A model generated the notes under the pieces. The model did no database searches, was not told where the DNA came from, and saw only the letters and a program-made list of their open reading frames with translations. Shown here in pieces: positions 1-64,000 of a stretch of 64,000 bases of DNA (position 1 is its first letter; each line of letters opens with the position of its first letter). A program made the translations under genes and the position numbers. The DNA is from an uncultured Pirellulaceae bacterium (GTDB lineage: Bacteria; Planctomycetota; Planctomycetia; Pirellulales; Pirellulaceae), in assembly GCA_937967505.1 (NCBI GenBank), contig CALCJM010000076.1, forward strand, positions 1-64,000, given 5' to 3'.

Positions 1-16
1 AAGTATCAGACTCGTG

Positions 17-1018
17 TTATGAGGGAAGTGGAACCTGATTGACGACGCTGATGATGGCAGCTTCCATTTCAGCTTTACGGGCAAGCGATCCACTTTCGGT
101 CAACTGTACCCGATGGGACAGGACTTTGGTGGACAAGTCTTTGGCATCGTCGGGAATCGCGTAATCGCGTTTATCCAGAAACGCAACGGCCTGAACAGCG
201 CGATACCAAGCGAGAGCTCCACGCGTGCTGACCCCCACATTAAACCGGTCAGACTGGCGCGTCAGGTTGACGACATCCATCATCCAGCCGGCAATCGCAG
301 GATCCACCTTGACCTCCCGGACGGCCGTTTGAATGTTCGAGATCGTATCTGGCGAACACACCGGATCCATGCGCTCAACCGGATCACCTTGCCGGTGATT
401 GGTAAGAATATCAGTTTCATATTGCCGATCGGGGTACCCCATCGACAGGCGCATCAGGAAACGGTCCAGTTGACTCTCGGGCAAGGTATAAGTCCCTTCG
501 AATTCGTAGGGATTCTGAGTGGCAATGACCATGAAGGGAGGTGACAGGGCCCACGTTTGGCCGTCGGCGCTGACTTGCGTGTCGCTCATCACTTCCAGCA
601 GGGCGCTCTGTGTCCGCGGTGGTGCTCGATTAATTTCATCCGCCAGCACAAAATTGCTGAAGATGGGGCCCTTATTGAACACGAAATCGTTCGTTTTGCT
701 GCTGTAGATGGAGCTACCGGTGATGTCGCTGGGCAGCAGGTCGGGCGTGAACTGGATGCGGCTGAAATCGCCAACAACAGCTTGTGCGATCGCTTTGCCC
801 ATCAGCGTTTTGCCAACCCCCGGCACATCTTCCAACAAGATATGTTCACCCGCAAACAGGGCCGTCAAGCACAGCCTTACCACCTCCTGTTTTCCCAACA
901 CGACGCTGGAGATTTCCCGGTGGAGAGTCTCTGTGATTTGATAAAGGTTGGGCAGTCCCACAACCGTTTCCAAAAGATCAGTGTTCTTTTTATCCAAAAT
1001 CGTGTCCGCCGTATGCAT
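17..1018 (-). CDS. MoxR-family AAA+ ATPase
   Basis: The 333-residue protein is a complete MoxR-type AAA+ ATPase, the usual length for the family. Walker A (DVPGVGKT) lies near residues 64-71, Walker B is FVLADEINRAPP, and sensor and arginine-finger segments follow (VIATQNPYEFEGTYTLPESQ, then LDRFLMRLSMGYP). The C-terminal helical lid contains VSTRGALAWYRAVQAVAF. MoxR proteins act as cytoplasmic chaperone-like ATPases that mature or insert metal and vWA-domain partners, and are usually encoded before DUF58 and vWA/BatA genes. Any such partner would lie beyond the left edge. The gene is 372 bp downstream of three same-strand membrane or coiled-coil genes. Family certain, substrate unknown. Confidence 0.93.
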   Translation of the reverse strand: MHTADTILDKKNTDLLETVVGLPNLYQITETLHREISSVVLGKQEVVRLCLTALFAGEHILLEDVPGVGKTLMGKAIAQAVVGDFSRIQFTPDLLPSDITGSSIYSSKTNDFVFNKGPIFSNFVLADEINRAPPRTQSALLEVMSDTQVSADGQTWALSPPFMVIATQNPYEFEGTYTLPESQLDRFLMRLSMGYPDRQYETDILTNHRQGDPVERMDPVCSPDTISNIQTAVREVKVDPAIAGWMMDVVNLTRQSDRFNVGVSTRGALAWYRAVQAVAFLDKRDYAIPDDAKDLSTKVLSHRVQLTESGSLARKAEMEAAIISVVNQVPLPS

Positions 1019-1390
1019 GCGCTCCTACCGCCCGCAAACCGAAGTTGCAAACGCGGCTCGCTGATGTAGTTTCCCGCCTGTTCGGACTTTATTCTACCGG
1101 TAAGGAGGGCATTTGTCAGCTTGTAGATGGCTGATTCGTGCAAGACAAAACGCGGGAAAGCGTTGAAGACGCATCCAAACAGGTGCCCACGGCCCTCTAA
1201 GAGAATATTAAGCGGCCGTAAACAACCGTCGCCAAGCACTATCGTCGGTGAACGTGCAGTTTTGCAATTAGTCGGCGGCGCGAGCAATCGCATCACAGCG
1301 CGAGCAATCGCCTGGCGGCGCGGCACACGCCAAAGCGGAATGGGTTATTAATGCACGTTTGCTGATCGATGGGCAGCAAGAACCACGGGG
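1019..1390. other. intergenic region with a short tandem repeat
   Basis: This 372-bp gap between the MoxR gene and the upstream small membrane protein gene has no convincing ORF. It holds a 14-base direct repeat (GCGCGAGCAATCGC at 1278-1291 and 1298-1311, 20-bp period). No clear promoter or terminator was identified. Confidence 0.4.
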
Positions 1391-1759
1391 CTACTTGACG
1401 GTGATACCGCTCGTTTTCCAGGGCAATTCAAAGATGCCACCGTACTCATTAAGCCCCCAAGCCATCCTGAATGCTGCCGCCGTCACCAGCAATAACGCAC
1501 ACAGCAGCATGCCGTCAAATATCGTGACATTGGAAAGCAGGCCTTTGCGTTTCGGCAGCACGAAGCCACCATCGTCATCCCCGGAGCCGGAATCCTTCGC
1601 TTGGCTGGCATCAGACGCATCCGACATGCCGTCCACTGCTACGCGATCGACTCCCGATTCGCTGGCGCTCCCCAGATCTTCCATGCTCAGCTGAGACGAA
1701 TCGCCGAAACTGGATTCGCCCGGAATGTCGGAGAGGTCGATTGATTCGTCGTCAGCCAT
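1391..1759 (-). CDS. small acidic single-TM membrane protein
   Basis: The 122-residue protein has a strongly acidic, Ser/Asp/Gly-rich N-terminal half (to about residue 70), a short basic patch (LPKRKG) and one hydrophobic segment of about 22 residues (FDGMLLCALLLVTAAAFRMA). A short tail follows (EYGGIFELPWKT). The layout predicts a cytoplasmic acidic arm with a single membrane anchor. I recognise no named family. The downstream half of the same operon pattern (acidic arm, basic patch, one TM helix) is seen again in the neighbouring protein encoded at 1805-2089, so the two may be diverged relatives or partners. The ATG at 1759 has no strong Shine-Dalgarno sequence. Confidence 0.7.
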   Translation of the reverse strand: MADDESIDLSDIPGESSFGDSSQLSMEDLGSASESGVDRVAVDGMSDASDASQAKDSGSGDDDGGFVLPKRKGLLSNVTIFDGMLLCALLLVTAAAFRMAWGLNEYGGIFELPWKTSGITVK

Positions 1760-1804
1760 AATTGTGTGTCGGTAGATGTTGTGTCGTGGGCGTGGATTGG
1801 TGAC

Positions 1805-2089
1805 CTAAACTTCGATCGAACCCATGTAGGAAAAAAGAATGATCGCCGAAATCAGCATCAATAACATGCTGATCAACATCAGAAAACTATCGAGGGTAAA
1901 TCCCTTCTGCCTAACCGGTCGCACGGGAGCCATACCGCCGGCCATGGCCACTTCTTCCGAGGTCTGGCCGATGAAACCACCGGCATCCCCCAAATCAAGT
2001 CCAGCCCCAACCCCGGAGTCGATTCCGGAACCGAATTCTTCAGACCCGAATAATGCAGAAGCTTCTGAATCAGAGTTTGCTTGTGACAT
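1805..2089 (-). CDS. small acidic single-TM membrane protein
   Basis: The ORF could extend to 2152, but I chose ATG 2089 (MSQANSDSEAS) because an AGAAGGG-type ribosome-binding site sits just upstream and the longer N-terminus is not protein-like. This gives 94 residues. An acidic Gly/Ser-rich arm is followed by a basic patch (PVRPVRQKGF) and a C-terminal hydrophobic helix (DSFLMLISMLLMLISAIILF). The start overlaps the end of the upstream coiled-coil gene by about 20 bp, indicating translational coupling. No named family recognised. It is probably a membrane-anchored partner of its neighbours. Confidence 0.72.
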   Translation of the reverse strand: MSQANSDSEASALFGSEEFGSGIDSGVGAGLDLGDAGGFIGQTSEEVAMAGGMAPVRPVRQKGFTLDSFLMLISMLLMLISAIILFSYMGSIEV

Positions 2090-2888
2090 TGTCGCCCTTC
2101 TTGACTGCTGACTGCATGAATTCGCGAATAGTCTGTAGCACGGCAAGGTCATTCCTCACCTCACGCACCACCCCTGTTCCCACAAACACATCACCCCGAA
2201 AGATGTCAAGCTTGTGACCTTCTCGCAGCCCGTCATCCGAACCGGCCATCACCACGAAACGGGTGCCCTCGGTGCGAACAACAACCGCATTAACCAGTGG
2301 CGTGATGTCAGCAACCAGCTGGTTTTCGTCAATGTTCAAACGCTTGAAAATGCGGGCAGATTTGGCAACCGATGCACTCAGGTCCTTATTGATCGTGTCC
2401 AGTTCTTCGATCCGCGTACCAAGTTCGAATGTGGTGTTGGTCAGGTCAGTCAGTTTTTCGTAACTGGTGGCGACTTCCTTGTTCAGCTGAACATTACGTT
2501 CGGTCAGGCTTTTGTTCTGCCGGTCCAATTGTGCCGCGCGTGCTTCCGCCTGCTCCATACGAGCCAGTCGCTCTTTGGAAATGATCGTCTCTTCGGTCAA
2601 TAATTTGGAAAGGTCATCCAGTTCGGTTTCCTGAGCGGCCAACTGAGATTCCAGTTGAGCCAGTTGCTGGGCGCGGGCGACTTTCTCGGCCACGATCGAT
2701 TGCTCTTTCTGAATGGTGCCGGTTTTGGCAGCCCTCAGCTTGTCATCCAGCGTTTTGTACTCGATCTGAAGGTTTGTGGCCGCCTGTTTCCAGTTGCGAT
2801 GCGCCGAAACGGTCATAATGGAAACCGCGAAGAAAAATGCACTCATGAGTAAAATGAGTACGGTCAGGATATTGCCTACCAGTTTCAT
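2070..2888 (-). CDS. membrane-anchored coiled-coil protein
   Basis: I chose ATG 2888 (MKLVGNILTV) because GAGGTGA lies just upstream; an in-frame start at 2921 is weaker. The 272-residue product has an N-terminal TM helix (ILTVLILLMSAFFFAVSIM), then a long charged coiled coil (about residues 35-180, rich in Glu/Gln/Lys/Leu heptads). A small globular C-terminal domain follows (LVNAVVVRTEGTRFVVMAGS to the end, including GLREGHKLDIFRGDVFVGTG). This beta-rich tail resembles the small barrel seen at the end of similar planctomycete coiled-coil proteins. It overlaps the next gene by 20 bp. Function unknown; a structural or envelope-spanning role is likely. Confidence 0.75.
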   Translation of the reverse strand: MKLVGNILTVLILLMSAFFFAVSIMTVSAHRNWKQAATNLQIEYKTLDDKLRAAKTGTIQKEQSIVAEKVARAQQLAQLESQLAAQETELDDLSKLLTEETIISKERLARMEQAEARAAQLDRQNKSLTERNVQLNKEVATSYEKLTDLTNTTFELGTRIEELDTINKDLSASVAKSARIFKRLNIDENQLVADITPLVNAVVVRTEGTRFVVMAGSDDGLREGHKLDIFRGDVFVGTGVVREVRNDLAVLQTIREFMQSAVKKGDNVTSKL

Positions 2889-3389
2889 CCAGGTCACCTC
2901 AAATGTTGCCGGATCGATCATCCGGAATGGTTGGAAACAGTTGTCGAAGGGGTCGTTTCGAAAGGAAGTCGCAACCGTATCAGGAAATCAGCCCCCGAGT
3001 TGCTCTGGCCGCCTCTCATTGGCTACAGACGTGGTGTCGGACCAGTTTTGTTGCCTTTACCTCAACAGAAGTATAGTCAACGGCGGAATAGGGTGTCAAC
3101 GAATTTAGGTAAAACGCAGAAGATATCCCGGCCAACTGAACCTACAGCCCTCTGTTAGTGCATCGGAAAACAGCCAGCCAAGGTGCAGGCATACCTGTTT
3201 TTTAGCGGAAGTTATCGTGGACACCGCTGCACGGACACCACCTGAACGAATGGCTTGCGCCGCCGGATTGTTCACTATAACCAGAACACATGCTTTGTCC
3301 GGTAAAAACCAGCCCTCCCAAGCCAACCTTGGCCTTCCTTGGCCGCTGCGCGGCTGTGCTGATGCGAATTCGCAGTCGCGCGATCTGCC
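2889..3389. other. intergenic region
   Basis: About 500 bp lie between the pyrB stop and the coiled-coil gene start. Several ORFs cross it in different frames but none looks like protein. It should carry the promoter of the 2888-1391 operon; I cannot place it with confidence. Confidence 0.35.
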
Positions 3390-4592
3390 TCATACTTGGG
3401 CTTGGAGGATCTGGCTGTGAGCGTACAACAGGTCTTCGGCCGCGTCGAACAGGTGGACCAACAGCGCCGCCCGCGCCCACATTCCATTGCGGGCCTGCCG
3501 AAAATAGAGGGCGCGCGGGTCGCGATCGATCTCGGTGGGGATCTCGCCCACCACGCGGTCACGCGGGAAAGGGTGTAGGATCGCAGAAAACGATTTTAAC
3601 TGATCGACGCGCAGACGCGTCAACCGAAACGGTTCCAGATCCATTTCCGCAAGTTCCGCTTCGGTTTCAGGAGAATTGTGCTCGCGCTGAATGCGCGTCA
3701 TGTAAACACTGTCAGCCTGCGCCAAAACGGGTTGGCCATCGCAGGTTTCATCCAGACTGTCGAATTGTCGGACATCGACACCGCTGGCAATCAGGCTGGC
3801 CTCCAGTTTTTTATCCAGTCGCAACGTGTCGTGATCCGGAGCAACGAAGAACATCCTGACGCCCGGATACTGGGCCAGTACCGTCGCCAGCGAGCGTACG
3901 GTTCTCCCCCGTGCGATGTCCCCGCAAAACAGATACGTTTTTTGCTGGGGACCGGAAACCAAATCGGGGTACTCGCGTTTCAACTGGCTCAACCGCGAAG
4001 ATTTTTGCGTTGACGCCTCGGAAAACCGGAAGGTGCGATAGATCGTATACATGTCCAACAATGCCTGAGTCGGGTGTTCGTCCGCCCCCGCACCGGCGTT
4101 GATGATCGGCACCGAGCGCTGTTCGGTCTCTTCGAGATCGTTCATCATATAGGCGCAAACCTCGGCGAATTTTTCCACTTGCGATCGCATGATGATCACG
4201 TCAAAGTAACTGCTGAACATACGAATCGAGTCGGTTTGCGATTCGCGTTTGACCTCCGAAGAAGTTTTCGGGTCGCGCACTTCGTTGCAGGTGATCCCTA
4301 GGATTTGGCAGGCCGCCATAAAGGACAGAAACGTCCGGGTTGAGGGTTGAGTAAAGTACAGCATGGCGCGTTTGTGAGCCAACAGTTCCCGGAGGCTGCG
4401 GTGACCTTCGACGGTGCGCGCCATGGTGCGGATCGTGTCGGCAGACCGGCACAGTTTCTCCAACAGGGGAACATTCAACTGCGAACCGAAGATAAGGTGC
4501 TTCAGACGGCCATGCCGTTGGAAATCGACGACTTTGTCGGGAGTCGGACGTTCAAGACGTTCGTTAAAAGGCGAGAACAGGTCTTCGGTCAT
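3390..4592 (-). CDS. pyrB: aspartate carbamoyltransferase
   Basis: This is aspartate carbamoyltransferase, catalysing carbamoyl phosphate plus aspartate to N-carbamoyl-aspartate in de novo pyrimidine synthesis. The carbamoyl-phosphate loop is FTQPSTRTFLSF (STRT near residues 84-87), the second signature is DEHPTQALLD (HPTQ near 173-176), and a downstream HPFPR corresponds to the aspartate-domain loop. I start at ATG 4592 (MTEDLFSP), giving 400 residues. The ORF runs to 4766, but those extra residues are not conserved-looking. The length exceeds the roughly 310 residues of the short class and fits longer forms found in several phyla. No pyrI or pyrC is adjacent. Confidence 0.93.
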   Translation of the reverse strand: MTEDLFSPFNERLERPTPDKVVDFQRHGRLKHLIFGSQLNVPLLEKLCRSADTIRTMARTVEGHRSLRELLAHKRAMLYFTQPSTRTFLSFMAACQILGITCNEVRDPKTSSEVKRESQTDSIRMFSSYFDVIIMRSQVEKFAEVCAYMMNDLEETEQRSVPIINAGAGADEHPTQALLDMYTIYRTFRFSEASTQKSSRLSQLKREYPDLVSGPQQKTYLFCGDIARGRTVRSLATVLAQYPGVRMFFVAPDHDTLRLDKKLEASLIASGVDVRQFDSLDETCDGQPVLAQADSVYMTRIQREHNSPETEAELAEMDLEPFRLTRLRVDQLKSFSAILHPFPRDRVVGEIPTEIDRDPRALYFRQARNGMWARAALLVHLFDAAEDLLYAHSQILQAQV

Positions 4593-4999
4593 GGCAATGA
4601 GGCATCCGCAGTTGAATTTTTTCCAATGATACCCAATCGATCCAAAAGATTGAAGGAGTCCGCTGGCGGAAACCACTCCACAACGCCGCACGGGCATCAA
4701 AGCTGTCGCAACAACGATCACCGCACACCTTCTGTTGAAGGAAAAAACGATGCTTCCGACGCTCAAGATTTTGATGCACCAACGGCACCCAAGCTCTCAA
4801 ATCTCCCACAATAAAAAGAGGGCCGCAATTGACTTGCGGCCCTTTGCTGGACGGTTCAGACGTTACGTTTCCGGTGGCCTGATCGGGCCACTCAAAAAGA
4901 CCAAGTTGAACGACTTCTCTCCCGGCTGATCAAACGGCCGAAACACAACTGGCCAAAACACAACTGGCCGAAGCGAATTTGGCCAGCACGAATTCGAGT
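4593..4999. other. intergenic region with terminator
   Basis: This gap of about 400 bp separates the S41 protease stop from the pyrB start. It contains the terminator hairpin at 4819-4843 and otherwise no convincing gene. The pyrB promoter should lie between 4593 and about 4810. Confidence 0.4.
4811..4843 (-). terminator. rho-independent terminator after the S41 protease gene
   Basis: A perfect 10-bp stem (AGGGCCGCAA at 4819-4828 paired with TTGCGGCCCT at 4834-4843) has a 5-base loop. On the minus strand it is followed by C and a run of five T. It lies downstream of the protease gene ending at 5000 and upstream of pyrB. Confidence 0.8.
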
Positions 5000-6760
5000 C
5001 TACTGCGGTGCCAGTGTCTGCCTGCCGGCAACCGCATGACTTTGGGCCGGACGGGCTCGTCCGATGACCTGATTGAGAACCAGCGGGTGAGCTCGTCGCG
5101 CCGCTTTAATTCCCATGGCAATACCGGCATCACTGTCGATCGCGTCATCCTGGTTTTCACTGCCGTACTTGCCAGCCTGAACCACCTCGTAATCCGCGTC
5201 CACACCTACCTCACTGATCGCTTGGCCGTTGGGGGAATAGAATTTGGCGGTCGTCAGCCGCACACCGCCCCCCGATACGTTCAACGGGAAAATACCCTGC
5301 ACGCTACCCTTGCCGTAGCTGCGAGTGCCGACAATTTTTCCACGTTTGTGATCGCGAATCGCCGCAGCAAAAATCTCGCTGGCACTGGCCGAATTTTCGT
5401 CCACCAAAACCACCAAAGGGACACGCCATGTACGCTCCAGATTGGCCCGGTGAGTGTAATTTTCCATCGTGTTGCGGCCACGGGTGGTCACAATTTTCCC
5501 GGATGTCACAAACATGTCGGCAACTTCAACCGACGCTGACAACAGCCCACCCGGGTTACCCCGCACGTCGACAATCAGCGCCCGCATGCCTTTTTGATGC
5601 AGATCCCATAGTGCTTTGTCGAAATCGCGAGCGGTTGTTTTCTGAAAGTTGGTCAGACGGATATAACCCACCGCATTTTGAGCGTCGATGATCTGTACCT
5701 GATCCACGCTGGGAATTTCAACTCTGCGGCGCTGAAGACGGAGCTGCACCGGCCCCTCTCCGCGATCAATCGTCACCATGACGAAGGATCCTTCGGCCCC
5801 GCGAAGCATATCGGCCGATTTCTCACTGCCAACCTGTTTTACGGGAGATTGATCGACGGCGACAATGCGGTCGCCTTTAATCAATCCGCCGGTGTCCGCT
5901 GATCCACCGGGAATCACACTGACAATTTCCAGATCACTGGCATGCGTGCGCAGCTCCACGCCAAGCCCCACAAAGTTACCCTCGATCTGGGACATGGTCT
6001 CGCTGTACTGGTTGGAAGACATAAAAGCCGAATACGGGTCAAGTGCAGAGATCGCCCCACAAATAAACTCGTACGTGGATGCCTGCGGGGACAATCCCAG
6101 ATTCTGTGAGAGGGAACGGGACACATTGCCGGCAAACCGGTAGGCATCTTGGCGATCGTTGACGATCGTCTGGTCCGCCAACTGTCGGTTCCGCAGAATT
6201 TCAGCCTGAATCTGCTTGCGGGTCACGCCCGGCAAGTTTTCCTTGACAAACTCGGGGGTCATCAGCGCCACTTCCAAACTGGTCAGGCCATAACTGGCTA
6301 GGTCAGCCCAATCGGGCGAATCGACATAGTAAGACTGAATTTTGAGCAGAATTTCGGCGTAGACTCCCATCGCAGTCTGGGCGTCGGTACTGTGGATCGT
6401 GTCAATGAAACTGGCATCGGAGTAGCGACGTTCCAGATCGTAATGGATGCGGGCAACCGCGCGGCGGGTCTTCAATGGCTCATTATCGGGAGCCGATTTG
6501 AGCGCCGACTGATAGACGCCCAGCGCTTCCCCCCACAGGCCTTGCTGCTCCAAGTTCTTGCCGTCAAGCAAAACTTTTTCCACATCCAGAGTCTGATTCT
6601 GGATGGCAAAGCAACGCGCTGACCAAGGGCCGGTTTGAGAAGTGAGAAGGACGGTGGCTGCCAAGAGAATTTGAAAAATGAAACGAGTGGATGAAGCACG
6701 TTTTTCCAAACGCGGTTCGTTACATTTTTGGGCAGACAGCATCGGCTGTAGCATATCCAT
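5000..6760 (-). CDS. ctpA: S41 C-terminal processing peptidase with PDZ domain
   Basis: This is an S41 (tail-specific, CtpA/Prc-like) serine protease of 586 residues from ATG 6760. AGGAAAG upstream supports this start over 6835. It has a signal peptide or anchor (FIFQILLAATVLLTSQTG), a helical N-terminal region with a TPR-like stretch, and a PDZ domain (EGNFVGLGVELRT to SFVMVTIDRG). The peptidase domain follows, with catalytic Ser in DENSASASE (near 459) and Lys in SYGKGSVQ (near 484), 25 residues apart as in the family. It acts in the periplasm, cleaving near substrate C-termini. The C-terminal tail is Ala/Arg-rich. Monocistronic, with its own terminator. Confidence 0.92.
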   Translation of the reverse strand: MDMLQPMLSAQKCNEPRLEKRASSTRFIFQILLAATVLLTSQTGPWSARCFAIQNQTLDVEKVLLDGKNLEQQGLWGEALGVYQSALKSAPDNEPLKTRRAVARIHYDLERRYSDASFIDTIHSTDAQTAMGVYAEILLKIQSYYVDSPDWADLASYGLTSLEVALMTPEFVKENLPGVTRKQIQAEILRNRQLADQTIVNDRQDAYRFAGNVSRSLSQNLGLSPQASTYEFICGAISALDPYSAFMSSNQYSETMSQIEGNFVGLGVELRTHASDLEIVSVIPGGSADTGGLIKGDRIVAVDQSPVKQVGSEKSADMLRGAEGSFVMVTIDRGEGPVQLRLQRRRVEIPSVDQVQIIDAQNAVGYIRLTNFQKTTARDFDKALWDLHQKGMRALIVDVRGNPGGLLSASVEVADMFVTSGKIVTTRGRNTMENYTHRANLERTWRVPLVVLVDENSASASEIFAAAIRDHKRGKIVGTRSYGKGSVQGIFPLNVSGGGVRLTTAKFYSPNGQAISEVGVDADYEVVQAGKYGSENQDDAIDSDAGIAMGIKAARRAHPLVLNQVIGRARPAQSHAVAGRQTLAPQ

Positions 6761-7349
6761 AAAAGTTGCTTTCCTAGTGAAGGCGACTTCTTCTGCGTGC
6801 GGTGCCACTTTGATTGGGGAGCGAGGCAGACGCACGTTAAAAAGAAGTCAATCAGGAACCGGCCCTTCGAACGCAAGTACTTCACGCGTTCAAAAAAATA
6901 GACCGGTTAAAAATAGATCACGTTTATACCGCGGTCAAAAAAATCAATTCATTCTTTGACCGCGTGATCCATACAACCCAGCAAAGCACTGGCTGACCGT
7001 TGGGTCGCAACGGTCGGCGAAAGAAAGCAGCTTTGCAGGTTGGCTGGTGCATCCATGCCGCGGTTAGTACGAAACATCCAAAAGATGGTTCGTCCAAAAT
7101 TATAACCCCTGTGATCGGGAAGCGTTAACAAAAAAGCGATACTGAATTCACCGTAAAAACACATGTTTCCCGATGAAAGCAGTGATTGCTGGCGCGACGA
7201 TGGCCACAACGGGCAGCGCCTGCCATTTCTGTTTTTATGCTGCCATAAAAATGGCCACATCAAAACACCCGCATGAAAACATTGACACAAAAAAACGCCG
7301 CGCTAGGAAGCATCGGCGTTCAAAATGGTCTTGGCCCTGTGCGGGTCTG
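6761..7349. other. intergenic region with an extended inverted repeat
   Basis: A 590-bp gap without a convincing gene. GATCACG at 6917-6923 and GCGGTCAAA at 6931-6939 are mirrored by TTTGACCGC at 6955-6963 and CGTGATC at 6963-6969, forming a long interrupted hairpin. It could terminate the minus-strand gene ending at 7350, although it is nearly 400 bp away and lacks a clean T tract. Alternatively it is an operator or structured leader of the protease gene. Confidence 0.4.
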
Positions 7350-7790
7350 CTACACGCGCTCGTTGACTACCGGTGATGCCATGTTGGCCATCGGCACCGT
7401 AGCACCAAAGGGGAATTTGGGTGTGGGCGTCTGCACTTTCGGTTTGGAATCGTTTGCTTTGTCCGCCGCCAACGCCGCTTCAGCGGCTGCCGCTTCTGCC
7501 ATCTCTTTGGCACTGCGACGACGACGACGCTTGGCTTTCATCTTCGTCCATTCCTTGGTCAACACTTCGAACACCTCGGGTGACTCGTAGCGTACGGCAG
7601 TTTTGCCATCGGGAATCGGGCCAATCAGGCCGCGGAAGATAGGCATCCCACGCAACTCCAGATCGGTACTACAGTCGTCCAGGCCCACCTGTTCGTGCAT
7701 TGCTTCAATGGGTTCAAAGGAATCGAACTCCTTGGTTCGCATGTTGCCATCGGCGGAACGTGTGACGACACGGATAATACGGTTTGACAT
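7350..7790 (-). CDS. hypothetical protein with basic linker and Ala-rich tail
   Basis: A 146-residue protein of unknown function. The N-terminal 80 residues form a compact domain (RIIRVVTRSADGNMRTKEFD, then DDCSTDLELRGMPIFRGLIG). A very basic run (KAKRRRRRSAKEM) follows, then an Ala/Glu-rich helix and a Pro/Thr-rich tail. The pattern of a small domain with a basic linker could suit nucleic-acid or ribosome association, but that is only inference. It is preceded by a purine-rich site (GGTCTATCC then ATG, weak). No TM segment or signal peptide. It stands alone on the minus strand. Confidence 0.65.
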   Translation of the reverse strand: MSNRIIRVVTRSADGNMRTKEFDSFEPIEAMHEQVGLDDCSTDLELRGMPIFRGLIGPIPDGKTAVRYESPEVFEVLTKEWTKMKAKRRRRRSAKEMAEAAAAEAALAADKANDSKPKVQTPTPKFPFGATVPMANMASPVVNERV

Positions 7791-8257
7791 GGATAGACCT
7801 CTGCCGGAACGGGATGGATGGTGCGATGCAAATAGTCCTCGTCAGGCCAACCTGACGCGGCTTTGACAGCGCCCCCGCTTCTCCAACATGAGGGTCTCGA
7901 ATCCTTCGAATCACTGTGTACCGAAAGTAGTATCGACGGCCCGGAAGCGAGAGTGCATTCATTGCGTGCTGGCGTCTATGACCGTTGCGACCGACCCATT
8001 CAGAACAACGCTGATGAGTGACTGGGATCAAGCCGGGAATGTTTTTGGGAATTGTTTCAGGAAGAACGGATCCTCGGGATTGCATGGCGCTCGCCTGTAC
8101 TCGGAGGCCGCATTGGCCTGACCTCCACGGCTTGAAACAAACTTCAGCAGTGGTTCGATGATGACATGGCCAAAAGGCGGCCGGGCTGGATTCTTACGCT
8201 CCACCGTCTGGCGACGGTAGCTACGTTTGTTGCGATGTTTGGAGATCCATCGACATC
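7791..8257. other. intergenic region
   Basis: About 470 bp between a minus-strand hypothetical and the end of the HExxH membrane protein gene. ORFs crossing it look spurious. No terminator, tRNA or recognised RNA motif was seen. Confidence 0.35.
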
Positions 8258-9106
8258 TCAAACGTGTTCGAAGCGCACCGGGAAGAAGTGCGTGACAAGA
8301 TGCACCACTGCGGATGCGATTCCACACAGGATCACCGTCAACAGCAACAATGACAACAGCGGGCTGATGGCTACAGCCAACCACCATGCGAACTGGGGAT
8401 ACCGCTGAAGCACAACTCCCAGCAACAGCCCCCCCAACGCGACGATCACAGCGAAGATCATCACGCCCCGTTTGGCACCTGCGTAGTCGCTGCGACTGGG
8501 GGCCATGTGCGACCCAACACACAGCACCAGGTACAGAAACCCCCAAAACCTTCCGGACCCTAAATGCTCTGGAGAGAAAATGTGGCGGCACAGGCCGGTC
8601 GTAATCGCCACCATCCGGTCCAGCGGGCCGGTACCAACCGTCTCCGCACCGGCCACATGCAAGACGGCCTCACGCGCGGCATCGGGATAAAACATCCACA
8701 ACAGCAGGCTCAGCGCGATCGAACCTCCGATCAGCGGCGCGATACCGATAAACAAATTCCCCAACTCTTCAAATTTATTGCCGTGCCGAAAGGAGTGTCG
8801 CACGTAGCCCAACCGGCGCGCGTCCTCGTCGGGCTCAAACAGACTGATTTCGTCAATTCGATGGCGGAAGACCACGCACATTGCGGCGTGGCTCAATTCA
8901 TGGACTGGCGTTCCCAACCAACCGGTCCACATAATGCTTCTCCAGCCAAACCGCTCCGCCAGCCGACGTTGGGTCAGACGCTCAATCCGGTGAATAATCC
9001 ACGCAAACGCCAGCAGCGGAATCGCCAGCATCAACAGCAATTGCAATGTGGTAGAAACCAGGTTCGGCATTGTTTCCAGGGCTTTCAGATCGGTAAAGGA
9101 CACCAT
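8258..9106 (-). CDS. polytopic membrane protein with HExxH motif (M50-like)
   Basis: From ATG 9106 the product is 282 residues (an in-frame ATG at 9073 is also possible; the ORF to 9298 overlaps the divergent gene). A first TM helix (LLLMLAIPLLAFAWII) precedes GTPVHELSHAAMC, an HExxH zinc-site motif embedded near a membrane segment, as in site-2-protease-like M50 relatives. Further hydrophobic helices follow (GSIALSLLLWMFY, IFAVIVALGGLLLG, LSLLLLTVILCGIA). I did not find a clear second M50 metal ligand (NPDG), so proteolytic activity is uncertain. The gene is divergent from the YkgJ-like gene with a 56-bp shared upstream region. Confidence 0.75.
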   Translation of the reverse strand: MVSFTDLKALETMPNLVSTTLQLLLMLAIPLLAFAWIIHRIERLTQRRLAERFGWRSIMWTGWLGTPVHELSHAAMCVVFRHRIDEISLFEPDEDARRLGYVRHSFRHGNKFEELGNLFIGIAPLIGGSIALSLLLWMFYPDAAREAVLHVAGAETVGTGPLDRMVAITTGLCRHIFSPEHLGSGRFWGFLYLVLCVGSHMAPSRSDYAGAKRGVMIFAVIVALGGLLLGVVLQRYPQFAWWLAVAISPLLSLLLLTVILCGIASAVVHLVTHFFPVRFEHV

Positions 9107-9162
9107 TTGATCCAGAGAGAAGACTTTCTGATGTCTGGCCCGCAGTATAGACTTTAGCGACC

Positions 9163-9615
9163 ATGAATCGAAAACCCAAATTAAAAATTGATCGCGCCTT
9201 TGACCGGAGCGACCTAGCTCCCGGCGAAAACTTGTGCGAACACTGCACCGCCAAGTGCTGTCGCTATTTCGCATTGCCGATTGACACGCCGAAAACACAG
9301 CGCGATTTCGACTTCATGCGGTGGTATTTACTTCATGATCGCGCCTCGATTTTTGTGGAGGGGCCGACATGGTATTTGCTGGTGCATACAACCTGCAAGC
9401 ACTTACAGGACGACCACCGCTGTGGAATTTATCACACGCGCCCGCAAATCTGCCGGGAGTACACGACCGACGAGTGCGAATTTGAGGACTCGTTTACCTA
9501 TGACCAGTATTTTGAAACGCCCGAGCAGATCCATGAGTTTGCCGATGCGTTATTTAACTCTCCCGAAACGTTCCGGACGCCTCGTCCGGACCCCACGCAG
9601 CTGCCGATCATTTAG
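9163..9615 (+). CDS. YkgJ-like cysteine cluster protein
   Basis: The 150-residue protein matches the YkgJ/CxxCxxCC family: CEHCTAKCC near residues 25-33 and later cysteines (TTCKHLQDDHRCGIYHTRPQ, then ICREYTTDEC). These probably bind zinc or an Fe-S cluster. Family members are small cytoplasmic proteins of uncertain role, sometimes linked to metal handling. It starts close to the divergent HExxH gene and ends 144 bp before hisS. No TM or signal peptide. Confidence 0.82.
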   Translation: MNRKPKLKIDRAFDRSDLAPGENLCEHCTAKCCRYFALPIDTPKTQRDFDFMRWYLLHDRASIFVEGPTWYLLVHTTCKHLQDDHRCGIYHTRPQICREYTTDECEFEDSFTYDQYFETPEQIHEFADALFNSPETFRTPRPDPTQLPII

Positions 9616-9759
9616 CAGATTATTTCACGTCAATCGTTCACGGGATCCGCCCGGGAACGCAATGCAGCCGAGGCTCTGCCTCCTGTTCCTGAAGTGCGTG
9701 ATTCTGCGAATCGCAAAACGACCCTTTCATCCCTCCCATTTTGATTGATTACCACCGAC

Positions 9760-11094
9760 ATGATTGTGCCCCGTACTCTTAAAGGGTTCCGAGACTATTT
9801 ACCCGAAGCGATGATCCCGCGCGAGCGTCTGATGGAGATCGCTAGGGAGGTCTATCGCAGCTACGGCTTTTGCCCAATCGATACCCCAACGCTGGAACAC
9901 GCTGATATTCTGTGTGGAAAAGGCAGCGCGGAAACGGACAAACAAATGTTCCGTTTTCAGGATCATGGCAAACGCGACGTTGGAATGCGGTTTGATTTGA
10001 CGGTCCCACTGGCGCGTTTTGTGGCACAACACGGCAATGACCTAGGGATGCCCTTCAAACGCTATCACATTGCAACAGTCTGGCGAGGTGAAAAACCGCA
10101 GGCCGGCCGTTACCGCGAATTCGTTCAATGTGATTTCGATACGATTGGCACCACGTCAATGGCCAGCGACATCGAAACGGCGTTGGTAATCCATGACCTG
10201 ATGCGCAAAATTGGGTTCAAGAAATTTGTTGTGCGGACCAACAACCGTAAGGTGCTCAACGGCGTGCTGGAGCAGAACGATTTAATAGAGCACAGTGTAG
10301 GGGTACTTCGATCCCTAGATAAACTGGCCAAAATCGGACCGGATAAAGTACGTGAGGAAATGATGGCCACCTCGGGCGCCAGCAGTGCGCAGGTTGATGA
10401 AGTGCTCAAGCTGACTGCGATCAAGGGATCCAATCAGGAAATCCTGCAACAGTTGGAACCGTTGTGCAGCAAAAACGCAATGGCCCAAGAGGGACTCGAC
10501 CAGTTGACGCAACTGGTCAGTGCCACTGCCGCAGTAGGAATCCCGGGTGACAATTTCCAGGTGGACGTTTCGATCGCTCGAGGTCTGGATTACTACACAG
10601 GCACCATCTTCGAGACGTTTTTGTCGGATTTACCGGGAATTGGATCAGTTTGTTCAGGCGGCAGATACGACAATCTGGCTCAGCTGTACACCAAACAGGA
10701 ATTGCCCGGGATTGGCGCGTCGCTGGGGTTGGACCGGCTCCTGACCGCCATGCAGGAACTGGGTATGATCGAACCGACTCGCACCACCGCGGACGTCTTG
10801 GTGGCTCAGTTTGACGCCGGCAGTCTAAATGAATACCTGAAGATCGCCGCGTCTCTGCGGGCGTTGGGAATTTCCACCGAGATATTCCCAGAAGCGAAGA
10901 AACTCAAAGCACAGTTCAAATATGCTGATCGCCGGGGCTTTCGGGCGGTTGTTTTAGCTGGAAAAGACGAGTTGACATCTGGTCGATTGAATGTGAAATG
11001 GTTGGAGGACGGCAGCCAGTCGGAGTTGCCCCTGTCCGGAGACCTGGCAGAGCTGGGGCAGTGGCTACAGGGACGTTTGAGATCACACGCGTAA
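9760..11094 (+). CDS. hisS: histidyl-tRNA synthetase
   Basis: Class II histidyl-tRNA synthetase, charging tRNA-His. I prefer ATG 9760 (MIVPRTLKGFRDYLP); TTG at 9745 would add five residues. The 444-residue product has motif 1 around KGFRDYLPEAM, motif 2 (RYHIATVWRGEKPQAGRYRE), the histidine signature ARGLDYYTGTIFE, the GGRYDNL loop, and motif 3 with GASLGLDRL. A C-terminal anticodon-binding domain follows (TTADVLVAQFDAG to the end). Length is normal for the family. It may be cotranscribed with the small membrane protein genes that follow. Confidence 0.95.
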   Translation: MIVPRTLKGFRDYLPEAMIPRERLMEIAREVYRSYGFCPIDTPTLEHADILCGKGSAETDKQMFRFQDHGKRDVGMRFDLTVPLARFVAQHGNDLGMPFKRYHIATVWRGEKPQAGRYREFVQCDFDTIGTTSMASDIETALVIHDLMRKIGFKKFVVRTNNRKVLNGVLEQNDLIEHSVGVLRSLDKLAKIGPDKVREEMMATSGASSAQVDEVLKLTAIKGSNQEILQQLEPLCSKNAMAQEGLDQLTQLVSATAAVGIPGDNFQVDVSIARGLDYYTGTIFETFLSDLPGIGSVCSGGRYDNLAQLYTKQELPGIGASLGLDRLLTAMQELGMIEPTRTTADVLVAQFDAGSLNEYLKIAASLRALGISTEIFPEAKKLKAQFKYADRRGFRAVVLAGKDELTSGRLNVKWLEDGSQSELPLSGDLAELGQWLQGRLRSHA

Positions 11095-11174
11095 GTTAAT
11101 ATTGCAGTCGGTCGCAGTCAATGTGCAATTGAACCGAAGCACAACCATCACAACTATCTAACAGAAAACTGGCA

Positions 11175-11384
11175 ATGCAAGAACAAAGTCTATTGGGATA
11201 CGCCTTGGTACTAGTGCTGATTTTTCTGGGCTTCTTGGTGGTTTGTCTGCCTCGTCCACGCGGAATCGCATTTGAAAGCGAGGAAGCCGAAGAGAAGCAC
11301 ATGAAGCGTCTCAAAAATGCGCAAGCCAAGAAGAAAAAATCGCGGAAGAAAAAAGGCAAAAAGAAATCGGCCAAGAAAAAGTGA
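11175..11384 (+). CDS. small membrane protein with Lys-rich tail
   Basis: The 69-residue protein has an N-terminal TM helix (LLGYALVLVLIFLGFLVVCL), a charged linker (ESEEAEEKHMKRLKNAQ) and an extremely basic C-terminal tail of lysines with Ser/Arg. The tail would sit in the cytoplasm and could contact nucleic acid, ribosomes or acidic lipid (inference). It starts 80 bp after hisS, and its stop overlaps the GTG start of the next gene, so the two are translationally coupled. No named family recognised. Confidence 0.65.
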   Translation: MQEQSLLGYALVLVLIFLGFLVVCLPRPRGIAFESEEAEEKHMKRLKNAQAKKKKSRKKKGKKKSAKKK

Positions 11385-11827
11385 ACCAGCCCCAATCAAA
11401 TCGCTATCAAAATTACTGCCGAGGGCTTATTGGCCTGGTCGGGGTCGGTTTGATGCTGGCGACCGTGGCTGTGTTCTTTCCCGTCAGCGTGATGGCCGCT
11501 TGCCACAGGTGGCTGGGGCTGGGGAATTTTCCCGATGCCCCAATCACGATCTACCTGGCGCGATCGACCAGTCTGATGTACGCGATGCATGGGACGGTGA
11601 TGTTCTTCGTCGCCTGGAACTATGACCGCTGCCACGCACTGGTTCCACTGATTGGTGGATTACACGTTTTACTGGGCGTCGCGCTGATCGGTGTCGATCT
11701 TAATGCCGGCATGCCCCTCTACTGGACTGTAGGCGAGGGACTCCCAATCGCGATGGTTGGCGGAGCAATCTTGTGGCTATTTGGTCGATCGTCGCCGACG
11801 AACAAAGGCCAGTCCTCCAAGGCTTAG
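11381..11827 (+). CDS. four-TM hypothetical membrane protein
   Basis: GTG start at 11381 overlaps the preceding stop (GTGA). The 148-residue product has about four hydrophobic segments (LIGLVGVGLMLATVAVFFP, SLMYAMHGTVMFFVAW, LVPLIGGLHVLLGVALIG, GLPIAMVGGAILWLFG), so it is an integral membrane protein. No catalytic motif seen; family unnamed. Its last 51 bp overlap, on the opposite strand, the end of the PEP-CTERM gene, so the C-terminal residues of both proteins are encoded by the same DNA. Confidence 0.7.
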   Translation: MNQPQSNRYQNYCRGLIGLVGVGLMLATVAVFFPVSVMAACHRWLGLGNFPDAPITIYLARSTSLMYAMHGTVMFFVAWNYDRCHALVPLIGGLHVLLGVALIGVDLNAGMPLYWTVGEGLPIAMVGGAILWLFGRSSPTNKGQSSKA

Positions 11828-12805
11828 AAGCATTGCGAAAGATGACGGTTCGGGAACGGCAGCAATCACGATGTTGTCGATGGCAACGTAGGCCGGGACA
11901 TCGCTGAAACTACCAAAAGCAAAATCGCTGACCTGACTCGAAGTTGTCGCAATAGCAAGTGAGCGTGAAGGGCTCAATCCACCAAGGTCCAGCGTTTGCC
12001 ATTGATCCAGAAAAAATCCGTCGTCAAAGTTGGCGAGATCCAGTTCTACCGCGCCCGTCACGCTGCCGGTCGCATTTTCTCCTGCGTACCCCGTAATCGT
12101 CAAACGGAAGAAGTCACCGGCGTCGAATTGCTGATTGGCATCGAAGTCTGAAACGGGTGAAGGTGCGGGGTTAAACGAGCTATCGACCCCATCAAGTCCA
12201 GCTTGGGTGAAGCGTTCCACGAATGTGGTGTTTGCCACGTCAATGGAAACCAGTGAGGAGTCTTGCTCGAGGTTAAGCACAGCGGCTGTCAGGGGCCGGC
12301 GGACCCCGTTGGCGTCATCTACCGCAGCAACATCGGATTGAGTGAATGCGATCGCATACGTTTCGTTTGCGACGGTTGCTCCGGTAGAAGCCGAAGCGCC
12401 TCCCCCGGGAAAAGCAGCATATTGATTGACGAACCCCGGCGTTGTGGGATCGACCACATTCGAGACAGCAAACCCGCTCCAAAAACTGAAAAACGGTGCC
12501 TGAGTGAATTCGTTACGCAATGAAACGGACGCCCCGGGGTTGCCAACGGTCGCCGATTGCGTGAAGACAGTGCCGGCGCCCGGGTCGGTCGGGTCCGATG
12601 GCGCCGAAGTCCCTGTAAACAGTGGGTTGGCTGATGCATTAAACATCGGATCGCCATCGTTGAAACTGTTTGTCGAAGGAAGCAACGATTCGAAATCGAT
12701 TATCGTTTGGGCTACGCTCGTGCCGGTGGTCATTGCCACAATTCCTGCAACGACCGTGGCAATCAGGGTTGTAGAAAAGGCGCTGCGTGGATTCGGATTG
12801 ATCAT
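11777..12805 (-). CDS. PEP-CTERM protein with DUF4465-like core
   Basis: The 342-residue protein has a signal peptide (LIATVVAGIVAMTTGTSVAQ) and an extracellular beta-rich core. Its motifs match what I know of DUF4465: IDFESLLP, FFSFWSGFAVSN, DPTTPGFVNQYAAFPGGGA, NETYAIAFT. The C-terminal sorting signal is VPEPSSFAMLLSLGGLAF plus RRRR (PEP-CTERM), recognised by an exosortase and directing surface attachment or release. It lies 56 bp downstream of the DUF1559 gene and, by inference, is under the cobalamin riboswitch ahead of that gene. A role in binding or handling cobamides at the surface is plausible but unproven. Its 3' end overlaps a convergent gene by 51 bp. Confidence 0.85.
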   Translation of the reverse strand: MINPNPRSAFSTTLIATVVAGIVAMTTGTSVAQTIIDFESLLPSTNSFNDGDPMFNASANPLFTGTSAPSDPTDPGAGTVFTQSATVGNPGASVSLRNEFTQAPFFSFWSGFAVSNVVDPTTPGFVNQYAAFPGGGASASTGATVANETYAIAFTQSDVAAVDDANGVRRPLTAAVLNLEQDSSLVSIDVANTTFVERFTQAGLDGVDSSFNPAPSPVSDFDANQQFDAGDFFRLTITGYAGENATGSVTGAVELDLANFDDGFFLDQWQTLDLGGLSPSRSLAIATTSSQVSDFAFGSFSDVPAYVAIDNIVIAAVPEPSSFAMLLSLGGLAFVRRRRSTK

Positions 12806-12861
12806 GATGTCTTGCTTGTTTAAAAAGTAGTCGTAGTTGAAAAAATAGTGTCAGGAAAAAC

Positions 12862-13740
12862 TCAAAAGTCGTTGAAGACTTCCCCGGAGGCTCGAGTGCA
12901 GATTGCACCGAGGGTATACAGTTCCATTTCCTCAGGAAGAAACCTGACGTGGCCATCGGCGAAACTCCCGTTGGCTCCCCCAGGATGGTTGCTGCGGATA
13001 TCGTTTTCAAATGCGGGGGCTGCATTGATCGCAAAAGCTTGGTCAAAGACATTTCGTCCATTGATCCATTGTCCGTCACTAAAGTTACTGTCCTCCGCAA
13101 CGATCAGCGTGTTCGAGGACCCGTCGGTCACATCGGCGATTCGAAAAGCTTGATCAAACACCATCATTCCCTTGGGGGGAGTGTTGGGGCTGTTAATGCG
13201 TTCACCAAAAATACCGCCGTAGTCTGAGGGGCCGCGCGTTGATTCGACTCGGTCCCTTGAAGACGGGCAAATAAATGTTGCGATCGACGTGGCTGCTGCT
13301 TCGGCGTTGTTCGGGTGGTCAAAGGGAAGATTCAGATCCAGTTTTGAAAACACGTTTTGCTGATCTAAAAATGGCAGCAGGTATACGGACCAAGCCAAAT
13401 TCTTGAGGTTAGGATCACCTCTAAAGAACGGCCTTGCTTCAGTGACGCCTTGGGGAAACTCCATTTTGGCACTGTGGTGGTTTTGGAGTGCCAGCCCAAT
13501 CTGTCTGAGATGGTTTGCACAGGTGATCCGGCGCGCCGCTTCACGTACTTGCTGGACGGCCGGCAAAAGCATCCCGACCAACACGCCAATAATGGCGATC
13601 ACGACCAATAACTCGACCAACGTAAACCCTAAAGATGTACCCTTTGCACATCGATGAAGTGGGGGCCCTCCCGTGACAGGGCCGTGCTGTTTGGCCCGTA
13701 GCGGCAGGCGCATATTTTTCTGGTCAAAAAAACGTCGCAT
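12862..13740 (-). CDS. DUF1559 prepilin-like protein
   Basis: ATG 13740 ([13 protein letters not shown]) is chosen because the ORF further upstream runs through the riboswitch; GAGGAAA lies upstream. The 292-residue product has a type IV prepilin/type II pseudopilin N-terminus ([20 protein letters not shown]) cut before Phe by prepilin peptidase, and the DUF1559 body ([30 protein letters not shown]). It ends with the H-X9-DG signature ([17 protein letters not shown]). DUF1559 proteins are highly expanded in planctomycetes and are thought to be pseudopilin-like surface components. First gene after a cobalamin riboswitch, followed by the PEP-CTERM gene. Confidence 0.9.
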
Positions 13741-13795
13741 GGAAAAATTGTTTCCTCGATGCGCTCGTCCCTCGCAGAGCGGATACCGAAAATGA

Positions 13796-14008
13796 ACAGG
13801 CAGGTATTCTGACTTCCTTCTGGTCCGTCGCCGCAACGTGCAGTCGAACGAACAGAGTGGATCCGCCTTCTCACTCGACTTTCTTTTGAAAGCCGGGCAA
13901 TGGCTTGAGATGGATCCTGACGCGAAGGTTACAGCGGCGGGGCCGTGACGGAATTGCACCGAACTTCCCTTTAATTAGTCTGCGAGAGTGCAGACCAATC
14001 ACCTGTCC
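13796..14008 (-). promoter_or_regulatory. cobalamin (vitamin B12) riboswitch
   Basis: Read on the minus strand, the conserved B12-aptamer elements appear in the correct order. A 5' GGTG segment (about 14000-14006) comes first. Then comes the core at 13927-13973, reading AAAGGGAAGTTCGGTGCAA followed by TTCCGTCACGGCCCCGCCGC and TGTAACC. The 3' B12 box AGTCAGAATACCTGCC is at 13799-13814. This is the RF00174-type arrangement. A CGCTC/GAGCG stem lies between the B12 box and the ribosome-binding site and could form the expression platform. It controls the DUF1559 gene starting at 13740 and probably the PEP-CTERM gene after it; repression by cobalamin is expected. Confidence 0.93.
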
Positions 14009-14589
14009 ACTGGAGCCAATAAACTATCAAGGCTTCAAAATTTGTCCATGACCTAAAACCAGTTTCGCGCGGCGAACTGCCCAAAGTTCGGTTCGCGCCC
14101 TGCACTACTCGCGTTTCACCTGCAAAGCCCAATCCCGCGGCCGTGGCGGCCGAGCCGAAAAGCGTGCATCACCATGCCACCACTGCGGACCATCGAAGGC
14201 GAATTGGAGTTTTGCCACACCGAACAAGCTGATCGAGAGGTCATCACGCTTGTAAAGTTGCCCGGACAAATATATGGGTCAATATTTGGCTAATTACCTT
14301 GGGTGAATAGTGAAAAAGTGTGTTGCAGCACGGAATTTCGCGGTGGAATCGAGGTTAATCGTAAAAACATCCCCTTTATCGTTAACTATTACTCTGGTAG
14401 GGAAGTCCATTCTCTGGCATAATCCCCCGCTTTTCAGCAAGAAATCCGCTCCATAGCAACACTTTGAGCCCCAATCGACACGGGGCAGGGTATGGAGCCT
14501 CGATGCACGATGCCACGATTTAGCGATCCCACCCCCACAGCGTGTGATCCTCCGGAGCGACAGGCATCCATTTATATAAAGGAGACGGT
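14009..14589. other. divergent intergenic region
   Basis: About 580 bp separate the start of the cobalamin riboswitch from the epimerase-like gene on the plus strand. Both promoters should be here. I see no ORF and cannot place a confident -35/-10 pair. The plus-strand gene has a strong ribosome-binding site (AAGGAGACGGT) at its end. Confidence 0.4.
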
Positions 14590-15579
14590 ATGCAGTACAA
14601 AATTCTTAACAGCGGTGGTTTGGGAGTCGGTGGACGCCAGAACGAACTGATCGAACTGGCTTTGACTCATAAATACGATGGTGTCGAAATTGACATGAAC
14701 GATTTGATTGGTCGTCATGACACGCTGGGCAAGGAGTTTGCCTGTCAGTTCCTGCAGTCGGCTCGCATTGACCTAGGAACATTTGATCTTCCGATCGATT
14801 TCGGTGCCACAGACGCTCAATACGCCAAACAGTGCGCGCGGTTGGACACGATCATTGATTTGGCCCAGACCCTTGGAACGCATCAGGCATGCATTCGCAT
14901 CGCCCCCACTTCAAGCGAATTTGCATTTCAGGAAAACTTTGAAAACCACCGCGCCCGCATCAGCGAGGTTGCCGACAAATTCCAAGCCGCTGAAATGCGA
15001 GTGGGCCTGTTCCTGCAGGCCTCGAAAATCGGCAAAGCCACCGGCGACTACAAGTTTATCCAGACCGCCGAAGAAATTATTACCCTAGCGAAAACGATCG
15101 GCCACACCAACGTCGGCCTGTGCATTGATGCGTATGAATGGTGCGTTGGCGATGGAGCCTTGGATCAATTGTCTGAACTGGACGTTAACCAGATGATTAC
15201 AGAAGTTCGTTTTGCGGATCTGGCCGCCACAGCGGACAAAGCCAATTTAAACAGTAGCGATATGCTGCTGCCCGGCGACGGTGAGGATTCGTTCTCGGTC
15301 AAGCTTGCCAACCTGCTGAATTCCAAAGACTACCAAGGGCCAATCGCCGTGGCCAGTAACGTCAACACCTATAGTGACGGCAACCGTCACCGCACTGTTG
15401 AAAAACTGAGCTTCCGTCTGGCGCAGTTGGCCGCTGGTGAAGACCCAACCGCCAATCCGGCAGGTGAAGTTGAAGAAGTCGCCGTAGCTGAGGGCGAAGA
15501 GTCAAATAACGAAGCAAAAGCAGATGCAACTGACGCGTCCAAGGACAAACCGGCTGATGACGCAGTCGCTACCGCGTAG
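14590..15579 (+). CDS. sugar phosphate isomerase/epimerase-like TIM-barrel protein
   Basis: The 329-residue protein resembles the xylose isomerase-like TIM-barrel (AP endonuclease 2) superfamily: KYDGVEIDMNDLIG near the first strand, ACIRIAPTSSEFAF, GLCIDAYEWCVGDG, ITEVRFADLAAT and DYQGPIAVASN. These enzymes isomerise or epimerise sugars with a divalent metal, but several usual metal ligands are not obvious here, so substrate and activity are open. The last 50 residues are an Ala/Glu/Asp-rich tail. AAGGAG upstream supports ATG 14590. A terminator follows. Confidence 0.78.
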   Translation: MQYKILNSGGLGVGGRQNELIELALTHKYDGVEIDMNDLIGRHDTLGKEFACQFLQSARIDLGTFDLPIDFGATDAQYAKQCARLDTIIDLAQTLGTHQACIRIAPTSSEFAFQENFENHRARISEVADKFQAAEMRVGLFLQASKIGKATGDYKFIQTAEEIITLAKTIGHTNVGLCIDAYEWCVGDGALDQLSELDVNQMITEVRFADLAATADKANLNSSDMLLPGDGEDSFSVKLANLLNSKDYQGPIAVASNVNTYSDGNRHRTVEKLSFRLAQLAAGEDPTANPAGEVEEVAVAEGEESNNEAKADATDASKDKPADDAVATA

Positions 15580-15621
15580 GCACCTGCACTGTTCCCACAT
15601 ACGCGTGCGATAAAAATTGAT

Positions 15622-15664
15622 TCAGGGCAGGTTTTTCTTTGAAGCCTGCCCTGATTTTGTTTAG
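15622..15664 (+). terminator. rho-independent terminator after the epimerase-like gene
   Basis: A 10-bp stem (TCAGGGCAGG at 15622-15631 with CCTGCCCTGA at 15645-15654) has a 13-base loop and is followed by TTTTGTTT. It lies 42 bp after the stop of the preceding plus-strand gene. Confidence 0.75.
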
Positions 15665-15772
15665 GCTGATCCCGGTTTGTTGTCACTCAATCCCGGGCAA
15701 AGACCTTGTACACAGATTGACCCCCACAGGCGACCGGGCAACGGTCTGCCTGATTTGTTTTTGAGGATTTCC

Positions 15773-17452
15773 ATGGCAGGCGAACTAAACAAGTACAGCA
15801 AAACGATCACACAACCACCCGTTCAGGGCGCTTCCCAGGCAATGTTGTACGGCACCGGCATGACCAGTGCCGATATGGACAAACCCCAGGTGGGCATCGG
15901 CAGCGTCTGGTATGAGGGCAATACCTGCAACATGCACCTGAACAAGCTGTCCGAAGAGGTGAAAAAAGGCGTCGTGGAAGCCGGTATGGTTGGCATGCGA
16001 TTCAATACCATCGGTGTCAGTGACGGCATCTCCATGGGCACCGATGGAATGAGTTACTCACTTCAGTCCCGTGATGTGATCGCCGATTCGATCGAAACCA
16101 TCATGGGTGGTCAATGGTACGACTCCATTATTGCCCTTCCGGGATGCGACAAAAACATGCCGGGCTGCATCATTGCGATGGGGCGTTTGAATCGTCCGGG
16201 ACTGATGGTTTACGGTGGCACTATTCGCGCCGGAAAACTGAACGGCTGCAAACTGGACCTGGTTTCTGCCTTTCAATCCTATGGCGAATATGTCACCGGA
16301 AAAATTGACGATGCCCAGCGCCGCGCGATCGTTAAAAATTCCTGCCCGGGTGCCGGTGCCTGCGGCGGCATGTACACTGCCAATACGATGGCCAGCGCAA
16401 TTGAAGCACTCGGCATGGCGCTGCCTTACAGTTCATCCATTCCAGCCGAAGATCCGGACAAGATTGACGAATGTCACCGCGCAGGTGCGGCGATGCTGAA
16501 TCTGATGGAGAAGGATATCAAACCGCGCGACATCATGACACGCAGCGCGTTCGAAAATGCGATGGTGCTGATCATGATCTTGGGAGGATCAACCAACGCG
16601 GTGCTGCACCTGATCGCGATGGCCCGCAGCGTTGATGTTCCACTGACACTGGACGACTGGCAGGCGGTCAGCGACCGCACGCCATTGCTGGCCGACATGA
16701 AACCCAGCGGTAAATTTGTTCAGGAAGATCTCCACGCCGTCGGTGGAACGCCGGCGGTTTTGAAAATGCTTCTGGCGGAAGGTTTGATCGATGGTAGCTG
16801 CCTGACTGTGACCGGGAAAACGCTGGCGGAGAACCTAGCCGATTTGCCGGGACTGGCCGAGGGTCAGGAAGTGATTCGCGCGTTGAACGATCCAATCAAG
16901 AAGTCTGGCCACCTGCAAATTCTGTACGGCAATCTGGCTCCTGAAGGTTCGGTTGCAAAAATCACCGGCAAGGAAGGCCTCGAGTTTACCGGCACGGCCA
17001 ATGTATTTGATTCGGAAGAGGCAATGGTGGCTGCATTGGCGGATCACCAGATCAACAAAGGCGACGTGGTGATCATTCGCTACGAAGGCCCCAAAGGTGG
17101 ACCGGGCATGCCGGAAATGCTGACGCCAACTTCCGCCATCATGGGTGCCGGCTTGGGCAACGACGTGGCTTTGCTGACCGATGGCCGGTTCTCAGGGGGG
17201 TCGCATGGTTTCATCGTCGGACACATCACTCCCGAGGCCCAAGAGGGCGGCCCTTTAGCATTGGTGAAAAATGGAGACAAGGTCACCGTCAACGCAGACA
17301 CCAACCGACTAGACGTTGATTTGAGCGACGAAGAGTTAGACACGCGACGCCAGCAATGGATGAAGCCCGACTACAAGGTCAAACGCGGCACACTGTACAA
17401 GTACATCAAGAATGTGAAATCGGCTTCTGAGGGTTGTGTAACCGACGAATAA
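15773..17452 (+). CDS. ilvD: dihydroxy-acid dehydratase
   Basis: Dihydroxy-acid dehydratase, catalysing 2,3-dihydroxy-acid to 2-keto-acid in valine, leucine and isoleucine synthesis. ATG 15773 ([10 protein letters not shown]) follows TTGAGGATTTCC and gives 559 residues, normal for the family; the ORF extends upstream without support. Fe-S ligands and signatures are visible: [34 protein letters not shown], plus [17 protein letters not shown] near the C-terminus. Cytoplasmic. It stands alone between a terminator and the convergent fucosidase gene. Confidence 0.95.
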
Positions 17453-17646
17453 CCGCTTGCCGGTAAACCAACCACCACACAAAAGCACGCATATGCGCGA
17501 GGTGATGTTTACGGCCACATTGCTCATTGTCCGCGCGACGATAGAGGCAATTTCGAACGCTTGATTTATGGAGGCTTAAAGTCCTCAGTCGTATTTGCAC
17601 CGCCTGCGTAATTTTTCGGGGTGCAAGATAACCTTCATTCCACAAA

Positions 17647-17676
17647 AAATGCTCAGGGTTTTGATCCTGAGCATTT
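17647..17676 (-). terminator. rho-independent terminator after the GH29 gene
   Basis: An 11-bp stem (AAATGCTCAGG at 17647-17657 with CCTGAGCATTT at 17666-17676) has an 8-base loop. On the minus strand it runs into TTTTTTG. It lies 39 bp downstream of the fucosidase stop and could also serve the convergent ilvD. Confidence 0.8.
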
Positions 17677-17714
17677 CAAGTTTCATTTTGACGGAAATCA
17701 GACAGCTGGTTCAG

Positions 17715-19262
17715 CTAGTTTCCAGTCATTTCGATCTTGTAAACGTTTGTCATCAGATCGGGGCTCTCCGCAGGATTATTGACCACAATGCCTTCAGGGG
17801 TTACCTCAAACGAAATTTTGGCATCGCTGCCGAGCATGGAAATGCTCTTGATGTTGTCTTGGGTTGCCACGCCGGCAGTCGCCGTCAATCTGGTTTGCGA
17901 GTCCTTCGGCGGCGGACCCAGAATTAACGCATAAACCACATTGCCTTTGGTCGTGTAACGCACGTCTTGGGACGTGTAGGCAATGTTGGTCGCCTGACCG
18001 CCAAAGTGGCCTTTACCAGCCTTGGTGGGACCGTGACCGTAAGTTTTGAAGGGGCGCGTCCCGTAAATGCACTCGCCGTACCGCTCCAGCCATTGCCCCA
18101 GTTCGATCAACACTTTCTGTTGGTTCTCGGGAATGGTACCGTCAGCTTTCGGAGAAACATTCAGGATCAGCTGGCCATTTTTGCTGACGATATCAATCAG
18201 CGAGTGCAGAACCACTTTGGTTGGCTTGATTCTGAGCTTGTTGGTATAGCACCAACTACCCAGACTGATCGTGTCATCGGACAACCAACAGAATTCAGTC
18301 ACATCCTTGAGACCACCTTTTTCGATATCCAGCACACCAACGCTTTGTGGCATATCCTTCTGTTTGTATGTGATGACCACTTCCTTGTCTTGCTTTCTGG
18401 CGTCATTGAGATAGTGAGCGACAAATTCTGTCATTTCCTGTTCCGGGATCTCGTGCAACCAACTGTCAAACCAGATCAAATCCGGGTGATAGTTGTCGAT
18501 GACTTCTTTTAGTTTGCCCAGCCACATCTCCAGGAATTTGTCGCGTGGCATCAGTCCATACATGATCGCGCGTTGGGGATCATCGAAGGCCTCGGGGTAA
18601 TTCTTTTTGGCGTGCATGTAATGGCCAGTCCATTCACCGTCTTCCTTTTTCCACAGACTGTTACGGGCGTGGTGAAATGTGGTGACAAATTTCATGTCGT
18701 ACTTACGGGCGGCCATGGCCATTTCACCCGTGATGTCGCGGTGTGGACCGGTGTCCATCGAGTTCCATGGCGTCATCTCACTGTCCCACATGGAATAGCC
18801 GTCGTGGTGTTCGGAAACTGGCCCGACGAATCTGGCACCCGCCTTTTTAAATAATGCACACCATCGGTCGGCGTCGAAATTCTCGGCTTTGAAATCCTTG
18901 ACGAAACTCTCGTAGCCAACTTCTGTTGGATCACCGTAGTTTTTGATGTGATATTTGTTGCAGCGGTCTCCCGGTTTATGCATCCGGTGCGGATACCACT
19001 CGTTCCCGAACGCCGGAACCGAGTAGACGCCCCAGTGAAAATAGATGCCGAATTTTGCATCCCGGAACCAATCAGGGGCTGGATTGTGTTTCTCTAAAGA
19101 CGCCCAATTGGCCTCATAGGGCCCGTCCGGCGTCGAAGATGCGGGCGTTACAACGGCGGCATCCTGCGCCAGCCCGGAAGTTGTGCTCAAAACTAGGCAG
19201 GTGCCCAAAGCGAAACAGCCTCTAACTAACGCGGATATGTGGCGAGAAAGGGGTAAATTCAT
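17715..19262 (-). CDS. secreted GH29 alpha-L-fucosidase
   Basis: The 515-residue protein is a glycoside hydrolase family 29 alpha-L-fucosidase, releasing fucose from glycans. It has a signal peptide (GCFALGTCLVLSTTSGLAQ). The catalytic domain contains KFGIYFHWGVYSVPAF, EHHDGYSMWDS, YDMKFVTTFHHARN and DLIWFDSWLHE, where Asp266 is the expected nucleophile. A C-terminal beta domain follows (YTTKGNVVYALILGPPP). Such enzymes fit a marine planctomycete feeding on fucose-containing algal polysaccharides (inference). No sulfatase neighbour here, so it is not part of an obvious polysaccharide-utilisation cluster. Confidence 0.93.
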   Translation of the reverse strand: MNLPLSRHISALVRGCFALGTCLVLSTTSGLAQDAAVVTPASSTPDGPYEANWASLEKHNPAPDWFRDAKFGIYFHWGVYSVPAFGNEWYPHRMHKPGDRCNKYHIKNYGDPTEVGYESFVKDFKAENFDADRWCALFKKAGARFVGPVSEHHDGYSMWDSEMTPWNSMDTGPHRDITGEMAMAARKYDMKFVTTFHHARNSLWKKEDGEWTGHYMHAKKNYPEAFDDPQRAIMYGLMPRDKFLEMWLGKLKEVIDNYHPDLIWFDSWLHEIPEQEMTEFVAHYLNDARKQDKEVVITYKQKDMPQSVGVLDIEKGGLKDVTEFCWLSDDTISLGSWCYTNKLRIKPTKVVLHSLIDIVSKNGQLILNVSPKADGTIPENQQKVLIELGQWLERYGECIYGTRPFKTYGHGPTKAGKGHFGGQATNIAYTSQDVRYTTKGNVVYALILGPPPKDSQTRLTATAGVATQDNIKSISMLGSDAKISFEVTPEGIVVNNPAESPDLMTNVYKIEMTGN

Positions 19263-19738
19263 TATTTCTTTTTTTCAGGGGGGGGAAGTTGCATCTGTCG
19301 CGATGTGACATATTGACCTGTTGCGTGTTGCGGTTTCAAGTCGATATCTCTTGCGGTTTGGATTTTAACCCAAATTAGTAACGATCAGGTCGCCTCTGCC
19401 TCGCCCTTTTGTGCGATTAGCCGCCCAACAATGTCAGCAATTGAGTAGATGCTGCCATTAGTCAGCCTGCTGACTTTTGATGGTTGATTGCGATCGCAAC
19501 CAGCGGTTTTACAAATCGCACAGGCAGTCGGTGCGATCCGGTCAGAAAATTTTGAACACGAAGCCGGTTGCCAAGTCAATTGGGAAGAAGTTCTTGAGGC
19601 AAAGGTCTGCGGGAGTTTGCGGATGCGTTGATGAATCGTCTGTTTCCGCGCTGCAATATTATCCGTCATGGGGTAAATTGTTGACTTTGTTTCACCGTCA
19701 GGTTCAGCCGAAATTCATAGCAGCGTACAGCAACCAAC
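19263..19738. other. divergent intergenic region
   Basis: This 476-bp gap lies between the fucosidase and the sdh operon, which are divergent. ORFs crossing it do not look like real protein. It should contain promoters for both units; none could be placed with confidence. Confidence 0.35.
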
Positions 19739-20497
19739 ATGAATCGATTTTCCAAGTTTTATGCCAGTTCGATTGGTAAAAAGTTTATAGCCGCCGTCAC
19801 CGGTTTGATTTTATTTGGTTTTTTGGCGGGTCACGTTGCGGGCAACCTGAAGGTCTACACCGGTGCCGACCAGGTGGAAATAGAGGGCACCGAGGCGGCC
19901 GTCAACGTTCCGCATATTGATCAATACGGACATTTTTTACGGGAGGTTGGCGAACCTCTGGTGCCGAAGATGTTTGTGCTGTGGGGCGCACGGGCTGTAC
20001 TACTGGCCAGTGTCATCTTACACGTGATGGTTGTGATCCAATTGAGCCTGAAGAGTGCCGAAGCGCGGCCGGTGAACTACGTCAAATCCAAAAAAGCAGC
20101 CGCCAGTTGGGCCGCACGGTACATGATGGTTTCAGGTTCGGTCGTGCTGGCATTTATCATTTTCCATCTGCTGCATTTCACCGCTGGCGCAATCGTGATA
20201 GGAGAATTTGAACATGGCAAGGTTTACAAAAACCTGCAGTCCTCATTTGCCAATCCGCTGGTCTCCCTCGGGTACGTCGTCGTGATGGCAATGCTGGCAT
20301 TTCACATGTACCACGGTGTCTGGAGCCTGTTTCAGACGCTTGGCCTAGACAACCCCGATCGCAATAAAATTCTCCGCGGATTTGCGATTGTCGCGTCAAT
20401 CGGAATTGCGGTTGGATTTGCATCGGTACCCTTGGCGTTTCTGGTCGGTGCACTTCCCGAACTGGGCGAATACCCCAGCTACCTACTGGAAAAATAG
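19739..20497 (+). CDS. sdhC: succinate dehydrogenase cytochrome b subunit
   Basis: The 252-residue subunit is the single-polypeptide, five-helix cytochrome b type that anchors succinate:quinone oxidoreductase. Helices include FIAAVTGLILFGFLAGHVAG, ARAVLLASVILHVMVVIQL, VSGSVVLAFIIFHLLHF, LGYVVVMAMLAFHMYHGVWS and GIAVGFASVPLAFLVGAL. Candidate heme-b ligands are the histidines in GHVAGN, VILHVM, FHLLHF and FHMYHG. This b-type anchor is typical of menaquinone-linked enzymes. It is the first gene of an sdhCAB operon. Confidence 0.92.
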   Translation: MNRFSKFYASSIGKKFIAAVTGLILFGFLAGHVAGNLKVYTGADQVEIEGTEAAVNVPHIDQYGHFLREVGEPLVPKMFVLWGARAVLLASVILHVMVVIQLSLKSAEARPVNYVKSKKAAASWAARYMMVSGSVVLAFIIFHLLHFTAGAIVIGEFEHGKVYKNLQSSFANPLVSLGYVVVMAMLAFHMYHGVWSLFQTLGLDNPDRNKILRGFAIVASIGIAVGFASVPLAFLVGALPELGEYPSYLLEK

Positions 20498-20583
20498 GCT
20501 TCGGTGGAAGCTCGAAAACCCTCCCTGTTACCAATGAGATGCAGCCCAAAATCTGACATTCAGACAATCAAAGATTCAAAGAC

Positions 20584-22503
20584 ATGCTAAACCTAGATGC
20601 AAAATTACCCGGCGGCCCAATCGAGGAAGCCTGGACCAATCACAAAGATCAGCTGCGGCTGGTCGGCCCGAATAATCGGCCCAAATACAAAGTCCTGGTG
20701 GTAGGCACCGGACTCGCCGGTGCATCGGCGGCGGCTTCGATGGCAGCGATGGGCTATCAGGTAGAAAGTTTCTGCTTTCAGGATTCGCCACGTCGCGCTC
20801 ATAGCATCGCCGCTCAGGGAGGCATCAATGCCTCCAAAAACTATCGCAATGATGGTGATTCCACTTGGCGTTTGTTCACCGACACGCAGAAAGGCGGTGA
20901 CTTTCGTTCACGCGAGTCCAATGTGTATCGGTTGGCTGAACTGAGTACCGCCATCATCGACCAGTGCGTGTCACAAGGCGTTCCGTTTGCCCGTGAATAT
21001 GGCGGCAAATTGGCCAACCGGTCGTTCGGCGGTGTGTTGGTGGAACGTACTTTCTACTGCCGTGGCGAAACGGGACAGCAACTGCTACTGGGGGCCTATT
21101 CTGCAATGCAGGAGCAGATCTCTCAGGACCGTATCAAGATGCACACGCGCACCGAAGTACTCGATTTCGTCGTGATCGATGGGCAACTGCGCGGATTAAT
21201 CACCCGGAACCTAGTAACTGGAGAAATCAAACGCCACTCGGCAGATGCCGTCGTCTTGGCAACCGGTGGTTACGGAAATGTGTTTTATCTTTCGACCAAC
21301 GCCAAAGGCAGCAACGTTTCCTCGCTGATGCGGGCCTACCGACGCGGTGCGGGTTTTGCCAATCCCTGCTTCACCCAGATTCACCCAACGTCCATCCCTG
21401 CCTCTGGCGATTACCAGTCCAAATTGACGCTGATGAGTGAATCGTTGCGGAACGACGGGCGGATTTGGGTACCGCGCGACAAGGATGAAAAACGATCACC
21501 AAAAGACATTCCGGAAACCGAACGCTACTACTACCTGGAAGAGCGCTATCCGCGTTTCGGCAACCTCGTTCCGCGCGACGTGGCAGCGCGGAATGCCAAA
21601 GACGTTTGCGATCAGGGCCTTGGAGTGGGTCCAACCGGTTACGGTGTGTATCTGGATTTCGCGTCCGCGATCAAGGAAAAAGGTGCTGCCGCCGTCAAAT
21701 CAAAGTACTCCAATCTGTTCGAAATGTATCAACGGATCACCGATGACGATCCAGTCGAGACACCGATGCGGATTTATCCGGCGGTTCACTATACGATGGG
21801 CGGACTGTGGGTGGATTATAACCTGATGACGACGATTCCCGGTTTGTACGCCGCAGGCGAATCCAATTTCGCAGACCACGGTGCCAATCGCTTGGGTGCC
21901 AGTTCGTTGATGCAGTGCCTGGCTGACGGTTATTTTGTCGTGCCGGTCACAATAGGCGACTACCTGTCACGAATCACTCCCGGAGAAATCGGGACCGAGC
22001 ACGATCAATTCGCGAAAGTCGAAAATGAGGTGCGTGAGCAGACATCGAAACTGCTGTCAATCAATGGCGACCGATCCACCCAGTCTTTCCATCGCGAACT
22101 GGGGAAAATCATGTGGGAGCATTGTGGGATTTCCAGAACGAGAGAATCACTGGAGGAGGGGCTGGAAAAGATCCCCAAACTCCGGGAAGAATTCTGGAAC
22201 AACGTGCGGGTTACCGGTGAAGGCAACCATTTAAACCAGTCTTTGGAACATGCGGGACGCGTCGCCGACTTCTTTGATTTCGGCGAACTAATGTGTTACG
22301 ACGCACTGACACGCGACGAATCATGTGGCTGTCATTTGCGTGAAGAACACCAGACACCCGAAGGCGAGGCCAAACGGAACGATGATGATTACGCCTTCGT
22401 GTCGGTGTTCGAACACAAGGGTGCGGGAGAGAAGCCGGAACTGAACAAGGAAGCGCTGGAGTTTGAAGCGTTCCCGCTAGCGACAAGGAACTACAAATCA
22501 TGA
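20584..22503 (+). CDS. sdhA: succinate dehydrogenase/fumarate reductase flavoprotein subunit
   Basis: The 639-residue flavoprotein has an N-terminal dinucleotide-binding motif ([18 protein letters not shown]), the FAD-attaching His in [14 protein letters not shown], and active-site segments ([39 protein letters not shown]). A C-terminal helical domain is also present. It oxidises succinate to fumarate in the TCA cycle and passes electrons to SdhB. The final ATGA overlaps the sdhB start. Length fits the non-classical group paired with a cytochrome b anchor. Confidence 0.95.
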
Positions 22504-23276
22504 GAATCAAAATTCACGTCTGGCGTCAAAAATCGGCCGACGATAAAGGACACATGGAATCGCATCAGCTGGACGGGCTGACGCCGGACATGTCATTTCT
22601 GGAGATGCTCGACACACTGAACGAAAAATTGACTGCGGAAGGTACCGAACCGGTTGCGTTTGATCATGACTGTCGCGAAGGCGTCTGTGGGAGCTGTTCG
22701 ATGGTCGTCAACGGCGAGGCTCACGGGCCGCGCAGCGAAACGACGACGTGCCAGTTGTACATGCGTTCGTTCGACGACGGTGCCGAGGTCTTCGTCGAAC
22801 CATTCCGTGCGGCGGCATTCCCGGTAGTGCGTGATTTGGTGGTCGATCGTTCTGCATTTGACCGTATCATTCAGGCCGGCGGATTCATCAGCAATCACTC
22901 GGGGCCCAAACCGGAGCCCAATTCAATCCCGATCGAACCCATGGTGCAGGAAGCGGCCCTAGATGCGGCGTCCTGCATCGGCTGCGGCGCATGTGTGGCC
23001 GCCTGTCCCAACGGCAGCGCAATGTTGTTCACATCCGCCAAAGTTTCACACCTAGGAATGCTGCCTCAAGGGCAGACCGAACGATTTGAACGGGTGGAAT
23101 CGATGGTTAACCAAATGGAAGCAGAGGGCTTCGGCTCCTGCCGGAATTACGCCGAATGCGAGGCACAATGTCCCAAGGGAATCAGCATCGCTTTTATCGG
23201 CAGGATGAATGCCGACTACCTGAAAAGTCAATTGGTCAAACCCGATGACACACGCGGCAAAATGCACGCGCAGTAA
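22500..23276 (+). CDS. sdhB: succinate dehydrogenase iron-sulfur subunit
   Basis: The 258-residue subunit carries three Fe-S clusters: [2Fe-2S] ligands in [15 protein letters not shown] with a later Cys (ETTTCQLYM), and ferredoxin-type ligands in [15 protein letters not shown] and [14 protein letters not shown]. It transfers electrons from SdhA to the membrane subunit. It overlaps sdhA by 4 bp (ATGA), and its end is 84 bp before a hairpin at 23360-23392. Confidence 0.95.
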
Positions 23277-23359
23277 ACGCCCACGTGGGAAATGAATTCG
23301 AAGTCAACGGGTGCGTAATGCAATGCGTAATTAAAGCCAACGCGATACGATTAAACAAC

Positions 23360-23392
23360 AAGAGCCGTGAGCTTACAGGGCTCACGGCTCTT
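23360..23392. terminator. bidirectional terminator hairpin between sdhB and tadG
   Basis: A perfect 13-bp stem (AAGAGCCGTGAGC at 23360-23372 with GCTCACGGCTCTT at 23380-23392) has a 7-base loop and lies between two convergent units. The minus-strand exit is T-rich (GTTGTTTAA), so it best serves the tad operon. The plus-strand exit lacks a T run. Confidence 0.75.
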
Positions 23393-23416
23393 ACGCATTC
23401 ATCATCACACGATGCG

Positions 23417-25009
23417 TTAGTAGGTGAAAATCGTCGGTTGAATATTGGCAATCTCCTTCAACTTTTGCTGAAGTTCCTCTGCTTCATCAGCATGGAAATG
23501 CTCTCCTCCACCAACTTTGGCAACATCCACCATTTCACCAGACCAGCGGCTCTCGCCATTGCCGGGATAGTTCGGGTTAGGCGAAAGCCCGGTACCATCA
23601 CCAAAGGTCAGCGTGTGGATGGTCATTTCCGGGTGCTGGCTTTTAACGGCTCGTGCTTCGGGAACGACTACGCCGCGCTGGTTGTTTTCACCGTCAGTCA
23701 TCACCACGATGAATTTTTCCGTGAACGGGCGCGATGCATCCTCCTGGAGAACTCTTTCCAGCCCCTCTCTCATTCCTTCATGGATTGAAGTTCCACTGTT
23801 GGGGATGATCGATGCCACCTCGTCCAGTACCGCTTGATAGTCATGCGTCAAAGCGACTGGGGCCGTTGCGACATTGTCGAAGACAACCAGCGAGATCTTC
23901 TCTTCCGCTGGCGTTTTTTCCAGCACCGCGGTGAAATCCTGAATTCCACGATACAAGTAATCCCATCGGCTTTCGGCCGGTGCATGATCGTTGAACATGC
24001 CGCTTCTGATCCACGAGTCTGTCGTGAACAGGTACGTTGAGTTTGGATTTCCCTTGCGATTTCCCGTATGACTATAAATCCCGTTTTGGCCTTCCACCCC
24101 TTCCCAGCTTTTCATGTATCTGAGCATTGATTCTATTTCACGTGAATCACCGGGATTATTGTTGTGAAACTGCTCCATTTTGTCGATCACGTCAAAGCCT
24201 TGCGTGAACCATCGCCAGTTGCCATTGATGTTCTCATAGTGCTCCCAAGGAACCAAAAAACGCGGATAATAAACGACAGTACCGCGATTTCGTTCACGGA
24301 AATATCGGCGACCGGTGCCGGTAACGTGCCCAGTTTGATACCCTGCTGCAATTCGATACTGCGAATAGGTGATATAGCTCTGGACGTACATATCCCAAAG
24401 CACTGACCGTAGATCATTTCCGTCTTTGTAGGAAAGCATTGAGCCAGATTTGTCAATCACGATCGCAAGATCGCGCTCCACCTGTCTGGTGATCGAATTT
24501 CGACTGGGGGCAAAATTTCCCAGCGATCCACCGCCGTATTTGAAGTCAAACAGATGTGGTACATCCACATTGGCCGTCACACCCACACCGTTAAATGGTG
24601 TTCCGGCACGAGCGGCCGATTCGGAAACGACATTCTGATCGTAAAACGAATCTTCCAAGCGATCTCGTCGCGCCCCCAAGTTATAGAACTCGATATAGTT
24701 CGTACCGGGAGGAGTAAGATGTTGGCCCGCAACCGTATTCATTGAATAGTAGGTATCAACCGTCTGCTGAAGTTGGTCAATCACGTCGCTTGCAGTCGGA
24801 TTGTCCATGTTCTGAAACACGTTCAGTGCTCGCCCTCCGGCATGAGAGGCAACATCAGACGTAATCCTGAGTTCAGTGGTCGTTAGTTGCATGTAGGCCA
24901 TATTGATGGCAAACGCAGACAAAACCAGCAGGACTGGCAACAGGATCGCAAATAACGGAACGATGGCCCCGTCACGAGATTGTCCTGTATTGCTGAGTGT
25001 TTTTTTCAT
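23417..25009 (-). CDS. TadG-like pilus assembly protein with vWA domain
   Basis: The 530-residue protein starts with a TadE/G-type hydrophobic helix (GAIVPLFAILLPVLLVLSAF) that ends in a region with EL-type pseudopilin features. A large extracellular part holds a von Willebrand A domain: MIDAS motif DLAIVIDKSGSMLSYKDG, IVVMTDGENNQ, and IHTLTFGDG. An insert of about 100 residues separates the MIDAS from the rest. Such TadG-like proteins are minor pilins or surface adhesins of Flp/Tad systems. Third gene of a three-gene operon with two TadE-like proteins. No ATPase (TadA) or platform gene is in the window. Confidence 0.85.
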   Translation of the reverse strand: MKKTLSNTGQSRDGAIVPLFAILLPVLLVLSAFAINMAYMQLTTTELRITSDVASHAGGRALNVFQNMDNPTASDVIDQLQQTVDTYYSMNTVAGQHLTPPGTNYIEFYNLGARRDRLEDSFYDQNVVSESAARAGTPFNGVGVTANVDVPHLFDFKYGGGSLGNFAPSRNSITRQVERDLAIVIDKSGSMLSYKDGNDLRSVLWDMYVQSYITYSQYRIAAGYQTGHVTGTGRRYFRERNRGTVVYYPRFLVPWEHYENINGNWRWFTQGFDVIDKMEQFHNNNPGDSREIESMLRYMKSWEGVEGQNGIYSHTGNRKGNPNSTYLFTTDSWIRSGMFNDHAPAESRWDYLYRGIQDFTAVLEKTPAEEKISLVVFDNVATAPVALTHDYQAVLDEVASIIPNSGTSIHEGMREGLERVLQEDASRPFTEKFIVVMTDGENNQRGVVVPEARAVKSQHPEMTIHTLTFGDGTGLSPNPNYPGNGESRWSGEMVDVAKVGGGEHFHADEAEELQQKLKEIANIQPTIFTY

Positions 25010-25082
25010 TGGTGGTACTCCGGAAAAGTCTCTGGCTTCAAAGTTGTTTTGGGACGCTGATCAAATCTGTGCGGCAGGTTGT

Positions 25083-25532
25083 CTACTCGGCATTCTGAAG
25101 ATTGGTTCTCAGGGTGACTTGTGCGGAAAGCTGGAGCTGGCTGATCGAATCAGGCAGCAACCCCAGCGAAAAACTGTTGGGGGCGTATGGCACATCGACC
25201 TGGACGTTGACTCTTGTCGCCTGGCCAGGAGTAACTTGTGTGTCAGTCTCATCCAAAAACTGAACCGTTGTCGTCGGGCTAACCACCCCAAGAACATTCA
25301 AGCTGTTGGCGACGGCCTGCTGTGCGTCAGCGGCAGTTCCCCCCTGTACCATGGCAAATCGCGCACCCTCGTATGCTGCATTGGAGATGCGACTGCGAAT
25401 CATGCCCAGCCGTGAGAATTCCATGCACCCAAATACAACTGATAAAAACACCGGAAGCACCAGCGCCATTTCCACGGATGTGGTGCCCCATCTGTGGTTG
25501 CAACGACGAAGAATTGATTTTCTGTTTTTCAT
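25083..25532 (-). CDS. TadE-like minor pseudopilin
   Basis: ATG 25532 (MKNRKSILRR) follows GGGTGACTTTT; an upstream start at 25565 is less likely. The 149-residue product has the TadE pattern: basic N-terminus, then TTSVEMALVLPVFLSVVFG with a conserved Glu within the helix, followed by SNAAYEGARFAMVQG and a beta-rich extracytoplasmic domain. TadE-like proteins are minor pseudopilins processed by prepilin peptidase. It lies 45 bp after the first TadE gene and 73 bp before the TadG-like gene. Confidence 0.85.
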   Translation of the reverse strand: MKNRKSILRRCNHRWGTTSVEMALVLPVFLSVVFGCMEFSRLGMIRSRISNAAYEGARFAMVQGGTAADAQQAVANSLNVLGVVSPTTTVQFLDETDTQVTPGQATRVNVQVDVPYAPNSFSLGLLPDSISQLQLSAQVTLRTNLQNAE

Positions 25533-25577
25533 AAAAGTCACCCGCAGTGTGTTCTGATTGTGCAATGGTGGAAGAAG

Positions 25578-26033
25578 TTAGTTGGCGTTGTTCAGGTTTG
25601 CAGGGAGAGGTCCGGTTTCGAAAGCAAACGAAACCGATGCCGTCAGAGTCCGGTTGGCAAAGTACCCAAAAACGTACACCGAATTGTCTGCGGTTTGACA
25701 ATCGATGGTGACAGTGACGGGGTCGAGGGCAGGCTGGTTCTCAAAATTGGCGGGGTCGATTCGAATATCAACACTGCTGGTATCGACACCACGGTCGTTC
25801 AGTAGTTGGTTCACATATTGCCGCACGGCAGCGGGATCTGCATCCTGACGGGCTGCCGTTCGGGCCCCCTCGTACGCTGCAATTGTCAGCGACTCCTGTA
25901 GGAAGAATGCATTGCAGATTTCCAGCGTGGCAAACAGAATTGGAAACATGACCACAATGCATATCGCCGCCTCGACTGCGGCGACGCCGCGTCTTTTGTT
26001 GCGGGATTGGATTTGTTTTCGTTTAATCTTCAT
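25578..26033 (-). CDS. TadE-like minor pseudopilin
   Basis: The 151-residue protein is a second TadE: basic N-terminus (KIKRKQIQSRNKRRG), helix with conserved Glu (VAAVEAAICIVVMFPILFAT), then TIAAYEGARTAARQ, the same region as in its neighbour. An extracytoplasmic domain follows with a VTVTIDCQTADNS stretch. It is the first gene of the tadE-tadE-tadG operon. The paired TadE proteins may form the tip or initiation complex of a Tad pilus (inference). Confidence 0.85.
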   Translation of the reverse strand: MKIKRKQIQSRNKRRGVAAVEAAICIVVMFPILFATLEICNAFFLQESLTIAAYEGARTAARQDADPAAVRQYVNQLLNDRGVDTSSVDIRIDPANFENQPALDPVTVTIDCQTADNSVYVFGYFANRTLTASVSFAFETGPLPANLNNAN

Positions 26034-26255
26034 GGCATTCGAGGTGGGGATTTGGAAGTTCTGTGAGGTTGGAATTCAACCCGACTCAAAAACGTACGTC
26101 AGCTTTTTCAGTCAGGTAGGGATTTAATCAGAGGCAGGCCTCTTTTTGTTTTGCCCACATGCTAAAATCGGCGCAACCTTCAATACCCTTTCAGACTGAC
26201 CTCTCGATGGCCGCAGGAAGGGCACCGCCTCCAAAACTGACCAGAAAAACCATCC

Positions 26256-28712
26256 ATGAGTGAACTTGAGAACAGTCTGAAAGTAACCACAGCTGCCGAA
26301 TTACGGTGGGAATGTGACCCGGCGCGACTGGGTTTTCAAACGACCGCCGACCTTGACCCCGCCGAAGGCGTACTGGGACAAAAGACCGCTCACGAAGCAT
26401 TAGAATTTGGTATTCGCTGTCTTTCGCCCGGTCAAAACGTGTTCGTGCGGGGGGCGCGCGGAACGGGGCGAATCAGGATGGTTCGACATCTGATTCATAC
26501 GCTGGCACCGAAGACCGACGGGCTGACGGACTGCTGCTACGTATTCAACTTTGACCGGCATGACCGTCCCCGACTAATCCGACTGGCGGCCGGCACCGCA
26601 CCAAAATTTCGCCAGCAAATGCTGGAGCTTGGAGAGTACGTCAACGAGGGGCTCGGGAAAGCACTCGACGCGGAGCCTTGGCTTTCGCAACGGCAAGCCA
26701 TTCAGCAGCGCGTCCAAGAAGCAATTCGTGCACTGACCCGTCCGCTGGAGGACAAATTGCAGGAAACCCGGATGGCGTTGGTAACTCCCAATCAGGGCAG
26801 CATCTCTCAAGGTATGATTTTCCCTGTTGTTGATGGACAACCCATTCCACCGGATCAATTGAAGGTCTTGGTCGCTCAGGAAAAAGCCAGCCAACAGCAG
26901 CTGGATGACTACGAGGAGAAATTACCGCCGTTTCAAAAAGAGCTTCAGGAAACCACGCGTGCGATCAACGACATTGTCAGGGATGCCGGGGATGAATTGA
27001 AGGAGGTTGTGCAAACGGCCGCCACCAAACTGCTGTCCAGTTACACCGCACCGATTCTCGAAACGTTCGATGATCCGGTGATCCACGAGCATGTTGCCCA
27101 AATCCTGAAAGATCTGACGGAGAACCGCTTGCAGTCGGATCCTGACAATCGACCGGATTTCAAGGAACTGTATGGCGTTAATATCCTGCTGACCCATACG
27201 GATCTGGAAACTCGACCGGTAATCGAAGAGTGCATGCCCAATTTGATCAACCTGTTGGGAACCGTGGAACCCGAGATGGGTCCGGAGGGGGCGGTGTCCG
27301 ATTTTCGTGGGGTGCGGGCCGGTGCGTTGCTGTTGGCCGATCAGGGGTATTTGATTCTGGATGTTAACGATCTGTTGTCCGAACCAGGCGCGTACAAATC
27401 CCTGATGCGGACGCTGCGCACGGGATTACTGGAAATCGTGCCTCCCGAAATGGGCTGGATGCGTCAGCATGTCATTACACAACCTGAACCAATTAAAATT
27501 GATGTCAGGGTGATTCTGGTCGGCGACACACCGACCTGGTATCACCTGGATTCAGCGGACCCCGATTTCCGCGAACTGTTCAAAGTCCTTGCCGATTTTG
27601 ACAGTGAAATGCCTCGTGACCAGCATGGCATCCGGCAATATGCCAGCGTACTGGCCCAGTTATGCAAAGACGAATCGCTGCCGGAGTTTCACGTTACGGC
27701 CGTCGCAGCTTTGGCGGAACACGGGGCGCGAATCGTTGCCCGGCCGGAGAAACTAACAGCACGGCTGGGACGGATCGCTGACATCGCCAGAGAAGCAGCA
27801 TTTCTGGCAGACGGAAAAACGGTGCAGGCCGAAAACGTCAAACAAGCCGTCAAACGCACCAAGGATCGCGCCAGTTTGCCGTCCCGAAAATTCCAAGAAA
27901 TGGTCGAACGCGGGACGATCATCGTCAAAACGTCTGGCGAACAGGTTGGGCAGATCAACGGTCTAGCAGTAATGCGCTCCGGTCCGCTGACCTACGGTTT
28001 TCCGGCTCGCATCACAACGACGATCAGTCCCGGCGCTGCGGGATTGATCAATATCGAAGGACAAGCCAGTATGTCTGGCGCAATCCACACGAAGGGGTTC
28101 CAGATTCTTGGCGGGTTGTTGCGCTACCTGCTGGCACCCGATCATCCCCTAGCATTCAGTGCGTCGATCGCATTTGAACAAAGCTACGGAGGAATCGATG
28201 GAGATTCCGCTTCCGGCGCCGAAATCGTCTGCTTGCTCAGCGCTCTGACCGGAATCCCCATCAACCAAAGTATGGCCATGACGGGGGCGATTGACCAACA
28301 TGGAAACGTGGAAGCCATTGGCGGCGTGAATGAAAAAATTGAAGGCTTCTTCGACGCCTGCAACCACTTTGGCCTAACAGGAAATCAAGGCGTAATTATT
28401 CCAAAATCCAACGCAGGCGATTTGATGCTGCGCGAAGATGTCGTTCAGCAGTGCATGGATGGAAACTTCAGCGTCTGGCCCGTCGAACGCATTGAGCAAG
28501 CGGTGGAATTAATGACCGGGGTGGAAGCCGGCAAAGCAGATTCTTCAGGCGTCTATCCGGAGCACAGTGTACTGGGTCAGGCGGTTGCCAAAGCCAAAGA
28601 TTACTGGCGAATGTCATTGTCCAGCCCTGCGAAACTGGCTGAAATGGTTGATATGGCGTCCGGAAATGGCCCCCACCAGGCCAATCGGGAGGATGAAAAT
28701 CGAATCGGTTGA
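26256..28712 (+). CDS. Lon-like (LonB/YcbZ-type) protease with degenerate Walker A
   Basis: The 818-residue protein belongs to the Lon-related family with an AAA domain split by a coiled coil and a C-terminal Lon protease domain. The P-loop, GARGTGRI (residues 66-73), lacks both the usual Lys (Arg here) and the Ser/Thr (Ile). A helical insert (about 120-250) follows. The Walker B-like segment is GYLILDVNDLL. In the protease domain, catalytic Ser653 lies in GDSASGAEI and Lys694 in GGVNEKIEGF, with normal spacing. So proteolysis should be intact, while ATP use may be altered or absent. Cytoplasmic. Convergent with the gene ending at 28761. Confidence 0.88.
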   Translation: MSELENSLKVTTAAELRWECDPARLGFQTTADLDPAEGVLGQKTAHEALEFGIRCLSPGQNVFVRGARGTGRIRMVRHLIHTLAPKTDGLTDCCYVFNFDRHDRPRLIRLAAGTAPKFRQQMLELGEYVNEGLGKALDAEPWLSQRQAIQQRVQEAIRALTRPLEDKLQETRMALVTPNQGSISQGMIFPVVDGQPIPPDQLKVLVAQEKASQQQLDDYEEKLPPFQKELQETTRAINDIVRDAGDELKEVVQTAATKLLSSYTAPILETFDDPVIHEHVAQILKDLTENRLQSDPDNRPDFKELYGVNILLTHTDLETRPVIEECMPNLINLLGTVEPEMGPEGAVSDFRGVRAGALLLADQGYLILDVNDLLSEPGAYKSLMRTLRTGLLEIVPPEMGWMRQHVITQPEPIKIDVRVILVGDTPTWYHLDSADPDFRELFKVLADFDSEMPRDQHGIRQYASVLAQLCKDESLPEFHVTAVAALAEHGARIVARPEKLTARLGRIADIAREAAFLADGKTVQAENVKQAVKRTKDRASLPSRKFQEMVERGTIIVKTSGEQVGQINGLAVMRSGPLTYGFPARITTTISPGAAGLINIEGQASMSGAIHTKGFQILGGLLRYLLAPDHPLAFSASIAFEQSYGGIDGDSASGAEIVCLLSALTGIPINQSMAMTGAIDQHGNVEAIGGVNEKIEGFFDACNHFGLTGNQGVIIPKSNAGDLMLREDVVQQCMDGNFSVWPVERIEQAVELMTGVEAGKADSSGVYPEHSVLGQAVAKAKDYWRMSLSSPAKLAEMVDMASGNGPHQANREDENRIG

Positions 28713-28760
28713 ATGGAACAAAAGGTCTACCGAACAAGATTCACACCTCAGACGCACGGT

Positions 28761-29504
28761 TCACGCAATGTTCCGCCTGGGGTCCGGCTGACTTGAATGA
28801 GAATCAGCATATTGGGTAGCCGGTGTCAACTTACCGATCAAAGCACTGATTTCGGCAATATCGACCTCACGAATGTCTTGCGCAACAGAGGAATAGTAAT
28901 CTTCGTTAATTCCCAACTGTTGCTTAATCAGACCGGCTTGGTCTGGTGAGACATCACCGACGATGCGGTCAAACTGAAAATCACGATCCCACAGGATATT
29001 GTCCGCCAGCAATTCAATAAAGTCCGACCAGCGTTCCATCACGGTGCACTCTTTTTGTGGAACAGCATCCCAGCCCTGATCAATGCCGGATTTCATTTCC
29101 GGTTTCAGATCACAATACACTCCGGACGGGTTGCGTACCGGTATATAGGCCGCGCGTGCAAGAGAGCGGATAGAGTAATCGGACAGGCCCGAGTCTTTTT
29201 CAAACTCGATTTCGGCCTCGATCAGTGTCTCCAATTCACGAAAGATCGCGTAAATCGTCCCCTCGCAGGTCGCTGTCAGCTTGGGCGGGGCCGCAGCAGG
29301 ATCCAACAGGCCACGGGCAACCGTATACAACGTGACCAGTTGCTGTGTTGGCTGGAGGCAATCAAAAACCGCGACATCAGAAAAATGAGGTTCGCCGATT
29401 TCGATCCCGACCAGTATCTGGTCATGAAGGTAGTGTACCAGTTCTTTGATCAGGTAAGCTTCCGCTCCAGTGAGCGTACGTGTTCCTTGCGATGTTTCCC
29501 ACAC
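28761..29504 (-). CDS. conserved hypothetical protein
   Basis: The 247-residue soluble protein has no signal peptide, TM helix or recognised catalytic motif. It is largely helical and acidic (EGTIYAIFRELETLIEAE, DFIELLADNILWDRDFQ) and reminds me of planctomycete proteins of unknown function. It follows the MscK-like channel gene by 124 bp on the same strand, so the two may be cotranscribed. Start taken at ATG 29504. Confidence 0.68.
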   Translation of the reverse strand: MWETSQGTRTLTGAEAYLIKELVHYLHDQILVGIEIGEPHFSDVAVFDCLQPTQQLVTLYTVARGLLDPAAAPPKLTATCEGTIYAIFRELETLIEAEIEFEKDSGLSDYSIRSLARAAYIPVRNPSGVYCDLKPEMKSGIDQGWDAVPQKECTVMERWSDFIELLADNILWDRDFQFDRIVGDVSPDQAGLIKQQLGINEDYYSSVAQDIREVDIAEISALIGKLTPATQYADSHSSQPDPRRNIA

Positions 29505-29628
29505 GAAATTTGCTCCGTCAAAATGTTTCCCGCGTTTCTCTCCGTCTGTCCTATTAAAGTTGCGCTGACTGGAAAGTGCAATCGCTTACTCTCCCAATCG
29601 GCAAATCGGAAGAAGTTTTCTTTACATT

Positions 29629-32600
29629 TCAAACACCTGTTTGGCCGCTTGGAGGCTGAGTTTCCGAAGAAATCAACCGCACCTCGCGCTGCGGGAAAGG
29701 AATAGAGATATTCGCGCTTTCCAACGCCTGATTGATGGCCACATTCAGCTCGTGAATAATGATCCACCGGCGTTCAATTGTCGAAATACAACACCGCAAT
29801 GTGAAGTCAAGACTACTGTCACCGAATTTCTCAAATGTCACTACGGGAGCCGGTTCTTTCAGCAACGCACGGTTTGAGGAAACCGCATCGAGGATGATTT
29901 TCTGAACGCGCACGGGATCAGTCCCGTAAGCTACCCCGAATCTCAGGGCGATTCGATTGACGACACTGGACAGAGTCCAGTTCAACAGTTTCCCGGAAAT
30001 CAAATCCTTGTTGGGAACTACCAGTTCCTGATTATCCCAATTGGTGACTGTGGTTGCCCGCATCTGAATTCTGGAAACGACTCCTGTGGTCCCGTCGATG
30101 GTCACCACATCACCCACGCGCACCGGCCGCTCCAATAACAGAATTAAACCGGAGACAAAATTGGCAACGATTTCCTGAAGCCCAAACCCCAAACCAACGG
30201 AAATCGCCGCGATCAACCAACTGTAGTTAGACCATGGAATCTTTAGATAACCCAATGCGAAAATACAACCAACCACCAGCAACACATATCGAAAAATGGA
30301 GGTGACGGCATACCGCGCTCCAGCGTCCAAGGGCAATCGCTGCAGGAGAATCAATTCCAGCATTCCGGGGATATTGCGAACGCCAAAGTAGGTCACCAAA
30401 AACATCATCGCCGAAAACAACACATCACGAATCGTGACCGCCACAATTTTCCCTTCCAGACTGATCGACCACAGCTTCCAGTCATCCATGATCTTTGACG
30501 CCGGCAGCAGATACTGCCAGATTCCCAGCAGAATCACGGCCGAGATCATCAGGAAAATCACACTGGTCAACTCACGTGCCTGACGGGACACGTCGGTGAT
30601 ATCCAGCCCCGGGTCATTTTGCAGATCGATATCAATGACTTCGGCGGGACTGGCTCCCCCTTCGGCGTTTCCTTTTTTCTCTGCCGCCAATCGTGCCTGG
30701 TTCCTTTGATGAACCAGTTGTTCGTATCGGAGGTGACGTCGGCGCACCAGAAGAAAACGCATTGCACCGGAATAAATCATCGCAACGACAACTGCCAGAA
30801 TAATTGTTTTCAGCAAACTTCTGCCAATCTGGATGGCTGAAAAGTAGTACCCCACAGTCGCCATTAGCATCAGCACCAGTGGGATTATTATCACGCCAAC
30901 GAAAACAACGTATCCGATTCTCGTCCATGCCGCATGGGACAATGCGGTGCTACTGGAGTCAATCAGGACTCCCCGTTTCGGGTGCATTGTTCGCCAGGCG
31001 AAGATTTGGCTGACCAGTAACAACCCCAGTAATACGACACGGCCCACGCGATTCCAGTCGCTGCTGTGGGAAAATTCGAATGCACGTGACTGCCCGGACG
31101 CCAAATCGTCCTCACGCGTTTCGATCCCGGAAAAATCGAAGGCAGCAGTAGATGCCAAAAGTTGCGTGGCTGTCGCATTGGTATCACTTTCGACCGTCGC
31201 ACGATAGCCGGTGCTGACCAGTGGTAGCCAAATCAACAAAGCGATAATCGGCACCCCCATCGGAACAAACCACGTCAGGTTGTTCCAGAATACTTTTCTG
31301 GTGCGTTCGGTCCATGCAAAATGCGAATGAGCCAACCCGTCCTGTCGGCATGCCTGACGAAGAAATTCAAATGGCAGCCCAATCAGGAAAGTCCAGAAAC
31401 ACGCTTGTCCCAACGACGCGGCAAATGTCGAGGACTCGAGGTTGTTGCTCAACAGCCAACCCGTCAGTGCCAACGGCGACAACGCGGTAAACGCCAACCC
31501 CAACGTTAGCATGTATGTCATCAGCGTCACACCATAGTCACGACAGCTGCGTTTGATGGCTTTCCGGCCAGCGGCGCTGATTGATTCAAGAACATTTGCG
31601 CGAAACAGAAACAGGGCCACCACAACCAACGTGACCAACATCGATGCCAACAGACGATGGCGAAAGCTGGCGACGATCGCATTCCACACTGTGATCCAGT
31701 TGGCTGGCGATGCAATGTCCCGGACCACGCCCGCGATAACGCTGCCATCGGCGAAACCAGCAATTGGGGCACTGCGCACCCACAGTATATTTTCGTCGAT
31801 CAATGCGGTGTAACTTTCGCAGGCCTTCGTCAGCTCCTTCTGTTGCGCCTGGATATTCAGTAGTTCCTGCCCTTTCTGGTCTTCCAACCCTTTGAGACGA
31901 TTCAGGATATCTTTACGCATGCTGAACAGATCACGTGCCTCGGATTCCAGACCGGCGATCAATTTGTCTTTACCGCCTACTGTTTTTTCCAATGCCATCT
32001 GCAATAGTTTGGCGGTTGCCTGATCTTTCTTAACCAGTAGATCCACCGTTGCCGACGCCGCATCAGGTATGCTGGAGAGCCTTGCCAGTTCGTCTTCCCA
32101 GCGAAAGCTGGTGATTTGAGAATTGGCAATTTGTTTGCTGCGTTGGTTGACCGACAGGTAACGCTGTTGGGTTTCCGCAAGCCCGGTTCGGTTTCGTTGT
32201 AGCATCTGACCAAAACTGTCACTCAGCCCCACCACATTGATCCGTGTGCGAGTGGTTGTCTCTTCACGTTTGATCCGCGTGACATCTTTTGTAATTGCGT
32301 CTTTGGTCTCATCCAGCGCCTCGATTTCCGCAGCCACCACAGCCAACTGTTGCGTCAATTCGGTGTTGCTTTTGGCGATTGGCTGAAGTGGTTCCGAAAC
32401 CCTCTCTTGCGTGTTACGCGACTGTCGTTTCAGATTCTGAATTTCAGAGGATCGAATTCGCCCAATGGCATTTTCGATCAGAGAAATTTCCCCGTCCAGT
32501 TTGACTGACAACTTTTCTGCGATTGCTTTTTGCAATTCCGGCAACCGGGCCGCGGCGCGATGAAACCGGATTTCAGCGTTGTTGGATTGTAACGTCGCCA

Positions 32601-33444
32601 TCAGTTTCAGACGCTCGGATTCCAGTTTCCAGCGCCGCGCCTGAACAAACGCCTGATCGTCAGAAAGCGGATCTGCCTGAAGCTGATCTTTCAGCTCTTC
32701 CAGTTTGGTCATCGTTTCAGCAGTGCGTGCCTTGATGTCTGCGATGCGTTGCTTCTGTTGGGCTGACGTAAGGATTTCAATTGGCTCAAGTGTCTTTTGT
32801 AGAGCCTCCTTCCTAGGAGCAAGTTCCGCCTCAAGTTCTGTTAGTCGTGGCAATTGGGCAAACGGCGTCTGCTCATTGAAGGGTAACTGTGCCTCAAAAT
32901 GGTCACCCGCAAGCTGAGCTTGTAGGGCTTCGACTTCTTCTGGAGCAGATCGCGCCTGTTGACCATAGGACCGGGCAGTTTCCAGCGCGTCGCGTCCCTG
33001 CTCCAGTAAAAGTTTGGCAGCATCAACCAAATTTTTCACTTCGCCCGATGGCGCTGGATCGCGCTGCGTGAGGTTCTCTAACGCTGCCATCCGTTGCGCA
33101 ATCTCGTCCATCGCCACCGACAGGTTCAATGGCTCCTGAGAAAGAACCGTTTTTTTCACGGAACCCGACGGCGGCAGTTGACCTGTTTCACGCCCGATAT
33201 CTTTTTGTCCCGCGATGGTTGGCGTCTGAAGGAACGGTCGCAGCGGACTGGAGACGGGTTGAAAACTGCCAAAAGAAGACGTTCTTCTGTCGGCCGGTGG
33301 ATGCTGGCCGTGAGATATCGCTGACACACAGACATTCAACAGCCCGGCACAGATCACAATCGCCAGACCAACCCTATGTCGTCTGGTCAGCAGTAGATAT
33401 CTGCCAAAAACAAAACAGAAACAGGTGCGGTTTGCGTACGGCAT
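29629..33444 (-). CDS. MscK/KefA-type mechanosensitive channel
   Basis: The product is about 1271 residues from ATG 33444 (a TTG at 33456 is also possible). It has a signal sequence (VGLAIVICAGLLNVCVSAIS), a long periplasmic coiled-coil region (about residues 100-560), and a cluster of TM helices (about 590-1060). The C-terminal MscS core (about 1071-1246) reads SVGLGFGLQEIVANFVSGLI, LLLERPVRVGDVVTIDG, NWDNQELVVPNKDLISG. It opens under membrane tension to release solutes during hypo-osmotic shock. The large periplasmic domain resembles MscK, which may also sense ions. A hypothetical gene follows. Confidence 0.92.
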   Translation of the reverse strand: MPYANRTCFCFVFGRYLLLTRRHRVGLAIVICAGLLNVCVSAISHGQHPPADRRTSSFGSFQPVSSPLRPFLQTPTIAGQKDIGRETGQLPPSGSVKKTVLSQEPLNLSVAMDEIAQRMAALENLTQRDPAPSGEVKNLVDAAKLLLEQGRDALETARSYGQQARSAPEEVEALQAQLAGDHFEAQLPFNEQTPFAQLPRLTELEAELAPRKEALQKTLEPIEILTSAQQKQRIADIKARTAETMTKLEELKDQLQADPLSDDQAFVQARRWKLESERLKLMATLQSNNAEIRFHRAAARLPELQKAIAEKLSVKLDGEISLIENAIGRIRSSEIQNLKRQSRNTQERVSEPLQPIAKSNTELTQQLAVVAAEIEALDETKDAITKDVTRIKREETTTRTRINVVGLSDSFGQMLQRNRTGLAETQQRYLSVNQRSKQIANSQITSFRWEDELARLSSIPDAASATVDLLVKKDQATAKLLQMALEKTVGGKDKLIAGLESEARDLFSMRKDILNRLKGLEDQKGQELLNIQAQQKELTKACESYTALIDENILWVRSAPIAGFADGSVIAGVVRDIASPANWITVWNAIVASFRHRLLASMLVTLVVVALFLFRANVLESISAAGRKAIKRSCRDYGVTLMTYMLTLGLAFTALSPLALTGWLLSNNLESSTFAASLGQACFWTFLIGLPFEFLRQACRQDGLAHSHFAWTERTRKVFWNNLTWFVPMGVPIIALLIWLPLVSTGYRATVESDTNATATQLLASTAAFDFSGIETREDDLASGQSRAFEFSHSSDWNRVGRVVLLGLLLVSQIFAWRTMHPKRGVLIDSSSTALSHAAWTRIGYVVFVGVIIIPLVLMLMATVGYYFSAIQIGRSLLKTIILAVVVAMIYSGAMRFLLVRRRHLRYEQLVHQRNQARLAAEKKGNAEGGASPAEVIDIDLQNDPGLDITDVSRQARELTSVIFLMISAVILLGIWQYLLPASKIMDDWKLWSISLEGKIVAVTIRDVLFSAMMFLVTYFGVRNIPGMLELILLQRLPLDAGARYAVTSIFRYVLLVVGCIFALGYLKIPWSNYSWLIAAISVGLGFGLQEIVANFVSGLILLLERPVRVGDVVTIDGTTGVVSRIQMRATTVTNWDNQELVVPNKDLISGKLLNWTLSSVVNRIALRFGVAYGTDPVRVQKIILDAVSSNRALLKEPAPVVTFEKFGDSSLDFTLRCCISTIERRWIIIHELNVAINQALESANISIPFPQREVRLISSETQPPSGQTGV

Positions 33445-33593
33445 TGGACAGTGCAAACAGGGGTGGGTGACCGTTCGAGAAAGACTGTTTGTTGTAAACA
33501 GCGTTGACTTAAGCCCTGATTCTATTCAATTCCTGCCGCTGGCGACACGCCGGTTATTCTGTCCTTTGCCACTAAAGATGTCAGGCAAAAAAA

Positions 33594-33616
33594 AATGCCG
33601 GCACAAAGCCGGCATT
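33594..33616 (-). terminator. rho-independent terminator after the Gly-rich protein gene
   Basis: A 9-bp stem (AATGCCGGC at 33594-33602 with GCCGGCATT at 33608-33616) has a 5-base loop. The minus-strand exit is a run of about nine T. It sits 25 bp after the stop at 33642. Confidence 0.85.
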
Positions 33617-33641
33617 GTTGATTCAGGTTCACAAGCCCCAA

Positions 33642-34595
33642 TCAGTTTTGTGAGTACGAGGAAGACTCACCCGGATTCTGCTGGTCTTCGGATGCTTTCA
33701 TCTTTTCGTTGACACGCTGGATGGAAACAGCAACGGCTTGCTGGGCAATGATCAGCTCATTACGTGTGAAATACCTTTCGGTGCGTCCGCCCATCTGGCT
33801 TTCGAATCGATTTTTGGTCGCAAGTTCCTGCCACCCTAAATTATCAGTCACGTTCCAAGCGGCAGCCTGGGCAACATTCTGGGAGACTTCGTCTTCGGCA
33901 AGCATACGAATCATCTCTTTGATCTTCGGATCAGCGTTGAGTGACTCCAGGGGCTGAATCACATAGTTCATGTGAGACTTTGGTTCTTTTTTTCCATGTT
34001 CGAGACAAACGGTCTTGATGGCAACTTTGCCAACCTTTCCGGGTGGAATGTTGAAGACGCCGCCGCCACCGCCGCCACCCAATCCGCCACCGCCGCCGCC
34101 GAATCCACCGCCGCCACGTCCACCACCAAGGCCTCCACCGATTCCCTGCTGCTGACCACCGCCCAATCCACCGCGTCCACCGCCCAATCCACCACCCAGT
34201 CCGCCACCGCCGCCACCTAATCCGCCACCGCCGAAGCCTTGACGCATGACAGGAACAGCAGAAAACGTCGCCGGCATTCCGATCGCCAATGGCTTGTCAG
34301 AATTGTTCTTCACAAGGATATTGGAATCGGCAGAACTTTTGGTTTTGATGATGACTTCAATTTCACCAGAGTCCATCGCGGAGAACATCTCCACCGATTC
34401 AAAACCGGCAGCAGGAGTGGATGATTTGGAGATACGCGCAAGGCGCTTTTTCTCCAATCGCTGCTGGCGCGTCAGTTTCTCAGGCTTGACGTTACTGGCG
34501 TCATTGGCCTTGTTCGCAGGGGATTCACCAAACGTGCCGCAGGATAAAGCGACAACGGCAAACAGGGCCAGTGAAAATCGAAAAAGTTGGTTCAT
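33642..34595 (-). CDS. secreted Gly-rich repeat protein
   Basis: The 317-residue protein has a signal peptide (LALFAVVALSCGTFGES), a basic segment (KLTRQQRLEKKRLAR), and a beta domain (EIEVIIKTKSSADSNILVKN). A long Gly-rich run of GGG, GGL and GGR units comes next (about residues 120-180, DNA 34055-34235). A C-terminal domain follows (VAIKTVCLEHGKKEP, EVSQNVAQAAAWNVTDN). The sequence around AAAWNVTDNLGWQELATK occurs in planctomycete envelope proteins I cannot name. The Gly-rich part is probably flexible and could be adhesive. Strong terminator downstream; monocistronic. Confidence 0.75.
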   Translation of the reverse strand: MNQLFRFSLALFAVVALSCGTFGESPANKANDASNVKPEKLTRQQRLEKKRLARISKSSTPAAGFESVEMFSAMDSGEIEVIIKTKSSADSNILVKNNSDKPLAIGMPATFSAVPVMRQGFGGGGLGGGGGGLGGGLGGGRGGLGGGQQQGIGGGLGGGRGGGGFGGGGGGLGGGGGGGVFNIPPGKVGKVAIKTVCLEHGKKEPKSHMNYVIQPLESLNADPKIKEMIRMLAEDEVSQNVAQAAAWNVTDNLGWQELATKNRFESQMGGRTERYFTRNELIIAQQAVAVSIQRVNEKMKASEDQQNPGESSSYSQN

Positions 34596-34822
34596 GGTTG
34601 TTGTTCTCAGGAAAAGAACTTGTGATTGGTTAAGTTCCGACCCCTAAAGATAGTCGGGAAATTGGTGTTTTCCAACGATTTTTTGACTTCTGGCACCTTA
34701 GAGCCCAAGAAAACCAAAAAATGAAAGCGTTCTATTGGTTATGCCATAGGTCCGCCGCAGCCCCGAAAATGCTCGTTGTCGCACGAGTCCCTGGACAGAT
34801 GGCCGATTTTGCCATCGCCGAA

Positions 34823-37480
34823 CTACAGCACACCCAGTGCTACAAGCGAGTATCGGACGATCAGCCCCGCCGCGACAACACTTACGATACTCATCAGCTT
34901 GATCAGGATATTCAGGCTTGGTCCACTGGTATCTTTGAAGGGATCTCCCACTGTATCCCCAACAACCGCCGCTTTGTGGGCCGCGGAATTCTTGCCACCC
35001 AGATTACCTGCCTCAATAAATTTTTTGGCATTATCCCATGAACCGCCAGAATTTGACATGAAAATTGCCAGACAGAATCCGCAGCATAGCGTACCCAACA
35101 ACAATCCCAACACGCCGCCCACCCCCAGCAACAACCCCGTCGCGATCGGCGTCAGTATCCCCATCAACGATGGCAAAATCATTTCGTACTGCGCCGCCCG
35201 GGTACTGATGGCGACGGGGCGCGCGTAGTCCGGTTCTGAAGTACCCGCCATGATCCCTTCGTTGTCGGCAAACTGCCGGCGCACCTCGGCCACCATCAGA
35301 AACGCTGCCCGGCCAACAGCTTTCATGGTCATCGCGCAAAAAACAAACGTTGCCATGCACCCCACAAATACACCAATCAACACGCGCGGGTTAAGCACCG
35401 TGGCATCATATAGATTGGCGACATCCAACATGGTGGCCGATTCCAGTGCAATTAGAGGATCGGCCGTCTCCCGAAAGCTCCACAGGCCGTCTGTTTCGCT
35501 CATCAGCATTGCAGGCAACGGCGCACAGGCGGCGGTCTCGTTCCACACGGCCTCCACGGCAGGTTTGCGGATATGACCGGGCAGCACCAAAAATCCACTG
35601 ACCTCACCGCCACTCTTGCGAACCAAAAACATATCGTTCAATTTGTAGAAGGTGTCCTCGAGGACGACCACACCTGCCCGATCAACAGACTGCGCCCAGT
35701 TGTCGAACCCGGTTTTGACCTGTTCCACATACGCCGCCAGCAACGCCAATGCCGTCAGCGCTGCCGATCCAATGGCGAACCCCTTGCCTGTCGCCGCCGT
35801 TGTGTTGCCCAGACTGTCCAGTGCATCGGTACGCTGGCGAACCACGTCTTCCAATTTCGACATTTGAGCATTGCCGCCAGCATTGTCGGCAATCGGGCCG
35901 TAGGCATCGGTTGCCAGAGTGATACCCAACGTCGATAGCATTCCGACCGCAGCAATGCCAACTCCGTACAGCCCAAGGGTATATAGATTGGGGCGATTAT
36001 ATTCGAACCCCGTTGCCAGCCCGAAGGCCAGCATCATCGCCGCACAGACAACAATCACCGGCAACCATGTGCTTTTCATGCCATCGGCCACTCCCCCAAT
36101 AATTACCGTCGCCGCCCCGGTTTCCGCCTGGGAGGCTAGTTTCTGTGTTGGGCTGTACTCGTCACTGGTGACATATTCGGTCCATTTCCCGATGATAAAA
36201 CCGGCAATCAGGCCAACGGCGATGCTGCCGGCAATGCCGATATAGTTAGTCCCCAACAACGCCCAAGTCGCCAACGCACTTAACAATAACGTGCCGATCA
36301 TGGCCGCATCGATTCCTCGTCCAATCACTTTTAACAGGGCTTTTTGGCTGGCATCTTCAGATGCCTTGACCAAAAAGATACCGGAAACCGACATCACGAT
36401 TCCAATTGCTGCCACGACCATCGGTAAAAACAGCGCCCTGATTTGTAGCGAAAGAATCTGGTCCGGAGATCCGGCGGCAGTATTCATCGTGGCCATCGCC
36501 GCCACGCCAAGCGACGCCGTTGCCAGAATCGAACCGCAATAGGACTCATACAAATCTGCCCCCATACCCGCGACATCTCCCACATTATCGCCGACGTTAT
36601 CCGCGATCGTTGCCGGATTGCGGGGATCATCTTCAGGAATCCCGTTTTCAACTTTGCCAACAAGATCGGCACCGACATCTGCGGCTTTGGTAAAGATGCC
36701 TCCACCAACGCGCGCAAACAATGCCTGAGAGGACGCTCCCATCAACGAACACAACATGGTCACGGTAATGGTCTGCAAATCCAGATGGCAGACAAATCGC
36801 AGCACCGCGTACCAGATCGACATATCCAACGTGCCAAGCCCAACGACGGTCAGGCCCATCACGGCGCCACTGCGAAACGCAACTTGCAAACCCTCATTCA
36901 ATGATCGCATCGCACCGCTGGCGGTTCGGCTGCTGGCCGCCGTCGCAGTCGTCATGCCAATATGCCCCGCCATTGCCGACCAGAAACCTCCGGTAAGAAA
37001 TGCAAACGGAACCCAGTACTGTTGGATACCGGCCCACCGCGCCAGCAGCAGCAACCCAAACACCACGACAAAGAAAACAGCAACGACCTTGTACTGCTGT
37101 TTCAGGTAGGCACGCGCACCGGTGGTCACGTGATTGGCAATCTCCACCATGCGTGGCGTACCCGGGTCCGCCTGTTTCATCACGTAAAAAAACTTGAATG
37201 CAAAAAACAGCGCCAACAATGACGCCGCCAGCAAGATTCCCCAGAAAAAATACTCTTCGGTACGCACGGTGGCATTGCCCCAACCTGCGACTACCCAATT
37301 GTCCCCCACCAGTCCTTCCGGGGGGCTGGCCGCAGTTGCGGCCACTCCAGTCGTGGGCGGCTGAGCGGCCACGGCTGTGGCAGAGGAAACGCCCGATATT
37401 GCCGGGATCAACGATAGGCCCACCGACAGAAGCGCGAAAGAAATTGGAGAACAAGATTGGGCTACATCATTGAGTGGCAT
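34823..37480 (-). CDS. hppA: membrane-bound ion-translocating pyrophosphatase
   Basis: The 885-residue integral membrane protein couples pyrophosphate hydrolysis to H+ or Na+ pumping. An N-terminal extension (about 60 residues, with a signal-like stretch) precedes some 16 TM helices. Pyrophosphate-site motifs are [20 protein letters not shown] and [20 protein letters not shown]. The [10 protein letters not shown] loop has Ala at the position that is Lys in K+-independent enzymes, so the K+-dependent subfamily is expected. The late motif [10 protein letters not shown] and [17 protein letters not shown] complete the site. AAAGG precedes ATG 37480. Divergent from the TPR gene. Confidence 0.94.
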
Positions 37481-37959
37481 TTCGAATTGCCTTTAGGTGC
37501 AGATAAAGGAGTCTTGCTTGTTATTAAAGCCCGTTTCCTGACCGGTTAAAACCCCATGCGGAACAAAAACCGGATTTTTCTATCGTCGTACGCGAGACCA
37601 GCCTCGAACCAACGCAAACGCTGTGCCGTAACTTTTTCAGGCTTCTTTTCGACCGCTTTCCCCAACACACATGCTAACGTTTCTGCCCTGCTCACGTTCC
37701 CGTCGCACCGCATCAAAATGCGGTGTTCGCCCCCGGGTTCGATCAGTACATCCAGCACGATCACAAACGCCAACAATCACAGCTTACAGGATGTTTTCGC
37801 AGTTTGTTGCTCTGCTACGGGCAATGACGGTCAGCATGAAATCACGTAGAATGACGCATGGTGATTCCAACATGCCGGTCAGGGTCCGGACAACCTGAGG
37901 GATCACGCCTTTCGATTGACACGTCGTCAACGAAGCAAATATTTATGACGAGGTTTACG
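37481..37959. other. divergent intergenic region
   Basis: A gap of about 480 bp between hppA and the TPR gene. It contains a small hairpin (CACCGCAT at 37706-37713 with ATGCGGTG at 37718-37725). Short ORFs on both strands (37546-37849) are not protein-like. Promoters of both genes should be here. Confidence 0.35.
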
Positions 37960-40113
37960 ATGTCTGCTGTTGGGTCTTTTGCCAAAAATATTTTCCGGTC
38001 AATGCTGTTGCTGGCCTGCTTGGGATGTGCGTGCTCCGGCGCAACGAAAGTCCTAGGGCAAGATTCAGATGCGGCGGTTGCCGAACCGGCCCCCGTTCAG
38101 GATCCACCTGCGGGAGGTGCGGAGGATGCCGGAAAAGCCGAAGACACGCCGGGGATGGACGATTTGGATAAGGCGTTTGATTTAAAAATCAATTCCAAAT
38201 CAACCCGGGATCTCGACAAAGTCGCACGATTGTGCGAACAGGCGATCGAAAAAGGACTGACCGCCGACGGTGCCGAACAAGCCAGGGTGTTGGCCAAAAC
38301 GGCTTACTATGAACACGCTCAACAGCTAACCGCGCGGATCCTTCCACGCGGCTCAAAGAAGCCGGACCCACGTTGGAAACCACTACGCCGTGAAGCGCTA
38401 CGTCGATTGGATAAAGCGGCCGAGATTGATCCTGAGATGGCTTCGGTGTATGTGCTGATGGCCAAACTGCAACAACTGCCACTGGGCGACAGGGAGAAGG
38501 GCAAGGCTGCGATCAACAAAGCGATGTCACTGATTGAGGGGGATGAACAATTGATGTCCGAAGCCCTGATCGTGAAAGTCAGACTGACCGATGACATCCT
38601 GTCTGATTCGGTCATGGAAGATGTAAACGAAGCGATCCGCCTAGATCCAAACAACCGCGAGGCCAGAGGACTGCGCAGCCAACTGCTGATGCGAGCCGGA
38701 AAACTGGAACAGGCATTTGAAGATCTGGACGCAGTGCTGGAAACCGCAGGCAGTTACGATGCCTACGCTGCACAGGCAGATCAACTACTAAAGAATCCGG
38801 AATTCCCCAAATCAGATGTCCTGCAGAAAGCAGCTCTCCGGTATCTGGAAAAGGCAATGGAGATTAAATCGGCACCCGATCTACTGCTGGCCAAAGCCAT
38901 GGTGCTACAGACGATGCAGAAGCCGGACGAAGCGTTGGCAGCCATCAACCAAAACCTGGAATCCAATCCGGAAAACTACAACGCTTTGATGATGCGATCG
39001 ACAATCAATGCTGCTCAAAAAAGGATCGATCAGGCAATTGAAGATCTGGACGCTGCCCTGGGAATTAAACCGGGCGATCCGAAAGTCTTGCTGCAAAGGA
39101 TGGCGCTTCATCAGCTAAATGAGAATTATGATTTGGCGATCGCTGATTGCAAACGGCTGAACGACATCAGCAACGGGAAGAACTTTGGCTTTCAGATGAC
39201 TCTGGCCCAATTGTATCTGTCCAACGACGAACCTTCCAAGGCCGTTGGCGCGATCGACAAAACTCTGGAGCAGTATGACGAAGGGGTTTGGGATAACCTG
39301 TCCCCTGTGGCCGGTTTCGAGGTGACACAGCGTCGATTGCGTGCCCTGCGAATGCGCGGCGATTGCCACCTGCATTCCGGTGACCACCAGGATGCAATTG
39401 ACGATTACGAACTGGGCGTTGATTTGACCGATGACATTGCCGATTTCAAACGCGCGCTGCCGCGTCCTGACCCACCCAAATTCTCCGATCGCGTGCCCGA
39501 AAACCTGAGACTTCAGGCCATGGAACAGTGGGAACAGGTCACAGAAGAACTGGACAAGGAATTTGTCGGCGATGCCGGATTGTTAAACAATCTGGCATGG
39601 GTGTTGGCGACCTCCACCATCGACAGTGTACGCAATGGTGAACGGGCGATTGAATTGGCAACCAGTGCCGCCGAGATTTCCGATTTTAAAGAGGCCTATA
39701 TCCTTAGCACACTGGCTTCCGCATACGCCGAAGTGGGTGAATTCGACAAAGCCAAAGAGTGGATCAACAAGGCGATCGAAGTCAATCGATCCGAAATTGA
39801 AACAATCAAGACCAATGAAAATATTGACGAAACAACACGCGCGGCGGCAATCAAGGAAGAGAACGAACAACTGGCAAGTTTAAAAAAGGAACTGGCCAGC
39901 TACGAGATAGAAAAACCGTGGCGAGAACGGCAAACGTCTAAAAAAGAAGGCGATGCGGTGCCGGAAGACGATGCGTCTCCCGAAGTGCACGAAGCCGGGA
40001 CCGCAGATGAAAAGGGCGGTAAAAAAAATAAAGAGGACGCAGCGGAAGAAGAAGCTGACGATATCGACATGGAAGAATCTAATTCCGAACATGCAGACGA
40101 TGACACAGAATAA
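37960..40113 (+). CDS. secreted TPR-repeat protein
   Basis: ATG 37960 (MSAVGSFAKN) follows GAGG with good spacing; ATG 37945 and the ORF start at 37858 are alternatives. The product of about 717 residues has a signal sequence (SMLLLACLGCACSGA; a lipobox is possible), a Pro/Ala/Glu linker, then many tetratricopeptide repeats (for example VLQTMQKPDEALAAINQNLE and AAQKRIDQAIEDLDAALGIK). A low-complexity acidic C-terminus (KEDAAEEEADDIDMEE) ends it. It probably scaffolds protein complexes in the envelope. Followed 19 bp later by the pterin dehydratase gene on the same strand. Confidence 0.82.
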   Translation: MSAVGSFAKNIFRSMLLLACLGCACSGATKVLGQDSDAAVAEPAPVQDPPAGGAEDAGKAEDTPGMDDLDKAFDLKINSKSTRDLDKVARLCEQAIEKGLTADGAEQARVLAKTAYYEHAQQLTARILPRGSKKPDPRWKPLRREALRRLDKAAEIDPEMASVYVLMAKLQQLPLGDREKGKAAINKAMSLIEGDEQLMSEALIVKVRLTDDILSDSVMEDVNEAIRLDPNNREARGLRSQLLMRAGKLEQAFEDLDAVLETAGSYDAYAAQADQLLKNPEFPKSDVLQKAALRYLEKAMEIKSAPDLLLAKAMVLQTMQKPDEALAAINQNLESNPENYNALMMRSTINAAQKRIDQAIEDLDAALGIKPGDPKVLLQRMALHQLNENYDLAIADCKRLNDISNGKNFGFQMTLAQLYLSNDEPSKAVGAIDKTLEQYDEGVWDNLSPVAGFEVTQRRLRALRMRGDCHLHSGDHQDAIDDYELGVDLTDDIADFKRALPRPDPPKFSDRVPENLRLQAMEQWEQVTEELDKEFVGDAGLLNNLAWVLATSTIDSVRNGERAIELATSAAEISDFKEAYILSTLASAYAEVGEFDKAKEWINKAIEVNRSEIETIKTNENIDETTRAAAIKEENEQLASLKKELASYEIEKPWRERQTSKKEGDAVPEDDASPEVHEAGTADEKGGKKNKEDAAEEEADDIDMEESNSEHADDDTE

Positions 40114-40132
40114 CCAGCCCCCAAGATATACC

Positions 40133-40480
40133 ATGAAAGTCCAATCCTCCAACCAACTTCAGCAGAAAAAATGCGTGCCCTGCGAAGGTGGGGTCGAACC
40201 TTGCACCTTGCCATTTGTTACCGAACAGCTTGCCGCACTTGACGGCTGGGAACTGACCGCAGACAAACAGCGCATCTCCAAACAATGGACGATGAAAAAC
40301 TTCCTCGCGGCGTTGACGTTCTTCAATGATGTGGGCGCGGTCGCCGAATCAGAAGCACATCATCCTGACTTGCATCTGGAAAACTATCGCAACGTACGAA
40401 TTGAAATCTGGACGCACGCGATCGGAGGGTTGAGCGAAAACGACTTTATTCTCGCGGCGAAAATCGACGACCTGGTTTGA
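40133..40480 (+). CDS. phhB: pterin-4a-carbinolamine dehydratase
   Basis: The ORF extends upstream, but ATG 40133 (MKVQSSNQLQQ) gives a 115-residue protein of the expected size. It is a 4a-hydroxytetrahydrobiopterin dehydratase: GWELTADKQRISKQW, NFLAALTFFNDVGAVAE and the signature EAHHPDLHLENYRNVRIE containing the catalytic histidines. It dehydrates the pterin carbinolamine formed by aromatic amino acid hydroxylases; in bacteria it is also linked to molybdopterin and folate work. No phenylalanine hydroxylase gene is in the window. Confidence 0.92.
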   Translation: MKVQSSNQLQQKKCVPCEGGVEPCTLPFVTEQLAALDGWELTADKQRISKQWTMKNFLAALTFFNDVGAVAESEAHHPDLHLENYRNVRIEIWTHAIGGLSENDFILAAKIDDLV

Positions 40481-40571
40481 ATCGACGGCCGGGGCTGAAG
40501 CAACGACTTGGTTTGGATCAGCACCGGGCCTCACCACTGCACCAGCTAAACCTTGGCCCGGGCCAGCCGTC

Positions 40572-43500
40572 TTACTCCAACCACCTTGAGCTGGCCGGTG
40601 GAATCGCTGTCCCGCCCGGACGAAACAGCCTTGGCTTGGGCAGGAACCGTGGCTCAAACCCGAAGCGAAAACCAAGGTTGTCGCGACTGGCGTCGTAGTT
40701 GAACCCCAACTCCACCAGGAACGATTCGCCAATGTACACGATTCCCAAGCGCTGTCCAATCGTGCCGACCTCGCCAAAGTCTACCTGGCCTCCCCCCTTG
40801 ATTCCCCATTTGTCACTCAGACGATAGGTGCCCAATGCTGTCAGCACGTTGCTGCTGATCGGGCCTTCGATGCTTCGCATCCCCAGATACAAATCACCGA
40901 CTTCTGGTCGATTGGCGTATGCGCCCACACTCACCGTCCGCAATCCTTGCGAGAAGAAATCCATGTGACCATCCGACACGATTGACAACCGGTCGCCAAG
41001 ATACCAGCGAAAATCGTAATTCAGCAGACCGGCATCGGCACCAAAGTTATCGCGCTGGGCGTCCGGGAAAAACGCGGTTTGCACGTCTAAGTTCACCAGA
41101 TCGACGATCCTCTGGCGACCGGGAGTTCCCCGCCGGGTCTGCCATCGCTGCCTGACACCAAATTTCACCATCGCCAGATCATCAAAAATTTCAACTGACG
41201 GCGATGTCACGTTGCTTTGCAGTGCCGACCGCAACGCGTAGGTTCGTTCATCATATTTCAGCGGCGTATCGCCACCGGCGGCGATGCCAAACGTATTGAA
41301 CGCAAACCGCCGTCGAAAATGCTCCTGGGCATCATCATCGAGCGCATCATACAGCGGCAGTTCGTTAATGTCTTGGGACGCATCGGCATAAAACGCGTCC
41401 AAATCAAACGATACTTTGTGCGCCAACCCGTTCAGATTCAACAGCACACTTTGTACCGTTGGGTCAACCTTCCAAACCGGTAGACTGGCCCGAACGCCCA
41501 CCTGTCCGGCAGCACGGAACAGATCGTTACCATCCAACGCCTCCTGCCACCACGTAAAATCAGACAACGCGTAAGGTACCACTTTGGTCGGTCCAAGCTG
41601 TAGCGGAATATTTAGCTCTTGGCGGGTGCCGACACGCATCCCCGCAACGTCGCGCTCCCACGCCAGCGGATCGAATTGGGCCGCATCAACCGGATCGGTC
41701 GGCGGTTCGGCCACACGCAGTCGCGCGTAACCGGCATGAGTATGACTATGAAACAAGGCCCGGTCACCAAAGATGGGCTGGCCGATGGTAAACTGATCGA
41801 AACGTGGCAACCACGATGTCTGAGTAAAGAAATCGTTGATTTGAACATCTGCCGTCAGATTGTAGCTTTGTGTGCCAAAATTACGTTCCAGCCACAGTCC
41901 GGTGGTCGCATCTTTTTCAGTATCCCATTCACGTTCGTAATACTGTTCCAGAAAGTTTCTGTCGGAAACGTACCCCAATTCGGCACGTAAAGAATATCCC
42001 GGTGCGAACTGGTGACGATGCCGGCCTACCACGCGCCCCCGAAAATCTCTTTCAGGTGTCAGATTGAATCGATCACGCCCAAGGAAGTCCTGCCCCTGGT
42101 CGTTGATAAACCAACTTTTATACTGGCCGCTAACCTGCCCGGGAATTCCCAGCAGCCCCTGCCGGTTGTAGTCGTACTGGTTGCCGTACCCCAACCCCCG
42201 TTCAGACAGATAGTCCAGAATTCCGGTCCAGCGTGTTCCTTGCGGTGCGCGGATCCCCAAAACCTGATACAGATCAAACCCCGTATGGATTTGAGTGCCA
42301 AAAATATTGTCGTTGTTGATGCCAAATTCGGTCAGATACAGTGATGGATCACTCAACCGTGTGGCAAACTGGGGCCATGAAAAAACCGGCACACCGCCCA
42401 GGTAAACTTTGTTCCCCGCCGCACGGGCAAAATAGTCGTCGCCAATCTGGGGCTGACCACTGGACGGGTCAAACAACAGCGCCCCCGTTTGCGGATCCGT
42501 CTTCTGCACCGGTTGATTGACCAGGTCCAGTTGCCGGGACTGAAGCCAGTAACTGGGAACGCCTCGTCGGCTGGAGGTGAACGCGCTATCAAAAGCTTGC
42601 AATGTGTTTTCGTCGATCTGCCGCACCACATCCGCTTTCAATCGCAGCAACCCGCGATAGTCGCGCACCGGCGTCAACACTTCAGCGTCTAGGATGGTTC
42701 CCTGGTTACGTTCGACGTTGTAGTACATGCGATCAGCGTAGATTACGCGGCGATCTTTGGAAAACACCACGTTGCCTTCCAGATACAGTTCGTTCTGTTG
42801 CCGACCGTCAGGCAGCGCGCGCTGCCACTGAACAACGCTGTCAGCAAGAATGACAACCTGTTCATTCTTATCCCCCTGGAAAACGCTCATCCGGGAAAGT
42901 TCGGGGGAGTCAAGCACGATGCGAACGCCGCCAACCCCCAGCGACACACGCTCGTCCGGGCGATCAGGATTGACGGACGATTTAAAATTCAGGCTCATTT
43001 TGGAATCGCGCGCCGAGATCTTGATCCTAGAACGGTTGGCGGAATTCCCTGTACGCGGAGTCGTTCGGCGCGTTGGGGGTCGGTCGGCCGGCGTTCCGCC
43101 AGAGGAGGGCAGGGCAGGCGAAGAAAAGAAATCATCCGCTGGTGACTGCCCCGGCAAAATTTGCTCCGGTGGCACCGCCAGAGTGGGGGCGGGTGTCTGG
43201 AATTGTGGCGTAGAAAACTGTGGCACGTCTCTTATGGACGGCAGCGCATCAGCAGGAGCCGGAACCAACTGGCCTGTCTGCGGCGAAACCATCATCGGTC
43301 GGGTCGCCGAAGCATTTTGAAAGGTCTGCCATGGGCCTCCGACGGCCGGGTTGGAATTCCACTCTTGAGCCAAGCTGCTTGAGCCCGCCATCAGCCCAAG
43401 GAAACTAACGAACCCAAATACAATCAACATCCAACCAACTTGCGCGCGGATCCCGCACAGCAGATTTCGCGGAGGCGAATCTGAGTTTTTGACGCGCTGT

Positions 43501-43649
43501 GTTTTGGCTCGGGGGGGCTTCAAAACGGCGATTGATTCCGGTGGAGTGATCAGCACAATGCAACCGGAGCAACTATTTTCCGGCGGCCGAGTATAGGAGT
43601 GCAAGCAAGCCCCCACAATACAGATGCCGGAGACTTGAGAGGCTTTCAA
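40572..43649 (-). CDS. LptD/OstA-like outer-membrane assembly protein
   Basis: The ORF gives 1025 residues; the first codon is TTG and the true start is uncertain (the signal peptide WMLIVFGFVSFLGLMAGSS begins near residue 73; GTG at 43556 or ATG at 43430 are alternatives). A Pro-rich region is followed by an OstA-like domain (LDSPELSRMSVFQGDK, NELYLEGNVVFSKDRRVIYA, RGLLRLKADVVRQID). A large C-terminal beta-barrel then follows (FRGRVVGRHRHQFAPGYSL, LSIVSDGHMDFFSQGLRTV). LptD inserts lipopolysaccharide at the outer membrane. No LptE partner is adjacent. Confidence 0.85.
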   Translation of the reverse strand: MKASQVSGICIVGACLHSYTRPPENSCSGCIVLITPPESIAVLKPPRAKTQRVKNSDSPPRNLLCGIRAQVGWMLIVFGFVSFLGLMAGSSSLAQEWNSNPAVGGPWQTFQNASATRPMMVSPQTGQLVPAPADALPSIRDVPQFSTPQFQTPAPTLAVPPEQILPGQSPADDFFSSPALPSSGGTPADRPPTRRTTPRTGNSANRSRIKISARDSKMSLNFKSSVNPDRPDERVSLGVGGVRIVLDSPELSRMSVFQGDKNEQVVILADSVVQWQRALPDGRQQNELYLEGNVVFSKDRRVIYADRMYYNVERNQGTILDAEVLTPVRDYRGLLRLKADVVRQIDENTLQAFDSAFTSSRRGVPSYWLQSRQLDLVNQPVQKTDPQTGALLFDPSSGQPQIGDDYFARAAGNKVYLGGVPVFSWPQFATRLSDPSLYLTEFGINNDNIFGTQIHTGFDLYQVLGIRAPQGTRWTGILDYLSERGLGYGNQYDYNRQGLLGIPGQVSGQYKSWFINDQGQDFLGRDRFNLTPERDFRGRVVGRHRHQFAPGYSLRAELGYVSDRNFLEQYYEREWDTEKDATTGLWLERNFGTQSYNLTADVQINDFFTQTSWLPRFDQFTIGQPIFGDRALFHSHTHAGYARLRVAEPPTDPVDAAQFDPLAWERDVAGMRVGTRQELNIPLQLGPTKVVPYALSDFTWWQEALDGNDLFRAAGQVGVRASLPVWKVDPTVQSVLLNLNGLAHKVSFDLDAFYADASQDINELPLYDALDDDAQEHFRRRFAFNTFGIAAGGDTPLKYDERTYALRSALQSNVTSPSVEIFDDLAMVKFGVRQRWQTRRGTPGRQRIVDLVNLDVQTAFFPDAQRDNFGADAGLLNYDFRWYLGDRLSIVSDGHMDFFSQGLRTVSVGAYANRPEVGDLYLGMRSIEGPISSNVLTALGTYRLSDKWGIKGGGQVDFGEVGTIGQRLGIVYIGESFLVELGFNYDASRDNLGFRFGFEPRFLPKPRLFRPGGTAIPPASSRWLE

Positions 43650-43820
43650 ATTTGTGCGGGATTGGGCTACAATTATCGGGGGAAATCGGCCCGGTTCGCC
43701 TGACTACCTCAAACAACCCCGCAGGGCTATCCACCCCCTGGCAACGGTTGTAAAGTTTGCATCGCAAACGCTAGCATTGAATCCAGATACCTTTCGTTGC
43801 CATCATTGGCGGAAACCTTC

Positions 43821-44309
43821 ATGCAATACAACGATGTCATCCAGCAGCTGATTGGGCCTGAGCCCCTGGAAAAATATGCAACAACGGATGTGGGAACGCG
43901 CGAAGTTTTGGTGGACCTTCAAAACCTGACATGTGCTGACCTGTTTCCCGACGGCTATGAGGATGCCGACATGGCGTCATGCTGTTTGAGCGGCCTGTGG
44001 CTGTTGCACAATTTTTTACGTGAGGGACACGAGATTTGCCAGGATATTGATACTCCGGCCGGCAGTTTCTGGCACGCCATCATGCATCGCGCCGAAGGCG
44101 ATTACTCCAACTCCAAATACTGGTACCGATTGGCAAAAACCGATCCGTTTCACGCCGATATCTCGACCGCCGCGGGCCAGCCCTACGAACCGGAGGCCTT
44201 GGTCGATGCGGTCCGGCAACAGGGAATCCTTGCAGTCCACGATCTGGTAACTGCCGAATGGCAGGTGCTGTTCAACCACTGTTACACCGAAGCAACCGGC
44301 ACGCTTTAG
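43821..44309 (+). CDS. conserved hypothetical protein
   Basis: ATG 43821 (MQYNDVIQQLIGPEPL) is preferred to TTG 43797. The 162-residue soluble protein has a conserved-looking segment SFWHAIMHRAEGDYSNSKYW and a hydrophobic helix (CCLSGLWLLHNFLREG). I recall similar His/Arg/Tyr-rich proteins in several phyla but no function. No signal peptide. It is alone on the plus strand, divergent from the LptD-like gene. Confidence 0.72.
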   Translation: MQYNDVIQQLIGPEPLEKYATTDVGTREVLVDLQNLTCADLFPDGYEDADMASCCLSGLWLLHNFLREGHEICQDIDTPAGSFWHAIMHRAEGDYSNSKYWYRLAKTDPFHADISTAAGQPYEPEALVDAVRQQGILAVHDLVTAEWQVLFNHCYTEATGTL

Positions 44310-44359
44310 TCAAATGAATTGCTTTAGTCAAACGAGGGATGCAGATAGTACTGCCGTTT

Positions 44360-44560
44360 TCAATTTTGGCCTCTCCTCCACAATGCAACGATCCACGACA
44401 GTACAAACACGGCGACAGCCGCAACAACAAACATGGCTTTACGGGAGTCTACCTCCGGTTGGCGCAAAACACCGATGGCAATCACTGCGGCCCAAATCAC
44501 CAATCCGGCAAACAGCAGAATGAAGGTTGTCCTGGATGTACGTTTTTCTTCTTCCGCCAT
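44360..44560 (-). CDS. small two-TM membrane protein
   Basis: ATG 44560 (MAEEEKRTSRTTF) follows CCGGAAGAAAA. The 66-residue protein has two hydrophobic helices (FILLFAGLVIWAAVIAIGV and AMFVVAAVAVFVLSWIVAL) joined by RQPEVDSRK, and ends in WRRGQN. No family recognised. It is divergent from another small two-TM protein gene starting 51 bp away; the two may be related in function. Confidence 0.6.
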   Translation of the reverse strand: MAEEEKRTSRTTFILLFAGLVIWAAVIAIGVLRQPEVDSRKAMFVVAAVAVFVLSWIVALWRRGQN

Positions 44561-44610
44561 TTTTCTTCCGGCCTGCAAAAGCCGCTTGAGTTTGAGAAAC
44601 CTGCCACGCC

Positions 44611-44871
44611 ATGATCTTTAAACCCAAAACGTCCCGCCGCCACCGTACGCACCTCGGATGTGGTTTTGCAGGTTTCGTGATGCTGGTCGTGATCGCTCTG
44701 ATGACATTCAATGCGATGATTGCCAGTTCATTTTTCCGGTTCACGTTGGGGAGTATTGATTCCAGAATTGTAGACCCTCTCAAATTCATCTCCACCGTGC
44801 TGTTGGTTTTTTTCGAGTACTGGTTATTCGACCGACTAACGCGCCGTTGGCTACAGCGCAAAAGCGATTAA
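44611..44871 (+). CDS. small two-TM membrane protein
   Basis: The 86-residue protein starts with a basic segment (FKPKTSRRHRTH), followed by GFAGFVMLVVIALMTF and a second helix (PLKFISTVLLVFFEYWLF) and a basic end (DRLTRRWLQRKSD). No family recognised. A clear terminator hairpin follows at 44935-44964. Confidence 0.6.
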   Translation: MIFKPKTSRRHRTHLGCGFAGFVMLVVIALMTFNAMIASSFFRFTLGSIDSRIVDPLKFISTVLLVFFEYWLFDRLTRRWLQRKSD

Positions 44872-44934
44872 GGTCATTAGGTTAAACATATCAACCCGTC
44901 CGACGATGGCGGATAACAAATAAGAGTTTGACAT

Positions 44935-44970
44935 CGCATTGAAGCAGAGTTCGGTCTCAATGCGTTTTTC
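44935..44970 (+). terminator. rho-independent terminator after the small membrane protein gene
   Basis: An 8-bp stem (CGCATTGA at 44935-44942 with TCAATGCG at 44957-44964) has a 14-base loop and is followed by TTTTTCG. It lies 63 bp after the stop at 44871. Confidence 0.7.
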
Positions 44971-45318
44971 GTTGGGTGAGCCAGAAAGGCTTGCCATTGA
45001 TTGAACAAGCCGATGCTCAAACTATCTGTTCAAGAAACCCGTAGTGACGATGCCCCTGTGTTCACCTCGCACTGCTCGTGAGGTGAGGAATTTGGTTCGA
45101 TGGTGCCAGTGCGATGACAGCCCAAGGTCAGTCGAGGCAACTTGCGATCTGAGTTTGGTGAGAGGGTTCTCTCTGGGCTGAGTCATTTCCTGCGTTCCAA
45201 AGTTCGGTTTGTGTGGCCAACGGCTTGCTCTTTTGCTGGTCGTCCCGTGGCCAGCGCGTACCTCGGACACGACTGCGGCGTGTTTTTGAAAATTCGGGTT
45301 TTAATCGCTTTAACGTTT

Positions 45319-45597
45319 TCATGGCGGGCCGCGCTTGGGAATTGAGCGCCGCCAGATGACGTGATGGCGCTCATTGGTGATATACAACAACGCCATTTCG
45401 CCACCGCAGTCACGGCAAGTTGGAATCGGTCTCTTGATCACCGGCTCAAACATCGTCGCGCCCAATGGGAAGCACCAGTCTTTGTACATCCACACCAACC
45501 AACGAACGTCTGCCAGTTGCACCTTGCTGTTGGGGCTCACGAAGCGAGCTGACTGGAATACGCACTTGCTCGTTCCCTTCAGGCCTTCGACAACCAA
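45319..45597 (-). pseudogene. possible transposase C-terminal remnant (zinc-ribbon-like)
   Basis: The 92-codon frame encodes KRPIPTCRDCGGEMALLYI followed by TNERHHVIWRRSIPKRGPP at its end. The single CxxC with following short beta pattern and an RGPP end recall the C-terminal tails of some transposases or ISxO-type proteins, but I cannot name the family. No intact catalytic domain is present and no start with a ribosome-binding site. It could be a decayed mobile-element end or a chance ORF. Confidence 0.3.
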
Positions 45598-45862
45598 GGT
45601 GGTCGACTACGATGCCCTTTTCTGACTTCCGCAAGCTACCAAAGTAACTTTCGCATGCACGGCCCCGCCTCTCGGGCAAGCCCTACTCACCGGTACGCCA
45701 ATCGGATCTCCCTAGACAAGGGGGCTTCGACCTTCGCCTGATCTCCCAGACGTGTCGAAGCAACGTATTGGGTGCGCGCCCAAGCTCTCCATCTACCTGA
45801 GCCCCGATATTTTCAGTTCGGTTTCGCGCTGGCATGCACGCTCAGCCGGAGTCACCGGCCTA

Positions 45863-45945
45863 AGGTGATTGGCAGTTGAAAGTTTACCGTTGGCGATGCT
45901 GGCAGCGTCGCCAACGGGTGGTAGATTCCTTACTGACAGTCGCCT
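45863..45945 (+). repeat. 83-bp palindromic repeat element, copy 1
   Basis: The element begins AGGTGATTGGCAGTT and ends GACAGTCGCCT, so its ends are imperfect inverted repeats. An inner hairpin (TGGCGATGCT / AGCGTCGCCA, one mismatch) sits in its centre. It matches the element at 51404-51486 in the opposite orientation, with about nine mismatches in 83 bases and no gap by hand alignment. It looks like a small REP- or MITE-like element. No clear target-site duplication. Confidence 0.75.
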
Positions 45946-46335
45946 AATGAGGTTTCTATTCATAGCCTAGCGGGTCTTGGCGAGAATGTGGCTGACGACG
46001 ATTCTTTGTCAGCTTACCGAGCACATTCGCGGGCTTCCTCTCCACGATTGGTTACCGAGATCGCAGTTACCCTCGCCTCGTACCAAATTTGATTTTGGGT
46101 TTCACACTTGGTATACTGCTCCCGGATTCAAATTACTGGAACTAGGTACGGGGGACTGATTGACATTTGTCTGCGACAAAAATCAACGCCCCCCCACAAC
46201 AACACGCCCATGCTGGGCGTACTTGCACCGAAGTCGCCGACGGTGCGGGAATTTAATGCAATGATCACTCCGGAGACTCGGTGATCATCAACGTTACCCA
46301 ACTCGTTCAAACTTAAACCTCTACAAAGCTCTGCG

Positions 46336-46587
46336 ATGGTCGTCATTAAAGTACTCGCCCTGCTGTTTGCGACGTTCATCATTGCAGGCCTCTTCAATAT
46401 CCCGCTCAGCATGCTGACCGTGCCCTTTCTCGGCGAAAATATTGGGATACCCATTTCCATGCTATTTTGTGTCCCAGCTGCGTGCTACCTGCTTCGATCT
46501 TCATGGTCAGGTGTCGCGGCAGATATTGGCCTGAAAAAATCTAACTCAAATGATACGATGAAAAACACGGCGGACCCAAAGCAATGA
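46336..46587 (+). CDS. small two-TM membrane protein
   Basis: The 83-residue protein has two hydrophobic helices (VIKVLALLFATFIIAGLFNI and IPISMLFCVPAACYLL) and a polar tail (KKSNSNDTMKNTADPKQ). No Shine-Dalgarno sequence is evident, and no family is recognised. The protein-like hydrophobic pattern favours a real gene, but confidence is modest. Confidence 0.45.
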   Translation: MVVIKVLALLFATFIIAGLFNIPLSMLTVPFLGENIGIPISMLFCVPAACYLLRSSWSGVAADIGLKKSNSNDTMKNTADPKQ

Positions 46588-46925
46588 GCCATGAAGCAGC
46601 AGGTATCACCTAGGCAATTTGCATACGGAGCCGCAGGTCGCGCGACTTTCAATGTTTAGCGAGTTTGCCGCGGCCCGGTGAACCCTGCCGTTGAACTTAA
46701 ACAGATTGCTTCGTGCGTTCTTCGCGCTTCGGTTGGGAAAGTTTGTTAGAATTGATTCCGCAAGGGAGCTTTGACGGTGGTAACCCTGTCAAAGCTCAAC
46801 GCACGAGCTATCCGCGTGGCCCTTAAGGTCAAATCAACTGCAACACCATCCGGGGCCACACGGATAGATCGCAATATGTTATTCGCCTTTCGAGGTTTTA
46901 ACGAAATTATTGCGGCACACCAAGC
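46588..46925. other. structured intergenic region upstream of the RES module
   Basis: This stretch of about 340 bp has no gene but two strong inverted repeats. The first is GAGCTTTGAC (46766-46775) with GTCAAAGCTC (46788-46797). The second is CTATCCGCGTGGCCC (46808-46822) with GGGCCACACGGATAG (46853-46867). They may form a cloverleaf-like fold, a terminator or a binding site. Neither is followed by a T tract. Confidence 0.55.
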
Positions 46926-46954
46926 TTGCCATCTGGCACTCTAAATGCTACAAT
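46926..46954 (+). promoter_or_regulatory. sigma70-type promoter with operator of the toxin-antitoxin operon
   Basis: TTGCCA (-35, 46926-46931) and TACAAT (-10, 46949-46954) are separated by 17 bases. An inverted repeat, TGCCA-TC-TGGCA (46927-46938), overlaps the -35 box, and GGCACAC recurs at 46914-46920 and 46957-46963. This suits autorepression by the Xre-type antitoxin. The antitoxin ATG is at 46993, after AGAAGGTG. Confidence 0.7.
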
Positions 46955-46992
46955 ATGGCACACGCCGAATCCCTTTGCTTAGAAGGTGCACG

Positions 46993-47427
46993 ATGCCAAA
47001 TGCTCAAGCTATCGCCAAATTCATGGGTGGGAAATCGCTGGTTGGCACACCCAAGTCCGAATTTGAGTTTATTAATGTTATCCGAACAGGACTTCCTCCG
47101 GCCGTAATAGAGTCAGTTGCCAAATCTTCTTCGTTTACCGAGGACGAGATTTACAGGATGCTTCCTATCGCTCGGCGGACAGCGGCCCGACGTAAAGCAA
47201 CGGGAACTAGGCTGAAGGCATTAGAATCAGAGCTTCTTTACCGTCTCAGCTGCGTCTTTGTAATGGCTACAGAGACTTTAGGGGACGCCGATAAAGCAAG
47301 AGTTTGGCTGCTCGAATCGAATAGAGCGTTGAATAGCGAACGACCAATTGATTTGCTTGATACTGGCATTGGGTTTGAGGATGTAATGGATGTGCTCCGA
47401 AGAATCGAATTTGGCGTCTACAGTTAG
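46993..47427 (+). CDS. Xre/MbcA/ParS-type antitoxin
   Basis: ATG 46993 (MPNAQAIAKFMGGKS) is preferred over 46945 because AGAAGGTG precedes it and the promoter -10 box would otherwise lie within the coding region. The 144-residue protein has an N-terminal helix-turn-helix (LPPAVIESVAKSSSFTEDEI) and the C-terminal DUF2384-type toxin-binding region (VWLLESNRALNSERPIDLLD to VLRRIEFGVYS). It should neutralise the RES toxin encoded 2 bp downstream and repress the operon through the palindrome at 46927-46938. Confidence 0.88.
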   Translation: MPNAQAIAKFMGGKSLVGTPKSEFEFINVIRTGLPPAVIESVAKSSSFTEDEIYRMLPIARRTAARRKATGTRLKALESELLYRLSCVFVMATETLGDADKARVWLLESNRALNSERPIDLLDTGIGFEDVMDVLRRIEFGVYS

Positions 47428-47429
47428 TC

Positions 47430-47891
47430 ATGGTCGTTTGGAGAATCTGCAAATTGAAATGCGTTGGCTCAGCATTCTCAGGAATTGGGGCAGAGAAAAC
47501 CGGGGGCCGATGGAACTTCCCAGGAATGCGCGTCGTATATACATCTGAAAACTTATCCCTTGCTACTTTGGAGCTTTTCGTTCACGTAAACCCAAAAATA
47601 ATTCCAGCTGGTTTGATGGTCGTTCTTGCTCAACTGCCCAGACGCTGGTCGAAAACAGAAATCAAGATTTCGGATCTACCTGTTAACTGGAGAGAACACC
47701 CAGCCCCCATTAGGCTTCAGGAAATCGGCACTGAATGGTTAACCAGCAATTCAACGCTGGCTCTAGTAGTGCCTTCGGCGATCAATCCGATCGACAAGAA
47801 CGTTATATTGAATCCCAGTCACCCGCAGATGAAAGATGTCAAAATCGAACCTCCAGAAAAATTCGATTTTGACCCAAGAATGTTTGCCTGA
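47430..47891 (+). CDS. RES-domain NAD+-targeting toxin
   Basis: The 153-residue protein is a RES-domain toxin: WRICK at the N-terminus carries the conserved Arg, then GIGAEKTGGRWNFPGMRVVY, a later Glu/Ser region (NLSLATLELFVH), and IILNP-like end (VILNPSHPQMKDVKIEPP). RES toxins degrade or transfer NAD+ and arrest growth. It starts 2 bp after the antitoxin stop (translational coupling). The module appears AT-richer than its surroundings, which suggests transfer. Confidence 0.88.
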   Translation: MVVWRICKLKCVGSAFSGIGAEKTGGRWNFPGMRVVYTSENLSLATLELFVHVNPKIIPAGLMVVLAQLPRRWSKTEIKISDLPVNWREHPAPIRLQEIGTEWLTSNSTLALVVPSAINPIDKNVILNPSHPQMKDVKIEPPEKFDFDPRMFA

Positions 47892-48375
47892 GCCAGATCA
47901 CAGCGAATAACAACCTATCGGGATAGGGGCCAGCTTTGACCGGGCCCCTCCCACACCACCTAGCATGCGGGTCCGCTACTCAAGCCGTTCGTCGCTTAGG
48001 AGCAAGCGCGCTCCATCTTTTCACAGATTTGCTTTGCCGTAGCGTTTTTTCCAGTCGTGATACTTGCTGGTGCCAAGCTCCAGCCAAGCCAGCAATTGCT
48101 TGATGGTGATGGATCTGGTTGGGCTGGACATCCAGTTCAGTGGCAAGGGCGCTGACGGGGACTTGGGCTTTGAGGTGCCGACAGACACCCTCCGCTTTTT
48201 TGGGTAGCTGTAAACATTCTTCTCGTGCGGGACATAGATTCTCTTTCGTACAAATTGGATTATGGCAACCGAAATCGACAAATCCCATTTCCTTCAGAAG
48301 CAAGACAAGACCGGGAGCGGTGTGACAATCCTCCGCACTCTCAGTACTCAGTACTCAAACAGCACCGCACGCCGC
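47892..48375. other. intergenic region with decayed transposase
   Basis: About 480 bp between the RES toxin and the C25 peptidase stop. It holds the frameshifted IS3-like fragment described at 47980-48303. Nothing else was recognised. Confidence 0.45.
47980..48303 (-). pseudogene. frameshifted IS3-family-like transposase remnant
   Basis: Two frames each hold part of an IS3-type transposase. The first (48303 to about 48100) encodes an OrfA-like helix-turn-helix: LPKKAEGVCRHLKAQVPVSA followed by LATELDVQPNQIH. The second (about 48110 to 48024) encodes an OrfB-like start: ITIKQLLAWLELGTSKYHDW followed by KKRYGKANL. The frame switch, missing DDE domain and lack of ends show a decayed fragment. 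Confidence 0.6.
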
Positions 48376-50181
48376 CTATTTCACTTTACTTAATGGTGCG
48401 ATTTCACCAAACGAAACACGACGACTTCCCGCAGCCGGTTTCTCCCACTGACGCGGGACATCCACATCAATGCTACCGATCGCAAACTGCCCCGGGCGCT
48501 TACCAACCAACATCACGCGCACCCGACAATCACCACGGGTACCGTCGGGCACGTCCAGAACCGCACTGAACTCCCCTCGTGAGACCGGCATTTGTTTCGC
48601 ACTGCACACCAAGCGATGAGCCCGGTCGTACTGCCGTTGATAGGCTGCCAGTGAATCATCTGCGGCGTCAAATTTTCGTCTGCGTTTGGGACGGATACGG
48701 AAGCGGTCGCGCCGATAGACCAGCTCCACCACCAATTCGCCGGCAAACGGAACCTGGCCAGCGACGGAAATCATCCGCTCGTCCGCGCGGTCTTTTACCA
48801 CGACAGAAGACTGTTTCAGAACAACTTTTTCCGGTCGCTGCAATCGCAGCAACGGATCCCCCAGCAAATTAATCAAATGCAGATGTTCTGTTTTCTCCTG
48901 CGCCAACATCTCGGGGAGAGGGCTGAGCGTCTGGCCCATGGTTTCGATCATCTGGCGATACGGGTCGGCTTGATTTGGGTTATTGGGCACCCCGGAACCA
49001 GCAGAGGCGCCAGTACCGCTATTCAACTTTCCTTTCAACGAAGCAGCCAGCTTGTGCTTGGCATTCTTCAACAACTGCCCCACGGTGGCACACTGGCCGC
49101 TGAAATATTCGTCCGACATCTCCATCGCCAGTAGGCTCATCGCATACGGCATCGTCACGCGCGATCCGGCGACGACCGCAATGGGCCCTGCGGGTTGTTT
49201 CATCATTTTTTCGGCCAAACAATCCTGACTGCTGTCGATCGCACCGGCATAGCACGCTAGGAAGATCGCAATCGGGCTACCATGACGACAGTGCAGCCCC
49301 TTCACTGAATCACAATCAAGAATATCAAAACGCCGGTCAGGGACCCGCAACGAATCCAGTTTCTGTCGCTCACCGTGCCCCAGATACACCCAGAACATAC
49401 ACCCTTCATTGAAGCGTTCGACGGCCGTATCGGAAAAGCAACGCGGGTCGGGACAATAGGGGCTTCTCCAACTTCCGTGGGTCATGGACGTTTTAAAACC
49501 ACCGGGAATTCTATCGGTGATAATCTTGCGGGTCGTGTTTTCGATCAGCGCATCGGTCACCTGACCAAAACCTCCAACACCGGCGACCAGATTAATCCGG
49601 CGCTTCCAAGCCTGTTCAGCCACCGATGGTACATTGCCGGACAGCACCGTCGCACGTTCGTACTTGATCACGCGATCGATGTACTGGTCCAGTTCCCCGG
49701 CCGTGGTAGCAGCGATGCGCCCCACCGCCAATTCGGGAATGCCATCATCATCTAGATCGGCATAGGTGTTGTCAGTGGCAATATCAAATTCGCTACCGAA
49801 GTTAACATTGACAGTTGCCAGCACAAAATCGGCCGGTAGTAACGCCGTTGGTTTGGCTCGCCAGTCTCCCGCATCGCCCACCAGCAACAGATGGCTGACA
49901 CCCGGATACTGTTCCAGAGTGCGTCCGATCAGGGCACGATTGTCCCTCGCAAACCGCTGTGAGTCCAACACCAGTACGCGATGCCCTTGGGATGCGCGAT
50001 AATCAACCCAACGGTTGAGTGCCTGTTTAAGCTGCGGCGTACAGAGCACCAACGTGTCGTAGGTCTGCGGGACGGATGCCTGGCCCCGCACAGAATCAGT
50101 TGCGTAGAGTACCAGTAGTGCAAATAGTGCGAATACGATTGCTACCAACCACCCCCTTACCAATGTCAGGTTTCTTTTCAT
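48376..50181 (-). CDS. C25-family (gingipain-like) cysteine peptidase
   Basis: ATG 50181 (MKRNLTLVRG) is preferred to 50202; 601 residues. A signal peptide or anchor (VAIVFALFALLVLYATDSV) is followed by the C25 domain, with catalytic His269 in YLGHGERQKLD and Cys310 in IAIFLACYAGAIDSS. An Asp-rich calcium-like loop (YADLDDDGIPELAVGR) also matches the gingipain fold. A C-terminal beta domain follows (VAGQVPFAGELVVELVYRRD). Family members are secreted endopeptidases, often calcium-dependent. No type IX secretion tail is seen. It lies between the two copies of the 83-bp repeat. Confidence 0.88.
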   Translation of the reverse strand: MKRNLTLVRGWLVAIVFALFALLVLYATDSVRGQASVPQTYDTLVLCTPQLKQALNRWVDYRASQGHRVLVLDSQRFARDNRALIGRTLEQYPGVSHLLLVGDAGDWRAKPTALLPADFVLATVNVNFGSEFDIATDNTYADLDDDGIPELAVGRIAATTAGELDQYIDRVIKYERATVLSGNVPSVAEQAWKRRINLVAGVGGFGQVTDALIENTTRKIITDRIPGGFKTSMTHGSWRSPYCPDPRCFSDTAVERFNEGCMFWVYLGHGERQKLDSLRVPDRRFDILDCDSVKGLHCRHGSPIAIFLACYAGAIDSSQDCLAEKMMKQPAGPIAVVAGSRVTMPYAMSLLAMEMSDEYFSGQCATVGQLLKNAKHKLAASLKGKLNSGTGASAGSGVPNNPNQADPYRQMIETMGQTLSPLPEMLAQEKTEHLHLINLLGDPLLRLQRPEKVVLKQSSVVVKDRADERMISVAGQVPFAGELVVELVYRRDRFRIRPKRRRKFDAADDSLAAYQRQYDRAHRLVCSAKQMPVSRGEFSAVLDVPDGTRGDCRVRVMLVGKRPGQFAIGSIDVDVPRQWEKPAAGSRRVSFGEIAPLSKVK

Positions 50182-50405
50182 ACATCGCTCCACAGCCATC
50201 ATTCGAAACTATCGGAGTGCCCAGTCTGAGGCAAATGCTATCCTCAAGCAAGAGAAATCCTGCCGCCCTCAATGTTGTTTGCCAGCGTTGGCAATGTATC
50301 GCGATTCACCAGTGGGCGAAAAACCCAACCTTCCGCACTGCGGTTTTCACCGTCCCCATCATCTCTTCGGTCTGGTGGTGGCCGCCACGTTGGATCCAGC
50401 ACCAA

Positions 50406-50672
50406 TCAGTCGCGATACCAGCATCTGAGAAACTGGTGCCAACGACTGGGAGCGTCCGAGCTGGTGCCCAGTGACGCGTCCACCGATCCCTCTTCCCACC
50501 GCGCCCAGATATTAGGCAGCACTACCGTTTCGATTGAAATCACGGAGACCTGATTTTCTTTCAACCAGTCATTGGCGGCTTGAACCGCATGGTCGAAGCT
50601 TTCGTGCTTCCCCTCTTTAAAAAATCCGGGGGCTTCAATTTCTTTGGGGACGAAGTCTTTGTACTTCAGCAT
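50406..50672 (-). CDS. small conserved hypothetical protein
   Basis: The 88-residue protein reads MLKYKDFVPKEIEAPGFF at its start and contains HAVQAANDWLKENQVSVISI then ETVVLPNIWARWEEGS, ending SRWHQFLRCWYRD. I recognise it as a small protein type common in planctomycetes, of unknown function. It begins 18 bp after nadD on the same strand, so the two are probably cotranscribed. No TM or signal peptide. Confidence 0.72.
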   Translation of the reverse strand: MLKYKDFVPKEIEAPGFFKEGKHESFDHAVQAANDWLKENQVSVISIETVVLPNIWARWEEGSVDASLGTSSDAPSRWHQFLRCWYRD

Positions 50673-50690
50673 GTCAGTCTCGCGCTTAAA

Positions 50691-51305
50691 CTATTTTTTG
50701 CTCTGGTAGATCTTCTGGGTTTGAATGTACTTTTCAACAGCGCGTGGCGTTTGATAGCGGATACTGTTCCCCTGATCGATTTGTTGCCGAAGGTTGCTGC
50801 TGCTGATCTCGATCAGCGGTGACTCCATTCTCAGCTGCCGAATCTTCTCCATCTGCTGGGCACTGGTCAGCGGCGCCAGTATTTCCAGATCAACCTCTCC
50901 CCCGCCGGGCCGTCCCACTACCAGCGGTGTTGCCAGACGTAGTATTGCTTCAGGGGACTTCCACGACGCAAACGAGTTCAACGAATCAGCTCCAATCAAA
51001 AAGAACCACTCATTGTCCGGAGACTCAACGGCCAGTTGACTCACGGTATCCACGGTATAGCTGACACCACCGCGCTCAATTTCGATGCTGGAGCGTAAAA
51101 AATCAGGATGACCGCCAATGGCCAGATCGATCATCTCCACACGCTGGCGATCCGTGCCGGCGGCCCCGCGTTCTTTATGAGGTGCCAGAGCGCATGGAAT
51201 AAATAAAACCTGATCAAGTTTCGCCTGCTGACGGCATTGCTCGGCAAGAATGAGGTGCCCCAGATGAATCGGGTCAAACGACCCACCAAAGATTCCAACG
51301 CGCAT
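50691..51305 (-). CDS. nadD: nicotinate-nucleotide adenylyltransferase
   Basis: ATG 51305 (MRVGIFGGSFDPIHLGHL) gives 204 residues, the family length; the ORF reaches 51398. The nucleotidyltransferase signature GGSFDPIHLGHL and the second motif EISSSNLRQQ are present, with ALAPHKERG and FFLIGADSLNSFASW between them. It adenylylates nicotinate mononucleotide in NAD synthesis. Its proximity to a RES toxin (which attacks NAD+) is noted but the two are not in one operon. Confidence 0.93.
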   Translation of the reverse strand: MRVGIFGGSFDPIHLGHLILAEQCRQQAKLDQVLFIPCALAPHKERGAAGTDRQRVEMIDLAIGGHPDFLRSSIEIERGGVSYTVDTVSQLAVESPDNEWFFLIGADSLNSFASWKSPEAILRLATPLVVGRPGGGEVDLEILAPLTSAQQMEKIRQLRMESPLIEISSSNLRQQIDQGNSIRYQTPRAVEKYIQTQKIYQSKK

Positions 51306-51699
51306 TAAGTTTTTTCCAGTTCGGGTTTTGCAGTTTTCTCTTGAGAGTACTGACGGAAGAAAATAGCAAAAGCAGGGCAAAACTGCGAGCCCCGACAAGG
51401 ATAAGGCGACTGGCAGTTAGGAATTTACCATCCGCTGGCGACGCTGCCAGCGTCGCCAACGGGCAGCTTTCAACTGCCAATCACCTAACATCGCCGGGTT
51501 CCCCACCATGCAGAAAGACAACCGCTCGTCTTTCCACGATCGTTTGGCCTTGCCGGATGACATTTCACACCGCACGGCCCGTCCGTGGCACGGACCGATT
51601 TCATGGTTGGTTTACCTGCGCCAAATTTTCATTTTTGGTATGATCGTGCCTGCCTACACTGGCCCTGTCCAACACGCTTGACGACTCCAGAACGCTTTC
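51306..51699. other. intergenic region with repeat copy 2
   Basis: About 390 bp between nadD and priA, which are divergent. It contains the second 83-bp palindromic element (51404-51486). Promoters should also be here; none was placed with confidence. Confidence 0.4.
51404..51486 (-). repeat. 83-bp palindromic repeat element, copy 2
   Basis: This copy is inverted relative to 45863-45945. It has outer inverted ends (AGGCGACTGGCAGTT and AACTGCCAATCACCT; 13 of 15 pair exactly, the other two as G-U) and a perfect inner hairpin, TGGCGACGCT-GCC-AGCGTCGCCA (51435-51457). Hand alignment to copy 1 shows about nine mismatches over 83 positions and no gap. Confidence 0.75.
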
Positions 51700-54012
51700 A
51701 TGGCCAAAGCTCAAAATTCGCTTTTTGACACCACACCTCCGCCTTGGGAACTGGACGATCAGGATGACTGGCTGGCCGCGCGGATCGTATTTGCCGAACA
51801 ACCCTATGGTCCTTACGACTATTCCATTCCAGCGGCACTTGAATCGGCGGTCACACCCGGGGCGCGAATTGAAGTTCCACTGGGACGTGGCAACCGCAAA
51901 ATGACGGGATACTGTATTGCCGTCATTGGGCCGTTTCACGAACTGGCAGGATCGGTCAACCCGGGAAAACTAAAACCCATCCTACATGTCATTGATCCGA
52001 CGCCATTGATCTCGGCAACGTTGCTAAAACTGGCATGCTGGATCAGTGACTACTACGTTTGCGAACTGGGAATTGTGATCGAAACAATCATTCCTACGGG
52101 GGTCCGCAATAATTCCGGCACCCGTGAGATGCTGTTTATTCGTGTGGCCGATGATGTCATGAACAACCTTGACGAACACCGACTGACCCCACTGCAAAAA
52201 AACATTCTGCGCACACTTGAAGGCTCCCGTCAGGATTGGACGCCGCGCGAGCTTGGTGAGACGGTCGGTTGTACACAAGGTCCTATTTCCACGCTGCGAC
52301 GACGTGGCTTGATTGTCACTAATGCCCGCCGCATCCAACAAAAACGGCACGATATCGCACCGGAACAACGGCAGGTCAATTTCAGCCTGAATCAGGAACA
52401 GCAGTCGGCACTCGACGCGATCAGGCACCATATCGAATCCGATTCGCATAAGACGTTCTTGCTGCGCGGGATTACCGGCAGCGGCAAAACGGAAGTTTAT
52501 ATCCAGGCGATTCAAAAGGTGGTTGAATTCGGCCGTCAGGCGATTGTTCTGGTCCCCGAAATAAGTTTGACGCCGCAAACCCGACAACGCTTTCGGGCGC
52601 GATTTGATCACGTGGCCGTGCTGCATTCACACTTGACCTCCGCCCAACGTGCCTGGCACTGGAAACAAATCGCGGCAGGAAAAGTGCAGGTGATCATTGG
52701 AGCACGCAGTGCGATTTTCGCACCAACGCCGCGCCTGGGGCTGATCGTGCTGGATGAAGAACACGACGGTTCGTTCAAACAGGACAAAGCCCCGCGCTAC
52801 CACGCACGTGACGTGGCTCACTGGCGGGCATCCAATGAACGGGTACCGCTGATTCTTGGTTCCGCAACCCCGTCACTGGAAAGTTGGAACCGTGCCAAAA
52901 GCAACGATCCCGATGATCACTACCGGATGTTAACCTTGGAGAAACGCGTTGCCGACCGACCACTGCCGGATGTGGCAACGATCGACTTGCGTGTCGATTT
53001 TGGCGGACGCAGAAGATTCAGCCCCATCAGCCAGAAACTACGACAGGAAATTCAGTCTGCACTGCACGCCGGCGGGCAAGTGATCCTGCTGCTGAATCGA
53101 CGCGGATTCTCCACACGCATTGGCTGTCCGGCATGCGGCCATGTCGAATACTGCCCCGATTGCTCGATCCCGATGACGCACCACGCGGAAGGACGCAAAG
53201 CGGTCTGTCATTATTGCGACCACACCATTCCCGAACCGAAAGTCTGTAGCGATTGTGGAAATCCGTCAGTCCGGTTTTCGGGACTGGGCACGCAGCGGCT
53301 GGAAAAAGAAGTTGAGGCGCTGTTCGATGTGCCGATCATGCGAATGGATACCGACACAATGCGAAAGCCCGGCAGCCATGAGAAAACACTGGCCAAATTT
53401 CGCAACGGCGAGATCAAAATTTTGCTGGGTACCCAGATGATCGCCAAAGGGCTGGACTTCCCGAACGTAACCCTAGTGGGCGTCATCAATGCTGACACGG
53501 CATTGCATCTGCCTGACTTTCGGGCCGCCGAACGCACCTTCGGTTTGGTGACTCAAGTTGCCGGACGGACCGGACGCGGCGAAAAAGGAGGCCGAGTCTT
53601 GGTGCAGACATTCAATCCGGACAACAAGACAATCATTGCTGCCACCCGGCATGACTACGTCGGTTTCGCTGAACAGGAATTACCGCTACGTGAAGAACTT
53701 GCTTGGCCGCCGTTTGGACATCTGGCGCGACTGGTAATCCGCAGCCCCATTCAGTCCAAAGCTGAGCAAATGGCCGAACACATCGCCGAAACGATCGAAC
53801 AATCGGCTGCCGCTCTGGAGGCGCCGGTAGAAGTATTGGGCCCCACGGTCGCACCAGCAGAAAAACTGCGCGGGCAGTACCGTTTTCACATGATGGTGGG
53901 AACCACAAAAAAACACGTCCTTCAGAACGTGATGATCCGCGCCAAAACCAAAATCAAGTCAGTCGACGATGTTCAATGGATGATTGACATCGACCCGCAA
54001 GATATGCTCTGA
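51700..54012 (+). CDS. priA: primosomal protein N' (replication restart helicase)
   Basis: The 770-residue protein is PriA, which reloads the replisome at stalled forks. An N-terminal DNA-binding domain is followed by the helicase core with Walker A (RGITGSGKTEVY, near 256-267), DEEH (LIVLDEEHDGSFKQ), and a cysteine-rich zinc segment (CPACGHVEYCPDC, CHYC, CSDCGNPS). Late helicase motifs follow (GTQMIAKGLDFPNVTL and VAGRTGRGEKGG). Length is normal. It may be cotranscribed with the sensor kinase 83 bp downstream. Confidence 0.95.
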   Translation: MAKAQNSLFDTTPPPWELDDQDDWLAARIVFAEQPYGPYDYSIPAALESAVTPGARIEVPLGRGNRKMTGYCIAVIGPFHELAGSVNPGKLKPILHVIDPTPLISATLLKLACWISDYYVCELGIVIETIIPTGVRNNSGTREMLFIRVADDVMNNLDEHRLTPLQKNILRTLEGSRQDWTPRELGETVGCTQGPISTLRRRGLIVTNARRIQQKRHDIAPEQRQVNFSLNQEQQSALDAIRHHIESDSHKTFLLRGITGSGKTEVYIQAIQKVVEFGRQAIVLVPEISLTPQTRQRFRARFDHVAVLHSHLTSAQRAWHWKQIAAGKVQVIIGARSAIFAPTPRLGLIVLDEEHDGSFKQDKAPRYHARDVAHWRASNERVPLILGSATPSLESWNRAKSNDPDDHYRMLTLEKRVADRPLPDVATIDLRVDFGGRRRFSPISQKLRQEIQSALHAGGQVILLLNRRGFSTRIGCPACGHVEYCPDCSIPMTHHAEGRKAVCHYCDHTIPEPKVCSDCGNPSVRFSGLGTQRLEKEVEALFDVPIMRMDTDTMRKPGSHEKTLAKFRNGEIKILLGTQMIAKGLDFPNVTLVGVINADTALHLPDFRAAERTFGLVTQVAGRTGRGEKGGRVLVQTFNPDNKTIIAATRHDYVGFAEQELPLREELAWPPFGHLARLVIRSPIQSKAEQMAEHIAETIEQSAAALEAPVEVLGPTVAPAEKLRGQYRFHMMVGTTKKHVLQNVMIRAKTKIKSVDDVQWMIDIDPQDML

Positions 54013-54095
54013 CAATCCGCATTCCCCAATCGCGGCGGCGCTTCTACAATGGGAGGTTAACCAGTTTCCTTTCTTCCACTCCTTGCACGGGATCT

Positions 54096-56036
54096 ATGTC
54101 GTATCGCGGAATCAAACGCGTTTTGGGCGAATCATCTCTGGAGAGGAAAATTTTGATCCTCTTTGGCGTGTGTCTGCTGCTGCTGATTGGCGGTTCCTTT
54201 CTAAAAGTCAATCAACTGACCGAAGACACGATCCGCCGGAACACGCGCGACAAGGCCAAAGGGTTGGTCGGTGATTTTATGCTGCGAACTCATCTCCGCA
54301 GCGTCGCCTTTCGCGAGAAAACCGACGCCACCCCACTTAAATCGCTCTACGATGTCATCAGCAAAGAGGGGCAGACGATCAACTACGAGGCCAACACGAT
54401 TGTCCTAGATGATTCTCACGGGCGCAATCGATTGTCACCGCTGCTGGCGACCGACCCCGGAGAGATTGCCAGACTCCGCCGCATCAGCACTGCGGCCCGG
54501 GAAAAACAGTCCTTCTGGAACCGGAAATTCATGGCAGCGTCCCTTGCCCCCCAAGCCACTGTCAAGCAGCCAATCAAGCAGCCTGCCAGCGAATCTGCGG
54601 AGGAAATGTTCTCGTCAACCAAAGAAGACCCGCTGGCGCGGCCGGAAGTCGAAGACGATTTCACCTTCGATCAAAACTACGTGTACTATGCACCCGTCAT
54701 TTTTAAAGGCAAGTGTATTCTGTGCCACGACGCCCAAGGAGCCGAGGCACAACGTTTGGAACAGATCGATGCAGCCGACACGCTTGAAGAGGTCGAACAA
54801 TTGATGCTGGACCGACGGGAGCAGATCCCGCCGACGTTTCTCCGGATTAAACTCGATTATAAACCAGCCAAATCCGCGATCACCAATAACCGTGCGATTC
54901 TCATTTCTGTGGCCATTGTCACGGCTGTTTTCTCCGTGGTGGCTTGTTGGCTGATTGTGCGCTATGTCGTCATGAAACCGCTTAAACACCTACAGGATGT
55001 TTCGGATGAAATCAGCCGCGGTCAAATGGACGTGCGGGCCGAACTGTTTACCGGCGACGAATTTGAGAGCCTTTCCAAATCTTTCAACCGCATGGTTCGT
55101 CACCTGCTGGATACCCAGAACGAACTGCGCGGGGTGAATGACGACCTGGACCGCAAGGTCGATGAACAGGCACAACTGAACCTGAAACTGTACGAAACCA
55201 ACCAGGTAAAAAGTGAGTTTCTGGCCAACATGAGCCATGAACTGCGCACGCCGCTAAACAGCATTATCGGATTTTCTGAAATCCTCGAAAATGCCAAAGG
55301 AATGGAGTCCAAACAGGTGCGGTTCGCCAAAAATATCCGCAATTCAGGCCGGCTGTTGCTGGATCTAATCAATGACATTCTGGATCTGGCAAAACTGGAG
55401 GCCGGAAAGATGGAGATGCGTCCCGGCGAATTCGAAATCGGCCATATGGTACGACAACTGTACGATATGGTCCGGTCGCTGGCAGATCAAAAAAGCATCG
55501 CACTGATCTTCCACGAGGATCCGCAATTGCCAACGCTGTTCCAGGACAAAATCAAGTTCCGGCAAATCTTGACCAACCTGATTTCCAACGCCATCAAATT
55601 CACCCCCGAAGGTGGGCGGATCATCGTTAGGGCCAATCGTATTGTCGATGATGAAATTGACCTGATTGAACTGGAGGTCGAAGACACCGGCGTAGGAATC
55701 GCCGAATCCGATCAGGAAATTATTTTTGAGAAATTTCGCCAGGGACCGTCGGCAATCGGAAATGACAGTCTCACACGCGAGGTCTCAGGGACAGGACTGG
55801 GATTGTCGATCGTGAAAGAGCTGTGCATTTTGCTGGGTGGTGAAATCGAACTGTCCAGTGTCGTTGGCAAGGGCAGCACGTTTACGGTGACACTGCCGTG
55901 CAATATCCAGGTCGCACCCAAAATCAATTCCGAGATCTCGCAGACGATCCAAGAGATCACCAAAAGCAACCGCGTAGACTTCGGGCGCACCAGCATGACG
56001 CCGCAACCCTCACCAGCGGACGTCGTGGAAGAGTAA
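54096..56036 (+). CDS. heme-sensor (DUF3365-like) histidine kinase
   Basis: The 646-residue membrane kinase has TM1 (ILILFGVCLLLLIGGSF) and an extracytoplasmic region of about 230 residues that carries a c-type heme motif CILCH (residues 207-211), as in DUF3365/Tll0287-like sensors. TM2 (SVAIVTAVFSVVACWLIV) comes next, then HAMP, a coiled coil, and the kinase: His381 in FLANMSHELRTPLNSI, N-box QILTNLISNAIKF, G1 DTGVGI, G2 GTGLGLSIV. It probably senses redox, oxygen or gas ligands. No response-regulator gene is adjacent. Confidence 0.9.
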   Translation: MSYRGIKRVLGESSLERKILILFGVCLLLLIGGSFLKVNQLTEDTIRRNTRDKAKGLVGDFMLRTHLRSVAFREKTDATPLKSLYDVISKEGQTINYEANTIVLDDSHGRNRLSPLLATDPGEIARLRRISTAAREKQSFWNRKFMAASLAPQATVKQPIKQPASESAEEMFSSTKEDPLARPEVEDDFTFDQNYVYYAPVIFKGKCILCHDAQGAEAQRLEQIDAADTLEEVEQLMLDRREQIPPTFLRIKLDYKPAKSAITNNRAILISVAIVTAVFSVVACWLIVRYVVMKPLKHLQDVSDEISRGQMDVRAELFTGDEFESLSKSFNRMVRHLLDTQNELRGVNDDLDRKVDEQAQLNLKLYETNQVKSEFLANMSHELRTPLNSIIGFSEILENAKGMESKQVRFAKNIRNSGRLLLDLINDILDLAKLEAGKMEMRPGEFEIGHMVRQLYDMVRSLADQKSIALIFHEDPQLPTLFQDKIKFRQILTNLISNAIKFTPEGGRIIVRANRIVDDEIDLIELEVEDTGVGIAESDQEIIFEKFRQGPSAIGNDSLTREVSGTGLGLSIVKELCILLGGEIELSSVVGKGSTFTVTLPCNIQVAPKINSEISQTIQEITKSNRVDFGRTSMTPQPSPADVVEE

Positions 56037-56156
56037 CACCTGACGACTTTGAAAATTGTAAAAAATTCACTTGACCGCCCCTACCAAACCGGACTACTGT
56101 TCATGAAGAGGAACGATTCGTCACTTCGACGGTAACGTGTTCCTCGGGAGGTCTAT

Positions 56157-56690
56157 ATGAATCGAAGTTCCGGTTCGGCAGTCCACAGATATTTTGCGGG
56201 CTTGGCCGAATCCACGTTTCAGTCTCATCTGGGCGTTGTTGATCCACCCTTGATCGACTATCTGAGCGATCTGTTAATTCGTTTCGTTCACAATGATGTA
56301 GTGCACCGCGTGCGTGGTGTCAGCGGGAAACGTCTGCTATCAGTTCCCGAGATGGTGGTCGAAGCATCGCATCGCCTAGGTGACGCAAAACGCGAACTGC
56401 ACCAGCACATCGGTGATTTCACCCTGTTCTGGGCTGGCGTCTACCCCGAGGCCCTCCGACAAACCGAAACCAACAGCAATGACACAAGGTTTGACACCTA
56501 CCGCACGTTCGGAAAACGGGCCTATTTAATGGCCAGCGAAATTGAATCGCGCCAGGACGGAATCGCACCGGCAGGACTACTGGAACGGCTAAGTGCACAG
56601 TACGACTTGTGTTGCTATGGATTGCGGGAGGTTCGCCGGGTTTGGGAATCGGGTGACGGTGATGACTCGGGGCACCTGCTGATCGGGTAA
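56157..56690 (+). CDS. conserved hypothetical protein
   Basis: The 177-residue soluble protein has no signal peptide or TM helix. Conserved-looking segments are LIDYLSDLLIRFVHNDVVH, GDFTLFWAGVYPEALR and YDLCCYGLREVRRVWES. It looks like a planctomycete-type helical protein; function unknown. GGGAGG precedes the ATG (56157), and a bulged hairpin lies just upstream (about 56107-56145). It is followed by the AsmA-like gene. Confidence 0.78.
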   Translation: MNRSSGSAVHRYFAGLAESTFQSHLGVVDPPLIDYLSDLLIRFVHNDVVHRVRGVSGKRLLSVPEMVVEASHRLGDAKRELHQHIGDFTLFWAGVYPEALRQTETNSNDTRFDTYRTFGKRAYLMASEIESRQDGIAPAGLLERLSAQYDLCCYGLREVRRVWESGDGDDSGHLLIG

Positions 56691-56890
56691 TCGGGAAATC
56701 GACAGGACAAGTGGCACCTGATGGCACGGCTAACCTTCGCTGGCGCGAAAATCCGGCAACCGCATACTGCTGTACACTTCCGCAGGTCGCGTTACCGCTA
56801 GCATTGCTTCTCTATTCTCGCCGACCGCCAACATGCGTAAACTTCGGGACTGCTCAAAACCAACGACTTACAGGAAGCAAGGATGCTGCC

Positions 56891-59800
56891 ATGTCGCGCC
56901 AACGTGACCGACGCCAACCCGAACGCTCTCAACACGCCAACCCACAGTCACGCAATCAATCGGAATACCCGCGCCGCCGTCGCTGGCCGTACGTTTTGCT
57001 GTTTTTGTCGGGTTTGATTCTGATCCTACCCAACGCCCTGACCATGATGGGACTGGAACAACGCGCAGTCAACCTGTTCACCGGTGACCTGAACGGACAA
57101 CTAAAGATCGGTAGCGCATCGGCGGGCTGGTTTCAACCGCTGACATTGAAGAATGTTTCACTGCTGGACACCAACCAGCAACCGGTCCTTAATATTGCCG
57201 AAGTCAGGTCTTCCAAACGCTTATGGGGCTTCGTCGGTAACGCCTTTGGTGGTTCGATCAGTGACGCAGACTTCGGGCACTTCGAACTGACACAACCGGT
57301 CCTCAACCTGCAACTACGGCACAACGGCAGCAACCTGGAAGACGTCTTGGCAAACTACCTTGCCGCATCCACCAACCCTGCCACCAATGCGCTCCCCACC
57401 TCCCCGCCTTCGATGTCCGCACCGTTGCCGCGCGTTTCGGTCAGTATCGTTGATGGTGCGGCATCCATTTCTTCGGTGGCCAGCGCCGGTGCCTGGTCCG
57501 TCGATCAGGTCAACGCCAATGCACAACTGAAGACCGAAGCTGAAGCAGCCATCTCAAGCCTTCAATGCCGCGTCACACCATTTTCCATTGACGCTGGCGG
57601 CACCCCTATCCCACAGGGTAGCGGCAACATCAGCCTGATCGCGAGGCTCGATCCAGATCAGAACGCGCTGCTGATGAAATCGGTCAATGTATCAATGCAA
57701 GCCCAATCGCTGCCACTGTCGGTTCTGGGACCGCTGGCCGAACGATTTGTCGGTCCCACCGTCGTCACCGGAAATCTGGAAAGCCAACTAGAAGCATCTT
57801 ATGATCTTCAGACATCCCACGTGCAGGCAACCGTAGGAACGATGCACCTTTCAGACCTGCAATTTGCTTCAAATGGCATTCTGGGAGCGGATGTATTTCA
57901 TCTGGCCAGTGCCAACGCCACCGGAAAAATCAACCTCTCTCCATCGACACTGTGGGCCGATCAGTTTCAGGTAACCAGCGATGTGGGACGCATCCAGGCT
58001 GATGGCCAATTCGAAATTATTGATGTCAACCGCTTGGCAGCCGGCGGACAGTTGCCCGAATCCAGTTTCCAGATGCATGGCAATCTGGAGTTGGCACGGC
58101 TGATGCAAATGCTGCCGGCAACCTTTCACACACACCAAGACCTGCAACTACAGTCAGGCGTGGCGCGCTTTCAAATCGGATCGCAACAGCGGCAACTGTT
58201 GGTGAATGTCGATATGGCCAACCTCAAGGCCCGTCGCGGCGGGCAGGAAATCCTCTGGCAGGAACCCATTAACCTCTCAGGTGTCCTCACCAGCGACGCA
58301 CAGGGCCTAGGGTTGAAAAATGTTCAGTGTAAAACGGATTTTCTGAACATTGTTGGTAACGCCAACTTGCGAGAGTCTGTGTTTGACTTCAAGGGCGATC
58401 TGGAACTTCTGACCAAACGCATTGGTCAGTTCGTCGATCTTGGCCAGATGGCATTCGGAGGCAATCTGGATGGCAGGTTCGGCTGGCAGCTGCGCCCAAA
58501 CGCTGCTGAAAACAGCACCACCAGCATGCTCCAAGACCGACCGATTGATGTGATTGGCAGTTTCGTTGTGACCAATCCACGCATCGCCATGCCAGGATTA
58601 CCGGATTGGAATCAGGCCCGCGCCACGATTCAAATGGAGGCCGTTCTCCATGCACTTTCCAGTGGCCAAGTGCGCATCGATTCCGGCGTGGTCAACGCCA
58701 ATCTGGGTGCCGAACAGATCGCGGTTCAGTTGGCTGAACCAATCGCTGATGTCGCCTCACAGTCTGACTGGAAATTCAACGCCCGCGCGACAGGCGATGC
58801 GGGTGGGTACTTGAGACATGTACAGAATTTTGTCGATTTGGGACCAATCACTGCCGGTGGCAACCTGGATCTGACTGCTGCTGTTGCAATCCACGGCTCC
58901 AAGATGGTGCTCTCACCATTGAATTATACGATTGACCGGCCCCATTTTACCGGCTTCGGACTGTCGATTGTTGATCCACAAGTCACCGGCGCGGCCAATC
59001 TCCAGTACGATCTCAATTCCGGTGTTATCGATATTGCAGACACCGTGTTTTCGTCCAGTGCCATTTCGGCCAGCGGAAACAACCTGCAGGTCATTGCAGC
59101 CGAAAACATTCAGGTCAATGGAGATGTAGGGCTAAGAGCCAACGTCAATCGCGTGGCAGACTGGTTGCAACTTTCGCCCACGGACGATTCAGTATTTCTA
59201 TTTGGTGACGCCGAAGGCACCGTCCGTTTGGCGTCGGACGCCGGCGGGATTGGCGCACAGATCGACATGAAGATCGTTGAGCTGACCGCAGCCCTGAAAG
59301 CAGTCCAACCGGGGCAGCATGGGCAACCGGGCACAACCTTCCAGGTGGTCAGCCAGCAAGCAAAAATGACGCCGATTTGGACCGAGAAACAGATCGCGTT
59401 GAGCGGGGCCTTAAAAGTGGCTAACGACTTTGACACCATTTCCCTTAACCAGATGCAGATCTCGTCCAACACGCTTTCCGCCAATGCGTCAGGCACCATC
59501 GGTGAACTCTCCGGCAGGTTACTGACAGACCTGAACGGACTATGGAACCCTAACTGGGAGATGATCAACGCGCTGCTGGATGTCTACACCGGCCGCACAG
59601 TTCGGATGAAGGGCACCGGTGAGCAACCATTTATTGTGCGCGGTCCAATTTTTGAAAATGCATCAGATGGAACTTCGGTTCCTTTCGTTTCTCCCGGCCT
59701 TCAAGCCAGCACGCGTGTGGCGTGGGCTGGCGGCGACGTTTTGAACATACCGATCGGTTCGGGCATCACCGAAGTGATCATCGACCAGGCGGTTGTTTCA

Positions 59801-60883
59801 ACCACGATCAATCCGGTGGCATTTTCGGGTGGACAGATTCAGATGTCCCCCAAAATTGACCTGCGATCCAGCCAGCCAGTGCTGTATCTGGACCGGCAGA
59901 GAATTCTGGATCAGGTCCAACTCACGCCCGAGACGTGTGCCTCGGCACTGAAGTACATCAATCCACTGGCCGCAGGTGCGACAACAGCTGAAGGAACGTT
60001 TTCGATCGACTCCGATGGGGTTCAGGTACCGCTGTATAATCCCTTAAAGATGCGCGCCCGCGCCGCAGTAACACTGCAAAATGTCGTGGTCAGCGCCGGA
60101 CCAATGGCCCTGCAATTGATCGGGGCGGCGAAACAAATTCAGGCAATCGTTAAGCCGGATAAAGCTGGCGAAAGTCGCGACTACAACACGTGGCTGGAAA
60201 TGTCCGATCAAACCGTGCCGGTCACCGTTGAAAACGGACGCATCTACCATGACGGCATTCGGTTTTCGCATGACGACATCCAGATCGAAACCACCGGCAG
60301 CGTCGGATTGGATCAGTCGGTCGATATGATTGCCCGCATTCCCATCCCCGATGCGTGGCTGACCAGCTCGCCATATCTGGCCGGACTGCAAGGGCAGGCC
60401 ATTTCGATTCCGGTAACCGGTACCATTTCCAAACCGGTACTGGACCGTCGGGCCATCAGGAATTTTTCCGGGCAACTGGCAAAAGCCGCCGCCGGTAGCG
60501 CGATCAATAAAGTGCTGACCGATAAAATTAACCCAAAACTTAACCAGTACCAAAATCAGTTGAACGAAAAACTGGGCGGCGAGATCAACAAGGTTCAAAA
60601 CAAACTGCAGTCGCAGCTGCAGGAAAAACTCCAACAGAATCTGGGCAACCAGTTAAAAGAGAATTTGGGCGGCGCACTACAGCAACAGGTGCAAAGCAGA
60701 CTGGGCGGGTTTCTGGGAGGGGGCGGACAGACGCCCGGCCAGACAGCCTCGGGAGCCTCAGCAGGGGCAGGGCAGGGCACCGGCGGTCGCACAACAGGTT
60801 CCGGCGCATCCACCGGGCAGGCGCAGCCCAATCTGGAAAAAGAGCTGATTCGCGGGATTGGCAACCTTTTCAAGGGCCAATGA
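56891..60883 (+). CDS. large AsmA-like envelope protein
   Basis: ATG 56891 (MSRQRDRRQPERS) follows AAGGATGC; the ORF extends to 56711. The 1330-residue product has a basic N-terminus, one TM helix (VLLFLSGLILILPNALTMMG), then a very long beta-rich repeat region as in AsmA/TamB-like proteins (KIGSASAGWFQPLTLKNVS, VNLRANVNRVADWLQ-type blocks). The C-terminus has a Gln/Leu-rich amphipathic stretch (NKVQNKLQSQLQEKLQQNLG) and a Gly/Ser/Thr linker. Such proteins bridge inner and outer membrane and carry lipids. The LptD-like protein in this window is a possible envelope partner (inference). Confidence 0.82.
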   Translation: MSRQRDRRQPERSQHANPQSRNQSEYPRRRRWPYVLLFLSGLILILPNALTMMGLEQRAVNLFTGDLNGQLKIGSASAGWFQPLTLKNVSLLDTNQQPVLNIAEVRSSKRLWGFVGNAFGGSISDADFGHFELTQPVLNLQLRHNGSNLEDVLANYLAASTNPATNALPTSPPSMSAPLPRVSVSIVDGAASISSVASAGAWSVDQVNANAQLKTEAEAAISSLQCRVTPFSIDAGGTPIPQGSGNISLIARLDPDQNALLMKSVNVSMQAQSLPLSVLGPLAERFVGPTVVTGNLESQLEASYDLQTSHVQATVGTMHLSDLQFASNGILGADVFHLASANATGKINLSPSTLWADQFQVTSDVGRIQADGQFEIIDVNRLAAGGQLPESSFQMHGNLELARLMQMLPATFHTHQDLQLQSGVARFQIGSQQRQLLVNVDMANLKARRGGQEILWQEPINLSGVLTSDAQGLGLKNVQCKTDFLNIVGNANLRESVFDFKGDLELLTKRIGQFVDLGQMAFGGNLDGRFGWQLRPNAAENSTTSMLQDRPIDVIGSFVVTNPRIAMPGLPDWNQARATIQMEAVLHALSSGQVRIDSGVVNANLGAEQIAVQLAEPIADVASQSDWKFNARATGDAGGYLRHVQNFVDLGPITAGGNLDLTAAVAIHGSKMVLSPLNYTIDRPHFTGFGLSIVDPQVTGAANLQYDLNSGVIDIADTVFSSSAISASGNNLQVIAAENIQVNGDVGLRANVNRVADWLQLSPTDDSVFLFGDAEGTVRLASDAGGIGAQIDMKIVELTAALKAVQPGQHGQPGTTFQVVSQQAKMTPIWTEKQIALSGALKVANDFDTISLNQMQISSNTLSANASGTIGELSGRLLTDLNGLWNPNWEMINALLDVYTGRTVRMKGTGEQPFIVRGPIFENASDGTSVPFVSPGLQASTRVAWAGGDVLNIPIGSGITEVIIDQAVVSTTINPVAFSGGQIQMSPKIDLRSSQPVLYLDRQRILDQVQLTPETCASALKYINPLAAGATTAEGTFSIDSDGVQVPLYNPLKMRARAAVTLQNVVVSAGPMALQLIGAAKQIQAIVKPDKAGESRDYNTWLEMSDQTVPVTVENGRIYHDGIRFSHDDIQIETTGSVGLDQSVDMIARIPIPDAWLTSSPYLAGLQGQAISIPVTGTISKPVLDRRAIRNFSGQLAKAAAGSAINKVLTDKINPKLNQYQNQLNEKLGGEINKVQNKLQSQLQEKLQQNLGNQLKENLGGALQQQVQSRLGGFLGGGGQTPGQTASGASAGAGQGTGGRTTGSGASTGQAQPNLEKELIRGIGNLFKGQ

Positions 60884-61017
60884 CCCTTTCGGGCCACACG
60901 TTTGTATATATTATGCAATGGTGGACGGAGTTACCTTCGGTGCATACGAAACCCGGAAACGAACGAAAGTCCAAGTGACAACTCCCCCGCTACAGTCAAC
61001 GTAGGTAACATCGTATC

Positions 61018-61755
61018 GTGAAATTTCACTTCCTGGGAACGACGGGTTATCATCCCAACGAACACCGCCAAACAGCTTGCATGATGATTCCCGAACTGGG
61101 GATCATTTTCGATGCCGGCACCGGAATGTTTCGCGTGCGCGACCTGATTGAAACTTCCACACTGGACATCTTTCTGTCACACATTCACCTCGATCACTCG
61201 ATTGGGCTGACCTTTCTCTACGATGTGCTGTACAAAAAATCGGTCGACCGGGTCCGTGTTCACGTCGCGGCCGAAAAAATCGACAGCATCAAAAATCACC
61301 TGTATGCCTCCGACCTGTTCCCGGTTGCTCCCAATTTCGAATTGGTACCATTGGAGGCCTCAGTCACCATCGGCGCTCACACCGTGGAATCGACCACGCT
61401 GAATCACCCGGGAGGCAGCCACGGTTTTCGCCTCAGCGGTGGCCACAAGACACTGGCCTACATCACCGACACCACCGCCACACCCGATGCGGCTTACATT
61501 GATTTCATCAGGAACGTTGATGTTCTGGTGCACGAATGCTACTTTCCCGATGGCCATGAAGCTCAAGCCAAATTGACCGGACACAGTTGCCTGACCCCGG
61601 TGGCTCAAGTGGCAGCGGCCGCCGATGCGAAATCGGTCTATCTGGTCCACATCAATCCACTCAATGGGGACAGCACTCCATTGGATCTGAAATCCGTGAA
61701 GAAGATTTGCTCAAAGATCGCTGTGGCAACCGACAGGCTGGCGATCGACATTTGA
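61018..61755 (+). CDS. metallo-beta-lactamase-fold hydrolase (RNase Z-like)
   Basis: GTG start at 61018 gives 245 residues. The MBL-fold metal motif is SHIHLDHSIG, with further ligands in LNHPGGSH, AYITDT and VHINP near the C-terminus (VYLVHINPLNG). The arrangement resembles RNase Z-like and PQQ/phosphodiesterase relatives, but the substrate is unknown. Cytoplasmic, no TM. It stands alone after the AsmA-like gene. Confidence 0.87.
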   Translation: MKFHFLGTTGYHPNEHRQTACMMIPELGIIFDAGTGMFRVRDLIETSTLDIFLSHIHLDHSIGLTFLYDVLYKKSVDRVRVHVAAEKIDSIKNHLYASDLFPVAPNFELVPLEASVTIGAHTVESTTLNHPGGSHGFRLSGGHKTLAYITDTTATPDAAYIDFIRNVDVLVHECYFPDGHEAQAKLTGHSCLTPVAQVAAAADAKSVYLVHINPLNGDSTPLDLKSVKKICSKIAVATDRLAIDI

Positions 61756-61892
61756 GCAGCAGCCTAGAACCTGCAAGCCCCCGAGCTATGGGAGATGCTT
61801 TTCTGCTGCGGCCAAACAACGGTTGAGTAAACTTGATAAACCGGTTATCTGGATAGACTCCTAGCTTCAAGCAGCGAGCTCGACCGAAAGAT

Positions 61893-62096
61893 CTAACGCG
61901 TCACTTCGTTACCCACAACCAAGTTTTGGATATCAGCAAAATCGGCCGCTTCGCGCCGCCGATTCCGATCCAAATCGGCGGCGATTCGCTCATTTACTCG
62001 CCGAATTGTTTCGCCAAGACTTTGCCAATTTTCACTTGGGATGTCCTTTTCCAGATCTTCGATATCCATCCATTGGAGTGGTTCGTTTTCAGACAT
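61893..62096 (-). CDS. small hypothetical partner protein
   Basis: The 67-residue acidic protein begins MSENEPLQWMDIEDLEKD and contains a helical stretch (GETIRRVNERIAADLDRNRR). Its ATG overlaps the stop of the upstream peptidase-like gene by 8 bp, and GGTGA lies just before it, so translation is coupled. It may bind or restrain the upstream protein (inference). No family recognised. Confidence 0.65.
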   Translation of the reverse strand: MSENEPLQWMDIEDLEKDIPSENWQSLGETIRRVNERIAADLDRNRRREAADFADIQNLVVGNEVTR

Positions 62097-63642
62097 TTTT
62101 CACCGGTGATCCAAGATTATGGCGATATTGCAGAAATGTACTGTACGAGCTTGCGACAGCATAGTCTATATCCCTTTTTCCCGTTACTCGTCTATTTCGT
62201 GCAATGTATTTGCCAATTCTGATAAAAATTGGCTCCAAATCACTCCTACCTGCAGTGGCGTCCAGCAAAACCTCCCCAAAGGCCCTATCTTTCGCTCGCA
62301 ACTCAGCTGACGAAAATTCGATAACCCAAACAAATTTCGGCAGTGACAGGGTTAGATGATACCTTGGGTTTGGATCTTCGTTTTTTTTCTGAAGTTGCTT
62401 CAGCTTAAACTCTTTCAACGAAGCACCAGTTGTCAGGAACGGACGATAAATAAGCGGCCCAACAGAAGGAATATCTGACAATGATTCTTGAATCATGTTG
62501 GCAATAGGTTGATCTTCAATAAATTCGGAAATAAAGGATTCGACATCTTGAGGCCTGAGGTATACCTCATCAGGCAACGGAACGACAATTCCGCGGATCT
62601 CTCCGAGTGTTTTCTTGTATTCACCTTTGGAACCAGTTTGCCGAGACATAAATTGGTAAGGGAAATCGTTGTCGTCCATGACCACATAGCTACCAACAAG
62701 TTCTGCAGCGTGAACTGGCTCATTTAAGCTTTTGATTTGCTCATCTACCTCTTGGGGAGTTTTAGAAGTATGCCCAACAACGCTGACAACATGGCCGCCG
62801 AAAGTTGCGATGAGTGGAAATCCTGATTCAATGTACGTATACAAGTTCCTTTCAAAATTTATGAGCTCAGTTTGGCTTTTTGTTTCTCCGGTCTTCGCAG
62901 AAAAAGGATGCGAGCCAAGCCCATGATTTGCCACGATCACCGGATGACAGCCAAAGCGATCCAGAATCTCAGAGTAATCAGCATAGTTCAATCCATGATG
63001 TGGCACCACTCGACCGTTTCGCCTACCGGCCATCTCAATTAGTTCAAACGGAAGGTGCTTCCTGTAAAGTTTAAATTTGGTAGATAGATAACGGCATACT
63101 GCCCACATAGTTACATGCGCACAGACGGTAGATTCGCTGTTCTGAGAGCGAAAAGGATAGCCTCGTACTTCATATACCTGCCCACCAATGCGGCTTCTGA
63201 AAGTCGTACCTAAAAGATGTACGTTGCTAGGATCATGGCCAAGTTTAACTGGATCCAAAACCGTTCTTCCAATGCATCGGGTTAACAAAGGTTCAATTAC
63301 CGAGCTTCCAAGATAGTCCTGTTGCGCACCCACCAGCAAAATTTGGCTGAGCGTAAGTTCTTTGCGAAAAAAGTGGAGTCGAACACACATGCTGGTTCGC
63401 TCACGGAATTTCCTCCCGTAGAAATGTCGGTGCAGGCTCCGAAAGTCCTCACAAACATATGGTTTCTCAACTAGCACGGTCCTGACATGCTCATCAAGAC
63501 CGCTACGCAACCCATCAATCCCCCATTGTGTCAGAAAGTCATCTGTTTCGTGTTTAACGTCTTTCCAAGACTGCTCTAGATTCTGTTGATCTATATCAAA
63601 GACAGAAAACTTGACATTATCGTAAGCAGGTAGTTCAGCCAT
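62089..63642 (-). CDS. papain-like (C39-like) cysteine-peptidase-like protein
   Basis: ATG 63642 (MAELPAYDNV) is preferred over TTG 63651; 517 residues. A papain-like triad can be drawn: Cys174 in ESTVCAHVTMWAVC, His284 in TFGGHVVSVVGHT, and Asp323/Asp324 in YVVMDDNDFPYQF. The N-terminal 150 residues and C-terminal part are unfamiliar. No signal peptide or TM, so a cytoplasmic enzyme is likely. It resembles orphan C39-like peptidase proteins I have seen, with unknown substrates. Translationally coupled to a 67-residue partner. The region looks AT-richer than neighbours, which suggests a transferred island. Confidence 0.72.
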   Translation of the reverse strand: MAELPAYDNVKFSVFDIDQQNLEQSWKDVKHETDDFLTQWGIDGLRSGLDEHVRTVLVEKPYVCEDFRSLHRHFYGRKFRERTSMCVRLHFFRKELTLSQILLVGAQQDYLGSSVIEPLLTRCIGRTVLDPVKLGHDPSNVHLLGTTFRSRIGGQVYEVRGYPFRSQNSESTVCAHVTMWAVCRYLSTKFKLYRKHLPFELIEMAGRRNGRVVPHHGLNYADYSEILDRFGCHPVIVANHGLGSHPFSAKTGETKSQTELINFERNLYTYIESGFPLIATFGGHVVSVVGHTSKTPQEVDEQIKSLNEPVHAAELVGSYVVMDDNDFPYQFMSRQTGSKGEYKKTLGEIRGIVVPLPDEVYLRPQDVESFISEFIEDQPIANMIQESLSDIPSVGPLIYRPFLTTGASLKEFKLKQLQKKNEDPNPRYHLTLSLPKFVWVIEFSSAELRAKDRAFGEVLLDATAGRSDLEPIFIRIGKYIARNRRVTGKRDIDYAVASSYSTFLQYRHNLGSPVKNV

Positions 63643-63753
63643 ACTTTTCAAGATCCATAGAAAAGAGAAAACAAGACCTTGGCTCGCTAGTTGGCACCGC
63701 GACTTCCCCGGTTACAATGCAACCGAGAGTTATGGTTACATACAGGAACTAGG

Positions 63754-64000
63754 ATGTACACAGATTTCGAACTTTCGTTCAGGCAAAGTGGAGGCTGGCT
63801 GAGCTTTTTTTTAGTTGAAGGAGGTCAAACCCGTGCCAGTGGCAGACAAAAACTCTCCGTGATCGAGCCGTTGCTACAGAGCGCTCTTGCTGCCGAAGCA
63901 AGTATAGCGGATGTTATGCAACAGTGGATAACAGTTGGTGAGAAAACGCTGGGGAACGAGATGTTTTCCATCATTCTCGCCCGATCGCCAGCTCGCCTAA
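63754..64000 (+). CDS. hypothetical protein, truncated by the window edge
   Basis: ATG 63754 follows GGAACTAGG. The frame is open to the window end for 82 codons: MYTDFELSFRQSGGWLSFFL then VEGGQTRASGRQKLSVIEP. It contains a helical segment (LLQSALAAEASIADVMQQW). No family recognised from this part. It is divergent from the papain-like gene, 111 bp away, and may belong to the same accessory unit. Confidence 0.5.
   Translation, partial: MYTDFELSFRQSGGWLSFFLVEGGQTRASGRQKLSVIEPLLQSALAAEASIADVMQQWITVGEKTLGNEMFSIILARSPARL

Follow-up and report, generated by a model that had tools for sequence, protein, structure and literature searches.

The closest described relatives of the locus analyzed here are BtuJ1 and BtuJ2 from Bacteroides thetaiotaomicron and D5EK51 from Coraliomargarita, which have the same DUF4465 domain, and by prediction the same fold, as one of its two proteins. 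BtuJ1 and BtuJ2 are exported and are encoded in cobalamin-riboswitch loci of B. thetaiotaomicron (PMC13398666, PMC12751083). Cobalamin binding is reported for eight divergent DUF4465 proteins, including one from Mucisphaera calidilacus, as is a crystal structure with B12 in addition to the BtuJ1 and BtuJ2 structures (PMC13398666, 2026); the main text of that paper contains none of the strings planctomyc, PEP-CTERM and DUF1559. BtuJ1 and BtuJ2 are lipoproteins from loci with other Btu genes, whereas the protein described here carries a PEP-CTERM tail and is paired with a pseudopilin. TonB-dependent uptake by BtuBG has the purpose that we propose for the present unit, cobamide capture at the outer surface under riboswitch control. 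The unit differs from both Btu systems in that its host genome gave 0 matches to the TonB plug, in an assembly (88.94% complete) whose missing contigs might conceal one.

The second protein belongs to the planctomycete DUF1559/H-X9-DG family, described as of unknown function (PMC10632474), with 68 copies in Planctopirus limnophila and 74 in Rhodopirellula baltica (PMC10632474, PMC2754498); the passages on the family in these two papers give no tested function. It shares PF07596, N_methyl and HX9DG with that family and falls within a distinct riboswitch-linked clade. It resembles type II secretion pseudopilins and type IV pilins in its prepilin cleavage motif and its long N-terminal helix, but unlike those systems the unit consists of two genes without an assembly ATPase or secretin gene. 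The parts are thus known, and the combination is one for which we found no report: a literature search conducted mostly outside subscription journals returned no description of a riboswitch-DUF1559-DUF4465 arrangement.

The window is a 64,000-nucleotide stretch of DNA from an uncultured Pirellulaceae bacterium, and the features of the unit within it are as follows.

13782 to 14021, minus strand: cobalamin riboswitch aptamer (RF00174), full length (positions 1-189 of 189)
13736 to 13763, minus strand: candidate expression platform, a hairpin in which the Shine-Dalgarno-like GAGGAA and the start codon (ATG) of the first gene are base-paired
12862 to 13740, minus strand: DUF1559 (PF07596) pseudopilin-like gene, 292 aa, 175.4 bits
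13564 to 13629, minus strand: prepilin N-terminal cleavage/methylation segment (PF07963, 24.2 bits; TIGR02532, 23.7 bits)
12937 to 12996, minus strand: H-X9-DG C-terminal motif of the DUF1559 protein (TIGR04294, 37.5 bits, cut-off 19)
11777 to 12805, minus strand: DUF4465 (PF14717) secreted protein, 342 aa, predicted to bind cobamides (102.8 bits, cut-off 25)
11789 to 11860, minus strand: PEP-CTERM sorting tail of the DUF4465 protein (PF07589, 23.3 bits, cut-off 20.7; TIGR02595, 23.6 bits)

The first-pass annotation recognized the aptamer by eye at 13799-14006 on the minus strand and proposed a covariance search, which confirmed it across the full model at 74.0 bits (E 2.3e-16) against a gathering cut-off of 31.5. 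It is the sole Rfam match above cut-off in the window, and the host genome (G000; 5.03 Mb, 183 contigs, 88.94% complete) has a single match to RF00174 and a single match to DUF4465, both at this locus. The DUF1559 gene most likely starts at the ATG at 13740, which follows GAGGAAA 42 nt from the aptamer end, and not at 13959, from where the mechanical frame extends into the aptamer; its stop is at 12862. The DUF4465 gene lies 56 bp downstream on the same strand, and we count two genes in the unit because the next sizeable frame (11381-11827) sits on the other strand. Control of both genes by the riboswitch is predicted with high confidence.

The hairpin at 13736-13763 has an 11-bp stem and a modest fold (-9.5 kcal/mol, z -1.78, with 10 of 200 shuffles folding equally well), which is suggestive of an expression platform; the longer fold, of 116 nt, does not surpass shuffled sequences (z -0.06). 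A simple scan of the minus strand from the riboswitch to the second gene found no terminator-like site. Given a riboswitch immediately ahead of the first gene, a scan free of terminator-like sites as far as the second gene and a hairpin over the ribosome site and ATG, repression of translation by cobalamin is the likeliest mode of control predicted for the window unit. Across 69 loci, the aptamer-to-start distances, taken from a crude start rule, vary widely, with a median of 142 nt and 15 of them at 60 nt or less, and a run of five T precedes the start in 14 of the 69.

Both genes behind the aptamer had been named beforehand as prepilin-like DUF1559 and DUF4465-like PEP-CTERM, and the Pfam and TIGR scores bear out both names. 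The DUF1559 protein is above cut-off for PF07596, N_methyl and H-X9-DG; its similarity to GspG is weak (33.4 bits, cut-off 88.85). Its model predicts a helix at residues 8-59, while the C-terminal domain is modeled unreliably (mean pLDDT 54.5), so that we make no fold statement beyond the N-terminal helix; the best fold match is the type IV pilin 1ay2, a weak one at E 0.46. Against a profile of riboswitch-linked DUF1559 proteins, in which the window copy is itself a row, it scores 443.8 bits, and the next copy in the genome 228.9. One alternative to a pilin-like role is that DUF1559 itself binds cobamides, which would make the operon a pair of binders with no pilus-like function. The Pfam short name of PF07596 is SBP_bac_10, solute-binding, and PMC2754498 read the family in this way in 2009; the helix is also followed by a large C-terminal domain, and the linked copies conserve segments such as DYGGIYG and GQWIN. 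The prepilin signal, the H-X9-DG tail, the long N-terminal helix and the pilin as best fold match, weak as it is, argue against this alternative, and we consider it unlikely.

The DUF4465 protein is related much more clearly to proteins of solved structure. A profile of the window protein and 35 relatives, drawn from the named-genome scan described below, matches 9hmu (E 1.7e-48) as well as 9qpm, 9fct, 4jqr, 4e9k and 9i2l, over an E range of 1.7e-48 to 1.8e-18. The predicted structure (pLDDT 74.5) superimposes on BtuJ1 with Z 22.7 and rmsd 2.8 Å over 215 residues, with the first chain outside the DUF4465 family at Z 9.4, and Foldseek matches it to 9hmu at E 3.9e-13; the model thus places the window protein in the augmented β-jellyroll fold of BtuJ1 and D5EK51. 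The HI-loop tyrosine (Y245 of BtuJ1), reported as conserved in 97% of homologues (PMC13398666), is retained as Tyr306 in the segment SDVPAYVAID, similar to SGVPSYLALD in D5EK51. DE-helix Tyr146 of BtuJ1 aligns with Phe195, which keeps the ring and loses the hydroxyl and is a caveat here, and the window copy, at 104 bits in the genome survey, is among the lower-scoring members of a family in which others reach 200 bits. From alignment and model together, the window protein very probably binds cobamides. Two exosortase matches (PF09721, 173.7 and 112.9 bits) accompany its PEP-CTERM tail in the host genome. The first-pass annotation had regarded a DUF4465 PEP-CTERM gene under a B12 riboswitch as an oddity; that puzzle largely resolves because the DUF4465 family binds cobalamin (PMC13398666), and the pseudopilin is the remaining new part in need of an explanation. 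A search of viral_contigs with one pattern found no DUF4465 relatives.

The survey for such pairs behind cobalamin riboswitches, also proposed beforehand, was run across the order Pirellulales. DUF4465 is present in 90 of 246 genomes and RF00174 in 222, and all DUF4465 places of the scan were taken as 96 stretches, with Rfam run on each. A riboswitch lies upstream on the same strand at 86 of the 96 loci, so the link exceeds chance. The order riboswitch-DUF1559-DUF4465 is found in 69 of the 96, with DUF1559 called by a profile built from 35 of these operons, and L141, where a second (core) model detects a riboswitch core at 39.9 bits, is a 70th. The riboswitch directly precedes DUF4465 with no DUF1559 between them at 17 loci, six of which have a member of the linked DUF1559 clade downstream; DUF1559-DUF4465 occurs without a riboswitch at six loci, and four have neither. 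Contig ends cut six of the ten riboswitch-less loci (L075, L079, L084, L086, L094, L122), and three that are not so cut (L103, L144, L156) gave no riboswitch with the second model either. A simple pattern finds a PEP-CTERM-like tail in 71 of the 85 proteins with one DUF4465 match. Larger proteins also occur: open frames of 1810-2027 aa in G113, G180 and G216 have three DUF4465 matches, and Rhodopirellula maiorica SM1 encodes, behind a riboswitch core and DUF1559, a 2015-aa protein (L292:2898-8945) that combines a DFAVFEN-type domain with DUF4465 domains, of which three were counted by eye.

With 38 to 84 DUF1559 matches per genome in five genomes, the pseudopilin gene might be a passenger, a chance neighbor kept by descent, and related genomes are not independent witnesses. 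DUF1559 nonetheless makes up roughly 1% of genes (from 38 matches in a genome of 5 Mb, with the gene number estimated), as against 69 of the 86 riboswitch-DUF4465 loci, and the linked copies form a separate clade. Among the 157 sequences of the tree, a single clade with 110 tips holds all 75 copies upstream of DUF4465 and none of the 30 background copies, which were the best-scoring PF07596 copies of the five genomes and not a random sample. It also includes 27 copies from riboswitch loci without DUF4465, six from downstream of DUF4465 and two from another order of the class. Support is 0.57 for the whole clade and 0.974 for a nested clade of 108 tips with 74 of the 75 linked copies. The tree was built from profile envelopes, and its length filter excluded L174, L175 and L213 from the 39 riboswitch-only copies. 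When 8 genomes were searched with a profile of 20 linked copies, the top match was the linked gene in all 8, of which G000 and G216 supplied rows to the profile and the other six did not; the lead is small in G006 (264 versus 233 bits) and G081 (250 versus 210 bits). The motif DYGG-x-GER occurs in 45 of the 75 copies upstream of DUF4465 and in 0 of 30 background copies; as a marker of the whole clade it was rejected, being absent from all 27 riboswitch-only members. The recurrence of the same clade at those 27 loci, and that of a different pseudopilin beside DUF4465 in another class (below), speak further against a passenger, which we regard as very improbable.

Riboswitches apart from DUF4465 were sampled as 60 loci from the best 150 RF00174 matches, among those not beside DUF4465 (about 110 by eye); the choice followed the ranking downward and avoided most contig ends, and thus leans to strong matches. 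A DUF1559 gene lies downstream on the same strand at 39 of the 60, as the first gene except at L206, where it is second. At the other 21, the first long frames encode the large subunit of ribonucleotide reductase (eight), MetE (three), a TonB receptor (three), a PF01497 binding protein (one), DUF6580 (one) and exported DFAVFEN-type or other PEP-CTERM proteins (three), with two unclear or cut. The usual B12-regulon genes are led by 15 of the 60 riboswitches, and first genes that are largely the expected B12-regulon members support counting DUF1559 among the genes of that regulon. Ten riboswitch-locus copies of DUF1559 fall outside the clade; one (L218) is on the other strand and hence not riboswitch-led, and nine are riboswitch-led (L160, L165, L167, L168, L169, L178, L193, L210 and L214). 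Since these outside copies also stand first behind cobalamin riboswitches, more than one DUF1559 subgroup may be under B12 control.

Several neighbors at these loci are of interest in themselves. At L167 (1927-3549) the riboswitch and a DUF1559 gene of another subgroup are followed by CobQ (Pfam), and L210 is alike by sequence. At the clade loci, the genes behind DUF1559 often encode exported proteins for which Pfam finds only PEP-CTERM or dockerin motifs (ten proteins scanned). One such unnamed exported family, WGYRW (L190:1721-2680, L186:1581-2516, L212:2489-3445), has profile matches at 15 of the 60 loci, three of them the profile seeds, and no Pfam family beyond a sub-threshold dockerin in two proteins scanned. 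The DUF6580 membrane protein that is the first long frame behind the riboswitch at L163 (1289-1903) is possibly a component of a B12 transporter. Conventional BtuB-like TonB-dependent receptors lie directly behind the riboswitch at L218 (566-2662), L197 (645-2636) and L159 (907-3141), and a PF01902-like sequence was seen by eye after the DUF1559 unit at L215.

The named-genome scan found 421 relatives, from which 79 DUF4465 loci were kept. A riboswitch core lies upstream at 64 of the 79, the weakest at 25.8 bits, and 9 of the 15 without one have less than 1.2 kb upstream. Among 21 records titled Pirellulales, Planctomycetaceae or genera and strains that we assign to that class, in which we presumptively include strains CA13 and K23_9, in part on a contig match to G216, DUF1559 is upstream in 19 at 232-408 bits, the lowest (L312, 232 bits) being no better than the best background copy (230); the two without it, L266 and L268, offer no more than 409 and 667 bases of preceding sequence. 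Relatives with a unit of this kind include Rhodopirellula maiorica SM1 (L292), strain K23_9 (L310) and Roseimaritima sediminicola (L284). Records titled Phycisphaerae, Phycisphaerales or Sedimentisphaerales have DUF1559 upstream in 0 of 18, and a pseudopilin of another type downstream of DUF4465 in 16 of the 18 (45-70 bits); the two checked, from L281 and L314, match Pfam N_methyl without PF07596. The order at L314 is riboswitch, DUF4465, DFAVFEN protein, pseudopilin, PF01497, PF00005 and PF01032 (281 bits), the last three forming a BtuFCD-type transporter. The association of pseudopilin and DUF4465 in two classes argues for a function, though not for any single mechanism. Only 1 of 23 records titled from other phyla, L339 of Verrucomicrobia, has a pseudopilin neighbor, so DUF4465 needs no pseudopilin in general. 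The remaining 17 of the 79 records carry no class name, and titles of assembled genomes may err. Mucisphaera calidilacus, the source of one cobalamin-binding DUF4465 protein, we take to be a planctomycete. A phylum-wide sample found DUF4465 in 11 of 392 genomes, and of its 8 new loci seven have a riboswitch and the eighth begins at a contig end.

An unnamed exported family with the motif GYDFAVFENGF (for example L281:5790-6905 and L314:5852-6976) has profile matches in 57 of the 79 named DUF4465 loci, two of them the profile seeds. With its DFAVFEN profile, a portion of BtuG1 in 8blw is recovered at E 4.5e-4, and the family is a candidate cobamide binder. Among other exported families compared with solved structures, two single proteins gave dockerin-like or unrelated matches only and one gave none. 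In the verrucomicrobial record L339, a PF01902-type ATP pyrophosphatase (4022-4831) stands before DUF4465.

The first-pass annotation had offered two readings of the unit, that B12 status tunes surface architecture or that a surface machinery helps acquire cobamides. PEP-CTERM proteins and pseudopilins both belong to the surface or envelope, and some giant proteins contain three DUF4465 domains (L292), as would suit a unit that remodels the cell surface for attachment or biofilm by B12 status and takes no part in uptake. DUF4465 is however a cobalamin-binding family (PMC13398666), the neighbors include BtuFCD (L314) and CobQ (L167), each in a single relative, and 15 of the 60 other riboswitches of the order lead usual B12-regulon genes. 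Remodeling without uptake is accordingly improbable, and the evidence has no need of the tuning of surface architecture. The acquisition reading is favored in its place: DUF4465 binds cobalamin, the pair recurs behind riboswitches, and L314 adds BtuFCD.

The host genome encodes MetH, the B12-dependent methionine synthase (416 bits), and has no match to CobS at 88.94% completeness; its FecCD matches are weak, the best at 34 bits and none of BtuC grade. This fits a cell that needs B12 but lacks the customary outer-membrane receptor, with the absences weak at 89% completeness. In the order, 59 of 90 DUF4465 genomes have no Plug match. An order-wide avoidance between DUF4465 and the TonB Plug was rejected (Plug in 31 of 90 DUF4465 genomes versus 62 of 156 others, p 0.50), while within the window's family avoidance is seen (8 of 23 versus 19 of 26, p 0.010, uncorrected for kinship). 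Because it is confined to that family, replacement of BtuB by the unit stays a hypothesis.

Since the trio recurs in many relatives and the family of the surface protein binds B12, the window unit is probably a B12-repressed, cobamide-scavenging operon with a dedicated pseudopilin. When cobalamin is scarce, the riboswitch would permit both genes to be made, presumably from one transcript. The DUF4465 protein would be exported, sorted to the envelope by its PEP-CTERM tail and bind cobamides in the manner of BtuJ. DUF1559 would be processed as a prepilin and become part of a dedicated short pilus or pseudopilus, which might display DUF4465 on a short fiber, export it, or feed or move it inward. 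The pseudopilin is likely to take part in acquiring B12, whereas any specific mechanism, be it display, secretion or uptake without BtuB, is tentative at best. In a more far-reaching and rather doubtful version, riboswitch-controlled DUF1559 would carry or retract cobamide binders, namely DUF4465 and the unnamed PEP-CTERM families, across the outer envelope in planctomycetes without BtuB and so replace the TonB step.

If that pseudopilus route is true, a subfamily within the large, orphan DUF1559 family gains a function. Through the riboswitch this subfamily acquires both a ligand that would regulate it and a biochemically characterized partner, which makes its role directly testable. The unit offers one possible explanation of how planctomycetes that need B12 but have no BtuB capture cobamides, and it marks further uncharacterized exported families as candidate B12 binders.
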